DNA of 64,000 nt from positions 3,548,037 through 3,612,036 of the forward strand of contig NZ_VFMQ01000001.1 of assembly GCF_006715175.1 (NCBI RefSeq), written 5' to 3'. Position 1 is the stretch's first letter. Each line of letters opens with the position of its first letter. The notes beneath the pieces were generated by a model that was not told where the DNA came from, did no database searches, and saw only the letters and a program-made list of their open reading frames with translations. The stretch comes from Curtobacterium citreum (GTDB lineage Bacteria; Actinomycetota; Actinomycetes; Actinomycetales; Microbacteriaceae). Of this stretch, positions 1 to 64,000 are shown in pieces. Position numbers and translations under genes: made by a program.

Positions 1-130
1 TCGGCCGCGGTTCGCCGTCGCGCAGGAGCTCCGACGGGGTGAACAGGCGCGTGCGCAACGCCGGGGTCCGGTCGAGCACCCGCTCGAACCGGTCCAGGTC
101 GACGACGTCCACCCCGATGCCGATGATCAT
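1..130 (-). CDS. acpS: Holo-ACP synthase, N-terminal part (cut by window edge)
   Basis: Transfers the 4'-phosphopantetheine arm of CoA onto apo-acyl carrier protein in the cytoplasm. Only about 43 residues are present. They begin [15 protein letters not shown], the family signature in which Asp8 binds the metal, and continue into FTPSEL, which matches the FTxxE helix of AcpS. The ATG at 130 lies 7 bases after the glmS stop, so the two form one minus-strand transcript. The active-site Glu helix and trimer core lie outside the window. Confidence 0.9.
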
Positions 131-137
131 CGTGCGA

Positions 138-1985
138 CTACTCGACGGTGACCGACTTCGCGAGGTTGCGCGGCTGGTCGACGTCGAGGCCCTTGGCCGC
201 GGCGAGCTCCATGCCGAACATGTGCAGCGGCGCGACCGCGAGGAGCGGCTCGAACAGCGGCGTCGCGAGCGGGATCCGCAGGACCTCGTCCGCGAAGGGG
301 AGCACGGCGGCGTCGCCTTCCTCGGCGATCGCGATCACCCGGGCGCCGCGGGCGCGGATCTCCTGGATGTTCGAGACGACCTTCGGGTGCAGGGACCGCT
401 GGTCACGGGGGGACGGCACGATGACGAAGACGATCTGACCGGGCTCGATCAGGGCGATCGGACCGTGCTTGAGCTCGCCGGCGGCGAAGCCCTCGGCGTG
501 GATGTACGCGAGCTCCTTGAGCTTCAGCGCCCCCTCGAGCGCGATCGGGTAGCCGACGTGCCGACCGAGGAACAGCACGCTGCGGGTGTCCGCCATCCAC
601 TTCGCCAGCTCGCTGACCCCGGCAGCGTCGTCGATGGTCTGCTGCAGCTTCGGCGCGAGCCCTTCGAGCTCGGCGACCTGCTCCGCGATCTGCTCGGCGG
701 TCAGCGTCCCGCGCAGGGTCGCCAGGTGCAGCCCGAGCAGGTAGAGCGCGACGCCCTGGGCGATGAACGCCTTCGTCGAGGCCACCGCGACCTCGGGCCC
801 GGCGTGCGTGTAGATCACCGCGTCGGACTCGCGCGGGATGGTGGCGCCCTGGGTGTTGCAGATCGACAGGACCTGCGCGCCCTGCTCCCGCGCGTACTTC
901 ACGGCCATGAGCGTGTCCATGGTCTCGCCGGACTGGCTGATCGAGACGACGAGGGTGCGCTCGTCGAGGACCGGGTCGCGGTACCGGAACTCGTGGGCGA
1001 GCTCGACCTCGACCGGGACGCGGGCCCACTGCTCGATGGCGTACTTGCCGAGGATGCCGGCGTAGGCGGCGGTGCCGCAGGCAATGACGATGACGCGGTC
1101 GACGGTGGCCAGGCGGTCCGCGATCGGGTCGAGGTCGGTGAGCGTCACCGCGCCGTCGTGCACGCGGCCGAGGATCGTCTTCGCGACGGCCTCGGGCTCC
1201 TCGCTGATCTCCTTCGCCATGAAGGACGACCAGCCGCCCTTGTCGGCGGCCGAGGCGTCCCAGCTGACCTCGAACTCCTCCGGGTTGGCCGGGGTGCCGT
1301 CGAAGTGCACGACCTCGACGCCCTCCGGACGGATCGTGGCGATCTCGTCCTGGCCGATCGCGAGGGCACGCTGCGTGTAGGCGACGAACGCTGCGACGTC
1401 CGAGCCCATGAAGTTCTCACCGTCGCCGAGCCCGACCACGAGCGGCGAGTTCCGGCGGGCACCGACGACGACGCCGGGCTGGTCGGCGTGCACGACGAGG
1501 AGCGTGAACGCGCCCTCGAGCCGCTGCACGACCTGCTGCATGGCGGAGGTCAGGTCACCGGTCTCGCGGTACGCCCGGCCGACCAGGTGCGCAGCGACCT
1601 CGGTGTCGGTCTCGCTCGTGAACGTGACGCCCTCGGCCAGGAGCTCGTCCTTCAGCGGGGCGAAGTTCTCGATGATGCCGTTGTGGATGAGCGCGAGCTT
1701 GCCGCCGTCCGCCAGGTGCGGGTGCGCGTTGCCGTCGGTCGGGCCGCCGTGCGTCGCCCAGCGGGTGTGCCCGATGCCGGTGCCGCCGTCCGCGATCGGG
1801 TGCTCGGCGAGCTCGTCGACGAGGGCCTGGAGCTTGCCGGCCTTCTTCGCGGAGGCCAGGTCGTGCGACCCGTCGACGACCGCGATCCCGGCCGAGTCGT
1901 AGCCGCGGTACTCGAGACGACGGAGGCCGCCGAGGAGGACCTCCTGGCTGCTCTTGGTGCCGACGTAGCCCACGATTCCACACAT
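138..1985 (-). CDS. glmS: Glutamine--fructose-6-phosphate aminotransferase (isomerizing)
   Basis: Makes glucosamine-6-phosphate from fructose-6-phosphate and glutamine, the first step to UDP-GlcNAc for peptidoglycan. The 615-residue protein starts MCGIVGYVG, so Cys2 becomes the N-terminal nucleophile of the glutamine amidotransferase domain (about 1-220). Two SIS sugar-isomerase domains follow (about 290-430 and 460-605; the SISQSGET motif is visible) and it ends in the typical [13 protein letters not shown]. The frame is open further upstream, but Cys2 must follow the initiator Met, which fixes the start at 1985. A TAnnnT hexamer 7 bases upstream suggests a leaderless mRNA, so no glmS ribozyme is expected. 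It is followed by acpS. GlmM, the next enzyme of the pathway, is encoded nearby at 3748-5118. Confidence 0.97.
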
Positions 1986-1992
1986 GCGATCG

Positions 1993-1998
1993 ATCCTA
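1993..1998 (-). promoter_or_regulatory. -10 element (TAGGAT) of a probable leaderless glmS promoter
   Basis: On the minus strand TAGGAT ends 7 bases before the glmS ATG, so transcription would begin at or next to the start codon. No good -35 hexamer is seen 16-18 bases upstream. It lies back to back with the peroxidase -10 element at 2043-2048. Confidence 0.5.
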
Positions 1999-2042
1999 CG
2001 GTCTGCCTGGGGAGCAACCCTGCACGCTCGCAGGACTGGGGA

Positions 2043-2048
2043 TACCGT
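2043..2048 (+). promoter_or_regulatory. -10 element (TACCGT) of a probable leaderless peroxidase promoter
   Basis: TACCGT ends exactly 7 bases before the ATG at 2056, the same geometry as at glmS, coaA and truA. There is no Shine-Dalgarno sequence between it and the start, which fits a leaderless transcript. No clear -35 is visible. Confidence 0.5.
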
Positions 2049-2055
2049 TTGGACC

Positions 2056-2541
2056 ATGGGACGTTTCGACGACATCGCGATCACGACGCTGCACGGTGAG
2101 CAGACCACGTTCGGGCAGTTCGCGGACAAGGCCGTGCTCGTGGTCAACGTCGCGTCCCGCTGCGGGCTCGCGCCGCAGTACGAGCAGCTCGAGGCCCTGC
2201 AGCAGCAGTACGGGCCGCGCGGCTTCACGGTGCTCGGCTTCCCGAGCAACCAGTTCCTGCAGGAGCTCGGCTCGTCCGAGGCGATCGACGAGTACTGCTC
2301 CACGACCTGGGGTGTCACGTTCCCGATGTCCGAGAAGGTCAAGGTGAACGGCAAGGGCGCGCACCCGCTCTACCAGGCGCTCAAGGAGACGCCCGACGCG
2401 TCCGGCAAGGCCGGCCGGGTCAGCTGGAACTTCGAGAAGTTCCTGGTCGCGCCGGACGGCACGGTCACCCGGTTCCGTCCCACGACGAAGCCGGACGCCC
2501 CCGAGGTCGTCGCCGCCATCGAGGCGGCCCTGCCCGCCTGA
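2056..2541 (+). CDS. Glutathione-peroxidase-family thiol peroxidase
   Basis: Reduces hydrogen peroxide or lipid hydroperoxides. Actinobacteria usually lack glutathione, so thioredoxin or mycothiol is the likely reductant (inference). The 161-residue protein has the thioredoxin-fold GPx core: NVASRCG with peroxidatic Cys36 (Cys, not Sec), FPSNQF, Gln69, and WNF with Trp124 and Asn125, giving a full catalytic tetrad. Cys81 in EYCST is at the resolving-cysteine position of thioredoxin-dependent members. The ATG at 2056 is chosen because the family fold starts there and a -10 hexamer sits just upstream. It is divergent from glmS. Confidence 0.93.
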   Translation: MGRFDDIAITTLHGEQTTFGQFADKAVLVVNVASRCGLAPQYEQLEALQQQYGPRGFTVLGFPSNQFLQELGSSEAIDEYCSTTWGVTFPMSEKVKVNGKGAHPLYQALKETPDASGKAGRVSWNFEKFLVAPDGTVTRFRPTTKPDAPEVVAAIEAALPA

Positions 2542-2595
2542 CGGGCTCGGTCCGCCCGACCGGCGCGCGTCCGCCGGACGCGCACCGCCACACCG

Positions 2596-2651
2596 GACGG
2601 GAGGCACGGATCACGTGGGCCGGTCGGCTGACGTGATCCGCGCCTCCCGTC
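2596..2651. repeat. Intergenic palindrome of the GGACGGGAGGCACG family, copy 1
   Basis: Two 21-base arms (2596-2616 and 2631-2651) pair with a single mismatch around a 14-base loop. The outer arm sequence GACGGGAGGCACGG recurs at 6415-6456 and 20199-20242. It can terminate the peroxidase mRNA, whose stop is 55 bases upstream. Its right arm ends 2 bases before the coaA -10 hexamer, so it also fills the space where a -35 would be. Confidence 0.8.
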
Positions 2652-2653
2652 GG

Positions 2654-2659
2654 TACGCT
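2654..2659 (+). promoter_or_regulatory. -10 element (TACGCT) of a probable leaderless coaA promoter
   Basis: TACGCT ends 7 bases before the ATG at 2667. It favours that ATG over the in-frame GTG two codons upstream, which would lie before the expected transcription start. Confidence 0.5.
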
Positions 2660-2666
2660 CGTGCCC

Positions 2667-3611
2667 ATGCCGATCCCGGAAGCCACCGTCGCGCACCCGA
2701 CCCCGTTCGTGGAGATCCCGCGCGACGAGTGGTCGCAGCTCGCGCCGAAGGAGCACCTGTCGCTCACCGAGACCGAGATCGTGCAGCTGCGCGGCCTCGG
2801 GGACCGGCTCGACATCCGCGAGGTGCAGGACGTGTACCTGCCGCTGTCCCGGCTGCTGACGCTCTACGCGGCCGGCGCACGGAACCTGCACGCCGAGACC
2901 AGCCGGTTCCTGGGCGAACGCGCCGGACGCACGCCCTTCGTGATCGGGGTCGCGGGGTCCGTCGCGGTCGGCAAGTCCACCGTCGCCCGCCTGCTGCGCG
3001 AGCTGACGAAGCGCTGGCCGGACACCCCGCGCGTGGAACTCGTGACGACGGACGGGTTCCTGTACCCGAACGCCGAGCTGGAGCGTCGCGGGATCATGGA
3101 CCGCAAGGGCTTCCCCGAGTCGTACGACCGGCGGGCGCTGCTGCGCTTCGTGAGCCAGGTGAAGAGCGGCGCGGCAGAGGTGCGGGCGCCCTACTACTCG
3201 CACCTGGTCTACGACATCGTGCCCGACGCCGAGATCGTGGTGCGGCAGCCGGACGTCCTCATCGTCGAGGGGCTCAACGTGCTCGCACCGCCGGTGCACG
3301 GGCGGCTCGCCCTGTCCGACCTGTTCGACTTCACGATCTACGTCGATGCGAAGACCCGGGACATCGAGTCCTGGTACGTCGACCGGTTCCTCGCCCTGCA
3401 GGAGCAGGCGTTCTCGAGCCCGGACTCGTTCTTCCACCGGTTCGCCTCGCTGTCCCGCGAGGACGCCGTGCGCACCGCGACCGACGTCTGGCGGGCGATC
3501 AACGAGCCGAACCTGCTCGAGAACGTGCTGCCGACCCGCTCCCGGGCGACCCTGGTGCTCCGCAAGGGCGCGAACCACGAGGTGTCGTCGGTGTTGCTCC
3601 GCAAGATCTGA
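2667..3611 (+). CDS. coaA: Type I pantothenate kinase
   Basis: Phosphorylates pantothenate with ATP, the first and usually rate-limiting step of CoA synthesis. The 314-residue cytoplasmic protein is of normal length for the bacterial CoaA (PRK-like) family. It has the P-loop [12 protein letters not shown] at about 95-106, [10 protein letters not shown] after it, the [11 protein letters not shown] substrate segment, and IVEGLNVL in the Walker-B region. It ends just before a strong bidirectional terminator and faces glmM. It is the only CoA gene here, but its product feeds the AcpS reaction encoded at the window edge. Confidence 0.96.
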
Positions 3612-3640
3612 CGCAGTGCGTCGGCGCGCCGCCGTGGTCC

Positions 3641-3706
3641 TCCGCACAACCGAGAGCACCCCGCGCCACGCAATCACGTGGTTCGGGGTGCGTTCGGTTG
3701 TGCGGA
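3641..3706. terminator. Bidirectional terminator hairpin between coaA and glmM
   Basis: The arms 3641-3663 and 3684-3706 match at 21 of 23 positions around a 20-base loop. It lies 30 bases after the coaA stop and 42 bases after the glmM stop in the other direction, as expected for a shared terminator of convergent genes. Confidence 0.75.
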
Positions 3707-3747
3707 AGCAGCCCGCGCCGCCAGCCGTCGATGCCGGAGCGCGGCGC

Positions 3748-5118
3748 CTACGCCGCGATCGTCAGCCGGTCGGACACGACGGCCGCGAGTTCCTCGGCGA
3801 CGCGCTGGGCCTCGTCCTGCGAGGCGGCCTCGACCATCACGCGCACGACGGGCTCGGTGCCCGACGGGCGGAGCAGCACGCGCCCGGCGTCCCCGAGCGC
3901 GGCAGAGGCGGCGGTCACCGCGTCCTGCACGCCCTGGTCGTCGAGCCCGTGGCGGTCGACCCCGCGGACGTTGAGCAGCACCTGCGGGAACACGGTCATG
4001 CACGACGCGAGCTCCTGCAGGGTCTTGCCCGTGCGCGCCATCTCCGCGACGAGGTGCAGCCCCGTCAGGACACCGTCCCCGGTGGTCGCGTGGTCGCTGA
4101 AGATGATGTGCCCGGACTGCTCGCCGCCGAGCGAGAACCCGCCCTCGGTCATCTTCTCGAGCACGTAGCGGTCGCCCACGCCGGTCTCGAGCACCGTGAT
4201 GCCCGCGTCCGCCATGGCCCGCTTGAGCCCGAGATTCGACATGACGGTGGCCACGAGCGTGTCGGACGCCAGCAGCCCCCGCTCCTGCAGGGACAGCGCG
4301 AGGATCGCCATGATCTGGTCGCCGTCGATCGCGTTGCCGGCGGCGTCGACCGCGAGGCACCGGTCGGCGTCGCCGTCGTGCGCGATGCCGACGTCCGCCC
4401 CGGCTTCGAGGACCGCGGCGGCGAGGTTGTCGATGTGCGTCGAGCCCACGCCGTCGTTGATGTTCATGCCGTCCGGGTCGGCACCGATGAGCGTCACCCG
4501 GGCACCGGCGTTGACGAACACCTCGGGCGAGACGCCGGCGGCGGCACCGTTCGCGCAGTCGAGCACGACGTGGATGCCGTCGAGCCGGTGCGGGAGCGTG
4601 CCGAGCAGGTGCACGACGTAACGGTCCTCGGCGTCGGCGAAGCGCGTGATCCGGCCGACGTCGCCGCCGGTCGGGGTCGGTGCGGACTGGTCGTGCATGG
4701 CCGCCTCGATGCGGTCCTCGACCTCGTCCGGGAGCTTCCGGCCGCCCGTGGCGAAGAACTTGATCCCGTTGTCCGGCGCCGGGTTGTGCGACGCGGAGAT
4801 CATCACGCCGAAGTCGGCGTCGATGTCGGCGACCAGAAAGGCCGCCGCGGGGGTGGGGATGACCCCGGCGTCGAGCACGTCGACGCCGGCGGAGGCGAGC
4901 CCGGCCGCGACCGCGGCACCGAGGAACTCGCCGGAGACGCGCGGGTCGCGCGCCAGGACCGCGCGCGGGCGCGGTCGACCGGACGCCCGGCGGGCGTCCG
5001 CATGGTGTCCGTGCGTGAGCACGGCCGCGCTGGCCTGGGCGAGACCCAGAGCCAGCGCGGCCGTCAGCTCGCCGTTGGCGAGTCCACGAACACCGTCGGT
5101 ACCGAACAGACGCGGCAT
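3748..5118 (-). CDS. glmM: Phosphoglucosamine mutase
   Basis: Interconverts glucosamine-6-phosphate and glucosamine-1-phosphate, the step after GlmS. The 456-residue protein has the alpha-D-phosphohexomutase layout: FGTDGVRG at the N-terminus, the phosphoserine loop ISASHNP with Ser110 as the phosphorylated residue, the metal loop DGDADR near 255, and the sugar-specificity segment GGEQSGH. The C-terminal phosphate-binding loop reads [11 protein letters not shown]. The start at 5118 gives [12 protein letters not shown], the usual N-terminus. It follows rpsI by 22 bases and is probably transcribed with rplM-rpsI. Confidence 0.96.
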
Positions 5119-5140
5119 TGCGATCGGGTTCGCCAGGCGA

Positions 5141-5626
5141 CTAGCGCTTCGAGAACTGCGACGCCTTGCGGGCCTTCTTGAGACCGGCCTTCTTGCGCTC
5201 GATGACGCGGGCGTCACGGGTGAGGAAGCCGGCCTTCTTGAGGGTGGCGCGGTTGTTCTCGCGGTCGATCTCGTTCAGCGCACGCGCGATGGCGAGGCGG
5301 AGCGCACCGGCCTGACCCGAGGGGCCACCACCGGTGATGCGGGCGGTGACGTCGTAGGCGCCGAGGAGCTCGAGCACCTTGAACGGGTCGTTGATGAGCT
5401 GCTGGTGCAGCTTGTTCGGGAAGTAGTCCTCGAGCGTGCGGCCGTTCACCGTGAAGGTGCCGCCACCGGGGACGAGGCGGACGCGCGCGATGGCCTCCTT
5501 GCGGCGCCCGACGGCACCGCCCGAGACGTTGAGGATCTGGCGGGGAGCGGCCTCGGACGCGACGGGCGCGCTCTCGGTCGTGAAGCTCTCCGGGGTCTGG
5601 TCGAGGGAGTCAGCGATCTGTGCCAT
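5141..5626 (-). CDS. rpsI: 30S ribosomal protein S9
   Basis: Small-subunit head protein whose basic C-terminal tail reaches the P-site tRNA. The conserved core begins at about residue 33 with [16 protein letters not shown] and ends with the invariant ...SQFSKR. The first 30 or so residues are an acidic, Ser/Thr/Pro-rich extension common in Actinobacteria. The 161-residue length fits that form. It sits 36 bases downstream of rplM. Confidence 0.97.
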
Positions 5627-5662
5627 GAGTTGTATCAGTCCTTGAAGTCGTCGTGGCCGGAA

Positions 5663-6109
5663 CTACTGTGCGACCTGGTCGAAGGTGTACGCCTTGGGCT
5701 GCTGCGCGGCGTGCGGGTGCTCCGCGCCGGCGTAGACCTTCAGCTTCTTGAGCTGCTCACGGCCGAGGGTGTTCTTCGGCAGCATGCCGCGGATCGCCTT
5801 CTCGACGGCGCGGGTCGGGTGCTTCTCGAGCATCTCCGGGTAGGAGGTCGCGGTGAGGCCGCCCGGGTAGCCCGAGTGACGGTAGTAGACCTTCTTCGCG
5901 AGCTTGGAGCCGGTGAGGGCGACCTTGTCCGCGTTGATGATGATGACGTAGTCACCCATGTCCATGTGCTGGGCGAAGGTGGCCTTGTGCTTGCCGCGCA
6001 GGAGCGCCGCGGCGTGGGTGGCGAGGCGGCCGAGGACGACGTCGGTCGCGTCGATGACGATCCAGTCGTGCTGGACGTCTGCCGGCTTCGGGGAGAACGT
6101 ACGAGTCAC
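5663..6109 (-). CDS. rplM: 50S ribosomal protein L13
   Basis: Early-assembling large-subunit protein. The 148-residue product begins [20 protein letters not shown] if the GTG at 6109 is used; this fits the family length and N-terminus. The frame is open upstream, but that stretch does not look like protein. YRHSGYPGG and the AIRGMLPKN motif are present. No good Shine-Dalgarno precedes the GTG. It is the first gene of rplM-rpsI(-glmM), driven by the promoter at 6248-6277. Confidence 0.95.
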
Positions 6110-6247
6110 AGGAGTGCTGCTTTCGTGTCGAGGTGAGGAGTCCGTGAATCCCGCTCCGGTGGGTGTTCCTCGTGTGATGCACGCGGAACTGCCCGGTGGA
6201 GGGCCCATCTGACTGTCCGGCGCACGGGGCGCACAGACCAAGGAAAG

Positions 6248-6277
6248 AGCCTACCGGACCGGCCTCCCGCTGGTCAA
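6248..6277 (-). promoter_or_regulatory. rplM-rpsI promoter
   Basis: On the minus strand TTGACC (6272-6277) and TAGGCT (6248-6253) are 18 bases apart, a good match to a primary sigma factor promoter. The predicted start near 6241 gives a leader of about 130 bases. The identical -10 TAGGCT is used by the rpsL promoter at 44838. Confidence 0.7.
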
Positions 6278-6307
6278 ACGCGACCGGCTCGGTCCGGGTG
6301 GCCGTTT

Positions 6308-6365
6308 CGCGCGTAGGAGGTCGAAACGCGCGTAGGAGGCCCGAACTTCTGACCACCTACGCGCG
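6308..6365. repeat. Direct plus inverted repeat of CGCGCGTAGGAGG
   Basis: CGCGCGTAGGAGG occurs at 6308-6320 and 6327-6339, 19 bases apart. A third copy is inverted at 6353-6365 with one mismatch. The second and third copies can form a 13-bp hairpin with a 13-base loop. It lies upstream of the rplM -35, so a regulatory or structural role is possible; the function is unknown. Confidence 0.6.
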
Positions 6366-6414
6366 ATTCGGCTTCCCACCGCACGCGCCATGGGTCGGAA
6401 CGCGCGTTCACGGC

Positions 6415-6456
6415 GGACGGGAGGCACGGTGTCAGCTGGCACCGTGCCTCCCGTCC
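6415..6456 (-). terminator. Terminator palindrome after the nuclease gene (GGACGGGAGGCACG family, copy 2)
   Basis: Perfect 17-bp arms (6415-6431 and 6440-6456) enclose an 8-base loop. It begins 9 bases after the nuclease stop codon on the minus strand, the right place for a terminator. The arm sequence GGACGGGAGGCACGG is the same as in the palindromes at 2596 and 20199. Confidence 0.75.
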
Positions 6457-6465
6457 GGCCTCTGG

Positions 6466-9400
6466 TTACGCGACGCGGGCGCGGCGGCGGCGTGCCACCA
6501 GCACACCCGCACCCGCAGCGAGGAGCAGCAGCGCCGCGGCGATGCCACCCGTCAGGTCGGCACCCGTGAACGCGAGCGCACCCGTCACCGGGTCGATGGT
6601 GATCGTCGTCCAGCCGATCAGCGACCCGTCAGCAGCCGTGACCACGGTGCGGTGGGGCCCAGCCGGCGCATCCGCGGGAATCGTCACCCGCACCGTCCCG
6701 TCAGCCGCGACCGTCACCGTGCCCAGCAACGTCGGCGTCGAGAACATCCACACGTTCACCCGCTGCCCCGCGTACTGCGTGCCGACACCGATCGTGATCG
6801 TCTCACCCGCACGAGCCGACGACGGCGCCGTGACCGTTCCGCGGTTCGCATCCGTCAGGGACGACTCCGACGGAGCGACCGGCGTCGAATCAGCACCCGG
6901 GGTCGGCGCGGGCGTCTGACCGGCACCCGGAGCCGTACCAGGGTCGGTCGGATCGGTGCCCGGGTCCGTGGGGTCCGTGCCCGGGTCCGTCGGGGTGCTG
7001 TCGCCGGTCAGGTCGAAGCCGACCAGGATCGGGTCGTGGTCGCTCGCCCGGTAGACGTCGTCGGTGTACAGGTTCGTCGCGTTGTAGTTGTAGCGGCTGT
7101 ACTCCAGGGCCACTGACTCGACCGAGTTGATGTTCCAGATGTCCACACCCGTCACCGTCGCGAGTGCCGCCGGCGAGGCGAGCACGTGGTCGAGCGACCC
7201 GCTCAGGCCGCTGAACACGTACGACCACTCCGACGAGTCGAGCGCCGGCCCGAGGTCGGTGTAGCCAGCCTCGTCGAGGACGACCATCGGGTCCTCCTGG
7301 CTGTAGGCGTTGAAGTCGCCCAGCATGAACACCTTGTCGGTGCCGTACTGCGTCTGCATCTTTGCGGAGAACGCGGCGAGCGCCGTCGCCTGCTTCACGC
7401 GGTCCGCGTTCGACGCCCCCTGGCCGTCGCCCTGGTCAGCGTTCTCGCCGGTGCCGGACCCCTTCGACTTGAAGTGGTTCGCGATCACGAGGAATTCGTC
7501 GTCCGCCGTGCCCCCGACCGGACGGAACGCGTCCGCGACGGGCTGACGGGCGTTCGTGAACGCCGGGTCGATGAGGATCGTCGACTCACCCGTGGGTGCG
7601 ACGCGGTCCTTCTTGTAGATGAGTGCCAGGCGGATGACGTCCTCGCTCGCGGGGAGCGTCTTCGGCGACTTCACGTACGCCCAGGTGTCGGCACCGGTCG
7701 CGGCGTTGAGCGCCCCGACGAGGGTGGCCACGGCGGCGTCACGGTCCTGGCCGAACTCGGCGGAGTTCTCGATCTCCTCGAGCGAGACGACGTCGGCCCC
7801 GAGACCGTTGATCGCCTTGACGATCTTGACCTGCTGGCGCTCGAAGTCCTCTTGCTCGGCGGCGCCACGGGCGTTGCAGCCGGAGTTCACCGTGACGGGG
7901 TCGCCGTCGCGGTCCGTGTAGTACGAGCAGCCGGTGAGCTGGTCGCCCGTCGTCGGGAAGTAGTTGAGGACGTTGAAACCGGCGAGCTTGAGGTCGCCGC
8001 CGACGTCCTGGGGCTTCGTCGTGCGGACGTTCGAGAACGTCGCGGGCAGGTCGGTCTTCGCCGTAGCCCCGGTGATCGGCGACGTCGGCTGGAACTTCCA
8101 CGAGTCGTTGCGGTAGTCGAGGACGACGGGCTTCGTGAAGGTCGCCGCTGCTCCGACGGTGACGGGCCCCTGCGTCAGCCAGGACACCGGGATCGACTTG
8201 TTCGCCTGGGTCAGGAAGTTCGTGCTGCCACCGTCGTCGAGGGTGACCTTGCGGGCGGCGTTGTCGGCCTCCACCGCCTTGGCCGCTGCGCTGCCCGGTC
8301 GGGCGACCTCGGTGGGCTGGATCAGCCGCTTCGTACCAGACGCCAGGACGACCTCGCCGTACTGGTTCGTCGTGTAGTTGTCGGCGACGGTGTAGTCGCC
8401 CTGCGGCGCGACAAGCATGCTCTCGAGCGACTCGCGCTGCGCGTCCGAGGACGGGAACGCGACGGTGGCGGCCTGCGGTGCCGGCACGGTCTCGGTGAGC
8501 TTCGTCATGCCGCCGGCGGCGACGTTCAGCTCGGTGAGGCCGTAGTACTCGCTCACCGAACCGGTGAGTTGGACGTAGTCGCCCGCTGCGACCTGGGACG
8601 CGGTGGCCGAGGAGAACACGAAGACGCCGTCGGACGCGGTGTGCGTGCCGAAGTCGATCGCACCGCCGGTGTCGGGGGTCTGCACGGTGTAGCCGTTGAA
8701 CCCACCGGTGGCGTACACGGCGGTGACGACGCCCTTCGTGACGACGGACTTGCCGACGTACGGCGAGGTGTCCGTCGTGCCCTGCAGCTGCGCGATGGTG
8801 ACGGCCTCGGCAGGAGCACCGGGGTCCGTCGGGTCGGTCGGGTCGGTCGGGTCCGTCGGCGCCGTCTCATCGGCGGCGTTCGTCGGCGTGAGTGTCGTCG
8901 TGACGGAGAAGTCCGCCGCGTTGTCGTCGCTGTCGACCGTGCCCTGGCGAACCAATCCGTTCGGGACGGTGTTTCCGCCGTCGACCGTGCGCACGTGCCC
9001 CTCGAAGGTGTTCGACGCACCGTAGCCGAGGAGGTCCACGACCCCCGCGGTGCCCGCCGCGATCGCGCCGGTCGGCAGGGTGAGCGCCTTGGACTGGTCG
9101 GACAGGACCAGCGTGCCCGTGGTGCCCGAGGCGTTCAGGGTCGCGGTGTCGTCCGCGGCAGGCAGGTCAGCACCCGTCGCGCCGTTGCCCGCCATCGTGA
9201 CGAGGAACGTCCCGTTCGCGGGGACGGTGCCCTCGAGGCCGCTCGTGCTGAACGCCGCCGAGCCGGTCGCCGAGCGGTACTGCAGCGACCAGCCGTCGAC
9301 CGAGACCGGAGCGTCGGTCGGGTTCGCGATCTCGACGAACTTCTTGTTGAAGAGGGCGTTCGCGCTGCCGCCCTTCAGGTAGGCCTCGGCGATGACGAGA

Positions 9401-9510
9401 CCCGTGCCGGCGGTGTTCGCACTGGCGACGGAGACGGAGGCGAGTGGCGCTGCGAGGAGTGTCGCGGCCACCGTGGCGCACAGCAGAGTGCGGCCGACGA
9501 TCTTGGGCAT
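6466..9510 (-). CDS. Secreted, wall-anchored ExeM/NucH-like endonuclease/phosphatase-fold nuclease
   Basis: Probable extracellular nuclease of 1014 residues. In order: a signal peptide (1 to about 31, ending SVASA), a lamin-tail-like domain (about 35-165, EAYLKGGSANALFNKKFVEI), a TDPTDPTD linker, an OB-fold region (about 240-450), and an endonuclease/exonuclease/phosphatase domain (about 505-830). The last shows FNVLNYF near 510, SLEEIEN near 578, LGDFNAYSQ near 733 and SDHDP near 824, which together make the metal-dependent active site. Next come a PTDPGTD repeat linker and a separate Ig-like region. The C-terminus is LAFTG (about 982), a hydrophobic helix and RRRRAR, a sorting signal of the LAxTG type known for class E sortases. 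No sortase gene is in the window. It likely cleaves extracellular DNA for phosphate or nucleoside scavenging or biofilm turnover (inference from the family). It is transcribed alone. Confidence 0.85.
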   Translation of the reverse strand: MPKIVGRTLLCATVAATLLAAPLASVSVASANTAGTGLVIAEAYLKGGSANALFNKKFVEIANPTDAPVSVDGWSLQYRSATGSAAFSTSGLEGTVPANGTFLVTMAGNGATGADLPAADDTATLNASGTTGTLVLSDQSKALTLPTGAIAAGTAGVVDLLGYGASNTFEGHVRTVDGGNTVPNGLVRQGTVDSDDNAADFSVTTTLTPTNAADETAPTDPTDPTDPTDPGAPAEAVTIAQLQGTTDTSPYVGKSVVTKGVVTAVYATGGFNGYTVQTPDTGGAIDFGTHTASDGVFVFSSATASQVAAGDYVQLTGSVSEYYGLTELNVAAGGMTKLTETVPAPQAATVAFPSSDAQRESLESMLVAPQGDYTVADNYTTNQYGEVVLASGTKRLIQPTEVARPGSAAAKAVEADNAARKVTLDDGGSTNFLTQANKSIPVSWLTQGPVTVGAAATFTKPVVLDYRNDSWKFQPTSPITGATAKTDLPATFSNVRTTKPQDVGGDLKLAGFNVLNYFPTTGDQLTGCSYYTDRDGDPVTVNSGCNARGAAEQEDFERQQVKIVKAINGLGADVVSLEEIENSAEFGQDRDAAVATLVGALNAATGADTWAYVKSPKTLPASEDVIRLALIYKKDRVAPTGESTILIDPAFTNARQPVADAFRPVGGTADDEFLVIANHFKSKGSGTGENADQGDGQGASNADRVKQATALAAFSAKMQTQYGTDKVFMLGDFNAYSQEDPMVVLDEAGYTDLGPALDSSEWSYVFSGLSGSLDHVLASPAALATVTGVDIWNINSVESVALEYSRYNYNATNLYTDDVYRASDHDPILVGFDLTGDSTPTDPGTDPTDPGTDPTDPGTAPGAGQTPAPTPGADSTPVAPSESSLTDANRGTVTAPSSARAGETITIGVGTQYAGQRVNVWMFSTPTLLGTVTVAADGTVRVTIPADAPAGPHRTVVTAADGSLIGWTTITIDPVTGALAFTGADLTGGIAAALLLLAAGAGVLVARRRRARVA

Positions 9511-9616
9511 GCTGACCTTCGGGTCGGAGACGTGGATGGTCAGACCGTACAGACCTGCAGAGTCCCTCAGGTTGCGCCCAGGTAAATGATTGCGCTCGAC
9601 AACATCGTCGTCGGCC

Positions 9617-9901
9617 TCACTTCCCGGTGAGGAGGCGCAGCACCATCACGCCCGTGGTCAGCACGTACCAGCCCGCGAGGTTACCGCGCTTCTTCGCGAG
9701 TACCAGCGACGGTGTGGCTGCCGCGCCGGCCACGGCGAGTGCGATCCAGCGGATCACCGGATCCTGCCCGGCCACCCCGACTGTGAAGAGGGCCACCGTG
9801 GCGACGACGACGAGGAGGACCGTGATCGATCGACGAGCTCGACCGACTTTCTCCGCTGACGGTGCGCCCGTCACGTCGCTACCCGCCGCGCCCTGATCCA
9901 T
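9617..9901 (-). CDS. Small 3-TM membrane protein, last gene of the peptide/ABC cassette
   Basis: A 94-residue protein not recognised by family. Residues 1-24 are polar; hydrophobic stretches follow at about 25-43, 48-64 and 75-91, so three membrane passes are likely, with a basic KKRGN loop. The ATG at 9901 overlaps the permease stop by 31 bases, which implies translational coupling. Small multi-pass proteins in this position often give self-immunity in bacteriocin loci; that role is inferred from context only. Confidence 0.65.
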   Translation of the reverse strand: MDQGAAGSDVTGAPSAEKVGRARRSITVLLVVVATVALFTVGVAGQDPVIRWIALAVAGAAATPSLVLAKKRGNLAGWYVLTTGVMVLRLLTGK

Positions 9902-10581
9902 CCTGCCGTGATCGGCAGTACGACCCAGATCAGGCCCGAACTGACCGTTGGGAGCACAGATGCCTCTCCCGTCAGCCCGCTCTGCAGCGTCCCGAACCGT
10001 ACGTACGCCGTCCACGTGCCGAGGAAGCCGAGAACGATGTCGACCACGAGCATCACGACGAGGACACTGACCAGGCCAAGGGCCAGCGACCGCAGCGACG
10101 CTCCCAGTCCGAAACCGAACGCCGCCGACGAATAGGACAGCGCAGCGACCTGCACGACCGGCTGGCCGACGTCCCACGAAGCCACGTGGCCCCCGATGAG
10201 GATCGCGACACCGGTGCCGACGAAGCCGCACATGACGGTGAACAGGACGACCGCGGAGATGATCACCGCGCAGGCAGCCGAACGGGCAGCGAAGATCGAG
10301 TCACGCGTCAGGCCAGCGAGGATACCGTCCCGTTCCCCGCCGCGAGCCGCATCGCCCACGCCGACGACGACCCCCACGATCGAGGCCGCCAACGCCGCAG
10401 GAAGACCTGCGGTGACGATGACCTCACCGACGTCGAAGTTCGCGGACCTCGAGACAAGTGAGACGCTGAACGCGCAGCAGGCGACGACGAGCGCCACCAG
10501 TACGCCGAAGCCCGCCGCTGCACCGGCCGTGTCGAGTCGCTTCCGCACCTCGAGGGTCGTGATCGTCACGAACGAGGTCAT
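9871..10581 (-). CDS. ABC-2-type transporter permease
   Basis: A 236-residue integral membrane protein with about six hydrophobic segments and a short basic N-terminus (MTSFVTITTLEVRKRLD) typical of ABC-2 permeases. It has no conserved catalytic motif. Its ATG overlaps the stop of the ATPase gene in an ATGA, so the two are co-translated and presumably form one transporter. The setting, behind a secreted peptide gene, suggests peptide export or self-protection rather than nutrient uptake. Confidence 0.8.
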   Translation of the reverse strand: MTSFVTITTLEVRKRLDTAGAAAGFGVLVALVVACCAFSVSLVSRSANFDVGEVIVTAGLPAALAASIVGVVVGVGDAARGGERDGILAGLTRDSIFAARSAACAVIISAVVLFTVMCGFVGTGVAILIGGHVASWDVGQPVVQVAALSYSSAAFGFGLGASLRSLALGLVSVLVVMLVVDIVLGFLGTWTAYVRFGTLQSGLTGEASVLPTVSSGLIWVVLPITAGWIRARRVAT

Positions 10582-11456
10582 CGTGCTCCCTCTGATTCGA
10601 ACTCTGCCGAAGCGACTTCGCCGTAGAGACTCTCGAGCACCCTGCCCGATACCCCGACTCTGGTCACGTCCAAGCCGATCGACACTGCTACTCGGACGGT
10701 GTCCGGGGCGGTCCCCTCTACGTGCACCACACGACCGCGCATCGTCGCCGGAACGCCGCGATCCGACATAGCCGCAAGGAGTCGGGCCGGCTCATCGACC
10801 TCGATGTCACATCCCCGGGCCGCCGTGTCGGCGATCGATTCGACACAGACGATCTCGCCTCGGCTCACGATGATCGCGTCGTCGATCATCGTCTCGAGCT
10901 CGCCGAGCAGGTGGCTGGACACGACCACGGTCGCCCCTGCCTGTCGGAGATCCGAGACGACGCCACGCATCCACGCGATGCCGTCGGGGTCGAGACCGTT
11001 CATCGGCTCGTCCAGCAGCACGAGCATCGGCGATCCGAGCAACGCGACGCCGATCGAGAGTCGCATCCGCATCCCGAGCGAGAGCGCTGCGACCCGGCGT
11101 CTCAGGACGGCCCCGAGTCCGACCCGCACGGCCATCGACTCGGCCTCGTCCGGAGTACGTCCCACGAGTCGAGATCGGAGCAGAAGTGTCTCCCGGACCG
11201 TTCGCCCTCGGTGCATGTCGACATCTCCGAACACTGCGCCGATCGGCTCGCCACGCTGCCACGGAACATCACGGACGGTCCCCCGGTCTGGCCGCACGAG
11301 CCCCGCGAGGACCGCGAGGAGTGAGGACTTTCCAGCACCGTTGGGTCCGATCAACCCGTACACGCGCCCAGCCTCCAGTTGGATCGAGGCATCGTGGATA
11401 CGAGGTCGAGCCCGGCCTCGGCCGCGCAGCCAGACGCTCTGGAGTTCGAGCACCAT
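10578..11456 (-). CDS. ABC transporter ATP-binding protein of the peptide cassette
   Basis: A 292-residue ATPase. Walker A is GPNGAGKSS at about 37-45 and Walker B is LVLLDEPMNGLD. The signature is degenerate (LSLGMRMRL in place of LSGGQ), as often seen in BcrA/CcmA-type exporters that work with ABC-2 permeases. The ATG at 11456 has a GAGAGGA ribosome site. The open frame upstream of it has no family similarity. It is separated from the peptide gene by a 62-base gap with a strong hairpin, and overlaps the permease by 4 bases. Confidence 0.9.
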   Translation of the reverse strand: MVLELQSVWLRGRGRARPRIHDASIQLEAGRVYGLIGPNGAGKSSLLAVLAGLVRPDRGTVRDVPWQRGEPIGAVFGDVDMHRGRTVRETLLLRSRLVGRTPDEAESMAVRVGLGAVLRRRVAALSLGMRMRLSIGVALLGSPMLVLLDEPMNGLDPDGIAWMRGVVSDLRQAGATVVVSSHLLGELETMIDDAIIVSRGEIVCVESIADTAARGCDIEVDEPARLLAAMSDRGVPATMRGRVVHVEGTAPDTVRVAVSIGLDVTRVGVSGRVLESLYGEVASAEFESEGAR

Positions 11457-11472
11457 TGGTTCCTCTCGACGT

Positions 11473-11509
11473 CGCCGGGCGGACCGGCGGTGGACCGGTC
11501 CACCCGGCG
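11473..11509 (-). terminator. Hairpin between the secreted-peptide gene and its ABC genes
   Basis: Arms 11473-11487 and 11495-11509 pair over 15 bases with one mismatch and a 7-base loop. It lies directly after the peptide stop and before the ATPase start, with no U tract. As a leaky terminator or RNA-stabilising stem it would give more peptide mRNA than transporter mRNA, an arrangement common in bacteriocin operons (inference). Confidence 0.6.
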
Positions 11510-11518
11510 ATGTACAGA

Positions 11519-11929
11519 TCATCCGAAGAAGTAGTTCCACAGCGCCGAGAACATCTCCTGGATGCTCATCTGGGCGATCGCGTTGATCCCGGCTCGGATC
11601 CATCCGGCAAGGCCGTTCCACCAGTTCTTGAAGGCGTTCAAGCCGTTCTTCAGCGCCGTCTTGAGCGCCGGGATGACGGATGAGGCGTTGTTCTTCAGCC
11701 AGTCGACGATCGGTTTGATCGGGATGCCATCGGTCGATGAGCCGCCGGACGAAGCGATGACGCCCCCGTGTCGCGGCACGGGAAGCGACGCGGCCGGTGC
11801 GGAGGACGCTACCGCGCTTACCGAGGAGGCATGGACGGGCTGCGCAGAGGCTGCGGTCGCGCCAACGGTGCTGAGCATCGCCCCGGTGACGATCGCTCCG
11901 ACGATCCCCACAGTGCGGATCTTGTTCAT
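11519..11929 (-). CDS. Small secreted Trp-rich amphipathic peptide precursor (bacteriocin-like)
   Basis: The 136-residue product matches no family I recognise. It has a Sec-type signal peptide (MNKIRTVG, then a hydrophobic core, cleavage expected after ATAASA at 29) and a Ser/Ala/Pro/Gly-rich middle (30-68). The C-terminal 68 residues are amphipathic and tryptophan-rich: Trp77, 103, 104, 110 and 131, with KNWWNGLAGWIRAG in the centre and ending ALWNYFFG. This part has no cysteine and is slightly cationic. The ATG at 11929 follows a GGGGA ribosome site; an open extension upstream is not protein-like. An ABC ATPase, permease and 3-TM protein follow on the same strand. Together this suggests a membrane-active bacteriocin or toxin with its immunity/export genes. 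Function is unproven. Confidence 0.6.
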   Translation of the reverse strand: MNKIRTVGIVGAIVTGAMLSTVGATAASAQPVHASSVSAVASSAPAASLPVPRHGGVIASSGGSSTDGIPIKPIVDWLKNNASSVIPALKTALKNGLNAFKNWWNGLAGWIRAGINAIAQMSIQEMFSALWNYFFG

Positions 11930-11948
11930 GGTGATTCCCCAATCATTG

Positions 11949-12000
11949 TGCGGCGTCGTCGCCGCATGAACCACCCTATCGGTACTTCAGTATGAAATAC
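11949..12000 (-). promoter_or_regulatory. Leader hairpin and operator-like dyad upstream of the peptide gene
   Basis: GTACTTCA (11982-11989) and TGAAATAC (11993-12000) form an inverted repeat with one mismatch around GTA, the size of a dimeric repressor site. Nearer the gene, TGCGGCG (11949-11955) and CGCCGCA (11960-11966) form a perfect 7-bp stem with a TCGT loop, 19 bases before the start codon. The stretch is AT-richer than its surroundings. No regulator gene is adjacent. Confidence 0.4.
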
Positions 12001-12052
12001 CAGACACCAGAAGGCCTTTCACCTACCGGAACATGTCGGCCCGATGTCTCGA

Positions 12053-12799
12053 TCACGACCCGACCGGCACCCACTCCCGCCCGACCCGGTGCACCGCCGG
12101 CCCGTGCCCCGGCAACACGATCTCGGGGATCGGCAGCGCCCGAGCGGACTCGAGCGCCACGCCGAGGTCCGCCGTGAAGAACGGCGTGATCATCCGCGGC
12201 CGCGGGGTCCACGACGCCGGCTGCGTGTCGTGCCGCGAGACGACGGCGTCCCCCGTGACGATCGCGTCCGCGGCCGGCAGGAGGTACGCGGTGGACCCGT
12301 CGGTGTGCCCGGTCGCGGGGAACGGCGTGATCGCCCGCCCCTCGAAGTCCGCTCCCGTGAAGGCCCGGACGCTCGGCACCGTGGTCGGCCGGAGCGCGTC
12401 GGACCGGATCGCGCGGGCGAGCCACCGGAGCACCCGCGGCGACGCCAGCCGGCCGCCGATCTCCGCCGTCGTGACCTGCTGCCGCGAGGGTCCACGCACG
12501 TTCGACACCTCGTCCGCGTGCGCCAGGACCTCGACGTGCGGGTGCCGCTCGAGGATGCCCGGGATCCCACCGACGTGGTCGACGTGCCCGTGGGTGACGT
12601 ACACACGCCGCAGGTCGGCGAGGTCGTGCCCGGCCCAGCGCACGGTCTCGAGCACGAGGTCGCTGTCCGCCGGGTAGCCCGCGTCGATGAGGGCGACGCC
12701 GTCCTCCTCCGCGAGCACGACCCAGTTCGAGACCGGCCCCTCGACGAAGACGACCCCGGGGGCGACGGAGACGACGGACCGGGGTTCGCGGGAGCTCAT
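12053..12799 (-). CDS. Metallo-beta-lactamase-fold hydrolase
   Basis: A 248-residue cytoplasmic MBL-fold protein. THGHVDHVGG carries the HxHxDH metal motif (about 75-84), later ligands are in ATGHTDGS and TGDAVV, and LPGHGP near the end supplies the last His. No signal peptide is seen, and beta-lactam hydrolysis is not implied; glyoxalase-II-like thioesterase, lactonase or RNase-like roles are all possible. Its ATG overlaps the truA stop (ATGA), so it is coupled to truA. Confidence 0.88.
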   Translation of the reverse strand: MSSREPRSVVSVAPGVVFVEGPVSNWVVLAEEDGVALIDAGYPADSDLVLETVRWAGHDLADLRRVYVTHGHVDHVGGIPGILERHPHVEVLAHADEVSNVRGPSRQQVTTAEIGGRLASPRVLRWLARAIRSDALRPTTVPSVRAFTGADFEGRAITPFPATGHTDGSTAYLLPAADAIVTGDAVVSRHDTQPASWTPRPRMITPFFTADLGVALESARALPIPEIVLPGHGPAVHRVGREWVPVGS

Positions 12800-13713
12800 G
12801 CCCCGACGGTACCGGCGTCCGGCTCGTCGTCCGTCCGCCGCGCACGCGTCTGCGACGCGCGGGCCGCGAGTTCGTCGTCGGCCGGGTACCCGACCTCGGT
12901 CAGGGTGAGTCCGACGGCGGGCGCGACCGCGAAGGCGCTGGTCCGCTGCTCGGCGACCCGGAGTTCCTCGAGCCGGTCCGGGCCGAAGCGGCCCTCCCCC
13001 ACGGCGATGGTCGCGCCGACCATCGCGCGCACCATGGAGTGACAGAAGGCGTCGGCCTGGAGGCGCGCCACCAGCACGCCGTCCGGCTCGCGGTCCCAGC
13101 GGAACTCCTGCAGCGTCCGGATCGTGGTCGCGCCCTCGCGCGGCTTGCAGAAGGTCGCGAAGTCGTGCAGCCCGAGCAGCGTCAGCGCACCGCGCTCCAT
13201 CGCCACCGGGTCCAGCCGCGTCGGGTGCCAGAGCGTGTGCCCCCGACGACGCGGATCGCGACCGGCCGCGGCGTCCGCGACCCGGTACTCGTAGCGCCGC
13301 CAGAGCGGGGAGAACCGGGCGTCGAACCCGTCCGGCGCGACCGACGCCCGCGTCACCACGACGTCCCCGGTGCGCCCGGCGAGCCCGTTCAGCCGCTTGA
13401 CGAGCCCGTCGAGCGACGTCCGCGGCGGCCCGTCCGGTGCCGACCGGCGGGGTCGGGTCAGCGCGCCCCACTGCTCCGCCGACAGGTCCAGGTGCGCGAC
13501 CTGTCCGGTCGCGTGCACCCCCGCGTCGGTGCGTCCCGCGACGGTCAGGAGCGGCGGCTCGCCCCACCGGGTGAACACCGTCGCGAGCGCGTCCTCGAGT
13601 GCCCCCTGCACGGTCCGCAGGCCCGGCTGCCGAGCCCACCCCGAGAACGCGGCCCCGTCGTACGCGACGTCCAGACGCACACGCACCGCTCCCGAACCGA
13701 CCGTCTCGTCCAC
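12796..13713 (-). CDS. truA: tRNA pseudouridine(38-40) synthase
   Basis: Converts uridines 38-40 of the tRNA anticodon arm to pseudouridine. The 305-residue protein has the TruA core: VAYDGAAFSGWARQPG, the catalytic-Asp motif AGRTDAGVHATGQVAH, and DFATFCKPRE. The frame runs farther upstream, but GTG 13713 is chosen because a TACGCT hexamer ends 7 bases before it, implying a leaderless mRNA. truA often follows rplQ directly; here 6.5 kb lie between them. Confidence 0.94.
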   Translation of the reverse strand: MDETVGSGAVRVRLDVAYDGAAFSGWARQPGLRTVQGALEDALATVFTRWGEPPLLTVAGRTDAGVHATGQVAHLDLSAEQWGALTRPRRSAPDGPPRTSLDGLVKRLNGLAGRTGDVVVTRASVAPDGFDARFSPLWRRYEYRVADAAAGRDPRRRGHTLWHPTRLDPVAMERGALTLLGLHDFATFCKPREGATTIRTLQEFRWDREPDGVLVARLQADAFCHSMVRAMVGATIAVGEGRFGPDRLEELRVAEQRTSAFAVAPAVGLTLTEVGYPADDELAARASQTRARRTDDEPDAGTVGA

Positions 13714-13720
13714 GCGAGCG

Positions 13721-13726
13721 AGCGTA
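13721..13726 (-). promoter_or_regulatory. -10 element (TACGCT) of a probable leaderless truA promoter
   Basis: TACGCT on the minus strand ends 7 bases before the GTG at 13713, identical in sequence and spacing to the coaA promoter. A half copy of the GACGGGAGGC palindrome (13742-13753) lies just upstream. Confidence 0.5.
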
Positions 13727-13783
13727 CCGGGGGCGGGGCGCGCCTCCCGTCCGGCGGTCGCCGTGCCGCGCGACCGTACGCCG

Positions 13784-13832
13784 GTGTCAGCGCGTGTCAA
13801 CCCGTGTCAGTGCCGCGTCAGTGGCGCGTGAG
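13784..13832 (+). promoter_or_regulatory. Array of five phased direct repeats (GTGTCAG-type), probable activator site
   Basis: GTGTCAG (13784), GTGTCAA (13794), GTGTCAG (13804), GCGTCAG (13815) and GCGTGAG (13826) recur every 10, 10, 11 and 11 bases, one per helical turn. A CACGAT hexamer 10 bases later (13843-13848) could be the -10 of the ABC exporter genes that start at 13880. Direct heptamers at 11-base spacing next to the -10 are how SARP activators bind. A SARP-family gene lies just beyond the exporter. Binding is inferred. Confidence 0.6.
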
Positions 13833-13879
13833 TGCCCGTCGGCACGATCGACACCGACATCGACGAAAGGACCATCCCG

Positions 13880-14881
13880 ATGACCACCACCCCCCTCGCG
13901 GTCGAGGCAACCGGCCTCGTCAAGACCTTCGGGTCGAACCGCGCCGTGGACGGCGTCGACCTCCGTGTGGAGGCCGGGACCGTCTACGGCGTGCTCGGGC
14001 CGAACGGCGCCGGCAAGACGACCACCATCTCGATGCTCGCGACCCTGCTCAAGCCGGACGGCGGCGAGGCCCGCGTCTTCGGCCACGACGTCCGCCGCGA
14101 GCCGCAGACCGTCCGCTCCCTGATCGGCGTGACGGGGCAGTACGCGAGCGTCGACGAGACCCTCAGCGCCACCGAGAACCTCGTCATCTTCGCGCGGCTG
14201 CTCGGCCTGTCCCGCGGCGACGCGAAGCGCAGGGCGACCGAGCTGCTCGAGCGGTTCGGCCTGACCGAGGCGGCCTCCCGTCCCCTCAAGGCGTTCTCCG
14301 GCGGCATGCGTCGTCGCCTCGACCTGGCGGCGAGCCTGATCGCGCAGCCGCCGCTGATCTTCCTCGACGAGCCGACCACGGGGCTCGACCCGCGGACCCG
14401 CGCGCAGATGTGGGACACGATCCGGGAGCTCGTCGCGACCGGGTCGACCGTGCTGCTCACGACGCAGTACCTCGACGAGGCCGACCAGCTCGCCGACCGC
14501 ATCGCCGTGATCGACCACGGCCGCGTCGTCGCCGAGGGCACCGCCGACGACCTGAAGTCCTCGGTCGGCACGGCCTCGCTGCAGCTGCGCCTGGCGGACG
14601 CCGACCCGGAGTCCCTCGCGACGGCGGCCACGCTCGTCGAGCGGGTGCTCGGCACGCCGGCCGTGGTCAGCCCGGAGGGCGCGCGCCTGACCGCACCGAT
14701 GACGGCGCCCGACCGCGTCACCGACCTGCTCGTGTCGTTCCGCGACGCGGGTGTCTCCCTCGCCGAGATGAGCGTGCAGAAGCCGACGCTCGACGAGGTG
14801 TTCCTCACCATCACCGGTTCGCCGTCGTCCCCGGACGACCAGGCCGAGACCGAGCGCGCGCTCGAAGGGAGCCTCGCATGA
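13880..14881 (+). CDS. DrrA-like ABC exporter ATP-binding protein
   Basis: A 333-residue ATPase of the daunorubicin-resistance (DrrA) type. Walker A GPNGAGKTT at about 40-48, signature FSGGMRRRLDLA, and Walker B IFLDEPTTGLDP are all intact. The family's C-terminal extension (about 230-333) is present. The ATG at 13880 has an AAAGGA ribosome site 9 bases upstream. The permease start overlaps its stop by 4 bases. The substrate is unknown; drugs, lipids or a secondary metabolite are usual for this class. Confidence 0.94.
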   Translation: MTTTPLAVEATGLVKTFGSNRAVDGVDLRVEAGTVYGVLGPNGAGKTTTISMLATLLKPDGGEARVFGHDVRREPQTVRSLIGVTGQYASVDETLSATENLVIFARLLGLSRGDAKRRATELLERFGLTEAASRPLKAFSGGMRRRLDLAASLIAQPPLIFLDEPTTGLDPRTRAQMWDTIRELVATGSTVLLTTQYLDEADQLADRIAVIDHGRVVAEGTADDLKSSVGTASLQLRLADADPESLATAATLVERVLGTPAVVSPEGARLTAPMTAPDRVTDLLVSFRDAGVSLAEMSVQKPTLDEVFLTITGSPSSPDDQAETERALEGSLA

Positions 14882-15711
14882 CCACCGTCCTCGAACCCAC
14901 CACCACCGCCGCACCCCGGGTCACCCCGCGTCCGGGTGTCGGTGGCTCCGGCCTCGCCGCCACGGTCCGTCAGTCGTTCACGATGGCGTACCGCGGCCTC
15001 GTCAAGATCCGTCGGACGCCCGAGCAGCTGTTCGACGTGACGCTCATGCCGATCGTCTTCACCGTGATGTTCACGTACATCTTCGGCGGGGCGATCTCCG
15101 GCGACGTCGGCAGCTACCTGCCCGTGATCATCCCCGGCATCCTCGTGCAGACGGCGATCACGTCGTCGGTCGTCACCGGTGTCCAGCTCCGCGAGGACAT
15201 GGACAAGGGCGTCTTCGACCGCTTCCGCTCCCTGCCGATCGCCCGCATCGCCCCGTTGGCCGGTGCCCTCCTCGCCGACACCGTCCGGTACGCGATCGCC
15301 ACGACGATCACCTTCGTGGTCGGCATCGTGATGGGCCTGCGCCCGGCCGGCGGCCTCGGTGCGGTGCTGCTCGCCGCCCTGCTGGTGATCGTGGTCGCGT
15401 GGGCGATCAGCTGGGTCTTCGCGTACTTCGGCGTCATCGCCCGCACCGCGTCGAGCGTGTCCGGCATCGCGAACCTCGTGCTCTTCCCGCTGACGTTCCT
15501 GTCGAACGCGTTCGTCCCGACGAACACGCTCCCCGCGTGGCTCCGGTGGTTCACCGAGGTCAACCCGGTCTCGCACCTCATCACGGCGGTCCGCGACCTG
15601 GTGAACCACGGCACCGTCAGCGGCGACCTGTGGCTGAGCCTGCTCGGCGCCGCGGTCATCGTCGCGGTGTTCGCGCCGCTGACGGTCCGCGCGTACATGC
15701 GGAAGGCCTGA
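14878..15711 (+). CDS. DrrB-like ABC-2 exporter permease
   Basis: A 277-residue membrane protein with six predicted helices and the ABC-2 signature region. It is rich in DrrB-like motifs: IFGGAISGDVGSYLPVIIPGI, then DKGVFDRFRSLPI after the second helix, and SNAFVPTNTLPAWL before the last. The ATGA overlap with the ATPase shows co-translation. It ends 21 bases from the end of the convergent SARP gene, and no strong terminator lies between them. Confidence 0.93.
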   Translation: MTTVLEPTTTAAPRVTPRPGVGGSGLAATVRQSFTMAYRGLVKIRRTPEQLFDVTLMPIVFTVMFTYIFGGAISGDVGSYLPVIIPGILVQTAITSSVVTGVQLREDMDKGVFDRFRSLPIARIAPLAGALLADTVRYAIATTITFVVGIVMGLRPAGGLGAVLLAALLVIVVAWAISWVFAYFGVIARTASSVSGIANLVLFPLTFLSNAFVPTNTLPAWLRWFTEVNPVSHLITAVRDLVNHGTVSGDLWLSLLGAAVIVAVFAPLTVRAYMRKA

Positions 15712-15732
15712 GGCCCCGCTGCGCGGTGCGCC

Positions 15733-18700
15733 TCACCCCTCGACGCGGAGCTCTTCGAGGAGCGCCCGCGTCCGCACGACGACCTCGTCCGGGCCCCAGC
15801 CGGACGAGGTCGTCTCGGCGTCCGCCAGTGCCTGCTCGCCCACACCGGCGACCAGGAGCGGCCGGACCCGTGCGTGCGCGAGGACGGCGTAGTCCTGCCG
15901 GGTGCCGACCCGCGTGGCGACCGCCCAGCAGCGGGCCGCGTCCGCCGTGCGGCCGTCCCGCAGCAGCGCGATCGCCAGGCCGAGCATGGCGGTCCCGACG
16001 ACCGGCATGTCGAGCCACGCGGACCGCAGGCGCAGCTGGACGAGGGCCCCGGTCCGCAGACGGCGTGCGACGTCGCGTTCGCCGGCCGGGAGGCGCGTGG
16101 CGGCACCGTCGGACCGGTTCGCGTCCGCGGCGCGGTCGGGTCCACCACTTCCGCGGTCGCGTTCGGGTTCCTGCTCGCGTTCGTGCTCGCGGTCACGTGC
16201 TCGTTCGTGTTCGTCGACGGCGGCGATGCGGGCCGCGCCGGCCATCAGTCGCCAGTGCACCGCGCGGGTGCGGGGGTCCCGCAGCAGGTCCCACGCCGCG
16301 GTGTACGCCGCGGCCGCCCGGTCCGGGTCGCCCGCCCACCGCGCGCACTCGGCGTCGATCGCGAGCGCGAGCACCCCCACCTGCGCCGCACCGTCCTGCG
16401 GCCCACCCCGGAGCGTCACCGGACGCAGGCGCAGGTCCTCGGCGATCGTGCGGGCCCGGTGCAGGTCGCCGGTGGCGGCCGAGGCGAGCCCGACCGTCCA
16501 GCTGATCTCGTACAGGTCGTCGTCGGCGCCGAACCGCTCGAGCTGCTCGCGGGCCGCCTCGGCGGTGGCGAGGGCCTCGGCGTACCGGCCGCCCTGGGCG
16601 TGCAGCTGCGTGAGCGTCACCGCCGCCGAGCCGCTCGTCCACGCGTCCCCGGTCACGGCCGACAGCTCGGCGGCGCGTCGGGCGTACCGGAAGGCCGCCT
16701 CCGGTTCCCCGGCGTTCTCGGCGAGCGGTGCACTGAGCATGTGCGCGAGGCAGGCCACCCCGGGGTCGCGGTCCTCCCGCAGGCGCACGAGGAGGGCCGT
16801 CCCCTCGGCCGGTCGGCCGAGTGACAGGAGCAGGTCGGTCTCGGCGTCGAGCACCGGGAGCCCCGTCGTGCCGGTCCGTCGCAGCCGTCGGAGCGTCGAG
16901 ATCGCTCGCGCGCTCGTCCGCAGGTCCCCGAACGCCGCCGAGGCGCCGCAGAGCACGAGCGAGACGACCGTCGCCGCGCGGGCGTCCGACGCGACGGGTC
17001 GGTCGCGGAGCAGGGCCACGACGTCCGGGGCGGCGGCGACGACCTCGCCGTGGGTACCGCGGAACGTCCAGTACCCGGCGAGCGCCGCGAACACGTGCGC
17101 GACCGTCGGGACGTCGTCGTCCCGGAGCGCCCACCGGAGCAGCGTCACGAGGTTCTCGGCCTCCCGCCGGACCTCCCGGAACGCGACGAGCTGCGCGGGA
17201 CCGGAGGTGGCGAACAGGTTCCGCGCCGCCGAGAACCCGCGACCCCAGGACGTCATCGCGGCGCGGACCTCGTCGATCGCGCCACGGTCGGTCAGCCGTG
17301 CGGCCCCGAACTCGCGGACGGTCTCGAGCAGCCGGTAGCGCACCGGCTCCCCCTCGGTCTCGACGAGCTGCACGAGGGACTGCTCGACGAGCTCGGCGAG
17401 GTCGTCGAACGCCACGAGGTCGTCCCCGCCCGGCGCCACGGCCTGGACGGCGTCGACGGGGACCCCGTCCGGGAAGAGCGCGAGCCGGGTCAGGAGCTCC
17501 TGCGCCCCGGGGTCGAGGAGCCGCCAGCTCCACTCGATCACCGCGAGCAGCGTGCGGTGCCGTTCGGGGGCGCTGCGGTCACCGCCGCGCAGCAGGGCGA
17601 ACCGGTCGTCGAGCCGTCGTTCGACCTCCTCGACGCTCATGCCGCGGACGCGCGCGGCGGCGAGCTCGATCGCGAGCGGGGACCCGTCCAGCCGCGTGCA
17701 GATGCGCCGGACCGCGTCGACCGGCAGCACCGCTCCGGGGCGGGCCGCGCGGGCACGGTCCGTGAAGAGCCGGACGGCAGCCCCGTCCTCGGCGACGGGG
17801 AGCGGGGCGAGGGGGGCCACGACCTCGCCGGCGACGGCGAGCGGTGCGCGCGAGGTCGCGAGCACCCGGAGCGACGGCGCCGCCGCGAGCAGCTCGGCGG
17901 TCTGCCGTGCGACCCCGGCGACGAGGTGCTCGCAGTTGTCGAGCACGAGCACGGTCGGCCCGTCGTCGAGCACCCCGACGACGCGGCTGCGCAGGTCCGT
18001 GGCGACGGCGTCCCGGATCGACCGCGCCGAGCGCACCTCGGCGATCCCGAGCAGCGCGGCGAGCGCCGGCAGCAGGTCGTCGGCGTCGGTCAGCGGGGCG
18101 AGCTCGCACACCACGACCGCCGTCGTCGCGGGGAGTCCCGCCGCGACGGCCTGCGCGAGCCGGGTCTTGCCGAGACCACCGGCACCGAGCACCGTGACGA
18201 GCCGGTGGTGCGCCAGCAGGTCCGTGACGGCGGCGAGGTCGGCCTCGCGCCCGACCAGGGCGTTCGGCGCGGCCCGGAGGCCGATCCGTCGCGCGGCACC
18301 TGCGGTCGGGACTGAGCGGCGGAGCAGGTCGGCGTTCAGTCGCACGAGCTCGGCGGAGGGATCGGCCCCGAGCTCCTCGACCAGCCGGTCCCGGTGCGCC
18401 GCGAACACCGCGAGCGCCTCGGTCACCCGGCCGTCCGCGGCGAGGGCGTGCATGCACCCGGCCACCGCCACCTCGTCGAAGGGGTCCGCGGTGGTCTCGG
18501 CGAGCCAGACCGCGGCGGCCTCGGCGGTGTCACCGGCGTCGAGCAGGAGCCCCGCGAGCCGTCGTCGGAGCGCACGACGCGCCGCGGCCGCACGCTCGGC
18601 GAGCTCCTCGCCCGCAGTTCCCTCGACGTCCGATCCCGGGTCGCCGCGCCAGGCATCGAGCGCCGCACGGACGGCGGCCGCGTCGTCGCTCGCGGCCGCA

Positions 18701-19020
18701 CGCTCGGCGCGGAGGAGGTCGACGTCGCCGTCGTCGCCGCCACCGAGCGCGTACCCGGTGCTCGTCGAGACGACCAGGCCGTCCGCCACGCTCCGGCGGA
18801 GCCGGGACACGAGCGTCTGCAGGGCCGCACGGGCGCCCCGGGGACGCTCCTCCGGCCACAGCTCGTCGATGAGCGCCTCGGTCGTCAGGGTCTGCCCCCG
18901 GGCGAGCACCAGCGCGACGAGGAACACCCGCGCGAGCGCACCCGGCACGGCCGTCGGCACCCCGGACCGATCGGCGACCGACACGGGCCCGAGCACGCTG
19001 ATCCGGCAGTCGTTCGGCAC
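15733..19020 (-). CDS. SARP/AfsR-type transcriptional regulator (wHTH-BTAD-NTPase)
   Basis: A 1095-residue regulator. It has an OmpR-like winged helix (about 6-92, ending in STGYAL), a bacterial transcriptional activation domain (about 100-234), and an NB-ARC-like STAND ATPase with Walker A GAGGLGKT at 279-286 and Walker B VLVLDNCEH near 350. A long helical repeat region follows (about 600-1095). Such proteins activate secondary-metabolism or transport genes when a ligand or nucleotide signal is sensed. The GTG at 19020 is preceded by TAGACT 6 bases away. The adjacent DrrAB operon with a phased repeat array is the obvious target candidate (inference). The C-terminal half contains a charged RERDREHEREQEPERDR run. 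Confidence 0.9.
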   Translation of the reverse strand: MPNDCRISVLGPVSVADRSGVPTAVPGALARVFLVALVLARGQTLTTEALIDELWPEERPRGARAALQTLVSRLRRSVADGLVVSTSTGYALGGGDDGDVDLLRAERAAASDDAAAVRAALDAWRGDPGSDVEGTAGEELAERAAAARRALRRRLAGLLLDAGDTAEAAAVWLAETTADPFDEVAVAGCMHALAADGRVTEALAVFAAHRDRLVEELGADPSAELVRLNADLLRRSVPTAGAARRIGLRAAPNALVGREADLAAVTDLLAHHRLVTVLGAGGLGKTRLAQAVAAGLPATTAVVVCELAPLTDADDLLPALAALLGIAEVRSARSIRDAVATDLRSRVVGVLDDGPTVLVLDNCEHLVAGVARQTAELLAAAPSLRVLATSRAPLAVAGEVVAPLAPLPVAEDGAAVRLFTDRARAARPGAVLPVDAVRRICTRLDGSPLAIELAAARVRGMSVEEVERRLDDRFALLRGGDRSAPERHRTLLAVIEWSWRLLDPGAQELLTRLALFPDGVPVDAVQAVAPGGDDLVAFDDLAELVEQSLVQLVETEGEPVRYRLLETVREFGAARLTDRGAIDEVRAAMTSWGRGFSAARNLFATSGPAQLVAFREVRREAENLVTLLRWALRDDDVPTVAHVFAALAGYWTFRGTHGEVVAAAPDVVALLRDRPVASDARAATVVSLVLCGASAAFGDLRTSARAISTLRRLRRTGTTGLPVLDAETDLLLSLGRPAEGTALLVRLREDRDPGVACLAHMLSAPLAENAGEPEAAFRYARRAAELSAVTGDAWTSGSAAVTLTQLHAQGGRYAEALATAEAAREQLERFGADDDLYEISWTVGLASAATGDLHRARTIAEDLRLRPVTLRGGPQDGAAQVGVLALAIDAECARWAGDPDRAAAAYTAAWDLLRDPRTRAVHWRLMAGAARIAAVDEHERARDREHEREQEPERDRGSGGPDRAADANRSDGAATRLPAGERDVARRLRTGALVQLRLRSAWLDMPVVGTAMLGLAIALLRDGRTADAARCWAVATRVGTRQDYAVLAHARVRPLLVAGVGEQALADAETTSSGWGPDEVVVRTRALLEELRVEG

Positions 19021-19026
19021 GGTCGG

Positions 19027-19032
19027 AGTCTA
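19027..19032 (-). promoter_or_regulatory. -10 element (TAGACT) of a probable leaderless SARP promoter
   Basis: TAGACT ends 6 bases before the GTG at 19020. It lies in the 26-base gap after the FUSC gene, so the regulator may have its own promoter as well as read-through. Confidence 0.4.
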
Positions 19033-19046
19033 CGGAGCCGGTGCCG

Positions 19047-20159
19047 TCACCGCTTCCGGCCGAACGGTCCCGTCTTCGTGTCGACGTCCTCGGTCGCGCG
19101 CTTCTCCGACTCGAGCACCCCGCGCAGGGCGATGATCGCACTCGAGGTGACGGTCACGTGCGAGGGGTTCGAGCGGCTGGCGTCGAGCGCCTCCTCGAGC
19201 CGCGCGATCGCACGGTCACCCTCGTCCTCCGGGCACTCGCCGCGCACCACGCAGGCGACCTGGCGGAGCGCCGCCGCGAACGGTCCGGCGAACGCCGGGT
19301 CCGGGCGCCCGAGGCTGTCCGCGACCGGACCGGAACTGGCCACGAGTTCGGTGAGGTCCGTCGTGTACCAAGCGGCTCGTTCCAGGGCACGGAACCGAGC
19401 GCCGTCGGTGGCGAGCCGGGCCCGCGAGCCGCGGAGGGCCGAGCGCGGGTTCATCCGGCGACTCTCCTGCGCGACCGACACCCGGTCCCGCACGTCCGCG
19501 ATCGCCCGGTCGAGCTTCGCCTGCTGCCGGTCCCACGCGTGCACGTCGGGTTCGCCCTCGTCGAGGACGTCGGCGAGGTCGTCCAGGTGCTCCGCCAGGA
19601 CCCCGTTCACCTGGTCGATGCGCCGTTCCGCGTCCCAGAAGTGCAGCGGCGGCACGATCACGAAGTTCACCGCGAGGCCGATGGCGATCCCGATGCCCAT
19701 CTGCACGACGTACGCGAACGAGTAGTTCTCGGCGTTGCCCCCGCCGACGAGCAGCACGAAGAGCGCCGCCATCGGCACCCACGAGTACCCCTCGCCGAGG
19801 ATCCGGAACCCGCTCACGAGCACCCCGAGCCCGACCACGAGCGCGACGGCGATCACCCCCGGGTCGCCGACGAGCATCGTGAACCCGGCGATGAGGATCC
19901 CGAGCGTGATCCCCACGAGCGTCTGCACCCCCGCACGGATGCCGGCGAACACGGTCGTCCGCATCGCGACGATGGCCCCGAGCGGCGCGTAGTACGGGTA
20001 CTCGGCGGCCACCCCGGGGGCGTACTTCGCCAGCGTCCACGCGATCACGGCCGCGAGCGCGGCCTTCGCCGCGAGCAGCAGCCGCGGCTGCGTCCCCGAG
20101 TCGCGGCTCCACTGCCACACGCGGCGCCCCACGCCGGTGATCCGCTCTGCTCGTGCCAT
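19047..20159 (-). CDS. FUSC/aromatic acid exporter-family membrane protein
   Basis: A 370-residue protein. The N-terminal half (about 25-175) holds six hydrophobic helices typical of FUSC/ArAE-type proteins, with the conserved YPYYAPLGAIVAM and RAGVQTLVGITLG segments. The C-terminal half is a soluble, charged helical domain. Family members export aromatic acids or drugs. The ATG at 20159 follows a TACCGT hexamer by 9 bases, so the mRNA has almost no leader. The SARP gene follows after 26 bases, and the pair may be co-transcribed. Confidence 0.85.
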   Translation of the reverse strand: MARAERITGVGRRVWQWSRDSGTQPRLLLAAKAALAAVIAWTLAKYAPGVAAEYPYYAPLGAIVAMRTTVFAGIRAGVQTLVGITLGILIAGFTMLVGDPGVIAVALVVGLGVLVSGFRILGEGYSWVPMAALFVLLVGGGNAENYSFAYVVQMGIGIAIGLAVNFVIVPPLHFWDAERRIDQVNGVLAEHLDDLADVLDEGEPDVHAWDRQQAKLDRAIADVRDRVSVAQESRRMNPRSALRGSRARLATDGARFRALERAAWYTTDLTELVASSGPVADSLGRPDPAFAGPFAAALRQVACVVRGECPEDEGDRAIARLEEALDASRSNPSHVTVTSSAIIALRGVLESEKRATEDVDTKTGPFGRKR

Positions 20160-20198
20160 GACGCGGCCACGGTACGTGCGGGGTGCTGTGAAGCCGTC

Positions 20199-20242
20199 CG
20201 GACGGGAGGCACGTGGCGGGCTCGCCCCGTGCCTCCCGTCCG
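20199..20242. repeat. Intergenic palindrome of the GGACGGGAGGCACG family, copy 3
   Basis: Perfect 15-base arms (20199-20213 and 20228-20242, CGGACGGGAGGCACG) surround a 14-base loop. It lies between the rplQ terminator and the FUSC promoter, 25 bases upstream of the latter. It cannot be the main terminator of rplQ, since one already precedes it. Confidence 0.8.
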
Positions 20243-20264
20243 CCCTGCTGTCACCCCCGGAACG

Positions 20265-20304
20265 CGAGGAAGCCCCCGCGACGTGCGTCGCGGGGGCTTC
20301 CTCG
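20265..20304 (-). terminator. Alpha-operon terminator after rplQ
   Basis: A perfect 18-bp stem (20265-20282 with 20287-20304) closes a GTGC tetraloop 15 bases after the rplQ stop. It is the strongest hairpin in this part of the window and ends the infA-rplQ operon. Confidence 0.85.
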
Positions 20305-20319
20305 GTGTGGTGCGGTGCC

Positions 20320-20895
20320 CTACTTGGTGTCGTCAGCCTCGGCGTCGTCGCCCTTGGCGGCGGCGTCGTCCTCGACCTCGGCAGCAGCCTCGGTCTCGTT
20401 CTCGGTCTCGACCGGGGCCGACTCCTCGGTGGTCTCGGTCTCTTCGACCGGGGCCTCCTCGGCGGGGGTCTCGGCAGCGGCCGGCGCGGCAGCAGCCGGG
20501 GCGGCGTCGCGCTTGACCGGGGCGGGCTTGCCCGAGACCGGCTCGAGCACGAGCTCGATCGAGGCGAGCGGCGCGTTGTCACCCTTGCGGAAGCCGAGCT
20601 TCGTGATGCGGGTGTAGCCGCCCTGACGGTCCTCGACCTGCGGGGCGATCTCGGTGAACAGCGTGTGCACGACGGACTTGTCGCGCAGGATGCTGATCAC
20701 GCGACGACGCGCGTGCAGGTCGCCACGCTTCGCGAACGTGATGAGACGCTCGGCGACGGGACGCAGGCGCTTGGCCTTCGTCTCGGTGGTCGTGATGCGA
20801 CCGTGCGTGAACAGGGCGTTGGCGAGGTTGCTCAGCAGCAGGCGCTCGTGGGCGGGACCGCCACCGAGGCGGGGGCCCTTGGTGGGCTTCGGCAT
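20320..20895 (-). CDS. rplQ: 50S ribosomal protein L17 with long acidic tail
   Basis: Large-subunit protein near the exit tunnel. The core (about 1-120) starts [27 protein letters not shown] and contains [26 protein letters not shown]. The remaining 70 residues are a low-complexity Ala/Pro/Glu tail ([18 protein letters not shown]), giving 191 residues in place of the usual 120-130. Acidic L17 tails occur in other Actinobacteria. It is the last gene of the alpha operon. Confidence 0.97.
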
Positions 20896-20955
20896 GTCAG
20901 TTCTCCAGTGGTGAAAGTGGTGCGCGCGTCAGCGCGCGTGCGCGTTCGCGCGAGG

Positions 20956-21948
20956 TCAGTTGGACTCGTCCTCGTCGTACCCGCTGTAGAAGTGGGCGCC
21001 GTCGAATCCGGGGACGGTGTCCTTGAGGGACAGGCCGAGCTCGGTGAGCTTGTCCTTGACCTCGTCCACCGACTTCTGACCGAAGTTGCGGATGTTCATG
21101 AGCTGCGTCTCCGACAGGGCGACGAGCTCGGACACCGTGTTGATGCCCTCCCGCTTGAGGCAGTTGTAGCTGCGGACCGACAGGTCGAGGTCCTCGATCG
21201 GGGTCTGCAGCTCGTTCGAGAGCACCGCGTCGACCGGCGCGGGGCCGATCTCGATGCCCTCGGCCGCCGTGTTCAGCTCGCGAGCGAGACCGAACAGCTC
21301 GACCAGCGTGCGGCCGGCCGACGCGATGGCGTCGCGCGGCGAGATCGCCGGCTTCGTCTCGACGTCGACGACCAGGCGGTCGAAGTCCGTGCGCTCACCG
21401 GCACGCGTCGCCTCGACGCGGTAGGTGACCTTGAGGACCGGCGAGTAGATCGAGTCGATCGGGATCTGACCGGCCTCGCTGAACTCGGAACGGTTCTGCG
21501 TGGCCGACACGTAGCCACGGCCACGCTCGATCGTCAGCTCGAGCTCGAACCGCGCGGTGTCGTTCAGGGTCGCGATGACGAGGTCCGGGTTGTGGATCTC
21601 GACACCGGCCGGAGCGGAGATGTCCGCGGCGGTGACCTGACCGGCACCCTGCTTGCGCAGGTACGCGGTGATCGGCTCGTCGTGCTCCGAGGAGACGACG
21701 AGGCTCTTGATGTTGAGGATGATCTCGGTGACGTCTTCCTTGACACCGGGCACGGTGCTGAACTCGTGGAGGACACCGTCGATGCGGATGCTGGTGACGG
21801 CCGCGCCGGGGATCGAGGAGAGGAGCGTGCGGCGCAGCGAGTTGCCGAGGGTGTAACCGAAGCCCGGCTCGAGCGGCTCGATGACGAAGCGCGAGCGGTA
21901 CTCGGAGATCGACTCCTCGGTCAGGGTGGGGCGCTGTGCAATGAGCAC
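20956..21948 (-). CDS. rpoA: RNA polymerase alpha subunit
   Basis: A 330-residue subunit that dimerises to start polymerase assembly and binds upstream promoter DNA. The N-terminal domain begins [12 protein letters not shown] and has [22 protein letters not shown]. The C-terminal domain has [16 protein letters not shown] and [15 protein letters not shown]. The GTG at 21948 is used because it has an AAAGGA ribosome site and gives the standard N-terminus. There is no rpsD between rpsK and rpoA; the 206-base gap contains hairpins. Confidence 0.97.
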
Positions 21949-22093
21949 TGTGGGATTCCTTTCGGCGGAGTGTCCGCTATATGACACTCGGCGGTACGAC
22001 GGGGCCGACCGGGCCCCGACGGGTCTGTTGAGTTGTGATCACGCGCACGGTCGGGCCGGGAGGGCCCGGCGTGTGCGATCGAACGACCAGGAA

Positions 22094-22143
22094 TGGCCGG
22101 CCCCGCTCGCTCCCGTTGCGGGCACGAGCGGGGGACGGCCGGT
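22094..22143 (-). terminator. Hairpin between rpsK and rpoA, possible attenuator
   Basis: CCCGCTCG (22102-22109) pairs perfectly with CGAGCGGG (22125-22132), and the GGCCG/CGGCC flanks extend the stem with a bulge. It lies 11 bases after the rpsK stop. A second GC-rich inverted repeat (about 22044-22076) lies nearer rpoA. They may lower rpoA expression relative to the ribosomal genes. Confidence 0.4.
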
Positions 22144-22154
22144 TGCTCCTCGCG

Positions 22155-22553
22155 TCAGACGCGGCGGCGCTTCGGCGGACGGCAGCCGTTGTGCGCCTGG
22201 GGGGTGACGTCGTTGATCGAGCCGACCTCGAGGCCAGCGGCCTGGAGCGAGCGGATCGCGGTCTCGCGACCCGAGCCCGGGCCCTTGACGAAGACGTCGA
22301 CCTTCTTGACACCGTGCTCCTGCGCCTGACGGGCAGCGGACTCGGCGGCGAGCTGCGCCGCGAACGGCGTCGACTTGCGCGAACCCTTGAAGCCCACGGC
22401 ACCCGAGGACGCCCAGCTGAGGACGGCACCCGACGGGTCGGTGATGCTGACGATGGTGTTGTTGAACGTGCTCTTGATGTGGGCCTGGCCCACGGCGACG
22501 TTCTTCTTCTCCTTGCGACGCGGCTTGCGCGCGGCAGTCTTGGGGGTAGCCAT
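22155..22553 (-). CDS. rpsK: 30S ribosomal protein S11
   Basis: Platform protein of the small subunit. The 132 residues include [35 protein letters not shown] and the C-terminal [11 protein letters not shown], all invariant in the family. It starts 9 bases after rpsM. Confidence 0.98.
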
Positions 22554-22562
22554 GATGATCTC

Positions 22563-22937
22563 CTATCGGGCCTTCTTCTTGCCTGCCACGGTGCGCTTCG
22601 GTCCCTTGCGGGTACGCGCGTTGGTCTTGGTGCGCTGACCGCGCACCGGGAGACCACGACGGTGGCGGAGACCCTCGTAGCTACCGATCTCGACCTTGCG
22701 GCGGATGTCGGCGGCGACCTCGCGGCGGAGGTCACCCTCCACCTTGTAGTTGCCCTCGATGAAGTCACGGAGGGCGACGAGCTGGTCGTCGGTCAGGTCC
22801 TTGACGCGGATGTCACCGGAGATACCGGTCTCGGCGAGTGCCTGGACCGCGCGGGTACGGCCGACGCCGTAGATGTACGTGAGTGCGATCTCCACGCGCT
22901 TCTCGCGCGGGATGTCGACGCCTGCTAGACGTGCCAT
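22563..22937 (-). CDS. rpsM: 30S ribosomal protein S13
   Basis: Head protein that bridges the subunits and contacts P-site tRNA. The 124-residue sequence starts [21 protein letters not shown] and ends [10 protein letters not shown], with [22 protein letters not shown] in between. A 139-base structured leader separates it from rpmJ. Confidence 0.98.
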
Positions 22938-22971
22938 GTGCTGGCTGCTCCTGTTGTCGATGGAGGTGTGG

Positions 22972-23042
22972 CGCAGTACCGGTGCCCGGGCCTCCGCCCC
23001 GAGGTGTCCCCCGTGGCCGGAGCCGCGGGATCTGGTACTGCG
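22972..23042 (-). promoter_or_regulatory. Structured region between rpmJ and rpsM
   Basis: CGCAGTACC (22972-22980) and GGTACTGCG (23034-23042) are perfect 9-base arms around 53 GC-rich bases. In several bacteria the mRNA ahead of rpsM folds to bind S4 for feedback control; whether this stem does so here is unknown. Confidence 0.35.
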
Positions 23043-23076
23043 TGTTCAGTGTTGAGTTGTGGGTCCTGCTGGGAGC

Positions 23077-23193
23077 TCAGCCCTGGCGCTGCTTGTGGCG
23101 CGGGTTGCTCTTGCAGATCACCATGACGCGGCCCTTCCGGCGGATCACTCGGCAGTGCTCGCAGATGGGCTTGACGCTGGGGTTGACCTTCAT
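23077..23193 (-). CDS. rpmJ: 50S ribosomal protein L36 (zinc-binding form)
   Basis: A 38-residue protein, [19 protein letters not shown] to HKQRQG. Cys11, Cys14 and Cys27 with the following His make the C+ zinc site, so this is the zinc-dependent paralogue. It is too short for usual ORF cut-offs but sits in its conserved position between infA and rpsM. Confidence 0.96.
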
Positions 23194-23263
23194 GGTTGTT
23201 TCCTCGTGCTCGCTGGCTTCGTGCCCGGCGGGTTCGCCGAGCCGTTCCTTTCCAGCTCGCGGA

Positions 23264-23485
23264 TCACTTGTAGCGGTAGACGATCCGGCCGCGGGTCAGG
23301 TCGTACGGGCTCAGCTCCACGATCACGCGGTCCTCGGGGAGGATGCGGATGTAGTGCTGGCGCATCTTCCCGGAGATGTGCGCGAGGACCTTGTGTCCGT
23401 TGGTCAGCTCAACGCGGAACATCGCGTTGGGCAGAGCTTCGAGCACCGAGCCCTCGATCTCGATGACGCCGTCTTTCTTGGCCAT
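23264..23485 (-). CDS. infA: Translation initiation factor IF-1
   Basis: A 73-residue OB-fold protein that blocks the ribosomal A site during initiation. The sequence [20 protein letters not shown] to [11 protein letters not shown] matches the family end to end. It is the first gene of the alpha operon and follows the promoter at 23581-23609. Confidence 0.98.
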
Positions 23486-23788
23486 AGCCTCACTGTCGCT
23501 TGGTTGGATGAACCGGTGTGATCCCCGAGCCGGTCTGCGGGTCGGGCGCCACGCCGCTGGGCATGGCACACCAAAGATCAACCTTATGTGATAGACCCGC
23601 GATTGCCAAGTGCAGCACGTCGGGCCCGCATGCACGGACCCCACGAGTGGGGCTTCCGCTGGCTCCCTGAGCGTTCCACAGTGGTTTGACGGTCCGCTCC
23701 GGGGTCCCCACGACGGTCCCGACCGTAGCCTGGCCGACGACCCGGTCGCGCGGCCGCTGCCGACGCCGGACCACCGAACGGAGACCAC
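23486..23788. other. Divergent intergenic region between infA and the LCP gene
   Basis: This 303-base stretch carries the infA promoter near its middle, giving a leader of about 90 bases. On the plus strand a TAGCCT hexamer (23726-23731) is a possible -10 for the LCP gene, with no matching -35. No small ORF or RNA gene is evident. Confidence 0.6.
23581..23609 (-). promoter_or_regulatory. Alpha-operon promoter upstream of infA
   Basis: TTGGCA (23604-23609) and TAAGGT (23581-23586) on the minus strand are separated by 17 bases, one of the best promoter matches in the window. It should drive infA-rpmJ-rpsM-rpsK-rpoA-rplQ. Confidence 0.75.
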
Positions 23789-25045
23789 GTGCCGAACGCG
23801 CCCCGCCGCCCCCTCGCCAGCCACGGACGCCTGCCGCGCCGTCGCGGGTGGGCGACCGCTGCCACCGTCGTCGCCTCGGCCCTGGCGGTGGTGCTCGTGA
23901 GCGGGACGAGCGTGGCGGCGATCGCGGGAGCGCAGCTCGCCACCGCGCCGCACACCGTGCAGCTGAGCAAGGACGACCAGAACACCGCGAAGGCCGCCGA
24001 CATCACCGCGATCAAGGGCGGCGCGAACATCCTGCTCATCGGCAGCGACACCCGGATCGGGCAGTTCGACTCGGACGAGGACGTCGAGGGCGCCCGGAAC
24101 GACGTCACGATCCTCGTCCACATCTCGCAGGACCACCAGCAGCTCACCGCCGTCAGCTTCCCGCGCGACCTGAAGGTGCCGATCCCGGCGTGCACGAACC
24201 CCCAGACCGGGACGACCTACCCCGCGGCGAGCAGTGAGCTCATCAACGAGTCGCTCGGTCACGGCGGCGTCTCGTGCGTGGTGGACACGGTGGAGAACCT
24301 GACCGGCCTGACCATCCCGTACGCCGGCCTCATCACGTTCGACGGCGTCATCGAGATGTCGAACGCGCTCGGCGGCGTCGACGTCTGCGTCGCGAAGCCG
24401 ATCGACGACACCTACACCGGGCTGCAGCTCTCCGCCGGCCAGCACACCCTCGCCGGCCAGGACGCGCTCGCGTTCCTCCGCAGCCGGCACGGTGTCGGCG
24501 ACGGCAGTGACCTCGCCCGGATCAGTTCGCAGCAGGTCTTCCTGTCCGCGCTCCTGCGCAAGGTGACCTCGGACGGCACGCTCTCGAACCCGATCCTGCT
24601 CTACAAGCTCGCCGGGGCGGCCCTGTCGAACATGACCCTGTCCGACGGCCTCGCGCAGACACGCACCCTCGTCGGCCTCGCCTCGACCCTTCGCGGCATG
24701 AGCACGTCGAACATGCTGTTCGTGCAGTACCCCGTCGTCGACGACCCGGCGGACACCGCGCACGTGCTCGTGTCGGAGGGGCCCGCCCACGCGCTCAACG
24801 TCGCGCTGCAGCAGGACCAGAAGACCTCGCTGACCGACTCGACCACGGGCCGCGCGTCCGCCGAGTCCCCCGACGCGGGCGGGACCCCGGCAGCCGGTTC
24901 GACGCCCACAGCGACCGGAGCACCGGCAACGGGCGGGACGTCGACGGGCGGGACCGCCGCGACCGCGACGCCGAGTGCGACGCCGCTGCCCTCGAGCATC
25001 ACCGGGCAGAGCGCCTCCGAGCAGACCTGCTCCGTCGGCAACTGA
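23789..25045 (+). CDS. LytR-CpsA-Psr (LCP) family protein
   Basis: LCP proteins transfer lipid-linked glycopolymers (teichoic acids, arabinogalactan and the like) onto peptidoglycan at the outer membrane face. The 418-residue protein has a basic cytoplasmic N-terminus, one TM helix (about 22-50), and an LCP domain (about 75-240) with [28 protein letters not shown] and [21 protein letters not shown], which includes the Asp and Arg residues that bind the pyrophosphate. The C-terminus is a Thr/Ala/Gly-rich low-complexity tail. GTG 23789 has an ACGGAGA ribosome site. It is a single-gene unit, divergent from infA. Confidence 0.93.
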
Positions 25046-25296
25046 CCGCGCCGCGCCTGCGCCCGATGGCCGGGCGCTCGCGGCCGGGCCGGCGCACCCG
25101 AGTCTCGCGCTGGCGGACGTGACTCGCCTCCCGGAGCGCGAGTCGTGTCCGTCCGGCCGGCTCGCTCACCGCTCACCGCATACCGTCCACCGCGCCCGCG
25201 GACGCCGGAGCGGGCCGTGTGCGGACCGCAGCGGGCGCGCGTCGGGTGAGGCGTGCCTCCAGGCCGTCGCCGGACCGGAGTCGGCGGCGAGCCGCG

Positions 25297-26127
25297 CTAC
25301 GGGACGGGGACCGGCGTCACGCCGAGCGGCTCGAGACCAGCCGCACCGCCGTCCGAGGCCGTCGTGACCCAGATGCCGTCCGTGTGCACCGCGACCGTGT
25401 GCTCCCAGTGCGCCGCGTCCGAGCCGTCGAGCGTACGGATCGTCCAGTCGTCGTCGTCCGTCGAGCTGTCGATCGTGCCGGCGGTGACCATCGGCTCGAT
25501 CGCGACCACGAGCCCGGGCCGGACCGCCGGACCCGCGCCGCGGACCCGGTAGTTGAACACGGGCGGGTCCTCGTGCATGGACCGGCCGATGCCGTGCCCG
25601 GTGAAGTCCTCGATGATGCCCCAGGCGCCGGTCTCGTCGATGGCGTCCTCGATGACGGCGCCCACCTCGTTGAGGTTCCGGGCGTGCGCGAGGGCCGCGA
25701 TCCCGTGCCAGAGCGCACGCTCCGTCGTGTCGCAGAGCGTCTGCCGAGCCGCCGTGCGCGCCGCGTCGCCCCCGGGCACCACGAGCGTGAACGCGCTGTC
25801 GCCGTTCCACCCGTCGACTTCGGCGCCGGCGTCCACCGACACGATGTCGCCGGGCTGGACGACGCGCTCCCCCGGGATGCCGTGGACGACCTCGTCGTTG
25901 ACCGAGACGCAGAGCGTGTGCCGGTACCCCGGCACGAGCTGGAAGTTCGGGACGCCGCCGCCGTCCCGGATGGTGCGCTCGGCGATCGCGTCGAGCTCAC
26001 CGGTCGTGACGCCGGGACGGATCGCCGCACGGACGGCTGTCAGGGCCGCCTCGGTCAGCAGACCGGGGCGCACCATCGCCCGGAGCTCGTCCGGGGTCTT
26101 GTAGATCGACGGCTTGCGACGACGCAC
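25297..26127 (-). CDS. map: Methionine aminopeptidase, type I
   Basis: Removes the initiator Met from nascent proteins. The 276-residue enzyme has all five metal ligands: Asp in VDAGAEVDGWNGDSAF (two), His in TGHGIG, Glu in AIEPM and Glu in WEHTV. The GTG at 26127 gives MRRRKPSIYKTPDEL, a normal N-terminus. It is 23 bases downstream of adk in the secY-adk-map segment. Between it and the convergent LCP gene (25046-25296) I see no strong terminator, only weak inverted repeats. Confidence 0.96.
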   Translation of the reverse strand: MRRRKPSIYKTPDELRAMVRPGLLTEAALTAVRAAIRPGVTTGELDAIAERTIRDGGGVPNFQLVPGYRHTLCVSVNDEVVHGIPGERVVQPGDIVSVDAGAEVDGWNGDSAFTLVVPGGDAARTAARQTLCDTTERALWHGIAALAHARNLNEVGAVIEDAIDETGAWGIIEDFTGHGIGRSMHEDPPVFNYRVRGAGPAVRPGLVVAIEPMVTAGTIDSSTDDDDWTIRTLDGSDAAHWEHTVAVHTDGIWVTTASDGGAAGLEPLGVTPVPVP

Positions 26128-26150
26128 GAGGGTGGTCAGACGCCCGCGGG

Positions 26151-26741
26151 TCAGACGCCGGCGCCGAGGCCGCGCGAGACGAGCGCGGACTGGATGCGGT
26201 CGCCGACCTCGTCGATGCCACCGAGGCCGTCCACCTCGACCACGAGACCGCGGTCGGCGTAGGTCGCCACGATCGGGGCGGTCTCGTTCGTGTAGACCTC
26301 CTGCCGACGGCGGATGGTCTCCTCGTTGTCGTCGCTGCGGCCCTGGTCCTCGGCGCGCTTGAGCAGCCGGCCCACGAGCTCGTCCTGGTCCGCGACGAGC
26401 TGCACGACCGCGTCGATCCCCGTGCCCTGCTCGGCGAGCAGCGCGTCGAGGTAGGCGACCTGGCCCACGGTACGGGGGTACCCGTCGAGCAGGAATCCCT
26501 GCTCGGCGTCCGGCTCCGACAGGCGCGACTTCACGAGCTCGTTGGTCAGCTCGTCCGGGACGTAGTTGCCCGCGTCCATGATCGCCTTCGCCTGCACACC
26601 CAGCGGCGTGCCCTCGGAGACGTTCTTGCGGAAGATGTCACCCGTCGAGATCGCGGGGATGCCGAACGACTCGGCGATGCGACCGGCCTGGGTGCCCTTC
26701 CCCGCTCCGGGAGGTCCGACGATGATGAGGCGTGCGCTCAA
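26151..26741 (-). CDS. adk: Adenylate kinase (short, LID-less type)
   Basis: Catalyses ATP + AMP to 2 ADP. The 196-residue protein has the P-loop [10 protein letters not shown], the AMP-binding STGDIFR and LDGYPRT, and RRRQEVY. The LID is reduced to a few residues ([11 protein letters not shown]) with no zinc cysteines. It starts with TTG, and this codon overlaps the secY stop as TTGA; no ATG or GTG in frame fits better. Confidence 0.96.
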
Positions 26742-28060
26742 CGGAGAAGCCCTTCGTAGTGACGTTGCTGCAGCTGCGAGTCGATCTGCTTCACGGTCTC
26801 GAGACCGACACCCACGATGATGAGGATGCTCGCGCCGCCGAACGGGAAGTTCTGGTTTGCGCCGAACAGCGCCAGTGCTGCCAGCGGGATGAGCGCGATG
26901 AGACCGAGGTAGAGCGAGCCGGGCAACGTCACCCGGGTCAGGACGAAGTCGAGGTACTCGGCCGTCGGACGGCCGGCCCGGATGCCCGGGATGAAGCCGC
27001 CGTACTTCTTCATGTTGTCGGCGACCTCTTCGGGGTTGAAGGTGATCGCGACGTAGAAGTACGTGAAGCCGACGATGAGCAGGAAGTACAGGACCATGTA
27101 GAACCAGTTGTCACCCGAGGTCAGGTTGTTCTGGATCCAGGTCACCCAGGCCGCCGGCTCGGAGCCGTCGGAGGGCTGGTTGAACTGCGCGACCAGGGCC
27201 GGCAGGTACAGGAGCGACGATGCGAAGATGACGGGCACGACGCCGGCCATGTTCACCTTGATGGGGATGTAGGTGTTGTTGCCGCCGTAGGTGCGTCGAC
27301 CGACCATGCGCTTGGCGTACTGGACGGGGATGCGCCGCTGCGACTGCTCGACGAACACGACGGCCATCATGATGACCAGCCCGACGAGGATGACGAACAG
27401 GAACAGCTCGAACGACTGCGACTGCTCGATCGCCCAGAGGGCCGACGGGAACTGCGCCGCGATGGACGTGAAGATGAGGAGCGACATGCCGTTGCCGATG
27501 CCGCGCTCGGTGACGAGCTCGCCCATCCACATGATGAGGCCGGTACCGGCGGTCAGCGTGACGACCATGAGCATGATCGCGTACCAGCTGTCGTTCGAGA
27601 TGATCGACGAGCAGGAGGCCGAGGCGTTCGTGCCGAACAGGGCACCCGAGCGGGCGACCGTGATGAGCGTCGTGGACTGCAGCACGCCGAGCGCGATCGT
27701 GAGGTAGCGCGTGTACTGCGTCAGCTTCGCCTGGCCGGACTGACCCTCCTTGTAGAGGGCGTCGAAGTGCGGGATCACGACGCGCAGCAGCTGCACGATG
27801 ATCGACGACGTGATGTACGGCATGATGCCGAGCGCGAAGACCGAGAGCTTCAGCAGCGCGCCACCGGAGAACAGGTTGATCAGGTCGTAGAGCCCGCCGG
27901 AGGACGAGGCGCTCGCGAGGCAGCTCTGCACCGAGGCGTAGTCGACGAACGGTGCGGGGATGTACGACCCCAGGCGGAACAGCGCGATGATCGCGAGGGT
28001 GAAGCCGATCTTCTTGCGAAGATCTGGGGTGCGCATGATGCGCGCGACCGCTCTGAACAC
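26738..28060 (-). CDS. secY: Protein translocase subunit SecY
   Basis: The main channel of the Sec translocon in the cytoplasmic membrane. The 440-residue protein has ten TM helices, [18 protein letters not shown] at the start, and the conserved [15 protein letters not shown] and [17 protein letters not shown] segments. GTG 28060 has a GGAG ribosome site and removes a non-homologous upstream stretch. A terminator-like hairpin separates it from rplO, so it may have reduced or separate transcription. Confidence 0.97.
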
Positions 28061-28167
28061 GAGGACTCCGAACTTCTGGGACCGCACGGCCCGAGCGGGC
28101 TCGTCACGGTGCGGTCGGCAGCGCCGACCCGGCCGTCGGACGACGGCCACTGTCAAGGAAACCGTAA

Positions 28168-28199
28168 CGGCGGCCCGTGCGCAAACGCACGGGCCGCCG
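28168..28199 (-). terminator. Hairpin between rplO and secY
   Basis: A perfect 14-bp stem (28168-28181 with 28186-28199) closes a CAAA loop, 7 bases after the rplO stop and 107 bases before secY. Downstream on the minus strand comes TTACGGTTTCCTTGACA, a weak T-rich run holding a TTGACA that could be a -35, but no -10 follows at the right distance. Partial termination is likely. Confidence 0.65.
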
Positions 28200-28206
28200 A
28201 CGGGGG

Positions 28207-28671
28207 TTACTGGGAGACGGTGCCGCCAGCAGCCACGATCTTCTCGGCGGCGGACGCCGAGACCTTGTCGACCGAGACCGTGAGCTTCACGCTGATGTCA
28301 CCCTGACCGAGAACCTTGACCTTCTCGTTCTTGCGGACGGCGCCCTTGGCGACCAGGTCCGCGACGGTGACGTCGCCACCGTTGGGGTAGAGCTCCGCGA
28401 TCTTGTCCAGGTTCACGACCTGGTACTCGACGCGGAACGGGTTCTTGAACCCGCGGAGCTTCGGGGTGCGCATGTGCAGCGGCATCTGCCCGCCCTCGAA
28501 GCCGACCTTGACCTGGTAGCGGGCCTTCTGACCCTTGGTGCCACGGCCGGCGGTCTTGCCCTTCGAGCCCTCACCGCGACCCACACGGGTGCGGTCCTTC
28601 TTGGCGCCCGCAGCGGGGCGGAGGTGGTGCAGCTTCAGCACCTGCACGCGCTCGTTCTTCTCGTCGCTCAT
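28207..28671 (-). CDS. rplO: 50S ribosomal protein L15
   Basis: Large-subunit assembly protein of 154 residues. [20 protein letters not shown] and the Gly-rich [17 protein letters not shown] are diagnostic, as is [16 protein letters not shown]. Its ATG overlaps the rpmD stop by 4 bases. Confidence 0.98.
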
Positions 28672-28853
28672 GCGTCGACCTCCTCGACCTTCACGAGGTG
28701 CGCCACCGTCGCGATGTACCCGCGGTTCTGGGCGTTGTCCTCACGCAGGACCGTACGGCCGATGCGCTTGAGGCCCAGGCTGCGCAGGGTGTCGCGCTGG
28801 TACTGCTTCTCGCTGATAACGGACTTCGTCTGCGTGATCTTCAGCATCGCCAT
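28668..28853 (-). CDS. rpmD: 50S ribosomal protein L30
   Basis: A 61-residue protein, [20 protein letters not shown] and onward through [22 protein letters not shown]. The first of two nearby ATG codons (28853) shares its A with the rpsE stop (TGATG), which supports that start. Confidence 0.96.
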
Positions 28854-29587
28854 CACGCACCTGCCTTCTCGGTCGCGGCACGCAGGGCCGCGGCCTCGGC
28901 GTGGAGCAGACGAGCCGGGACGACCCGGTCGACGTCGAGGCCACGACGGCTCGCGACGGCGCGGGGCTCCTCGAGCTGCTGCAGCGCCTCGACGGTCGCG
29001 TGCACGATGTTGATGGTGTTCGACGAACCGAGCGACTTGCTCAGGACGTCGTGGATGCCGGCGCACTCGAGCACGGCGCGGACCGGACCACCGGCGATGA
29101 CACCGGTACCGGCAGCGGCCGGACGCAGCAGGACGACACCGGCAGCGGCCTCACCCTGCACCGGGTGCGGGATGGTGTTGCCGACGCGGGGGACGCGGAA
29201 GAAGTTCTTCTTCGCCTCCTCGACGCCCTTCGAGATCGCGGTCGGGACTTCCTTCGCCTTGCCGTAGCCGACACCGACGAGGCCGTTGCCGTCACCGACG
29301 ACGACGAGCGCCGTGAAGCTGAAGCGACGACCACCCTTGACGACCTTCGAGACGCGGTTGATGGTCACCACGCGCTCGAGGAACTGGCTGTCGCCACCGC
29401 GGTTGTTGCGGTCACGACCCTGCTGACGGTCACGCCCGCCGCCACGACGGCCGCGCTGGTCGGCGTTGTCGCGGTTGTTGGACGCGGAGCCCGCGGCGGT
29501 CTCGACCGGACGCTCGGCGACCGCAGCAGCGTCGGCTGCCGGGGCCTTGGTCTCGGCCGCTTCGTTGTTGTTCGCGATGTCGCTCAC
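28853..29587 (-). CDS. rpsE: 30S ribosomal protein S5 with RG-rich N-terminal extension
   Basis: Fidelity protein at the mRNA entry. The S5 core begins near residue 67 ([25 protein letters not shown]) and includes [14 protein letters not shown] and [15 protein letters not shown] segments. Residues 1-66 are a disordered extension, acidic first and then rich in Arg/Gly/Asn/Gln ([20 protein letters not shown]). This makes 244 residues against about 165 in enterobacteria. Overlaps rplR by ATGA. Confidence 0.97.
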
Positions 29588-29955
29588 AGGTTCAGCCCTC
29601 CTTCACGGGCACCATCGGCGATCGCGGCAACGCGACCGGCGTACTTGCTACCACCGCGGTCGAAGACCACGGCCTCGACGCCGGCGGCCTTCGCGCGCTC
29701 GGCGAGGAGCTCGCCGACGCGACGGGCCTTGGCCGTCTTGTCGCCGTCGAACGAACGGAGGTCGGCCTCCATCGTCGAGGCGCTGGCCAGCGTGTGGCCC
29801 TGCGCGTCGTCGATGACCTGGACGAACACGTGACGCGACGACCGGAAGACAGCGAGACGCGGACGCGACTCGGTGCCGGTGATCTTCTTGCGGAGACGGT
29901 TGTGACGGCGCGCCTTGGCGGCCGACTTGCTCTTTCCTCGGATACCGAGAGCCAT
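29584..29955 (-). CDS. rplR: 50S ribosomal protein L18
   Basis: Binds 5S rRNA. The 123-residue sequence begins [20 protein letters not shown] and has [23 protein letters not shown] 29955 is preferred to a GTG two codons upstream because it matches the family N-terminus. Confidence 0.97.
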
Positions 29956-29957
29956 GA

Positions 29958-30494
29958 TCACTTACCTGACTTTCCGGCCTTGCGGCGCACGATCTCGCCG
30001 GCGTAGCGGACACCCTTGCCCTTGTAGGGCTCGGGCTTGCGCAGCTTGCGGATGTTGGCAGCCACCTCGCCGACGGCCTGCTTGTCGATGCCCGACACGG
30101 TGAGCTTGTTGTTGCCCTCGACGGCGAAGCTGATGCCCGCCGGCGGCTCGACCGTGATGGGGTGGGAGTAGCCGAGCGCGAACTCGACGTTGCTGCCCTT
30201 GGCCTGCACGCGGTAACCGGTGCCGACGACCTCGAGGCCCTTGGAGTAGCCCTGGGTCACGCCGAGGATGTTGTTCGCGATGAGCGTGCGGGTCAGGCCG
30301 TGCAGGGCACGGGACTCACGCTCGTCGTCCGGGCGGGTGACGAGGACCTGGTTCTCCTCGACCTTGGCCTGGATGGGCTCGGCAACGGTGAGCGCGAGCT
30401 CACCCTTGGGGCCCTTGACCGCCACGGTCTGGCCGTCGATGGAGACGGTGACGCCGGCGGGGATGTCGATGGGGAGACGTCCGATTCGAGACAT
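29958..30494 (-). CDS. rplF: 50S ribosomal protein L6
   Basis: Two-domain protein near the sarcin-ricin loop. The 178 residues start [17 protein letters not shown], and the C-terminal signature is [22 protein letters not shown]. It lies 6 bases after rpsH and 2 before rplR. Confidence 0.98.
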
Positions 30495-30500
30495 TGTCGA

Positions 30501-30899
30501 TCACCACACGTAGGCGAGGACTTCCCCACCCACGCCCTTCTGCTCGGCTTCACGGTCGGTGAGCAGTCCCGAGGAGGTCGAGAGGATCGCCACGCCGAGG
30601 CCACCGAGGACCTGGGGGATCTCCGTCGACTTCGCGTAGACCCGGAGACCGGGCTTCGAGACGCGCTTGATGCCGGCGATCGAACGCTCGCGCTCGGGGC
30701 CGTACTTGAGGTCGATCGTGAGGGTCTGGCCCACGCGGGCGTCCTCGATCTTCCACTCGCTGATGTAACCCTCGCGCTTGAGGATCTCGGCGATGTTCTT
30801 CTTCAGCTTGGAGCTGGGAAGCGAGACGGCGTCGTGGTGCGCCGAGTTCGCGTTCCGCAATCTGGTCAGCATGTCTGCGACCGGATCGGTCATCGTCAT
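30501..30899 (-). CDS. rpsH: 30S ribosomal protein S8
   Basis: Central-domain assembly protein that binds 16S rRNA helix 21; in some bacteria it represses the spc operon. The 132-residue sequence starts [20 protein letters not shown] and ends with the [20 protein letters not shown] segment. It follows a 154-base gap in which S14 would be expected. Confidence 0.97.
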
Positions 30900-31003
30900 G
30901 ATGGTCGTCCATTCTTCGCCTGGTTTCGACACCCGTTCCACGAATGCCGACCTGAGCGATCGGGGTGATCCCGGAGCGGTTCCCCGGGATCGGTGTGTTC
31001 AAG

Positions 31004-31041
31004 GGTGCGGGCCGGAGGACGTGAATCCTCCGGCCCGCACC
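31004..31041 (-). terminator. Strong hairpin between rplE and rpsH
   Basis: Perfect 16-bp arms (31004-31019, 31026-31041) with a CGTGAA loop lie 12 bases after the rplE stop. A second inverted repeat, GATCCCGG/CCGGGATC, lies nearer rpsH (about 30967-30991). No U tract follows. It would attenuate or process the spc mRNA at the place where rpsN/rpsZ stands in many Actinobacteria. Confidence 0.65.
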
Positions 31042-31053
31042 GCCCGAAGTATC

Positions 31054-31644
31054 TTAGACCGTCTGCTCGGCAGAACGGAACGGGAACCCGAGCTGGCGGA
31101 GCAGCGCGCGGCCCTCGTCGTCCGTCTTCGCGGTGGTCACGACGGTGATGTCGAAGCCACGCACGCGGTCGATGCGGTCCTGGTCGATCTCGTGGAACAT
31201 CGACTGCTCCGTGAGACCGAACGTGTAGTTGCCGTTCCCGTCGAACTGCTTGTCGCTGAGCCCGCGGAAGTCGCGGATGCGGGGCAGGGCGAGGGTGACG
31301 AGGCGGTCGATGAACTCCCACGCGCGGTCACCGCGGAGGGTGACGTGCGCGCCGATGGCCTGGCCCTCACGCAGCTTGAACTGCGCGATGGACTTGCGGG
31401 CCTTGGTCACGACCGGCTTCTGACCCGTGATCGCCGTGAGGTCCTTGACGGCCCCCTCGATGATCTTCGAGTCGCGAGCCGCCTCGCCGACGCCCGTGTT
31501 CACGACGACCTTGACCAGGCCGGGGACCTGGTTGACGTTCGCGTACCCGAACTGCTCGGTGAGGGCAGCCTTGATCTCGTTCTTGTACTTCTGCTTGAGG
31601 CGCGGCTCGACCTTGGTCTCCGGCGCGGCAGTCGTGTCGGTCAT
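31054..31644 (-). CDS. rplE: 50S ribosomal protein L5
   Basis: 5S rRNA- and P-tRNA-contacting protein. The 196-residue product has an N-terminal extension of about 12 residues, then [35 protein letters not shown], and the C-terminal [26 protein letters not shown]. Its start overlaps the rplX stop by one base. Confidence 0.98.
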
Positions 31645-32003
31645 CAGAGCTTCTCACCCGACTTCTTGGCGTAGCGGACGCGGACGGTCTTGGTGACGCC
31701 GTCCTTCTCCACCTGTTCGGTACGGAAACCGACGCGGGTCGGCTTCTTGGTCTTCGGGTCGACGATCGCGACGTTCGAGACGTGGATCGGAGCCTCGTGC
31801 TGCTCGATGCCACCGGTCTTCGAACCGCGCTGCGTCTGGCCGACGCGGACGTGCTTCGTGACGAAGTTCACGCCCTCGACGACGACCCGGTTCTTGTCCT
31901 TGAGGACCTCGATGACCTTGCCCTGCTTGCCACGGTCGCCGCCACGCTCCTGCTTGGCGCCCGTGATGACCTGGACGAGGTCACCCTTCTTGATGTTCGC
32001 CAT
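31644..32003 (-). CDS. rplX: 50S ribosomal protein L24
   Basis: KOW-domain assembly initiator of 119 residues: [21 protein letters not shown], then [19 protein letters not shown] and the [11 protein letters not shown] motif. Located 3 bases after rplN. Confidence 0.98.
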
Positions 32004-32006
32004 GGC

Positions 32007-32375
32007 TTACAGCACCTCCGGCGCGAGCGAGATGATCTTCATGAACTTCTTGTCACGGAGCTCACGACCGACCGGACCGAAGATGCGCGTACCGCGCGGG
32101 TCGCCGTCGGCCTTGAGGATCACTGCCGCGTTCTCGTCGAACTTGATGTAGGAGCCGTCCTGGCGACGGGTCTCCTTCTTGGTGCGAACGATGACCGCCT
32201 TGACGACGTCACCCTTCTTCACGTTGCCGCCGGGGATGGCGTCCTTCACCGTGGCGACGATGACGTCACCGAGACCGGCGTAGCGACGACCCGAGCCACC
32301 GAGCACGCGGATGGTCAAGATCTCCTTGGCACCCGTGTTGTCGGCGACCTTCAGGCGGGATTCCTGCTGAATCAC
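32007..32375 (-). CDS. rplN: 50S ribosomal protein L14
   Basis: 122 residues with the invariant [37 protein letters not shown] and [18 protein letters not shown]. It contacts 16S rRNA at a subunit bridge. Confidence 0.98.
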
Positions 32376-32406
32376 TGCTGTCTCCTATTCCGAAGCAGGC
32401 CGGGGC

Positions 32407-32691
32407 CTACTTGGCCTTCTCGAGGATCTCGACCAGGCGCCAGCGCTTGGAGGCGCTGAGGGGACGGGTCTCGCTGATCACGACGAGGTCGCCGACACCC
32501 GCGGTGCCGAGCTCGTCGTGGGCCTTCACCTTGGACGTGCGGCGGATGATCTTGCCGTAGAGCGCGTGCTTCACGCGGTCCTCGACCTCGACCACGATGG
32601 TCTTGTCCATCTTGTCGCTCGTCACGTAGCCGCGACGCGTCTTGCGGTAGCCGCGGGTCGAGGCGGCGGAGTTCTTCTCTTCGTTCGCCAT
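32407..32691 (-). CDS. rpsQ: 30S ribosomal protein S17
   Basis: OB-fold primary binder of 16S rRNA. The 94 residues include [20 protein letters not shown], then [19 protein letters not shown]. Its ATG shares a base with the rpmC stop. Confidence 0.98.
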
Positions 32692-33011
32692 CAGTTCTCC
32701 TCGGCGGTAGCGGCCTCGGTCGACTCGGCGGCCTTGTCAGCCTTCTTCGTCGTCTTCTTGGCCTTGGTGGCGGTCTCGACGGGCGCGGGGGTGGCACGGA
32801 TGCCGAGCTCGCGCTCGCGGAGGACGGTGTAGATGCGTGCGATGTCGCGCTTGACGGCACGGAGACGACCGTGGCTCTCCAGCTGGCCGGTGGCCGACTG
32901 GAAGCGGAGGTTGAAGAGTTCCTCCTTGGCCTTCTTGAGCTCGTCAGCGAGACGCTCGTTCTCGAACGTGTCGAGCTCCGTCGGACGGAGCTCCTTGGAA
33001 CCGATCGCCAT
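32691..33011 (-). CDS. rpmC: 50S ribosomal protein L29 with charged tail
   Basis: The L29 core (about 1-75; [36 protein letters not shown] in the conserved part) is followed by a Lys/Ala/Thr/Glu-rich tail to residue 106. Sits at the polypeptide exit, where the core docks trigger factor and SRP. One-base overlap with rplP. Confidence 0.96.
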
Positions 33012-33430
33012 TACGCGTCGCCCTCCTCGCGCTTGATGATGCGTGCCTTGAGGGGCAGCTTGTGGATTGCACGGGTCAGCGCCTCACGGGCGATGTCCTC
33101 GTTGACGCCGGAGAGCTCGAAGAGCACACGACCCGGCTTGACGTTGGCGACCCACCACTCGGGCGAGCCCTTACCGGAACCCATGCGGGTCTCAGCCGGC
33201 TTCTTGGTCAGCGGACGGTCCGGGTAGATGTTGATCCACACCTTGCCACCACGCTTGATGTGACGCGTCATGGCGATACGAGCGGACTCGATCTGCCGGT
33301 TCGTCACGTAGGCCGGGGTGAGGGCCTGGATACCGAAGTCGCCGAAGCTGACCTTGGTACCGCCGGTGGCCTGACCCGAACGCTTCGGGTGGTGCTGCTT
33401 GCGGTGCTTGACTCGACGGGGAATAAGCAT
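33011..33430 (-). CDS. rplP: 50S ribosomal protein L16
   Basis: 139-residue protein at the A-site finger. [39 protein letters not shown] and [23 protein letters not shown] are all present. Two bases separate it from rpsC. Confidence 0.98.
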
Positions 33431-33432
33431 GG

Positions 33433-34230
33433 TTACGCCTCAACTCCTGCGCCGGCCGGCGCGTCCTGCGGGGCCTGCTGCTGACGGCCGCCACGGTCGC
33501 CGCCACGGCGGTCGCCGCGCTCGCCACGGGGGCCGCCACGACGCTCCGGGCGCGACGAACGCTGGTTCGCCTGCTCGCGAGCGAGCTCCTTGTTCGTGAT
33601 GTCGCCCTTGTAGATCCAGACCTTCACGCCGATGCGGCCGAAGGTGGTCCGAGCCTCGTAGAAGCCGTAGTCGATGTTCGCGCGGAGCGTGTGCAGGGGC
33701 ACGCGGCCCTCGCGGTAGAACTCCGAGCGGGACATCTCGGCGCCGCCGAGGCGGCCCGACACCTGGATCCGGACACCCTTGGCGCCGGCGCGCTGTGCAC
33801 CCTGCAGGCCCTTGCGCATGGCGCGTCGGAACGCGACACGGGCGGAGAGCTGCTCGGCGATGCCCTGCGCGACGAGCTGGGCCTCGGTCTCGGGGTTCTT
33901 GACCTCGAGGATGTTGAGCTGGATCTGCTTCTTGGTGAGCTTCTCCAGCTCGCTGCGGACGCGCTCCGCCTCGGCGCCGCGGCGGCCGATGACGATGCCC
34001 GGACGCGCCGTGTGGATGTCCACGCGGACGCGATCGCGGGTGCGCTCGAGCTCGATGCGGGCGACACCGGCGCGGTCGAGGGTCTTCTTCAGGTACTCGC
34101 GCACCTTGATGTCCTCGGCCACGTAGTCGGCGTAGCGCTGCCCGGCCTTCGTGCTGTCGGTGAACCAGTGCGAGACGTGGTCCGTCGTGATCCCGAGACG
34201 GAAACCGTACGGGTTGACCTTCTGGCCCAT
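33433..34230 (-). CDS. rpsC: 30S ribosomal protein S3 with RG-rich C-terminal tail
   Basis: KH-domain protein lining the mRNA entry tunnel. [36 protein letters not shown] (KH) and [22 protein letters not shown] are diagnostic. From about residue 216 a disordered Arg/Gly tail follows ([18 protein letters not shown]) to residue 265. Its start overlaps the rplV stop by one base. Confidence 0.98.
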
Positions 34231-34622
34231 TAGTTGCTCGCCTTCTTGCTCGTGGCGGCAGCCTCGACCTCATCCGGCGTCGCGAGGACGACCGTGATGT
34301 GGGAGGTGCGCTTGTTGATCCGGAAGGCGCGGCCCTGGGCGCGCGGCTGGAACCGCTTCAGGGTCGTTCCCTCGTCGACGAAGACGCGGCTCACGTAGAG
34401 GTCGCGCTCGTCCAGGAAGCTGTTCGTCGAGTCCGCCTTCACCCGGGCGTTCGCGATCGCCGAGGCGACCAGCTTGTACACGGGCTCCGAAGCGGCCTGC
34501 GGGGCGAACTTCAGGATGGCGAGCGCCTCGTGGGCCTGCTTGCCGCGGATCAGCTCGATGACGCGACGGGCCTTCTGAGGCGTGACGCGGATGTGTCGCA
34601 CGCGTGCGATCGACTCCACCAT
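34230..34622 (-). CDS. rplV: 50S ribosomal protein L22
   Basis: Lines the exit tunnel; its beta-hairpin affects macrolide sensitivity. The 130 residues include [20 protein letters not shown] and [20 protein letters not shown], in which no obvious resistance deletion is seen. Confidence 0.98.
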
Positions 34623-34647
34623 TTCGTTCCTCCTCTGCGTCCCCGCG

Positions 34648-34929
34648 TTAGCGGCGACGGCCCTTCTTGTCGTCCTTCACGTGACCACGGAAGGTGCGGG
34701 TCGGCGCGAACTCGCCGAGCTTGTGACCGACCATCGACTCGGTGACGAACACCGGGATGTGCTTGCGGCCGTCGTGCACGGCGATCGTGTGCCCGAGCAT
34801 GTTCGGGACGATCATCGAGCGACGCGACCACGTGCGGATCACGTTCTTGGTGTTGGCCTCGTTCTGCGTGACGACCTTGCGGAGCAGGTGCTCGTCGACG
34901 AAGGGGCCCTTCTTCAGACTGCGTGGCAT
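34648..34929 (-). CDS. rpsS: 30S ribosomal protein S19
   Basis: 93-residue head protein: [19 protein letters not shown], then [20 protein letters not shown] and [20 protein letters not shown]. In its conserved place between rplB and rplV. Confidence 0.98.
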
Positions 34930-34940
34930 CTTCTGAACTC

Positions 34941-35780
<840 letters not shown>

Positions 35781-35798
35781 GATTTATCCCTCTGGTCC

Positions 35799-36098
35799 TC
35801 AGCCGACAGCCGTGAAGATGTCGATCGAACCGGACTTGAGCGTCACGATGGCACGCTTGGTGTCCTTGCGCTTGCCCAGGCCGAACTTCGTGCGACGGGT
35901 CTTGCCCGGACGGTTCAGCGTGTTGATGCTCGCGACCTTGACGTCGAAGATCTTCTCGATGGCGAGCTTGATCTCGGTCTTGTTCGAACGGGGGTCCACG
36001 ATGAACGTGTACTTGCCCTGGTCGATCAGGCCGTAGCTCTTCTCCGAGACGACCGGCGAGATGATGATGTCGCGCGGGTCCTTGTTGAAGCCGCTCAT
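35799..36098 (-). CDS. rplW: 50S ribosomal protein L23
   Basis: 99-residue exit-site protein that docks chaperones. [20 protein letters not shown] and [22 protein letters not shown] identify it. ATGA overlap with rplD. Confidence 0.98.
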
Positions 36099-36754
36099 GC
36101 GGAGATCTCCTTCGCGGTCTTCGACGCGATGAATGCGTCGAGGGCGCTCTTGCTGAAGACGAGGGCGTCGGCCTTGAGCACGTCGTAGGCGTTGAGCTGG
36201 CCGTACGAGAGCGCGTGGACGTTCGGCAGGTTGCGGACGGACTTGAGCGTGAGCTCGTCGTCCGACTCGAGCACGACGAGCACGTTCTTGACGGGCGCGA
36301 CCTTCTCGATGAGCGTGCGGGCGGTCTTCGTCGACGGCGTCTCAGCCGCGACGAAGCCCTCCACAGCGGAGATGCGGCCACCGCGGGCGCGGTCCGAGAG
36401 CGAGCCGAGCAGAGCAGCGGCGATCATCTTCTTCGGGGTGCGCTGCGAGTAGTCGCGCGGGGTCGGTCCGTGGACCACGCCACCGCCGGTGTGCTCCGGT
36501 GCGCGGACCGAACCCTGACGGGAGCGGCCGGTGCCCTTCTGCTTGAACGGCTTGCGACCAGCACCGCGGACCTCGCCGCGGTTCTTGGTCTTGTGGGTGC
36601 CCTGACGCGCGGCTGCGAGCTGCGCGGTCACGACCTGGTGGATCAGCGGGACGTTCGTCTCGACGTCGAAGAGCTCGGCGGGCAGCTCGATGCTGCCGGC
36701 GACGGCTCCGGTCGCGTCGAGGACGTCGATCGTGGTTGCGGTCTCGGTGGCCAT
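36095..36754 (-). CDS. rplD: 50S ribosomal protein L4
   Basis: 219-residue exit-tunnel protein. The loop [20 protein letters not shown] and [20 protein letters not shown] are conserved. ATG 36754 is favoured over a GTG two codons upstream, which would overlap the rplC stop. In enteric bacteria L4 represses the S10 operon. Confidence 0.97.
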
Positions 36755-36756
36755 GA

Positions 36757-37410
36757 TCACTTACCCTTCACGGCGGTACGGACGAAGACGGAGCGGCCAC
36801 GAGCACCGGGGACGGCGCCCTTGACGAGCAGCAGACCCTTCTCGGCGTCGACGGCGTGCACCGTGAGGTTGAGGACGGTCACGCGCTCGCCACCCATGCG
36901 ACCAGCCATGCGCATGCCCTTGAAGACACGCGACGGGGTCGACGAGGCACCGATGGAACCGGGCTTGCGGTGGTTGCGGTGCGCACCGTGCGAAGCGGAC
37001 ACACCGGCGAAGCCGTGGCGCTTCATGACACCGGCGAAGCCCTTGCCCTTCGACGTCCCGACGACGTCGACCTTCTGGCCGGCCTCGAAGGTGTCGACGG
37101 TGAGCTCCTGGCCGAGCGAGTACTCGGCGGAGTCGTTGGTGCGGATCTCGGTGAGGGTGCGACGCGGGGTCACACCAGCAGCCTCGAAGTGGCCGGCAGC
37201 CGGCTTGTTGACCTTGCGCGGGTCGATCGCACCGGCGGCGATCTGGATCGCCTCGTAGCCGTCGCGCTCGACGTTGCGGATCTGGGTGACCACGTTCGGG
37301 CCGACCTCGATCACGGTGACGGGGATGAACTTGTTGTTCTCGTCCCACACCTGGGTCATCCCGAGCTTCTTGCCGAGGAGGCCCTTGACGGTCTTGGTTG
37401 AGTTCGCCAT
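36757..37410 (-). CDS. rplC: 50S ribosomal protein L3
   Basis: 217-residue early-assembly protein. [36 protein letters not shown] and [20 protein letters not shown] are typical. The gene starts 13 bases after rpsJ. Confidence 0.98.
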
Positions 37411-37423
37411 CAGTCCAGCCCCC

Positions 37424-37732
37424 TTACAGCTTGATCTCGATGTTGACGTCCGCCGGGAGGTCGAGTCGCATGAGCGAGTCGACGGCCTTCGGCGTCGGGT
37501 CGACGATGTCGATGACCCGCTTGTGCGTGCGCTTCTCGAAGTGCTCGCGCGAGTCCTTGTACTTGTGGGGCGAACGGATCACGGTGACCACGTTCTTCTC
37601 GGTGGGGAGCGGCACCGGGCCGACCACGGTCGCACCGGCACGGGTCACCGTGTCGACGATCTTCCGGGCCGACGTGTCGATGACCTCGTGGTCGTACGAC
37701 TTGAGCCGGATGCGGATCTTCTGTCCCGCCAT
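37424..37732 (-). CDS. rpsJ: 30S ribosomal protein S10
   Basis: 102-residue protein ([19 protein letters not shown] ... [14 protein letters not shown]), also the NusE partner in antitermination. ATG 37732 fits the family start; the long open frame upstream is non-coding in appearance. It is the first gene of the 12-kb S10-spc run. Confidence 0.98.
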
Positions 37733-38198
37733 GTGTCTCTTGTCCTCTCTGCGCCGCGCACCCTCGGGCCGCCTGACGCCGCCGTGCCGTGCATTCCTGC
37801 AGGGCTTGGCTGTTTTCCTGAACCAACCGGCCGCATCCGCTGGGGATGACCGCTGTTCTCCTGTCAACCGCGCAGGGCGACCGGGGCCGTCCAGCGTGGG
37901 CATGTCGCTTCCCCGGCGCCGTGGCACAGCAGTGCCGCACACCGTGGTGGGGATTCGATCGTGTTCTGCTGCCTGCGGCCCAACCCAGCTCCGCTGGACG
38001 GAGGGGTTGTGCACTGCCAGAGCAGTGATCCTGCGCGCGCGAACGCCCGCGGAATTCGGAACCGGACAAGTGTCGCACAGGCACGCCAAGCGTGCAACCC
38101 GGGCGTGTCGCGAATTCGTGGCGTGTCGCGGCCGGCTCACGGGCCCGGATCCGCGGGCTTCGGACCGGCCTGGAGGATCGGATCCCCCCGTCACGCAG
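37733..38198. other. Long leader/intergenic region upstream of rpsJ
   Basis: About 470 bases lie between rpsJ and the DarT-like gene terminator. I find one weak promoter candidate (38069-38097), which would give a leader of about 330 bases, and several short GC-rich inverted repeats. A TTGACA occurs at about 37863-37868 on the minus strand without a matching -10. Long structured leaders are common ahead of S10 operons, but no known leader motif was recognised, and no ORF with coding character is visible. Confidence 0.5.
38069..38097 (-). promoter_or_regulatory. Candidate S10-operon promoter
   Basis: TTGCAC (38092-38097) and GACACT (38069-38074) on the minus strand are 17 bases apart. The -35 is good; the -10 is weak. 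Confidence 0.35.
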
Positions 38199-38229
38199 CG
38201 CACCCTCCCGACGTGGTCGGGAGGGTGCG
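38199..38229 (-). terminator. Terminator of the DarT-like gene
   Basis: A perfect 14-bp stem (38199-38212, 38216-38229) with a GTG loop stands 19 bases after the stop codon on the minus strand. Confidence 0.8.
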
Positions 38230-38248
38230 TCAGAGGTACTCCGGACGC

Positions 38249-39064
38249 CTACTCGGCGGCGACCACGGGCGGCACGAACCACGGCGGGAACACCGCGACG
38301 CGGGGCGCGCGGCCCCCCTGCTCGGCCAGGAGCGTCTTGACCTGCTGGCGGACGCGGTCGTTCGGGACACCGATCACGGCGACCGAGGACAGCGGCACGC
38401 GCGGCCCGGCGAGCAGTTCGAGGCCGTGCATCTCCGGGTCGGTGAAGTCCGTGCGGCGGATGAGGTTCGTCGCGGCCGCGGGGCCGACGGCGAACCGGAC
38501 GTCCTCGGCGTCGGCGTCCTGGTCGGCGACGATCACGGAGGCGCCGAAGGCGGAGACGGGCACGACGAGGACGACGTACTCGACGGCACGCGTGCGTCGG
38601 GCGGCGTCGGACCACCGCTCCCCCGCGGCGCCGCGGCGGAGCTCGTCCCACCGCGTGGCGTCGGGCGAGAGCGAGAACGTCACGTGCCCGGACACCGGAC
38701 CGCCGTCCGGCGCGGATGCGTGCGCGCGTGCGGCGCGGGTGGCCGGGGAGCTGACGTCGACCGCGGGTGTCGCGGCGTCGGCGGCGAGGATCGCGCCCTC
38801 GGCGACGATCGACGCGAGGTTGTCGATGTGGGTGGCGTGGTGGGCCCGGAGCGACGCGAAGTCACGGGGTTCCGGCAGCTCGGGCGCCGCGGGCGACCGC
38901 AGCGAGGAGGAGCCGCGCGCGGGCGCCGGGGTGGATCGGAGGTCGGTGGTGATGCGGGTCCGGCGGGGCGCCGGCGTGGTGGGGGCCATCGGCGTCTCGC
39001 GCTGGCGGGGGGAGCAGATGTCGCAGAGCTCGGTGGGGAAACCGTGGATGCACTCGTCGGTCAC
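38249..39064 (-). CDS. DarT-like (DUF4433) putative ADP-ribosyltransferase with N-terminal Cys cluster
   Basis: The 271-residue product resembles DarT/DUF4433 proteins, which ADP-ribosylate thymidine in single-stranded DNA. The match rests on ATHIDNLASIVAEGAILAADA-like residues 77-97 (His79, Asn82), DVSSPATR near 103-110, VTFSLSPDATRWD (128-140), YVVLVVPVSA, and GLELLAGPRVPL with Glu216 where DarT has its catalytic Glu. The head (Cys5-x-His7 ... Cys14-x2-Cys17) looks like a small zinc site, and a Pro/Arg/Ser linker joins it to the core. GTG 39064 has a GGAAGGA site; TACGGT at 39118-39123 is a fitting -10. There is no DarG macrodomain antitoxin nearby, so a toxin role is doubtful. The family call is from recall. 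Confidence 0.6.
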   Translation of the reverse strand: MTDECIHGFPTELCDICSPRQRETPMAPTTPAPRRTRITTDLRSTPAPARGSSSLRSPAAPELPEPRDFASLRAHHATHIDNLASIVAEGAILAADAATPAVDVSSPATRAARAHASAPDGGPVSGHVTFSLSPDATRWDELRRGAAGERWSDAARRTRAVEYVVLVVPVSAFGASVIVADQDADAEDVRFAVGPAAATNLIRRTDFTDPEMHGLELLAGPRVPLSSVAVIGVPNDRVRQQVKTLLAEQGGRAPRVAVFPPWFVPPVVAAE

Positions 39065-39177
39065 GACTGGGGAGGGTCCTTCCGTGCCCGTGTGGGGGTG
39101 GTCGGGCACGGTGTCCAACCGTACGTCATGATGCGGCGCACGTGGTCACTGCCCGTCGTCGTCAGGGCGGGACGGTG

Positions 39178-40155
39178 TCACTGGCGGTAGAGCAGGGCGC
39201 GGACCTCGGACTCCGCTGCGTGCAGCCGCGCCGGGTCGATGGTCTCGCCGTGCTCGTACGCGTCGAGCAGCCGCGGGTCGATGTAGCTCTGCCGGCACAC
39301 GGTCGGGGTGTTGCCGAGTTCCTCGCTGGCGGCCTTCACCGCGTGCGACACCGCCTTCTTGCGCTTCGCCTGGCTGGGCTGCATGCCGGTCTTGGCCAGG
39401 TCGACCGCCGCCGCCACGGTCCCGTGCAGGGTCCGGAAGTCCTTCGCGGTGAACGCGTCGCCGGCGCGCTCCTTGACGTACTCGTTGATGTCCTCGGCGG
39501 CGAGCGGCTCCCACTCGGCGCCGCGGCGCTCCCGGAAGGCCAGCAGCCGGGCGTTCGCCCCGCGGCGCTTCATGCCGGCGATCACCCGCGCCAGGTCGGC
39601 GTCGTGGATCGTCGAGGACCACTCCTGCCCGCTCTTGCCCGGGAAGTCGAGCTCGATGTCGTTCCCCGAGACGTGCGCGTGCGCGCACAGGAGCGTCGAC
39701 AGCCCGCGGCTCCCGTGCTCGGTCGCGTAGCGCTCCGAACCCACCCGGAGCGATCCCTGGTCGAGCATCCGGAACGCCGCGGCCAGTGCGCGTCGACGGT
39801 CGGGCTCGGGACGACGGAGGTCCTGCGTCACCATCCGACGCGCGCCGGGCAGCGACTCGGCCAGCGCGAGGGCCCGGTCGTACTTGATCCGGTCCATCCG
39901 TTCGCGCCACGACGGGTGGTACATGTACTGCCGGCGGCCGGCACCGTCGATGCCCGTCGCGAGGACGTGCCCGTTGTCGTACGGCGAGATCCAGACGTCG
40001 TCCCACGCCGGCGGGATGACGAGGTCCTCGAGCCGCTGGCGCACCTCGGGGTCGGTGACGGTGTTGTTGTCCGGGTCGCGGTACGAGAAGCCGCGGCCGC
40101 TGCGGACACGGTGGTAGCCACGGCCGTTGGTCGCGGATCGGCGGAGACGGGTCAC
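39178..40155 (-). CDS. DNA topoisomerase IB (poxvirus-like)
   Basis: Relaxes supercoils by transient 3'-phosphotyrosine nicking. The 325-residue enzyme (GTG 40155) has an N-terminal [12 protein letters not shown] region, then [20 protein letters not shown] with catalytic Arg137, the [10 protein letters not shown] motif with Arg241, and CRQSYIDP with nucleophile Tyr291. The exact start is uncertain, since another GTG lies 8 codons upstream. Bacterial homologues are scattered in Actinobacteria. It stands between the tuf terminator and the DarT-like gene. Confidence 0.9.
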
Positions 40156-40234
40156 CGCACCGATGCAACACGTGCGCACCTGGGACGGGCCACGGACAGC
40201 GACCACCGTACGAGCAGACGCCCGCGGAACGACG

Positions 40235-40268
40235 AAGCGGGGCCGGACCCGAAGGCCCGACCCCGCTT
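40235..40268 (-). terminator. tuf terminator
   Basis: AAGCGGGG (40235-40242) pairs with CCCCGCTT (40261-40268) and the stem continues with two mismatches to a CGAA loop. It lies 23 bases after the tuf stop. Confidence 0.7.
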
Positions 40269-40291
40269 GCGCAGTGCTCCGTTGGACGGAG

Positions 40292-41479
40292 TTACTTGAT
40301 GATCTCCTCGACCGTACCGGCGCCGACCGTACGACCACCCTCACGGATGGCGAAGCGGAGGCCGGCCTCCATGGCGATCGGCTGGATCAGCTCGACGGTC
40401 ATGGAGACGGTGTCGCCGGGCATGACCATCTCGGTGCCCTCGGGCAGCGTGATGACGCCGGTGACGTCCGTGGTGCGGAAGTAGAACTGCGGACGGTAGT
40501 TCGCGTAGAACGGGTTGTGACGGCCGCCCTCGTCCTTGGTCAGGATGTAGGCGTTCGCCTTGAAGTCCGTGTGCGGCGTGACCGAACCCGGCTTGACGAC
40601 GACCTGGCCGCGCTCCACGTCCTCGCGCTTGAGGCCACGGATGAGCAGACCGGTGTTGTCACCGGCCTCGGCCTTGTCGAGCAGCTTGCGGAACATCTCG
40701 ATGCCCGTGACCGTGGTCTTCTGCGTCGGGCGGATGCCGACGATCTCGACCTCGGAGTTGAGGTCGAGCGTGCCACGCTCGACACGACCGGTGACGACGG
40801 TGCCACGACCGGTGATCGTGAAGACGTCCTCGATCGGCATGAGGAACGGCTGGTCGGTGGCGCGCACCGGGTCCGGGACGTTCTCGTCGACGGCGGCCAT
40901 CAGGTCCTGGACGGACTTGACCCACTTCTCGTCGCCCTCGAGCGCCTTGAGCGCCGAGACCTGCACGACGGGGGCGTCCTCGTCGAACTCCTGCGAGCCG
41001 AGGAGCTCACGGACCTCGAGCTCGACGAGCTCCAGGATCTCCTCGTCGTCCACCATGTCGGACTTGTTCAGCGCGACGACGATGTACGGGACGCCGACCT
41101 GGCGGGCGAGCAGCACGTGCTCACGCGTCTGGGGCATCGGGCCGTCGGTGGCGGCGACCACGAGGATCGCGCCGTCCATCTGCGCCGCACCCGTGATCAT
41201 GTTCTTCACGTAGTCAGCGTGACCCGGAGCGTCGACGTGAGCGTAGTGACGCTTCTCCGTCTGGTACTCGACGTGGGAGATGTTGATCGTGATGCCGCGA
41301 TCGCGCTCCTCGGGAGCGCTGTCGATCTGTGCGAAGTCACGGGCCTCGTTGAGGTCCGGGTACTGGTCGTGCAGAACCTTGGTGATCGCCGCCGTGAGCG
41401 TGGTCTTGCCGTGGTCGACGTGACCGATGGTTCCGATGTTGACGTGCGGCTTGGTCCGCTCGAACTTGGCCTTGGCCAC
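40292..41479 (-). CDS. tuf: Translation elongation factor Tu
   Basis: GTPase that brings aminoacyl-tRNA to the ribosome. The 395 residues include P-loop GHVDHGKT (19-26), [12 protein letters not shown], and NKSDMVDD (NKxD). Domains II and III are complete. Fourth gene of the str operon, 137 bases after fusA; the gap may hold its own promoter, none clearly visible. Confidence 0.99.
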
Positions 41480-41616
41480 TGTGGGTCCTCCTCAGGACTC
41501 GGAGAGCAAGCCCCCGGTCGCGAGACCGTTGGCGTGCAGGGTGTGTGTCATTACTGTACTTGGTGGCGAGGGGCCCGTCGCCGGGCACCCTCGCCTGTCG
41601 AGAGAACGCCGGAGCG

Positions 41617-43731
41617 TTACTCTCCGCTGTTCTTCGCGATGATCTCCTCGGCGACCTTGGCCGGGACCTGGCTGTAGGTCTCGAAGGTCATCGAGTAGAC
41701 CGCACGACCAGAGGTCTTGGACCGCAGGTCCCCGACGTAGCCGAACATCTCGGACAGCGGAACGCTCGCGCGGACCACCTTGACGCCCGAGGCGTCCTCC
41801 ATCGAGGCGATCTGGCCACGACGGGAGTTGAGGTCACCGATGACGTCGCCCATGTACTCCTCCGGAGTACGCACCTCGACGGCCATGATCGGCTCGAGGA
41901 TGGCGGGGCCGGCCTTGCGGGCGGCCTCCTTGTAGGCGATGGAACCGGCGATCTTGAACGCCATCTCGGACGAGTCGACGTCGTGCGCCGCGCCGTCCTT
42001 GAGGATGGCCTTCACGCCGACGGTCGGGTACCCGGCCAGGATGCCGACCTGCATGGCGTCCTGGATACCGGCGTCGACCGAGGGGATGTACTCACGCGGG
42101 ACGCGACCACCGGTGACGGCGTTCTCGAACTCGTAGACCTTCTCGGCCGTGACTTCCATCGGCTCGAGGGCGATCTGCACCTTCGCGAACTGGCCGGAAC
42201 CACCGGTCTGCTTCTTGTGCGTGTAGTCGTAGCGCTCGACGACCTTGGTCAGGGTCTCGCGGTACGCGACCTGCGGCTTGCCGACGCTGGCCTCGACCTT
42301 GAACTCGCGCTTCATGCGGTCGACGAGGATGTCGAGGTGGAGCTCGCCCATGCCCTTGATCGTCGTCTGACCGGTCTCGGCGTTGAGCTCGACGCGGAAC
42401 GTCGGGTCTTCTTCGGCGAGCTTCTGGATGGCCGTGGAGAGCTTCTCCTGGTCGGCCTTCGTGTTCGGCTCGATGGCGACCTCGATGACCGGCTCCGGGA
42501 AGGTCATCGACTCGAGGACGACCTGGTTGGTCGGGTCGCACAGGGTGTCACCGGTGGTGGTGTCCTTGAGGCCGATGACCGCGTAGATGTGTCCGGCGGT
42601 GACGTTGTCGACCGGGTTCTCCTTGTTGGAGTGCATCTGGAAGATCTTGCCGATGCGCTCCTTCTTGCCCTTGGTCGAGTTGATGACCTGGGCACCGGAC
42701 TCGATCGAGCCGGAGTACACGCGGACGTAGGTCAGACGACCGAAGAACGGGTGCACCGCGACCTTGAACGCCAGGGCCGAGAACGGCTCGGTGGCGTCGG
42801 GCTTGCGGATGATCTCCTTCTCTTCGTCCTTGACGTCGTGGCCGATCATCGGCGGCACGTCGAGCGGGGACGGGAGGTAGTCGATGACCGCGTCGAGCAT
42901 CGGCTGGACACCGCGGTTCTTGAACGCCGAACCACAGAGGACCGGGTAGACCTCGGAAGCGATCGTGAGCTTGCGGATCGCGCCCTTGATCTCGGCCTTC
43001 GTGAGCTCCTCGCCACCGAAGAACTTCTCGAGCAGGGCGTCGTCGGTCTCGGCGACGCGCTCGATCAGCTTCGCGCGGTACTCCTCGGCACGGGCCTGGA
43101 GGTCCGCGGGGATCTCCTGGACCTCGTACTGGGCGCCCATGGTGACGTCACCCTTGGCATCGCCCGGCCAGACCTTGGCGTGCATCTCGATGAGGTCGAC
43201 GACGCCGACGAAGTCGTTCTCGGCACCGATCGGGAGCTGGAGCACGAGGGGCTCAGCACCGAGGCGGTTGATGATCGTGTCGACGGTGAAGTAGAAGTCC
43301 GCGCCGAGCTTGTCCATCTTGTTGACGAAGCAGATGCGGGGGACGTCGTACTTGTCCGCCTGACGCCACACGGTCTCGGACTGGGGCTCGACGCCCTCCT
43401 TGCCGTCGAAGACGGCGACGGCACCGTCGAGGACGCGGAGCGAACGCTCCACCTCGACCGTGAAGTCCACGTGACCGGGGGTGTCGATGATGTTGATCTG
43501 GTTGTTGTCCCAGAAGCAGGTCGTCGCGGCCGACGTGATCGTGATGCCGCGCTCCTGCTCCTGCGCCATCCAGTCCATCGTCGCGGCGCCGTCGTGGACC
43601 TCACCGATCTTGTGCGTGATGCCCGTGTAGAACAGGATGCGCTCGGTCGTCGTGGTCTTGCCGGCATCGATGTGCGCCATGATGCCGATGTTGCGGACCT
43701 TGTTCAGGTCGGTGAGCACGTCCTGTGCCAC
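41617..43731 (-). CDS. fusA: Translation elongation factor G
   Basis: Translocation GTPase of 704 residues: [20 protein letters not shown] at the P-loop, [20 protein letters not shown], and NKMDKLGAD. All five domains are present in normal order. Follows rpsG by 100 bases. Confidence 0.99.
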
Positions 43732-43831
43732 AGGTTCCTCCGGAAGAGTTGTAGGAGAGGTTGGCGTCCGGGAAGGGCGCCGGGGTTCTTGACCACCGAC
43801 GCCCTCCCGGTGCCGGGACTACCGGCCGGAC

Positions 43832-44302
43832 TTACCAGCGGTAGTGGGCGAAGGCCTTGTTCGACTCGGCCATCTTGTGCGTGTCCTCACGGCGCTTCAC
43901 CGCGGCACCGAGACCGTTCGACGCGTCGAGGATCTCGTTCATGAGACGCTCGGTCATCGTCTTCTCGCGACGGGCCTTGGCGTACGAGGTGAGCCAGCGG
44001 AGCGCGAGGGTGTTCGCGCGGTGCGGCTTGACCTCGACCGGCACCTGGTAGGTCGAGCCACCGACGCGGCGGCTGCGGACCTCGAGGGTCGGACGGACGT
44101 TGTCGAGCGCCTTCTTCAGCGTCGCGACCGCATCCTGCTGGTTCTTGGCGGTGACGCCCTCGAGTGCATCGTAGACGATGCGCTCGGCGAGGCCCTTCTT
44201 GCCGTCCAGGAGGATCTTGTTGACGAGCTGCGAGACGATCGGCGCGCCGTACACCGGGTCGGCGACGACGGGACGCTTCGGGGCGGGACCCTTGCGAGGC
44301 AT
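43832..44302 (-). CDS. rpsG: 30S ribosomal protein S7
   Basis: 156-residue head protein. [20 protein letters not shown], then [20 protein letters not shown] and [20 protein letters not shown] are diagnostic. Starts 5 bases after rpsL. Confidence 0.98.
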
Positions 44303-44307
44303 CTAAC

Positions 44308-44676
44308 TCAACCCTTCTTCGCGCCGTAGCGGCTGCGGGCCTGCTTACGGTTCTTGACGGCCTGGGTGTCCAGGGCACCGCGGATGATCTTGTAGCGCAC
44401 GCCGGGGAGGTCCTTCACACGACCGCCGCGGACGAGCACCATCGAGTGCTCCTGCGGGTTGTGGCCCTCACCGGGGATGTAGGCCGTGACCTCGGTGCCG
44501 TTCGAGAGCTTGACACGAGCGACCTTGCGCAGGGCCGAGTTCGGCTTCTTGGGGGTGGTGGTGTAGACGCGGGTGCAGACACCACGCTGCTGGGGGTTCG
44601 CCTTCAGTGCCGGCGCCTTGGTCTTGACGACCTTCGGCGTGCGGCCCTTGCGAACGAGCTGCTGGATGGTAGGCAA
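44308..44676 (-). CDS. rpsL: 30S ribosomal protein S12 (TTG start)
   Basis: Decoding-centre protein of 122 residues. The TTG at 44676 has a GGAGAAC ribosome site and gives the standard N-terminus [15 protein letters not shown]. Lys43 ([11 protein letters not shown]) and Lys88 (VKDLPGV) are wild type, so no streptomycin-resistance change is present at these sites. First gene of the str operon. Confidence 0.97.
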
Positions 44677-45013
44677 CTGTTCTCCTGGTTCTTCGCTCGT
44701 GCTCTGGCCAGCGCGTTCCGCTGGCTTCCTCATCCCACGCCGATCGCCGCCTGACGGCGGAGGAAGCGGGGATGGATGTCCGAGCCGGCGATGCCGACCC
44801 GGGATTTCGGGCGCGCCCGAGGGCGCACACCCAGGAGAGCCTACCCGCGCGGTCGGGCGAAATCAATCCGGGCGCGTCGTGGCGCGCACCACCTGCGCGC
44901 CGGAGCGGGTACGGTCGGTCGGTTGCCCGCCCGACGGCGGAGGCGAGCCGATCGGCGGGGGTGGGTCACGCCTCCAGGCCGAGGACCCGACCACCCGGCG
45001 GACGGGCGTCGGG
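44677..45013. other. Upstream region of the str operon
   Basis: 337 bases. It holds the rpsL promoter (44838-44866) and a leader of about 155 bases. The part toward 45013 contains a GCCTCCAGGCCG motif (44970-44981), found also at 25255-25266. Nothing else is recognised. Confidence 0.6.
44838..44866 (-). promoter_or_regulatory. str-operon promoter upstream of rpsL
   Basis: TTGATT (44861-44866) and TAGGCT (44838-44843) on the minus strand with a 17-base spacer. The same TAGGCT serves rplM. Confidence 0.7.
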
Positions 45014-46144
45014 TCAGGAGCCGGAGTCCGACGAACCGTTGCCGACGGCCGAGACGAACGTCGCCCCCTGGTCGGTGAAGCCCGTGATGTAGCCGCTCGC
45101 GTTGACGTTCATCGGCCCCGCCGAGGCCGTGCCGGTGCCGGCGGAGTTCGAGATGTCCGCCGTGAACTTCGCGCGCCCGTTGGTGGTGGTCGAGACCAGC
45201 CATCCGCGGGAGACCCAGTCACTGACCGCGACGACCGGACGGGACTCGAGCGTCCACTTCTGGTTCGTGTACGTGTAGGCCGGGTCCTCGCCGTAGGCGT
45301 AGAAGCTGCACCCGGGCGGCGCCGTCTCGGTCGAGGCGATGCAGCCGTCGACCCACTTGTCGACCGCGTCCTTCGCGGCCTGCTGGCCGGCGTCGGTGAG
45401 GGTCGTCTGCAGCGTGACCGGCACCGATCCCACGGCACCGCCGAAGCCCGACACGGTCGTGCGCTGGGCGTCCGCGGTGAACCACTTGCCGCCGTCGACG
45501 GCGATCGAGTACTCCCCCGGCAGGGCCTTGAGCGTCGCGATGCCGTCCTTCGACGTCGTGATCTCCTGGTCGGCGACGCGGACCGCGGTGCCGCCGGGGC
45601 CGCTCACCGCCACCTGCACCTGTCCGAGGCGGGGCGCCTCGAGGTCCCAGACCGGGAAGACGCCCCAGTCGGTGCCCGTCTTGTCGAGCGTGAACGTCGC
45701 GGCGACGTCCCGGCCGCCCTGCTTCAGGTAGGCGCGGACCCGGGCGGTGTCGCCCGCGGTGTCGGTCGCGGCGATCCGGTAGCCGGTGACCCGCCCGGAG
45801 GCCTTGGCGTACGCGGCGTCGGTGAGGAGCACGTCGTCCTTGCCGTGCTCGATGCCCGCTGCCGAGAGGGCGTCGTCCACACGACCGGCGGTCAGGTCGT
45901 CGAGGAAGGCGCGGACCGGTCGGTCGGGCGAGTGCGAGGAGGTGCCGACGGAGAAGCCGACGACCCCGGCGACGGCCAGCAGCACGATCGCGGCCCCACC
46001 GGCGATGATGCTGATGAGCGGACCGCGGCCGAGTCGCCGCCGAGGCGGCACCGGTCGGGGCGCGACCGGCTGCTCGAGCGTGCCCCGGATCGTGTCGACG
46101 TGCGGTGTCGCGGCCCAGTCGGCCACCTGTCGCTCCTCGGTCAT
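45014..46144 (-). CDS. Single-pass membrane protein with large extracytoplasmic part
   Basis: Family not recognised. The 376 residues comprise a cytoplasmic Pro/Arg-rich head (1-42), one TM helix (about 43-66), an NTF2-like segment (VRAFLDDLTAGRVDDALSAAG, about 77-125), and beta-rich repeats outside the membrane. Two cysteines near 275-285 (DGCIAS...PPGCSF) could form a disulfide. The C-terminus is Gly/Ser-rich. ATG 46144 has a GGGGA site; a TAGGAT hexamer at 46197-46202 may be its -10. The layout resembles lipoprotein-like or DUF4878-type stress/envelope proteins, but this is only a guess. Confidence 0.75.
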   Translation of the reverse strand: MTEERQVADWAATPHVDTIRGTLEQPVAPRPVPPRRRLGRGPLISIIAGGAAIVLLAVAGVVGFSVGTSSHSPDRPVRAFLDDLTAGRVDDALSAAGIEHGKDDVLLTDAAYAKASGRVTGYRIAATDTAGDTARVRAYLKQGGRDVAATFTLDKTGTDWGVFPVWDLEAPRLGQVQVAVSGPGGTAVRVADQEITTSKDGIATLKALPGEYSIAVDGGKWFTADAQRTTVSGFGGAVGSVPVTLQTTLTDAGQQAAKDAVDKWVDGCIASTETAPPGCSFYAYGEDPAYTYTNQKWTLESRPVVAVSDWVSRGWLVSTTTNGRAKFTADISNSAGTGTASAGPMNVNASGYITGFTDQGATFVSAVGNGSSDSGS

Positions 46145-46259
46145 GCGTCCCCCGTCGTGCCTGGTGCGCGCGTGCCTGGTGCGTGCGTGCTCCGGGATCC
46201 TACCGCCGGGAGACGACGTCGGACCGGGCTGCGGTCCCCGCGCACCCTGTCCTCGCCCG

Positions 46260-46712
46260 TCAGCGGTGGTCGTGGTCCGCCGGCGCCTGCTGGGGTGCGG
46301 AGCGGGCCTGGTGTCGTGCGGCCGCGATGCCGCCGACGACGCAGAGCAGCGCCACGACGACCGAGCCGACGACGAAGGGGCTCAGCGCCGAGCCAGCAGG
46401 GAACACGAGGAGCTCGGTCGCGTCACCGCGGACGAGGGAGTAGCCGACCGAACCGACCGCGAGCATGACGAGGTACGTCGACGCGGCGGCCACGAGTCCG
46501 GTCACGCCGGGGTTGCCCTCGCGGATGCCGGCGGCCGTCGTCACGAAGACCACCACGCCGGCCCCGAGGACCATCGCCGGGCCCAGGTACGCGGTCGCGT
46601 CCGGTTGGGGGATCGCCTCGACGTCGGCGAGCAGGGCCTCGAAGCCCGTCACCGCGATGACGAGCGCGATGAAGAGGACCGACGTCATCGTCGCGATCAG
46701 CCACCGGGACAT
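46260..46712 (-). CDS. Four-TM membrane protein of unknown function
   Basis: 150 residues with four hydrophobic helices (about 5-25, 43-65, 72-92, 108-130) and a His/Asp/Gln-rich polar tail (APQQAPADHDHR). No motif is recognised. The ATG at 46712 follows TACGAT (46719-46724) by 6 bases, so the mRNA is likely leaderless. Found alone between unrelated membrane protein genes. Confidence 0.75.
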   Translation of the reverse strand: MSRWLIATMTSVLFIALVIAVTGFEALLADVEAIPQPDATAYLGPAMVLGAGVVVFVTTAAGIREGNPGVTGLVAAASTYLVMLAVGSVGYSLVRGDATELLVFPAGSALSPFVVGSVVVALLCVVGGIAAARHQARSAPQQAPADHDHR

Positions 46713-46718
46713 GGGGCG

Positions 46719-46724
46719 ATCGTA
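46719..46724 (-). promoter_or_regulatory. -10 element (TACGAT) of a probable leaderless promoter
   Basis: TACGAT on the minus strand ends 6 bases before the ATG at 46712, and no ribosome site is present. Confidence 0.45.
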
Positions 46725-46770
46725 CCGCCGGGCCGCCCACGGGGGCGTCCGGCTGCGCGATCGGGCCGGG

Positions 46771-47421
46771 TCAGGTGCGGCTGGGCTGCTCGGCCGGCGT
46801 CGGCTCGTGTGCCGTGTCGTCCTGCTCCTGTGCCGCTTCGTCCTGCGCCGCCCGGTCCTCTGCCGTCCGGTCGTTCGTCGCCTGGTCCTGCGCCGCCTGC
46901 TCGTTCGCTGCGGCGACGAGGGCGAGCGCGATGGTCGCGGTGATCACCGGGATGGACCCGGTGATCGGCACGGTGGGTGCGGACCCGGTCTGGAGGCGCG
47001 GCTCGGCCGCGGGGAGCGGTCCGGTCTGGAGGCGCGGCTCGGCCCGGGCGGGCGTGTGCGGCTGGACCTCGTGGTCGCGGAGCGCGGGTCCGACGACCGG
47101 CAGGACCGCGGTCGTCGTCGGCGGCTCCGCGTGCAGGACTGCGGGCCCGACAGCGGTCCGGCCGGCACGCACCCGGGCTCGGCGCGCGCGACCCATCCGG
47201 ACCAGCACGACGACCGCGACGACGGCCCAGATGCCGTTCACGATGGTCGACGGGATCGCGTGGTGGGCGGCGACGTTGATCGCCACCGACAGTCCTCCGA
47301 CGAGGTTGAACACCTGGTACAGCGGCCCGTTGGGGATCTTCCCGAGCGAGAACAACAGGTAACCAGCGAGGACGGTTACGGCTCCGAACCAGCCGAGGAA
47401 CTCCACGATTCCGACCAACAC
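46771..47421 (-). CDS. CBU_0592-like membrane protein with repetitive tail
   Basis: The first 80 residues match the small CBU_0592-type membrane domain (FLGWFGAVTVLAGYLLFSLG, then YQVFNLVGG and NGIWAVVAVVVLVR): three TM helices of unknown function. The rest (to 216) is a low-complexity cytoplasmic tail. It has a 12-residue tandem unit, AEPRLQTGPLPA/AEPRLQTGSAPT, encoded by 24-base identical DNA repeats at 46985 and 47021, then a hydrophobic stretch and an acidic Gln/Asp/Glu-rich end. GTG 47421 is one of several possible starts (also GTG 47406). Confidence 0.7.
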   Translation of the reverse strand: MLVGIVEFLGWFGAVTVLAGYLLFSLGKIPNGPLYQVFNLVGGLSVAINVAAHHAIPSTIVNGIWAVVAVVVLVRMGRARRARVRAGRTAVGPAVLHAEPPTTTAVLPVVGPALRDHEVQPHTPARAEPRLQTGPLPAAEPRLQTGSAPTVPITGSIPVITATIALALVAAANEQAAQDQATNDRTAEDRAAQDEAAQEQDDTAHEPTPAEQPSRT

Positions 47422-47535
47422 GCGCGACTCCGGGCACGACGAGGAACGGCCGTCCAGAGGCGACCGTCCGAGAGGGGGGCGAGCAGTCGCGAGTGCGACG
47501 TCGGGAGCATCGTAGGCACACCGACGGGTGTCGCG

Positions 47536-47570
47536 GAAGTGGGTGCGGCGTGGCGTGGCGCACCCACTTC
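47536..47570 (-). terminator. Terminator of the type IV pilus operon
   Basis: GAAGTGGGTGCG (47536-47547) and its complement (47559-47570) form a perfect 12-bp stem with an 11-base loop, 23 bases after the pilO stop. Confidence 0.65.
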
Positions 47571-47593
47571 GCGGGGTGGGTTCCCAGGGGGTG

Positions 47594-48373
47594 TCAGCCG
47601 GCGGGGGTGGCGGTGGCGGAGGGGGTCGCGGACGCGTTCTCGGTCGCCTGCGACACCTGGGCGGCCTTCGCATCGGCGAGGACGTACACGAACCCCGAGA
47701 GAGTCCAGGTGGTCCCGCCTGCGGTCGGGGCAGCGGACGCGTCGGCCGCGGTCTCCTGCTTCTGCGAGGTGATGCCGTTGACGAGGAACAGGCGCTCTCC
47801 GCTCTGCACGCCCTTGGTGAACTGCAGCGCCTGCGCGAACGACCCCGAGACGTCGATGCTCACCGCGATGGTCGAGAAGTTGGCGCCGGTGATGCGGCTG
47901 TCCGTCTTCGTCGCCGGGGCCACGGGCGACGTCGGCGCAGCGGCCGTCGGCTCGCCGCTGGGCGCCGAGGTCGCGCTCGTGCCGGTGGACGCAGGTACTC
48001 CACCGGTCGTCCCGGTCGACGCCGGCGGTGCGTACGCGGCCGCCCACGCGGTCGTGATGCCCGTCACCGTGACGCCGGACGAGGACGCGACCGCGTCGAT
48101 CTCCTTGTAGAAGGCTGCGGTGGCGGGGGTCGACGGGACGGAGGCCTCGAGCGTCGCGAGCTCCTGCTGCTTGCTCGGGAGCTCCTTCGACTGCTCCGCG
48201 AGTCGGGCGAGTTCGCTCCGGTAGGTCTCGTTGGTCGCCTCGATGGACGCCTGCTGCTGCCGGTTCGCCGCGGCGGCGGCCAGCTGCGGTTGCACACCGA
48301 GGAAGAACCCGCCGACGAGGACGACGCTGCCGATGACGAGTGCCACGACGAGGTGGAGCCGGTTCCTGGTCAC
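47594..48373 (-). CDS. PilO-like type IV pilus inner-membrane assembly protein
   Basis: 259 residues: one N-terminal TM helix (about 9-27), a coiled-coil Gln/Glu/Leu-rich region (about 30-75), then a ferredoxin-like fold region and a low-complexity Thr/Ala/Pro insert. This is the PilO architecture, a partner of PilN in the alignment complex. GTG 48373 overlaps the pilN-like stop (GTGA). Last gene of the pilus operon. Assigned by position and topology more than by motif. Confidence 0.75.
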   Translation of the reverse strand: MTRNRLHLVVALVIGSVVLVGGFFLGVQPQLAAAAANRQQQASIEATNETYRSELARLAEQSKELPSKQQELATLEASVPSTPATAAFYKEIDAVASSSGVTVTGITTAWAAAYAPPASTGTTGGVPASTGTSATSAPSGEPTAAAPTSPVAPATKTDSRITGANFSTIAVSIDVSGSFAQALQFTKGVQSGERLFLVNGITSQKQETAADASAAPTAGGTTWTLSGFVYVLADAKAAQVSQATENASATPSATATPAG

Positions 48374-49122
48374 TTCGATCGCTCCTCGTACTTGCCGTCG
48401 TAGGCGGCTTCGTTCACGTGCACGGTCATGTTCACCGTGTAGTGGCCGTCCTCGTCGACACGTGACACGGCGTTCGCGTTCGCGTCGACGAACCCCTTCA
48501 GCCCACGCACGCGGTCCAGCCAGTCCGGGATCGAGGGCAGCGTCGGGCTGTCCGCGTCGAAGGTGACCGTGGCGATCCGGACACCCTGCAGCGGGGCGTC
48601 CGCCTGTGTGTACGGCGCGAGCGGCGACGCCGAGTCGACGGTCACCCCGGTGATGGCCACACCGGCGGGCAGCGAGTCCTGGGCGCTCTGCAGGTACGCA
48701 GCCCAGTCGATCTCCGTCGCTCCGCCGACCGCCTGCGCCGAACGGACGAGGTCGGAGCGCCCCTCGACGTCGCGGACGTCCGAGTACTGTCCCTGCTGCT
48801 GCAGCAGCGCGGTGCCCTCGCTCTGGGCCGTCCGGAGCTGGCTGGCCGAGGACATCTGGTCCAGCGCCGTCATCCCGCTCCCGACGAGCACGACCGAGGC
48901 GACCACGGCCACCCCGAACCAGACCCGGCGGACGACGACGCGCTGGCGACGGTCGACGAGCACCTCGGTGGGGAGGAGGTCGACCCGGGGCGAGCCACCG
49001 ACGACGAGGTCCCGGGGGGCCCGGCGGTTCTGCTGCCTCGAGCGCTGCTCGTGGTCGGACACGAGCTTGGCGGCCGACGAGGTCGGTCGGACTCCGCGGA
49101 GCCGTTCCATCGTGCCGGTCAT
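48370..49122 (-). CDS. PilN-like type IV pilus assembly protein
   Basis: 250 residues. PRVDLLP (46-51 region) corresponds to the NLLP peptide with which PilN binds PilM. A TM helix follows (about 68-88), then a coiled coil and an alpha/beta periplasmic-type domain. ATGA overlap with pilM. The N-terminal 45 residues before the motif are longer than in proteobacterial PilN. Confidence 0.8.
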   Translation of the reverse strand: MTGTMERLRGVRPTSSAAKLVSDHEQRSRQQNRRAPRDLVVGGSPRVDLLPTEVLVDRRQRVVVRRVWFGVAVVASVVLVGSGMTALDQMSSASQLRTAQSEGTALLQQQGQYSDVRDVEGRSDLVRSAQAVGGATEIDWAAYLQSAQDSLPAGVAITGVTVDSASPLAPYTQADAPLQGVRIATVTFDADSPTLPSIPDWLDRVRGLKGFVDANANAVSRVDEDGHYTVNMTVHVNEAAYDGKYEERSK

Positions 49123-50168
49123 GCTGCTCGTCCTCCCGCGGCGAGGCCCCAGGCCACCGCCATCGACTGCCCGCGTTCGGCCACGACCTCCGGCGCGATG
49201 CTCCGCGCCCAGTGGACGCCCGCGAAGGGGTCTCCCACGACGGTCGGGACGCCGGTCGTCTCGGCCAGGGCCTCGCCGAAGCCCGGCAGGCCGCTGCCCG
49301 CCCCGGCGAGGACGAGCCGTGCGATCGGCGCGCCGTCGCCCTTCGTGTTCACGAAGTAGTTCAGCGTGTTGCGGATGCTCGCGATGAGCTCGTTCGTGGC
49401 TTCGCGGACGACCGCGGCGGCGCGGACGTCGTCGGCGGTCTGCGCCCGCGCCCCGGTGCCGATCCAGCGCTTCACGACCTCGGCCTGCTCGAGGGAGATC
49501 TCGAGCCGCACGGCGATCTGCTTCGTGACCTCGTCGCCGCCGGTCGGGATGATCCGGACGAAGTGCGGGACCCCGTGCCGGGCGATGACCACGGTGGTGG
49601 CGTTGCCGCCGAGCTCGACGATGGCGGCGGCCGGGACGTCGGCGGGTGCGAGCACGCGGCTGAGGGCGAACGGGATCAGGTCGACGCCGACCGGGTGGAG
49701 ACCGGCGAGCTGGACGGCTCGGACGTTGGCGAGCACGGCGTCCTTGATGGCGGCCACGAGCAGGCCGTGCACGACGGGTCCGCCCTCGCCGCTGCCCTCG
49801 GCGATCGGGTAGAAGTCGAGGATGGCCTCGCCCACCGGGACCGGGAGGAGGTCCTGGACCTGGAACGGGAGCGACTCACGGATCTGTGCCAGCGGCGCCT
49901 TGGGGACGGTGAGGTCCCGCGAGAGCACCCGCTGGTTGCCCATGCCGAGCGCGACGTCCTTGGTCCGGAAACGTCCGACGGCCCACAGCTCCCGGAGCGC
50001 GGCGGCGACGGTGTTCGGCTCGAGGACCTCACCGCGACTGGTCGACCCGATCGGCAGCGGGACCTCTGCGATGCGGAGGATGGACGGGGCGTTCCCACGG
50101 GTCCGCGCGACCTCGACGGCACGGATGGACGTGCTGCCGATGTCGATCCCGACGACGTTCTTCGCCAT
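49119..50168 (-). CDS. pilM: Type IV pilus assembly protein PilM (actin-like ATPase)
   Basis: 349-residue cytoplasmic FtsA-like protein. VVGIDIGSTSIRAVE is the phosphate-1 loop, VELGGNATTVVIARHG the phosphate-2 loop, and VLAGAGSGLPGF the adenosine loop. SLPFQVQDLLPVPVGEAILDF is characteristic of PilM. It links the assembly ATPases to PilN/PilO. Located 21 bases after pilD. Confidence 0.92.
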   Translation of the reverse strand: MAKNVVGIDIGSTSIRAVEVARTRGNAPSILRIAEVPLPIGSTSRGEVLEPNTVAAALRELWAVGRFRTKDVALGMGNQRVLSRDLTVPKAPLAQIRESLPFQVQDLLPVPVGEAILDFYPIAEGSGEGGPVVHGLLVAAIKDAVLANVRAVQLAGLHPVGVDLIPFALSRVLAPADVPAAAIVELGGNATTVVIARHGVPHFVRIIPTGGDEVTKQIAVRLEISLEQAEVVKRWIGTGARAQTADDVRAAAVVREATNELIASIRNTLNYFVNTKGDGAPIARLVLAGAGSGLPGFGEALAETTGVPTVVGDPFAGVHWARSIAPEVVAERGQSMAVAWGLAAGGRAA

Positions 50169-50189
50169 TGCTCGTTCTTCCGCTCGTGA

Positions 50190-51029
50190 TCAGGTGAGGC
50201 CGATGAGGCCGAGGTACGCGTTCCACAGCGGCGTGCCGAGGAGGATGCCGAGCCATGCCCCGCCGAGCATCCAGGGCCCGAACGGGATGCCGCTCCCGCG
50301 CGGTGCGCGACGGGTCACGAGCAGGCCGATGGCGAACGTAGCGCCGAGGGCGAACCCCCCGAAAGCTCCCACTGCGAGGGGTCCCCATCCGAGGTACGCC
50401 AGCACGAGGCCGAGGACGCCCGCGAGCTTCACGTCACCCATGCCCATCCCGCCCGGGACGACCACGGCGAGGGCGAGGTACAGGACGAACATGATCGCTG
50501 CGCCGCCGACGGCCCGCAGGAGTGCGCCCCAGTCCCCCGTCGTCGCGGAGGTCGTCGCGAGCAGGAGCCCGAGCACCGGGTACGCGGGGAGCACGATCGC
50601 GTCGGGCAGCCGGTGCGTGTCGAGGTCGATCAGTGCCAACGAGATCGACACGGCCATCAGGTACAGCAGCCCGACGAGCAGCACCAGGGTCGGACCCGCG
50701 GGCGCTGCGTGCACCACCCCGGATGCGAGGACGCCGCCGGTGACCAGTGCGAACGACGCGCTCGTACCCGCCTCGACGAGCGGGTACCGCGCCGAGATGC
50801 GCGAGCCGCAGTCGCGACAGGCGCCACGGAGGACGATCCACGACAGCACCGGGACGTTGTCGAACGCGCGGATCTCGGCTCGGCACGCCGGGCACGCGCT
50901 CGCGGGCCGCACGACCGACAGCCCGGCCGGCACGCGGTGCACCACGACGTTGAGGAACGAGCCGACGAGCAGCCCGAGGACCGCCGCGAGGCACACGATG
51001 GTCGGCGCGAGCGGTTGCAGGGCGTTCAC
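50190..51029 (-). CDS. pilD: Prepilin peptidase / N-methyltransferase
   Basis: 279-residue polytopic enzyme that removes the leader of prepilins and methylates the new N-terminus. It keeps the zinc tetracysteine CPACRAEIRAFDNVPVLSW ... CRDCGSRISARYPLVE and both catalytic aspartates (ALIDLDTHRLPD and GMGMGDVKL). GTG 51029 overlaps the upstream stop (GTGA). About eight TM segments. Confidence 0.95.
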   Translation of the reverse strand: MNALQPLAPTIVCLAAVLGLLVGSFLNVVVHRVPAGLSVVRPASACPACRAEIRAFDNVPVLSWIVLRGACRDCGSRISARYPLVEAGTSASFALVTGGVLASGVVHAAPAGPTLVLLVGLLYLMAVSISLALIDLDTHRLPDAIVLPAYPVLGLLLATTSATTGDWGALLRAVGGAAIMFVLYLALAVVVPGGMGMGDVKLAGVLGLVLAYLGWGPLAVGAFGGFALGATFAIGLLVTRRAPRGSGIPFGPWMLGGAWLGILLGTPLWNAYLGLIGLT

Positions 51030-52810
51030 ACGCACACCCCCGCTCGCTGGACGCACGCACCGGACACCGCGTACGCCGCGGAGACCTCACCCATCGTCGT
51101 GACGCCGTACGTCGTCGTCACCGGGTTGAGGAAGCTCGGCGGCGCCGAGTGCTGCAGCCGCGCGTCGTAGGAGTAGGCCTTCCGGTACCCGCTCGACCCG
51201 GAGCGCACGACGCCGCGGAACTTCTGCGCGATCGCTCCGTAGATCGTGAGGGTGCCGCGGTCGCCGCCGTACGCGTAGTTCTGGACCTGGAAGGTGTGCG
51301 CCGCCGAGATGATGGCCGCGTCGATCTCGCGACCGGTGTCCCCGAGCATCGAGGTCACGCACGTGCTCCGTCCGCACGCCGAGTTCTGCACGGGGTTCCA
51401 GACCATGACGGCGTTGGTGGCGGTGAGTCCGAGCATGTCGGAGCCGCGGTCCTCGTAGGTGGTGTCGCCCGTCACGTAGAGGTAGTTCTCGGCGGCCACG
51501 GTCACCTGCCCGTCGACGACGCCGTGCACGAACGCATCGCCGGACCGGGAACCGTAGCTGCACGGGGACGAGCTCAGTTGCACCTCGCCGGTGCGCGGGT
51601 ACCCGACCCCGTTGCCCTGGTTGCAGGTGTCCGGCAGCGCGGTCGTCGAGGACGCGTTCACGTCGCCCGCCTGGGGCACGTTCTGGACGTAGACGAGGTT
51701 GTTCGCCGGGACCGGGACGGTCGCGCCGGCGCTCGAGCCGAGCGCACCGGCACCGGTGCCGGGCTTGCCGCACGCCGCCGGCGCGGTGCCCTGCAGGGGG
51801 TTCGTCGCGTCGGTGCTCGTCATCTTCGACCACGGCGAGCGCACGGTCATGGTGCCGTCCGCGTTGAAGGTGATGTCCGTCGGACCGGTGTACATGCAGC
51901 CGGGCGTGCGGGTCGCCGACGCGACGGTGTTGTACTGGGTGGCGGACTTCTGCTGCGCGTTCGTCGACGGCATGCCGATCGTCGACGTGAAGGCCGGCTG
52001 CGTCACCCCCGCGGGGAAGGACTGCCCGGAGCAGGACACGCCGTTCGAGTCCACCGGGTTGTACCGGAGGCCGCTGGTCGGGTTCGACGTCGTGATCTGC
52101 TTGGTGAAGCTCGCCTGGCAGATGCGCATCGTGTCGTTCGAGTGCGCCGGACCGTCGATGGTGTCCCCGCCGGAGAACGCGATCTCCCCGCACTGGTTGC
52201 CGTTCCGGATCGCGGGACGTCCCTCCCACGCGTGCTTGACGCACGACTGTGGGACCCCCGTGAGCACCGGGTCCTGGATCTCGTAGTCGGTGAAGTACAG
52301 GAAGTCGATGAAGCCCTGCTGGCGGATGCTCGCCACGACGGACCGGACGGCGGAGCCGACCTTCCCCGTGGCACGGATCCGGATGCTCCCCGTGTCGAGG
52401 TACTTCGAGGCGTCGACCTCGTACCGGTAGGCGGAGCGACCGTCGCCTCCCGGGACCGTCGCCCAGGTGCCGGTCGCACCGGTACCGAACGCGGGGTTGC
52501 TGGCGAGCCCCGTGGGGAGCGTCAGTGCCGTGCTCGTCGAGGAGAAGGGCGCGGCTGGGTTCCCGTACTGGGTGTACCCGGTGTCGTTCGAGAGCCGCGC
52601 CTCGTAGTCCTGGACACCGGCGTAGGCAGCACTGAGCGCGGCGTTCCAGTCGGAGTCGGACGAGGACTTCTTGATCCCGGCGACGGCGACGGTGGTCGCA
52701 GTCGCGATCATGAACACCACGACCGTCCCGAAGATGATGGCGATCGCGAGGGCCATGCCACGCTCGTCGCGGAGCGCGTCGAGGTGCAGTGCGCGTCGGA
52801 GGCGGATCAC
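51026..52810 (-). CDS. Large PilX/adhesin-like pilus-associated protein
   Basis: 594 residues. The N-terminus (DERGMALAIAIIFGTVVVFMIAT, about 16-38) resembles the hydrophobic helix of PilX-type minor pilins but lacks the +5 Glu. The large extracellular part has at least ten cysteines, Gly/Ser/Thr-rich beta-type sequence and many polar repeats. The C-terminus is CVQRAGVCV. Such a protein could be a tip adhesin. It overlaps neighbours on both sides by 4 bases and belongs to the pilus operon. Confidence 0.7.
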   Translation of the reverse strand: MIRLRRALHLDALRDERGMALAIAIIFGTVVVFMIATATTVAVAGIKKSSSDSDWNAALSAAYAGVQDYEARLSNDTGYTQYGNPAAPFSSTSTALTLPTGLASNPAFGTGATGTWATVPGGDGRSAYRYEVDASKYLDTGSIRIRATGKVGSAVRSVVASIRQQGFIDFLYFTDYEIQDPVLTGVPQSCVKHAWEGRPAIRNGNQCGEIAFSGGDTIDGPAHSNDTMRICQASFTKQITTSNPTSGLRYNPVDSNGVSCSGQSFPAGVTQPAFTSTIGMPSTNAQQKSATQYNTVASATRTPGCMYTGPTDITFNADGTMTVRSPWSKMTSTDATNPLQGTAPAACGKPGTGAGALGSSAGATVPVPANNLVYVQNVPQAGDVNASSTTALPDTCNQGNGVGYPRTGEVQLSSSPCSYGSRSGDAFVHGVVDGQVTVAAENYLYVTGDTTYEDRGSDMLGLTATNAVMVWNPVQNSACGRSTCVTSMLGDTGREIDAAIISAAHTFQVQNYAYGGDRGTLTIYGAIAQKFRGVVRSGSSGYRKAYSYDARLQHSAPPSFLNPVTTTYGVTTMGEVSAAYAVSGACVQRAGVCV

Positions 52811-53505
52811 GACTGGTCCCCTGTCGGATCGAGGAGGTTCGGCAGACCGATGGTGTTCCGGAGGGTCGTGCCGTTCTGCAGGGTGCTCGCCGACGACGAC
52901 ACCCGGAGCGTGACGCGGACGAACGCGATCTGACCCAGCTGGGCCGCGGAGAGCAGACCGGTCGACGGGTCGGGTGTCAGGGTGGCGCCGGAGAGCTGCA
53001 GGTACTCGAACACCGGGGTGGCCCCGGCGGCCGGGACCACGATCGACGAGGTGATCGTCGTCGTCGTGCCGGATCCGGGGAACGTGTAGTAGGCGTTGTC
53101 GGTCGTGACCCCGGGGACGATCTGCTCGGTCAGGGTGCCCGAGGAGCCGACCGTGAAGCGGACCTGCTGGGGCGCCGCGGTCCGCCCGGTCGCGACCAGG
53201 GTCGTGAACTGCACCGTGTTCGTGCCCGCGACGGCGAAGGCCGGGGCGTCGCTCGTCCCGAGACGCGGGTTGTCCGCGGCGGAACGCACCTTGCGGACGA
53301 CCTCGTTCATGGCGGTCGACACCGCCCGACCGTTCTGGTCCCGGGCCGCCGCGAACGTCGTCGCCGTGGTGATCGAGTAGAAGGTGCCGCCGACGATCGC
53401 GAGCAGGACGGCGAAGAGGCCCATCGCGATGAGGAGCTCGACGAGGGTGAGCCCGCGGTCGTCGCGGCGGACGCGGTCGAGGACCGTGCGCGCGAGGCGG
53501 TTCAC
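52807..53505 (-). CDS. Minor pilin (PilW-like)
   Basis: 232 residues with a type III signal DDRG|LTLVELLIAMGLFAVLLAIV: cleavage after Gly, +5 Glu present. PilW-like beta-rich C-domain follows. GTG 53505 overlaps the preceding pilin gene's stop (GTGA). Confidence 0.85.
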   Translation of the reverse strand: MNRLARTVLDRVRRDDRGLTLVELLIAMGLFAVLLAIVGGTFYSITTATTFAAARDQNGRAVSTAMNEVVRKVRSAADNPRLGTSDAPAFAVAGTNTVQFTTLVATGRTAAPQQVRFTVGSSGTLTEQIVPGVTTDNAYYTFPGSGTTTTITSSIVVPAAGATPVFEYLQLSGATLTPDPSTGLLSAAQLGQIAFVRVTLRVSSSASTLQNGTTLRNTIGLPNLLDPTGDQS

Positions 53506-54884
53506 GGTGCGACCCGGGGGTCGAGGGTCACGGACCCGGTGTTCAGGAGGACCCCGAGGAGCCCCTTCGCGGTCACGTTCCGCGGCAGCGAGGTCGCGTC
53601 CTTCTGGGCCGTCACCGACCAGGTCCCGTACGGCAGCGCCAGGGTGACGTCGGTCGTGCCGGACGTGCCCGACGCCGCGCGGGCGAACGTGTACCGCTGG
53701 GTCACCCGGCAGCCGGGGTCGCCGTTCGCCGGTGCGGCCGTCGTCGCGGTCAGGACCGTGTCCGACCGGTTGATCGTCACCGTGACGGCACCGGTGGCGA
53801 CCGCCGCGGTGAGCTGGTCCTTCGAGACCGCCGGTGTCGGGGTCTTGCCGATCCGTCCGTCGGACGCCTTCGGCCAGGCCGTCGGGTCGGTCGACAGGCA
53901 ACTGCTCACGTTGACGGTGCCGTCACCGTTCGTCGTGTTCGAGTCGTAGATGCCCGGGTACACGACGTAGCCCGAGGGGATCGGGCTGAGGTACTGCGTC
54001 GCGGGCATCCCGGTCAGCCGGGCGACCCCGTAGGTCGACACGAACGAGGTCGTGAGGTTCGTCGGCAGCAACGCACCCGGCGTGTTGCTCGCGTACTGCA
54101 TCGCCACCGCGATCGCCGGGTCGTACGTGAAGGACGCGCCACCGGACTGCCCGGCCTTGACGACGACGGTCTTCGTCGGGGCGGCCTGCTGGTCCTGGTC
54201 CCGGTACTGCGCCCCACCCGGACCGCCGAGCGTGACCGTGTACGTGCCGGGGACGACCTTGATGGCGACGGTGCACCCGTCTGCGTTCGTCACCGTCGGC
54301 TGGGTCGCGAGCGCGAGCGCGGTGTTGCCGGGCACGTCGGCGAGCGGCGTCGGGACGACGGACACGGGGACGCCCGCGGTCCCACCGCTGCCCGTGATCG
54401 ACTGCACCTGCACGAGGATCGTGCCGAGGGTCGGGTCGTTGATCTTGGTGGACGGCGAGAAGACGGTCTCCTGCTTGACCGGAGCCGCCGAGCCCATGCC
54501 GGGCCACGTGACCGTGATGTGCACGTTGAGGAACAGGAGCTGCGCGGTGGTGCCCGCGGCGGACGCGGAGCAGCGGTTGGTGGTGCCGTCGGTGTACTGC
54601 CAGTCGAGGGTCCGGCGCACCGTGTACGTGCGCCCGTCGACCTGCGGCGTCTCGGTGCTGCCGGCCATGCCGGTGATGTTCGTCTGCGCCTGGATGCGGG
54701 CGGTGTCGATCGCACCCGCGGCGAGGTTCACGGCCTGCGCACGGGCCGAGTTGTCCGAGGTGATGCGCATCACGGAGGCGATGCCGACGAGGGCCCCGGC
54801 GATGATGATGCCGAAGACGGTGATGGCCACGATGACCTCGACGAGCGTGAAGCCCGCGTCGCACGGTCGTTCCTGCGTGCGCAT
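53502..54884 (-). CDS. Large pseudopilin-like protein (PilV-like)
   Basis: 460 residues starting MRTQERPCDAG|FTLVEVIVAITVFGIII, a prepilin leader with +5 Glu. The remaining 420 residues are beta-rich with Ig/carboxypeptidase-regulatory-like repeats (VVPGTYTVTLGGPGG, then LPYGTWSVTAQKD), much larger than usual minor pilins (150-200). It probably displays an adhesive or capping domain. Second after pilA in the operon, past a hairpin. Confidence 0.8.
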   Translation of the reverse strand: MRTQERPCDAGFTLVEVIVAITVFGIIIAGALVGIASVMRITSDNSARAQAVNLAAGAIDTARIQAQTNITGMAGSTETPQVDGRTYTVRRTLDWQYTDGTTNRCSASAAGTTAQLLFLNVHITVTWPGMGSAAPVKQETVFSPSTKINDPTLGTILVQVQSITGSGGTAGVPVSVVPTPLADVPGNTALALATQPTVTNADGCTVAIKVVPGTYTVTLGGPGGAQYRDQDQQAAPTKTVVVKAGQSGGASFTYDPAIAVAMQYASNTPGALLPTNLTTSFVSTYGVARLTGMPATQYLSPIPSGYVVYPGIYDSNTTNGDGTVNVSSCLSTDPTAWPKASDGRIGKTPTPAVSKDQLTAAVATGAVTVTINRSDTVLTATTAAPANGDPGCRVTQRYTFARAASGTSGTTDVTLALPYGTWSVTAQKDATSLPRNVTAKGLLGVLLNTGSVTLDPRVAP

Positions 54885-54913
54885 CACGGTCTCCTTCCCG
54901 GTTCGACGCGCGG

Positions 54914-54944
54914 ACGGGGGCCGAGCGGACCGCTCGACCCCCGT
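54914..54944 (-). terminator. Hairpin between pilA and downstream pilin genes
   Basis: 14-bp arms (54914-54927, 54931-54944) with one G-T type mismatch and a 3-base loop lie 10 bases after the pilA stop. As a partial terminator it would keep the major pilin mRNA abundant relative to minor pilin genes. Confidence 0.6.
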
Positions 54945-54954
54945 GCAACGGGTG

Positions 54955-55455
54955 TTACGGCGTGACGGTCGCGTTCGCGGCCGAGAACGAGGTGCCGGAG
55001 CAGCTGCCGGCCTTGACGCCGGCGGTCTCGGTCGCGGCGAAGGACTTGCCGGTCGAGCTGATGCCCATCACGCAGAACGACGTCCCCGAGCCGGAGTAGA
55101 CCAGCTGCGCTTCGGCGTCGCTCCAGGTCGCGCCGGCGGCCGACCACGACTGGCCGCCGGTCACGCCCGCAGCGTTGAGCCCGGAGGCCGCCTTCGTGGA
55201 CAGGTTGCCGGGCAGCGTGTTGCTGTTCTGGGTCGAGATGCTCACGACCGCCGTCTTGAGGTTCGACACGTCGTTCTGCACACCCGAGTCACGCGCGTTG
55301 TTCTGCACGCCGAGGTACACCGGGATGGCGATCGCGGCGAGGATGCCGATGATGATCACGACCACCAGGAGCTCGATGAGCGTGAAGCCCTTGTCGGACT
55401 CCTTGGCGATCTCGTTGCGGCGAGCGTTGAGCTTGCCCAGCAGCGCGAAGTACAT
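54955..55455 (-). CDS. pilA: Major type IV pilin
   Basis: 166 residues with leader MYFALLGKLNARRNEIAKES then DKG|FTLIELLVVVIIIGILAA: cleavage after Gly23, Phe24 methylated, Glu28 at +5. The helix continues IAIPVYLGVQNNARDSGVQ, as in type IVa pilins of Gram-positive bacteria. Two cysteines in the C-terminal part (SFCVMG and GSCSG) can form the D-loop disulfide. ATG 55455 has a weak GGAA site inside a palindrome. Confidence 0.93.
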   Translation of the reverse strand: MYFALLGKLNARRNEIAKESDKGFTLIELLVVVIIIGILAAIAIPVYLGVQNNARDSGVQNDVSNLKTAVVSISTQNSNTLPGNLSTKAASGLNAAGVTGGQSWSAAGATWSDAEAQLVYSGSGTSFCVMGISSTGKSFAATETAGVKAGSCSGTSFSAANATVTP

Positions 55456-55463
55456 GGTCGTTC

Positions 55464-55479
55464 CATTCTTCCAAGAATG
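55464..55479 (-). promoter_or_regulatory. Palindrome over the pilA ribosome-binding region
   Basis: CATTCTT (55464-55470) and AAGAATG (55473-55479) form a perfect dyad with a 2-base centre, 8 bases before the pilA start. It could bind a protein or, as RNA, partly hide the ribosome site. The AT-rich composition stands out in this GC-rich DNA. Confidence 0.45.
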
Positions 55480-55635
55480 CATTCGGGTGGGTGGGGGCTG
55501 TGCTGCCGCCGCCGTCAAGCGTATGGACGGCACTTTCTGTGCATAATCCCGAGAACGGGGGGTGGAACGGCAGCAAAATACCCCCACTACCGGGGTCAGC
55601 TCGTGACCAAACCACCCCTGAACGGGGCATACGCG

Positions 55636-56859
55636 TCAGTGGATGAGCGAGGAGATCTTGAAGATCGGCAGGTACAGCGCGATGATCATGCCGCCGACCA
55701 CGACACCCAAGAATGCGATCAACAATGGCTCGATCAATGCGGTCAACGCCTCGGTCGTGGATTCCACCTCGTTGTCGTAGAAGACCGCGATCTTCTCCAG
55801 CATCACCTCGAGGGAACCGGCGTCCTCGCCGACCGCGACCATCTGCGAGACCATCTCCGGGAACACGCTCTCGCGCGCCAGGGGTTCAGCGATCGACTCG
55901 CCCTTCCGGACCGCTTCGGCGACCCGCTCCAGCGCGCGCTGGACCGTGAAGTTGTTCGAGACCTCGCCGACGATCTGCAGCGCCTGCAGGATCGGCACGC
56001 CGGCGCTGATCATGTTCGAGAAGTTCCGGGCGAAGCGTGCGATGACGATCTTGCGGTTGAGCGCGCCGAAGACCGGGAGCTTCAGTCGCAGCGGGTCGAC
56101 GACGGCGCGGACGGCATCGGTGTGCTGCTTCGCGCGCCACCAGAACCAGCCGGCGACGACCGCGGCGACGAGGATCGGCCCGACCCACACCATCGCGTTC
56201 GAGGCGTAGACGAGCAGCAGCGTCGGCAGCGGCAACTGCCCCCCGAGCGACGCGAACATCTTCTGGAAGATCGGCACGATGAAGACGAGCATCACCACGA
56301 CCGCGACCAGCGACATCACGAGCACCACGACGGGGTAGGTCATCGCGGACTTGATCGTCGACCGGAGCTTGTGCTCCTTCTCGAAGTTCGTCGCGATCGA
56401 GTCCATCGCCTGGTCGAGGAAGCCGCCGGTCTCCCCCGCACGGATCATGTTGATCATGATCGGCGGGAAGTCCACCGGGTACTTGCCGACCGCGTCCGAG
56501 AACGAGACACCGCGCTCGACGTCGTCCCGCACCTTGCCGAGGATCTCCTTGAGCTTCTTGCTCTCGGTCTGGTCGGCCAGGATCGTGAGGGCCCGGAGCA
56601 GGGAGAGCCCCGACGACAGCATCGTCGAGGCCTGCCGCGACATGATCGCGAGGTCCTTCAGCCCGACGCCTCGCTCGAACCCCGGGATCTTGATCTCCGT
56701 CTGCAGCCCGGTGCCCGGCTTCGCCTCGGTGATCGCGATCGGCGAGACGCCCATCCCCCGGAGTCGCTGGACGACGGCACCCTCGGACGCGGCGTCGAGC
56801 CGTCCCTTGACGAGCTTCCCGCTGCCGTCCCGTCCCCGGTAGTCGTACGCGAGCGACAT
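55636..56859 (-). CDS. pilC: Type IV pilus inner-membrane platform protein PilC
   Basis: 407 residues with two GspF/T2SSF repeats (about 70-195 and 275-400), each with a TM pair; INMIRAGETGGFLDQAM and QMVAVGEDAGSLEVMLEKIA are the paired signatures. It couples the assembly and retraction ATPases to pilin. One-base overlap with pilT (TGATG). The 180-base gap to pilA may hold a separate pilA promoter. Confidence 0.95.
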   Translation of the reverse strand: MSLAYDYRGRDGSGKLVKGRLDAASEGAVVQRLRGMGVSPIAITEAKPGTGLQTEIKIPGFERGVGLKDLAIMSRQASTMLSSGLSLLRALTILADQTESKKLKEILGKVRDDVERGVSFSDAVGKYPVDFPPIMINMIRAGETGGFLDQAMDSIATNFEKEHKLRSTIKSAMTYPVVVLVMSLVAVVVMLVFIVPIFQKMFASLGGQLPLPTLLLVYASNAMVWVGPILVAAVVAGWFWWRAKQHTDAVRAVVDPLRLKLPVFGALNRKIVIARFARNFSNMISAGVPILQALQIVGEVSNNFTVQRALERVAEAVRKGESIAEPLARESVFPEMVSQMVAVGEDAGSLEVMLEKIAVFYDNEVESTTEALTALIEPLLIAFLGVVVGGMIIALYLPIFKISSLIH

Positions 56860-58556
56860 CAGTGGCCCCCCGAGAACTTGTCGCCGAAGTCGATCTCCGA
56901 GGCGGCGATCGCCGCCGCGGACGAGTCAGACGGCGACTCGACGCGCTGCACGAGGCGGTCGAAGCCGTCCTCGTCCTGCACCTTCTCCATCGCGGCGGCC
57001 CGGGTGATGGTGCCGACGTTGACGAGTTCGGCGAGGTCCTGGTCCATGGTGTGCATGCCGCTGTCCCGCCCGGCCTGCATGGCCGAGGTGATCTGGTAGG
57101 TCTTGCCCTCGCGGACCAGGTTGGCGATGGCCGGGGTGGTCCGCATGATCTCGGTGGCGACGACGCGGCCGGAGCCGTTGGCCTTCGGCACGAGCGTCTG
57201 GCAGACGACGCCCTCGAGCGTCGCCGCGAGCTGCGTGCGGATCTGGCCCTGCTGGTGCGGCGGGAAGACGTCGATGACGCGGTCGATCGTGCCGGGGGCG
57301 CTCTGCGTGTGCAGGGTGGCGAACACCAGGTGTCCGGTCTCGGCGGCGGTCAGCGCGACGGAGATGGTCTCGAGGTCGCGGAGCTCGCCGATCAGGATGA
57401 CGTCGGGGTCCTGCCGGAGGACGTGCTTCAGCGCGGCGGCGAAGGAGTGCGTGTCGGCACCGACCTCGCGCTGGTTGATGATCGCCTTCTTGTGGTCGTG
57501 CATGAACTCGATGGGGTCCTCGACCGTCACGATGTGGTCGGCGCGGGTCTCGTTGACCAGGTCGATGAGCGCCGCGAGGGTCGTCGACTTGCCGGAGCCG
57601 GTCGGTCCGGTGACGAGCACGAGGCCGCGCGGGAGCCTCGCGAACGCGCCGACGTGGTCGGGGATGCCGAGCTGCTTGAGCGTCTTGATCTGCGTGGGGA
57701 TGATGCGGAAGGCCGCGCCCCAGTTGCCCCGCTGCTGGTAGTAGTTCACGCGGAACCGGTACTCCGGCGACAGCGAGTACGCGAAGTCGAGCTCCTGCTC
57801 GTGGTCGAACTGGCCGGCCTGCTCGGGGGTCAGGAGCGTCTTCAGCGCCGCGATCACCTTGTTGCGGGACCACGGTCCGCCGGGCACGGCGGGGCGGAGC
57901 GACCCGTCGACGCGGACCGTCGGTGGCGCGTCCGCGGTGACGTGCAGGTCGGAGGCGTCCTGGTACACCACCTGCGCGAGCGCGGTCACGAGGTCGGCGT
58001 CGGCGACCTCGCGTGCGTGGCGGGTGAAGCCGATCTCGGTGTGCGCGACACCGCCGACGGCCGCCTGGTTCGCGACGGTGACGGGCGCGACGGCGACGGG
58101 CGCGGCCGGGAGGATCGTGGTCGCTTCCGCGGGCACCACCGGCAGGTGTTGGGTCACCGCGTCGGGGTAGCCGTACGACGCCGTCGAGGCGGGCACGGCC
58201 GCCGGCGGGGTCGCCGGCGCGGCATGGGGCTGCGCCGGCGGCACCGCGGCGGGACCTCCGACGAGCGAGCTCGGCCCCGGGGCAGCGGCCGCGCCGCCGC
58301 CGGTGCTCCCGGGCACGTACCAGGGCTGCTCGTCCGACGGGTGGAGCTCTGCGGACAGGTCGTACACCGCTCCGCCCGCGATCGGGGCCGCGGACGCGAC
58401 GACGTCGGGCGACGTCGGGGTCCACGCGGCCGCCTCCGCCGCCGCGGCGGCGAGGCGTGCGGCACGGCGGCCGCCGACCTCGTTGCCCGGCTGCCCGGGG
58501 TGCCAGCCGGCGACGGGGTCGTCGCCCGCCTCGATGTCGTACACGGATTCGTCCAT
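56859..58556 (-). CDS. pilT: Pilus retraction ATPase PilT with long N-terminal extension
   Basis: 565 residues. The C-terminal 360 or so are a standard PilT: Walker A GPTGSGKST at about 316-324, Asp box VTVEDPIEF, Walker B DVILIGELRDLET, His box GHLVFATLHT, and the PilT motif AIANLVREGK. Residues 1-195 are an Ala/Pro/Val/Thr-rich disordered region, absent from PilT of most bacteria, with acidic start MDESVYDIEAGDD. Starts 22 bases after pilB. Confidence 0.93.
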   Translation of the reverse strand: MDESVYDIEAGDDPVAGWHPGQPGNEVGGRRAARLAAAAAEAAAWTPTSPDVVASAAPIAGGAVYDLSAELHPSDEQPWYVPGSTGGGAAAAPGPSSLVGGPAAVPPAQPHAAPATPPAAVPASTASYGYPDAVTQHLPVVPAEATTILPAAPVAVAPVTVANQAAVGGVAHTEIGFTRHAREVADADLVTALAQVVYQDASDLHVTADAPPTVRVDGSLRPAVPGGPWSRNKVIAALKTLLTPEQAGQFDHEQELDFAYSLSPEYRFRVNYYQQRGNWGAAFRIIPTQIKTLKQLGIPDHVGAFARLPRGLVLVTGPTGSGKSTTLAALIDLVNETRADHIVTVEDPIEFMHDHKKAIINQREVGADTHSFAAALKHVLRQDPDVILIGELRDLETISVALTAAETGHLVFATLHTQSAPGTIDRVIDVFPPHQQGQIRTQLAATLEGVVCQTLVPKANGSGRVVATEIMRTTPAIANLVREGKTYQITSAMQAGRDSGMHTMDQDLAELVNVGTITRAAAMEKVQDEDGFDRLVQRVESPSDSSAAAIAASEIDFGDKFSGGH

Positions 58557-58578
58557 CGTCCTGTCGTCCCTGCTCCGC

Positions 58579-60321
58579 CTACGCGACAACGCGGAGGATC
58601 TCGTCGACGCTCGTCATCCCGCGCTTGACCTTCTCCCACCCGTCCTGACGGAGCGTCAGCATGCCCTGCTGCTGCGCGACCCGGCTGATCTCGGCGCTCG
58701 ACGCCCGCGCGACCGCGAGCCGCTCGATCTCCTCGGTGACGGTCATGACCTCGTGCAGGGCGATGCGGCCCCGGTACCCGGTGTTCGAACACACGGCGCA
58801 CCCGACCGGCCCGAAGAACTCCGGCACGGTGTCGCCGTCCGCCGCGAGGAACCCGAGCGCCTGCAGCTGCGCCGGCGTGTACTGCGCGGGCGCCTTGCAG
58901 CGGTCGCAGAGCCGGCGGGCGAGGCGCTGCGCCACCACGGAGTCGAGCGCCGACCCGACCAGGAACGGCTCGATGTCCATCTCGGTGAGCCGCGTGACGG
59001 CCGACGGGGCGTCGTTCGTGTGCAGCGTCGAGAGCACGAGGTGGCCGGTCAGCGACGCCTCGATCGCGATCTGCGCCGTCTCGTGGTCACGGATCTCGCC
59101 GAGGAGCACCACGTCCGGGTCGGAACGCAGGATCGACCGCAGCGCCGAGGCGAAGGTCAGCCCGGCCTTCGGGTTGACCTGCACCTGGTTGATGCCGGCC
59201 ATCCGGTACTCGACCGGGTCCTCGACCGTGATGACGTTGATCTCCGGACGGGCGACCGCGTTGAGGGTCGTGTACAGCGTCGTCGACTTGCCCGAGCCGG
59301 TGGGCCCGGTGACCAGGATCATGCCGTACGGCTTCGAGTAGGACCGCTGGTACGCCGCGAAGTTCTGCTCGAGCAGGTTGAGGTCGGTCAGGGTCATCGA
59401 CGTGTTCGTGTTGTCGAGGATCCGCATGACGACCTTCTCGCCCCACACCGTGGGGAGCGTCGCCACGCGCAGGTCGATCTGCCGGCCGCCGTGCCGCACC
59501 GACATCCGGCCGTCCTGCGGCTTCCGCCGCTCGGCGATGTCGATGTCGCTCATGATCTTCAGCCGGCTGATGACGCCGTTCTGGATGTTCTTCGGCGCCG
59601 GTGCCATCTCGTGCAGCACGCCGTCGATGCGGTAGCGCACCCGGACCTCGTGCTCCCCCGGCTCGATGTGGATGTCCGAGGCGTGGTCCTGGATCGCCTG
59701 GGACACGAGCAGGTTCACGAACCGGACGATCGGGACGTCGTCGAGCGCACCGTCGGTCAGGTCCACCTGCTGGTTCGCCTGCGCGGACGCTTCTTCCTCG
59801 AGGGACGAGGTCAGGTCGTTCAGCTCGTCGTCGGCGCGCAGGTAGCGGTCGAGCGCCGACTGCAGCTCGCGCTCGTCGACCTGCAGCGGCTTCACGGTCC
59901 GGCCGGACGCGGTCCGAGCGTCGTCGATCGCGAGCACGTTCGTCGGGTTGACCATCGCGAGCACGAGGGTCTCGCCCTCGAACCCGATGCCGAGCACGCC
60001 GTGCCGCCGGCAGAGCGCCGCGGGGAGCATCGACACCGCGGTGCCGTCGACCGGATAGTCGGTGAGCGGGACCGTGCGGGAGTTGTGCGACGCGGCGCGG
60101 GCGGTGATGTACTGCGCCTCGCTCACGACGCCCTGGTCGACGAGCGCGCGGATGGACCGTTCGTCGATCTCCTCGTCTCCGGTCATGGAGTCGAGGTGTT
60201 CGATCGGCAGGGCGCCGTTGAGGATGAGGATCTCGGAGAGCGTGGCCATGTGCCCCGGGAACTCCTTCGGGTCGAGCTCGGGTTCGGGTGTCGGCGCAGC
60301 GACGTCGCGGCGCTCGTCCAC
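58579..60321 (-). CDS. pilB: Pilus assembly ATPase PilB
   Basis: 580 residues if GTG 60321 is the start; ATG 60249, with an AAGGAG site 12 bases upstream, would give 556. The order is an MshEN-type N-domain (about 30-170), then Walker A GPTGSGKST (about 337-345), ITVEDPVEYR, DVVLLGEIRDHET, HLVLSTLHTNDA, and the zinc tetracysteine CDRCKAP ... CAVCSNTGYRG. It powers pilin extrusion. First gene of the operon; 245 bases separate it from the divergent VOC gene, with no clear promoter recognised. Confidence 0.94.
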   Translation of the reverse strand: MDERRDVAAPTPEPELDPKEFPGHMATLSEILILNGALPIEHLDSMTGDEEIDERSIRALVDQGVVSEAQYITARAASHNSRTVPLTDYPVDGTAVSMLPAALCRRHGVLGIGFEGETLVLAMVNPTNVLAIDDARTASGRTVKPLQVDERELQSALDRYLRADDELNDLTSSLEEEASAQANQQVDLTDGALDDVPIVRFVNLLVSQAIQDHASDIHIEPGEHEVRVRYRIDGVLHEMAPAPKNIQNGVISRLKIMSDIDIAERRKPQDGRMSVRHGGRQIDLRVATLPTVWGEKVVMRILDNTNTSMTLTDLNLLEQNFAAYQRSYSKPYGMILVTGPTGSGKSTTLYTTLNAVARPEINVITVEDPVEYRMAGINQVQVNPKAGLTFASALRSILRSDPDVVLLGEIRDHETAQIAIEASLTGHLVLSTLHTNDAPSAVTRLTEMDIEPFLVGSALDSVVAQRLARRLCDRCKAPAQYTPAQLQALGFLAADGDTVPEFFGPVGCAVCSNTGYRGRIALHEVMTVTEEIERLAVARASSAEISRVAQQQGMLTLRQDGWEKVKRGMTSVDEILRVVA

Positions 60322-60566
60322 GCTAGAGCCGCGGAACGCGGGGACCGCAGTCCCACAACGAGGGGGCGACGGGGTGTCCGGTGGCCCCAGAGCAGGGGTG
60401 CCGGGTGCTGTCGGGTGACGTCCATGCGTCGATCCTGCGGTGGCGGACCACGCGACGCGGACCCACGCCTGCGGTCTGTGGACGGACAGCGCCGAGCGTT
60501 CCGCTGTGGAGGAACGTTCAGCGTCCGACCCTCGACGCGGACCGGACCCGCGGGACATGATGAGAC

Positions 60567-60932
60567 ATGGACATCACGAGCGTGACCGTGGGGTTGCCCG
60601 TCAGCGACGTCGAGGCGTCCTGCCTCTGGTACGGCGCCGTGTTCCAACGCACCGATCCCGACCTCGAGCCGGAGGACGGCGTCGTCGAGTACGAGATCGG
60701 CGGCATCTGGCTGCAGTTGTACGCCGCCGCGGACGCCGAGCAGCGCCCCGCGACCGTCCGCTTCGGCGTCGACGACGTCCGCGCGCAGCACGCGCGCATC
60801 GGGTCCCTCGGGATCGACGTCGGCCCGGTCGAGTGCGTCGACGGTGCCGTCGACTGGTTCGACGTCCGCGACCCCGACGGGAACGTGCTCAGCCTGTACT
60901 CGCTCGTCGACGAGAAGGGCCGGACGGCCTGA
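60567..60932 (+). CDS. VOC (glyoxalase/bleomycin-resistance fold) protein
   Basis: 121-residue protein with two betaalphabetabetabeta half-modules: SVTVGLPVSDVEASCLWYG and VRFGVDDVRAQHARIGSLG, closing with DPDGNVLSLYS. Metal ligands are not obvious, so enzymatic function cannot be read. A CATGAT hexamer ends 5 bases before the ATG. Single-gene unit between the pilus operon and rpoC. Confidence 0.85.
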   Translation: MDITSVTVGLPVSDVEASCLWYGAVFQRTDPDLEPEDGVVEYEIGGIWLQLYAAADAEQRPATVRFGVDDVRAQHARIGSLGIDVGPVECVDGAVDWFDVRDPDGNVLSLYSLVDEKGRTA

Positions 60933-60937
60933 CCGGC

Positions 60938-60980
60938 GGACTGGAGGATCGTGGCGGGGCCCGCCACGATCCTCCAGTCC
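60938..60980. terminator. Near-perfect palindrome after the VOC gene
   Basis: 21-base arms (60938-60958, 60960-60980) are exactly complementary. It starts 6 bases after the VOC stop and can act on both strands. Its core CTGGAGGATCG also occurs at 38170-38180. Confidence 0.75.
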
Positions 60981-61020
60981 GGCTCCCGATCCGACGACGA
61001 GACTCCCGGTCCGACAACGA

Positions 61021-61056
61021 GGAAGGCCCCCGCATCCGAGGATGCGGGGGCCTTCC
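61021..61056 (-). terminator. rpoC terminator
   Basis: A perfect 16-bp GC-rich stem (61021-61036, 61041-61056) with a CGAG loop stands 33 bases after the rpoC stop codon. Confidence 0.8.
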
Positions 61057-61089
61057 GGGTTCAGCTCAGACTCAGTTGGCTGTGCCTGT

Positions 61090-64000
<2,911 letters not shown>

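Follow-up and report, generated by a model that had tools for sequence, protein, structure and literature searches.

Until recently, every leaderless bacteriocin that had been characterised came from Bacillota, and the mining study that reports this also lists, in its available portion, leaderless singletons from the genera Curtobacterium and Frondihabitans together with a peptide of Paenarthrobacter, its metagenome set being limited to proteins under 100 residues (PMC11580447). Propionicin T1 (thoenicin 447) of propionibacteria is Sec-dependent, with a 96-aa prepeptide and a 65-aa cationic product; an ABC gene 68 nt downstream is thought to confer immunity, the argument being that a peptide with a Sec signal does not need the ABC protein for export (PMC5756557, available portion). 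The same portion describes PAMP of Propionibacterium jensenii, a 198-aa secreted precursor with a signal, from which a protease frees the active C-terminal fragment extracellularly. Lactococcin 972-like peptides have been reported for Curtobacterium sp. APC 4022, and a DUF95 (SpoIIM-like) protein marks circular bacteriocin clusters (PMC10456417, available portion); the genus Curtobacterium is absent from the accessible part of PMC7494827.

Here we report a four-gene set in the window, by which we mean the whole stretch of Curtobacterium citreum DNA that was analysed (64,000 nucleotides, part of a complete genome of 3.61 Mb). With a probability of roughly 0.7, its product is a bacteriocin of the unmodified (class II) type that would be Sec-exported, protease-matured and membrane-active, with ABC-based self-immunity. 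The preliminary description had proposed a bacteriocin with self-immunity, carried on a transferable cassette; the former, with killing and immunity as presumed functions, is the best-supported reading, and the latter, as worded there, has weak support.

Gene layout and precursor peptide

The closest non-carriers, L051 and L052, match positions 9000-9606 and 12052-12600 contiguously (98.5/98.0% and 96.7/95.1% identity, with a 3-bp overlap), so the insert that they are without is exactly 9607..12051 (no strand assigned). Its neighbours are truA, together with a gene of the metallo-beta-lactamase fold, at one end and the gene of a 1014-aa LTD/nuclease protein at the other, and there is neither a mobility gene nor a regulator gene among its four genes. 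As had been described, four same-strand genes stand together, with a strong hairpin behind the first and overlapping frames in the pump genes. They encode a precursor peptide of 136 aa (11519..11929, minus strand), supported by its reading frame and by the relatives found; an ABC ATPase of 292 aa counted from its ATG (10578..11456, minus strand; PF00005, 2.2e-24); an ABC-2-like permease of 236 aa with 5-6 hydrophobic segments (9871..10581, minus strand); and a small membrane protein of 94 aa (9617..9901, minus strand). The frames of ATPase and permease overlap by 4 bp and those of permease and small protein by 31 bp. The order is identical in all 12 carriers, which is beyond chance; each of the 11 other carriers has a match to the small protein, that in L025 reaching only E 0.001. 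The lower G + C content ascribed to the block (0.65-0.67) is one-sided: it holds against the right side (12001-19500; 0.73-0.78), the left side (6001-9500) having 0.67-0.71.

The hairpin between the peptide and ATPase genes (11472..11510, minus strand) has 17 pairs and a loop of 5, and folds, read from 11510 to 11472, at -43.1 kcal/mol (z -6.3; 0/200 shuffles equally stable). It is without a T-run, and a simple promoter/terminator scan gave no match. Comparable hairpins (z -3.9 or lower) with different stems are present in 11 of the 12 carriers (none in L020), a recurrence that suggests a kept role in the peptide:pump ratio.

The best NCBIfam model for the ATPase is TIGR03740 (lantibiotic protection), at 141.5 bits, well under the cut-off (309.75) and short of a LanFEG-type immunity transporter. 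No peptidase domain was found in it with Pfam, and the solved ABC structures matched include what we take, going by 6xjh, to be PmtC-type chains. Permease and small protein have no Pfam or NCBIfam match near a cut-off, and the permease matched no solved structure at E 1. Three transmembrane segments, as initially ascribed to the small protein, are plausible: a simple script found two clear hydrophobic segments and a weaker third. A phage-defence function was considered and rejected; the PADLOC matches of the ATPase look generic (best mad3, 4.7e-22) and the other three proteins were unmatched.

The precursor falls into three regions, which differ in constraint (pN/pS over 66 pairs of the 12 carriers; these values and the hydrophobic segments are the output of simple scripts). 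The N-terminus (residues 1-29; 11843..11929, minus strand) is signal-like, with one hydrophobic segment at residues 7-25 and an A-S-A site before residue 30, two features from which a Sec signal and cleavage at this site were inferred; its pN/pS is 0.32 (residues 1-30). It is followed by a variable linker or propeptide (residues 30-64; 11738..11842, minus strand) with a mean identity of 0.32 and a pN/pS of 0.83 (residues 31-64). The conserved C-terminal core (residues 65-136; 11522..11737, minus strand), with a pN/pS of 0.41, a nearly fixed length and a five-helix model, is the probable mature peptide. The contrast between a free linker and a constrained signal and core indicates that the linker is a propeptide or spacer and that the last ~70 residues are the working part. 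In agreement with the preliminary description, the final 68 residues have five Trp, no Cys and amphipathic segments; their net charge is about +4.

Fifteen related proteins were found by search, 38 with a profile and six more with a wider profile. The core measures 65-67 residues from its conserved start to the end in 37/39 peptides, the remaining two not fitting the conserved-start pattern. Net charge is positive (+1 to +7) in 42/42 cores, which contain 4-12 Trp, and Cys is absent in 36 of them. A Lys-Arg pair that directly precedes the core in the Paenarthrobacter-like relatives is a plausible processing site. A public protein of 47 aa, P0048 (Curtobacterium sp. GD1), has the same sequence as the end of P0044, a family member of 134 aa, and was apparently called from a start codon inside that longer frame; because of that identity, the singletons listed in the available portion of PMC11580447 might also be internal start calls of the family.

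AlphaFold2 was run on residues 65-136 with 43 sequences, and the best model (mean pLDDT 89.4, pTM 0.77) predicts five helices; the five models range from 58.6 to 89.4 and the other four from 58.6 to 82.0, so that the best alone is firm. The full precursor was modelled poorly (pLDDT 52.3), and the core model was used instead. It had no significant structural match in the PDB or viral libraries. By sequence, the peptide profiles gave only matches of E 0.19-0.92 to solved structures, all of unrelated proteins, and the window peptide itself (P0001) was unmatched in Pfam and NCBIfam at E 1, the lactococcin 972 family included. These searches, by sequence and by profile, thus yielded no structural or enzymatic family and agree with the earlier statement that the peptide belongs to no recognised bacteriocin family. 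The features said to be missing are indeed missing: the core has no Cys, Pfam detected no modification enzyme among the four proteins, and Pfam and NCBIfam gave no match to a double-glycine leader, the signal-like N-terminus standing in its place. In the open-access literature that was searched, neither the peptide family nor its motif NWWNGLAGW was found.

Distribution in Curtobacterium and beyond

Of 66 Curtobacterium genomes, 12 carry the peptide; these and no others carry the permease as well, the remaining 54 having neither. The set is dispensable and cleanly missing from near relatives, with a clean empty site in L051 and L052. In all 12 carriers it lies at one chromosomal site, which adjoins truA as well as the nuclease gene. 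In 4 of the 11 other carriers (L021, L023, L025, L026), no metallo-beta-lactamase-fold gene was seen beside it. The nuclease gene directly follows the metallo-beta-lactamase gene in 25/25 non-carrier loci read (54 non-carriers in all), the nuclease of L074 being matched only from residue 250. Among carriers, ABC divergence is correlated with flank divergence (Mantel r 0.89; 0/2000 permutations as high) and is about twice as large (0.44 vs 0.21), and peptide distance tracks ABC distance (r 0.91). The single site, the correlation with the flanks and the lack of a mobility gene in the insert weaken the proposed transferable cassette and disfavour free transfer within the genus. Plasmid carriage was also rejected, since P0001 and P0039 were unmatched among 72,556 plasmid records. 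The simplest story is that of an old resident, lost cleanly several times or exchanged via shared flanks, and not that of a mobile element.

Searches outside the genus drew samples of 398, 396, 295, 347 and 299 genomes. An ABC pair also accompanies the peptide, with the gene order kept, in six intact loci that belong to another genus and to another family. G307, of the genus Frondihabitans, has the same four genes at a different site, and its named peptide is P0045 (Frondihabitans sp. PhB188). The second family, represented by G657, is probably Micrococcaceae, judged by likeness to the Paenarthrobacter member P0039; the peptide was matched in 8/295 of its genomes. Five of these (G657, G839, G1008, G989, G978) have an intact peptide gene, an ABC pair and a gene for an Rce1-like (CPBP) protein; G839 is near-identical to G657 and was read on that basis, and the reading of G978 comes solely from tblastn and its reading frame. 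G944 retains an intact ABC pair beside broken genes for the peptide and the Rce1-like protein. Two weak peptide matches, G831 and G883, have no ABC pair adjacent (an ABC match in G831 is about 4.5 kb off), and a third, G702 of a third family, adjoins genes for a membrane protein, an Rce1-like protein and the ATPase of an ABC transporter. Further weak profile matches were seen in G158, G179, G347, G360 and G589. The preliminary description had made its reading depend on homologues keeping company with the ABC genes, and the peptide stands beside an ABC pair in 18/18 strong loci read (12 in the genus and 6 elsewhere, with G657 and G839 near-identical).

A permease profile matched 17/299 genomes of the window's own family. 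Five genomes of the Frondihabitans genus hold ten such permeases (L032, which is the G307 locus, and nine in L115-L122), and upstream of eight of these lie an ABC ATPase and a peptide of similar layout (L032, L115, L116, L117, L119, L120 twice, L121), the peptide frame of L116 being without a signal. L118 has the ABC, permease and small membrane protein without a recognised peptide, L122 a permease without ABC and without peptide, and L123-L125 of other genera an ABC and permease with no recognised peptide. The window-family profile (A4) matched the peptides of L120 (2.4e-8; second peptide 5e-4), L115 (1.6e-7), L116 (4e-6) and L117 (7e-4), L121 merely at 0.04 and L119 not at all (1.9). A second profile (A6) was built from five of the tested peptides, so their own A6 scores are circular. 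Compared profile to profile, the two peptide types match with a probability of 96.3% at 9% identity, over a span that includes low-complexity linker columns. A link between the peptides of the window family and of the Frondihabitans loci is therefore likely, not certain. It is about as likely as not that the peptide belongs to a larger, undescribed bacteriocin superfamily, of which it would be one branch: Sec-exported prepropeptides with a compact, Trp-rich core of five helices, found in two or more families of the order and comprising at least three core types, each accompanied by an ABC pair of its own and, commonly, by a third membrane protein (small, with 2-3 TM, or Rce1-like).

Proposed mechanism and competing explanations

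We infer the following course of events. The 136-aa precursor would exit via Sec, with signal peptidase cutting after residue 29, and a protease would remove the drifting linker near residue 65, leaving a five-helix product of about 66-72 residues that is cationic and rich in Trp. The freed core would insert into the membranes of close relatives, and ATPase and permease, probably a dimer of each, would expel it from the producer's own membrane in LanFEG-like fashion. The small membrane protein would assist the pump, with the Rce1-like protein taking its place in the second family, and the hairpin may keep the peptide message high relative to the pump message.

Immunity fits the gene order, the nearest model of the ATPase, a distribution in which the genes are either all present or all absent, the survival of an ABC pair next to a disrupted peptide gene and the replacement of one third component by another; G944 and L118 resemble immunity-only loci. 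As argued for propionicin T1, a peptide with a Sec signal would not require the ABC pair for export. The bacteriocin reading is further supported by the diverged peptides of the same layout before related ABC pairs in 8/10 loci of the Frondihabitans genus. Counting against it are the single permease, where LanFEG has two; the weak matches without an adjacent ABC pair (G831, G883) and the ABC pairs without a recognised peptide (L123-L125); the lack of a dedicated protease gene for the linker in the set; the core model, without a significant structural match and with a wide spread of pLDDT; and a history within the genus that mostly follows the flanks and is less dynamic than that of many bacteriocin loci.

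An amphipathic, helical, Cys-free core would also suit a surfactant or cytolysin of the PSM kind, serving in leaf spreading or active against eukaryotes, for which the ABC pair would be pump and protection. Two models of PSM exporters, PmtC (79.6 bits) and PmtA (69.6 bits), do match the ATPase, with scores that fall far short of the cut-offs. PSMs are short, single-helix peptides and are not known to have a Sec signal or a linker; the constrained signal, the variable linker and the fixed-length folded core of the window peptide make this function unlikely. A largely vertical descent at a single site (Mantel r 0.89) and the PadR-type regulator genes in some related loci (G657, G831, G883) would be compatible with a peptide signal or a surface-active structural peptide that the ABC pair and membrane protein sense or clear, and that is not a weapon. 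Such a role is distinctly improbable for a set that is absent from 54/66 genomes, is cleanly missing in relatives with 95-98.5% identical flanks and has no regulator of its own; a 66-residue Trp-rich cationic bundle is, moreover, large for a signal.

Similar ABC pairs are widespread and mostly handle other substrates, and some loci found with the permease profile have no recognised peptide (L118, L122-L125), as would be the case for a transporter with an ordinary role in housekeeping or envelope stress that happens to lie downstream of an unrelated gene for a small secreted protein. The joint presence of peptide and permease in 12/12 genomes and joint absence in 54/54 of the genus, the recurrence of the pairing in other genera and the agreement of peptide and ABC distances (r 0.91) make coincidence very improbable indeed. 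The bacteriocin with ABC-based immunity is thus preferred. The set is small, self-contained and recurrent in actinobacteria, and its carriers and near-identical empty-site relatives within one genus offer a natural comparison for killing and immunity. If the preferred reading is true, helical, Trp-rich bacteriocins have repeatedly been made by way of a Sec prepropeptide, a route overlooked by mining for leaders, Cys or very short ORFs.

Comparison with described bacteriocins

Lactococcin 972-like peptides resemble the window set, as proposed, in Sec-type secretion and in having membrane-protein and ABC partners. Their fold is beta, whereas the window core is predicted to be all-helical, and they are a different family. 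LanFEG systems resemble the set in that ATPase and ABC-2-like permease lie behind the peptide gene and in the nearest model of the ATPase, but they have two permease genes; the window has one, and no lanthipeptide genes. The marker protein of circular bacteriocins, DUF95, was not matched by any of the four proteins in Pfam. Circular bacteriocins are compact helical bundles of saposin-like fold; the window core is modelled with five helices, and structure searches gave no significant match for it.

Aureocin A53 and lacticin Q are, like the window peptide, cationic, Trp-rich, Cys-poor and helical, with ABC-type partners (PMC11580447, available portion). They are, however, leaderless and of about 50 aa, unlike the 136-aa ORF with its constrained signal-like N-terminus and variable linker, and the window set is without their PH-domain protein. 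The aureocin A53-like family PF11758 was not matched by P0001 at E 1, matched 1/19 relatives at E 0.45 and had no match in the window's own genome; a census of aureocin-like peptides over the order gave 0/347 genomes, a count that carries no information, the controls giving no match either.

As far as the available portion of PMC5756557 goes, PAMP resembles the proposed window peptide as a secreted, signal-bearing precursor with an active C-terminal fragment, but its precursor is of 198 aa instead of 136 aa and that portion mentions no ABC partner, in contrast to the ABC pair of the window. Propionicin T1, compared by its published description, is likewise actinobacterial, with a Sec signal, a cationic product of similar size and a downstream ABC gene; it differs in having no long linker and a single ABC gene, where the window has ATPase, permease and small protein (PMC5756557, available portion). 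The best reading is that the window peptide has a mode of action like that of propionicin T1 and the LanFEG-protected peptides, but represents a family of its own.

Peptide relatives and ABC pairs at other loci

An ABC pair and a small membrane protein were encoded at a Frondihabitans locus (L118) from which a recognised peptide was absent; this is a candidate immunity-only locus. In genome G944 (locus L092), the ABC pair was intact, and the adjoining genes for the peptide and for the Rce1-like membrane protein were both broken. Distant relatives of the peptide were located at positions 525–1097 of locus L093 and 1016–1438 of locus L094, with an adjacent ABC pair absent in both cases; both loci carried a PadR-like gene and a gene for a membrane protein of ca. 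125–130 aa on the other strand. The public 47-aa protein P0048 of Curtobacterium sp. GD1 was identical over its entire length to the tail of the 134-aa family member P0044, and probably reflects an internal start call.

Genes flanking the insert

The insert is adjoined by a metallo-beta-lactamase-fold gene (window 12053–12799, minus strand), which was seen at this position in only 7 of the 11 further carrier genomes and not in the remaining 4, so that the chromosome stretch is variable on both sides. Nearby, on the plus strand as opposed to the minus strand of the insert, a second ABC ATPase gene is followed by a long open reading frame containing ABC-2-like permease sequence (window 13832–15711); the C-terminus of this ATPase had a weak match to the DrrA type.

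On the left lies the gene for a 1014-aa LTD and exo/endonuclease-phosphatase protein (window 6466–9510, minus strand) with a signal-like N-terminus. Its C-terminal tail consists of LAFTG followed by a hydrophobic and then a basic segment, which we take to resemble a sortase anchor.
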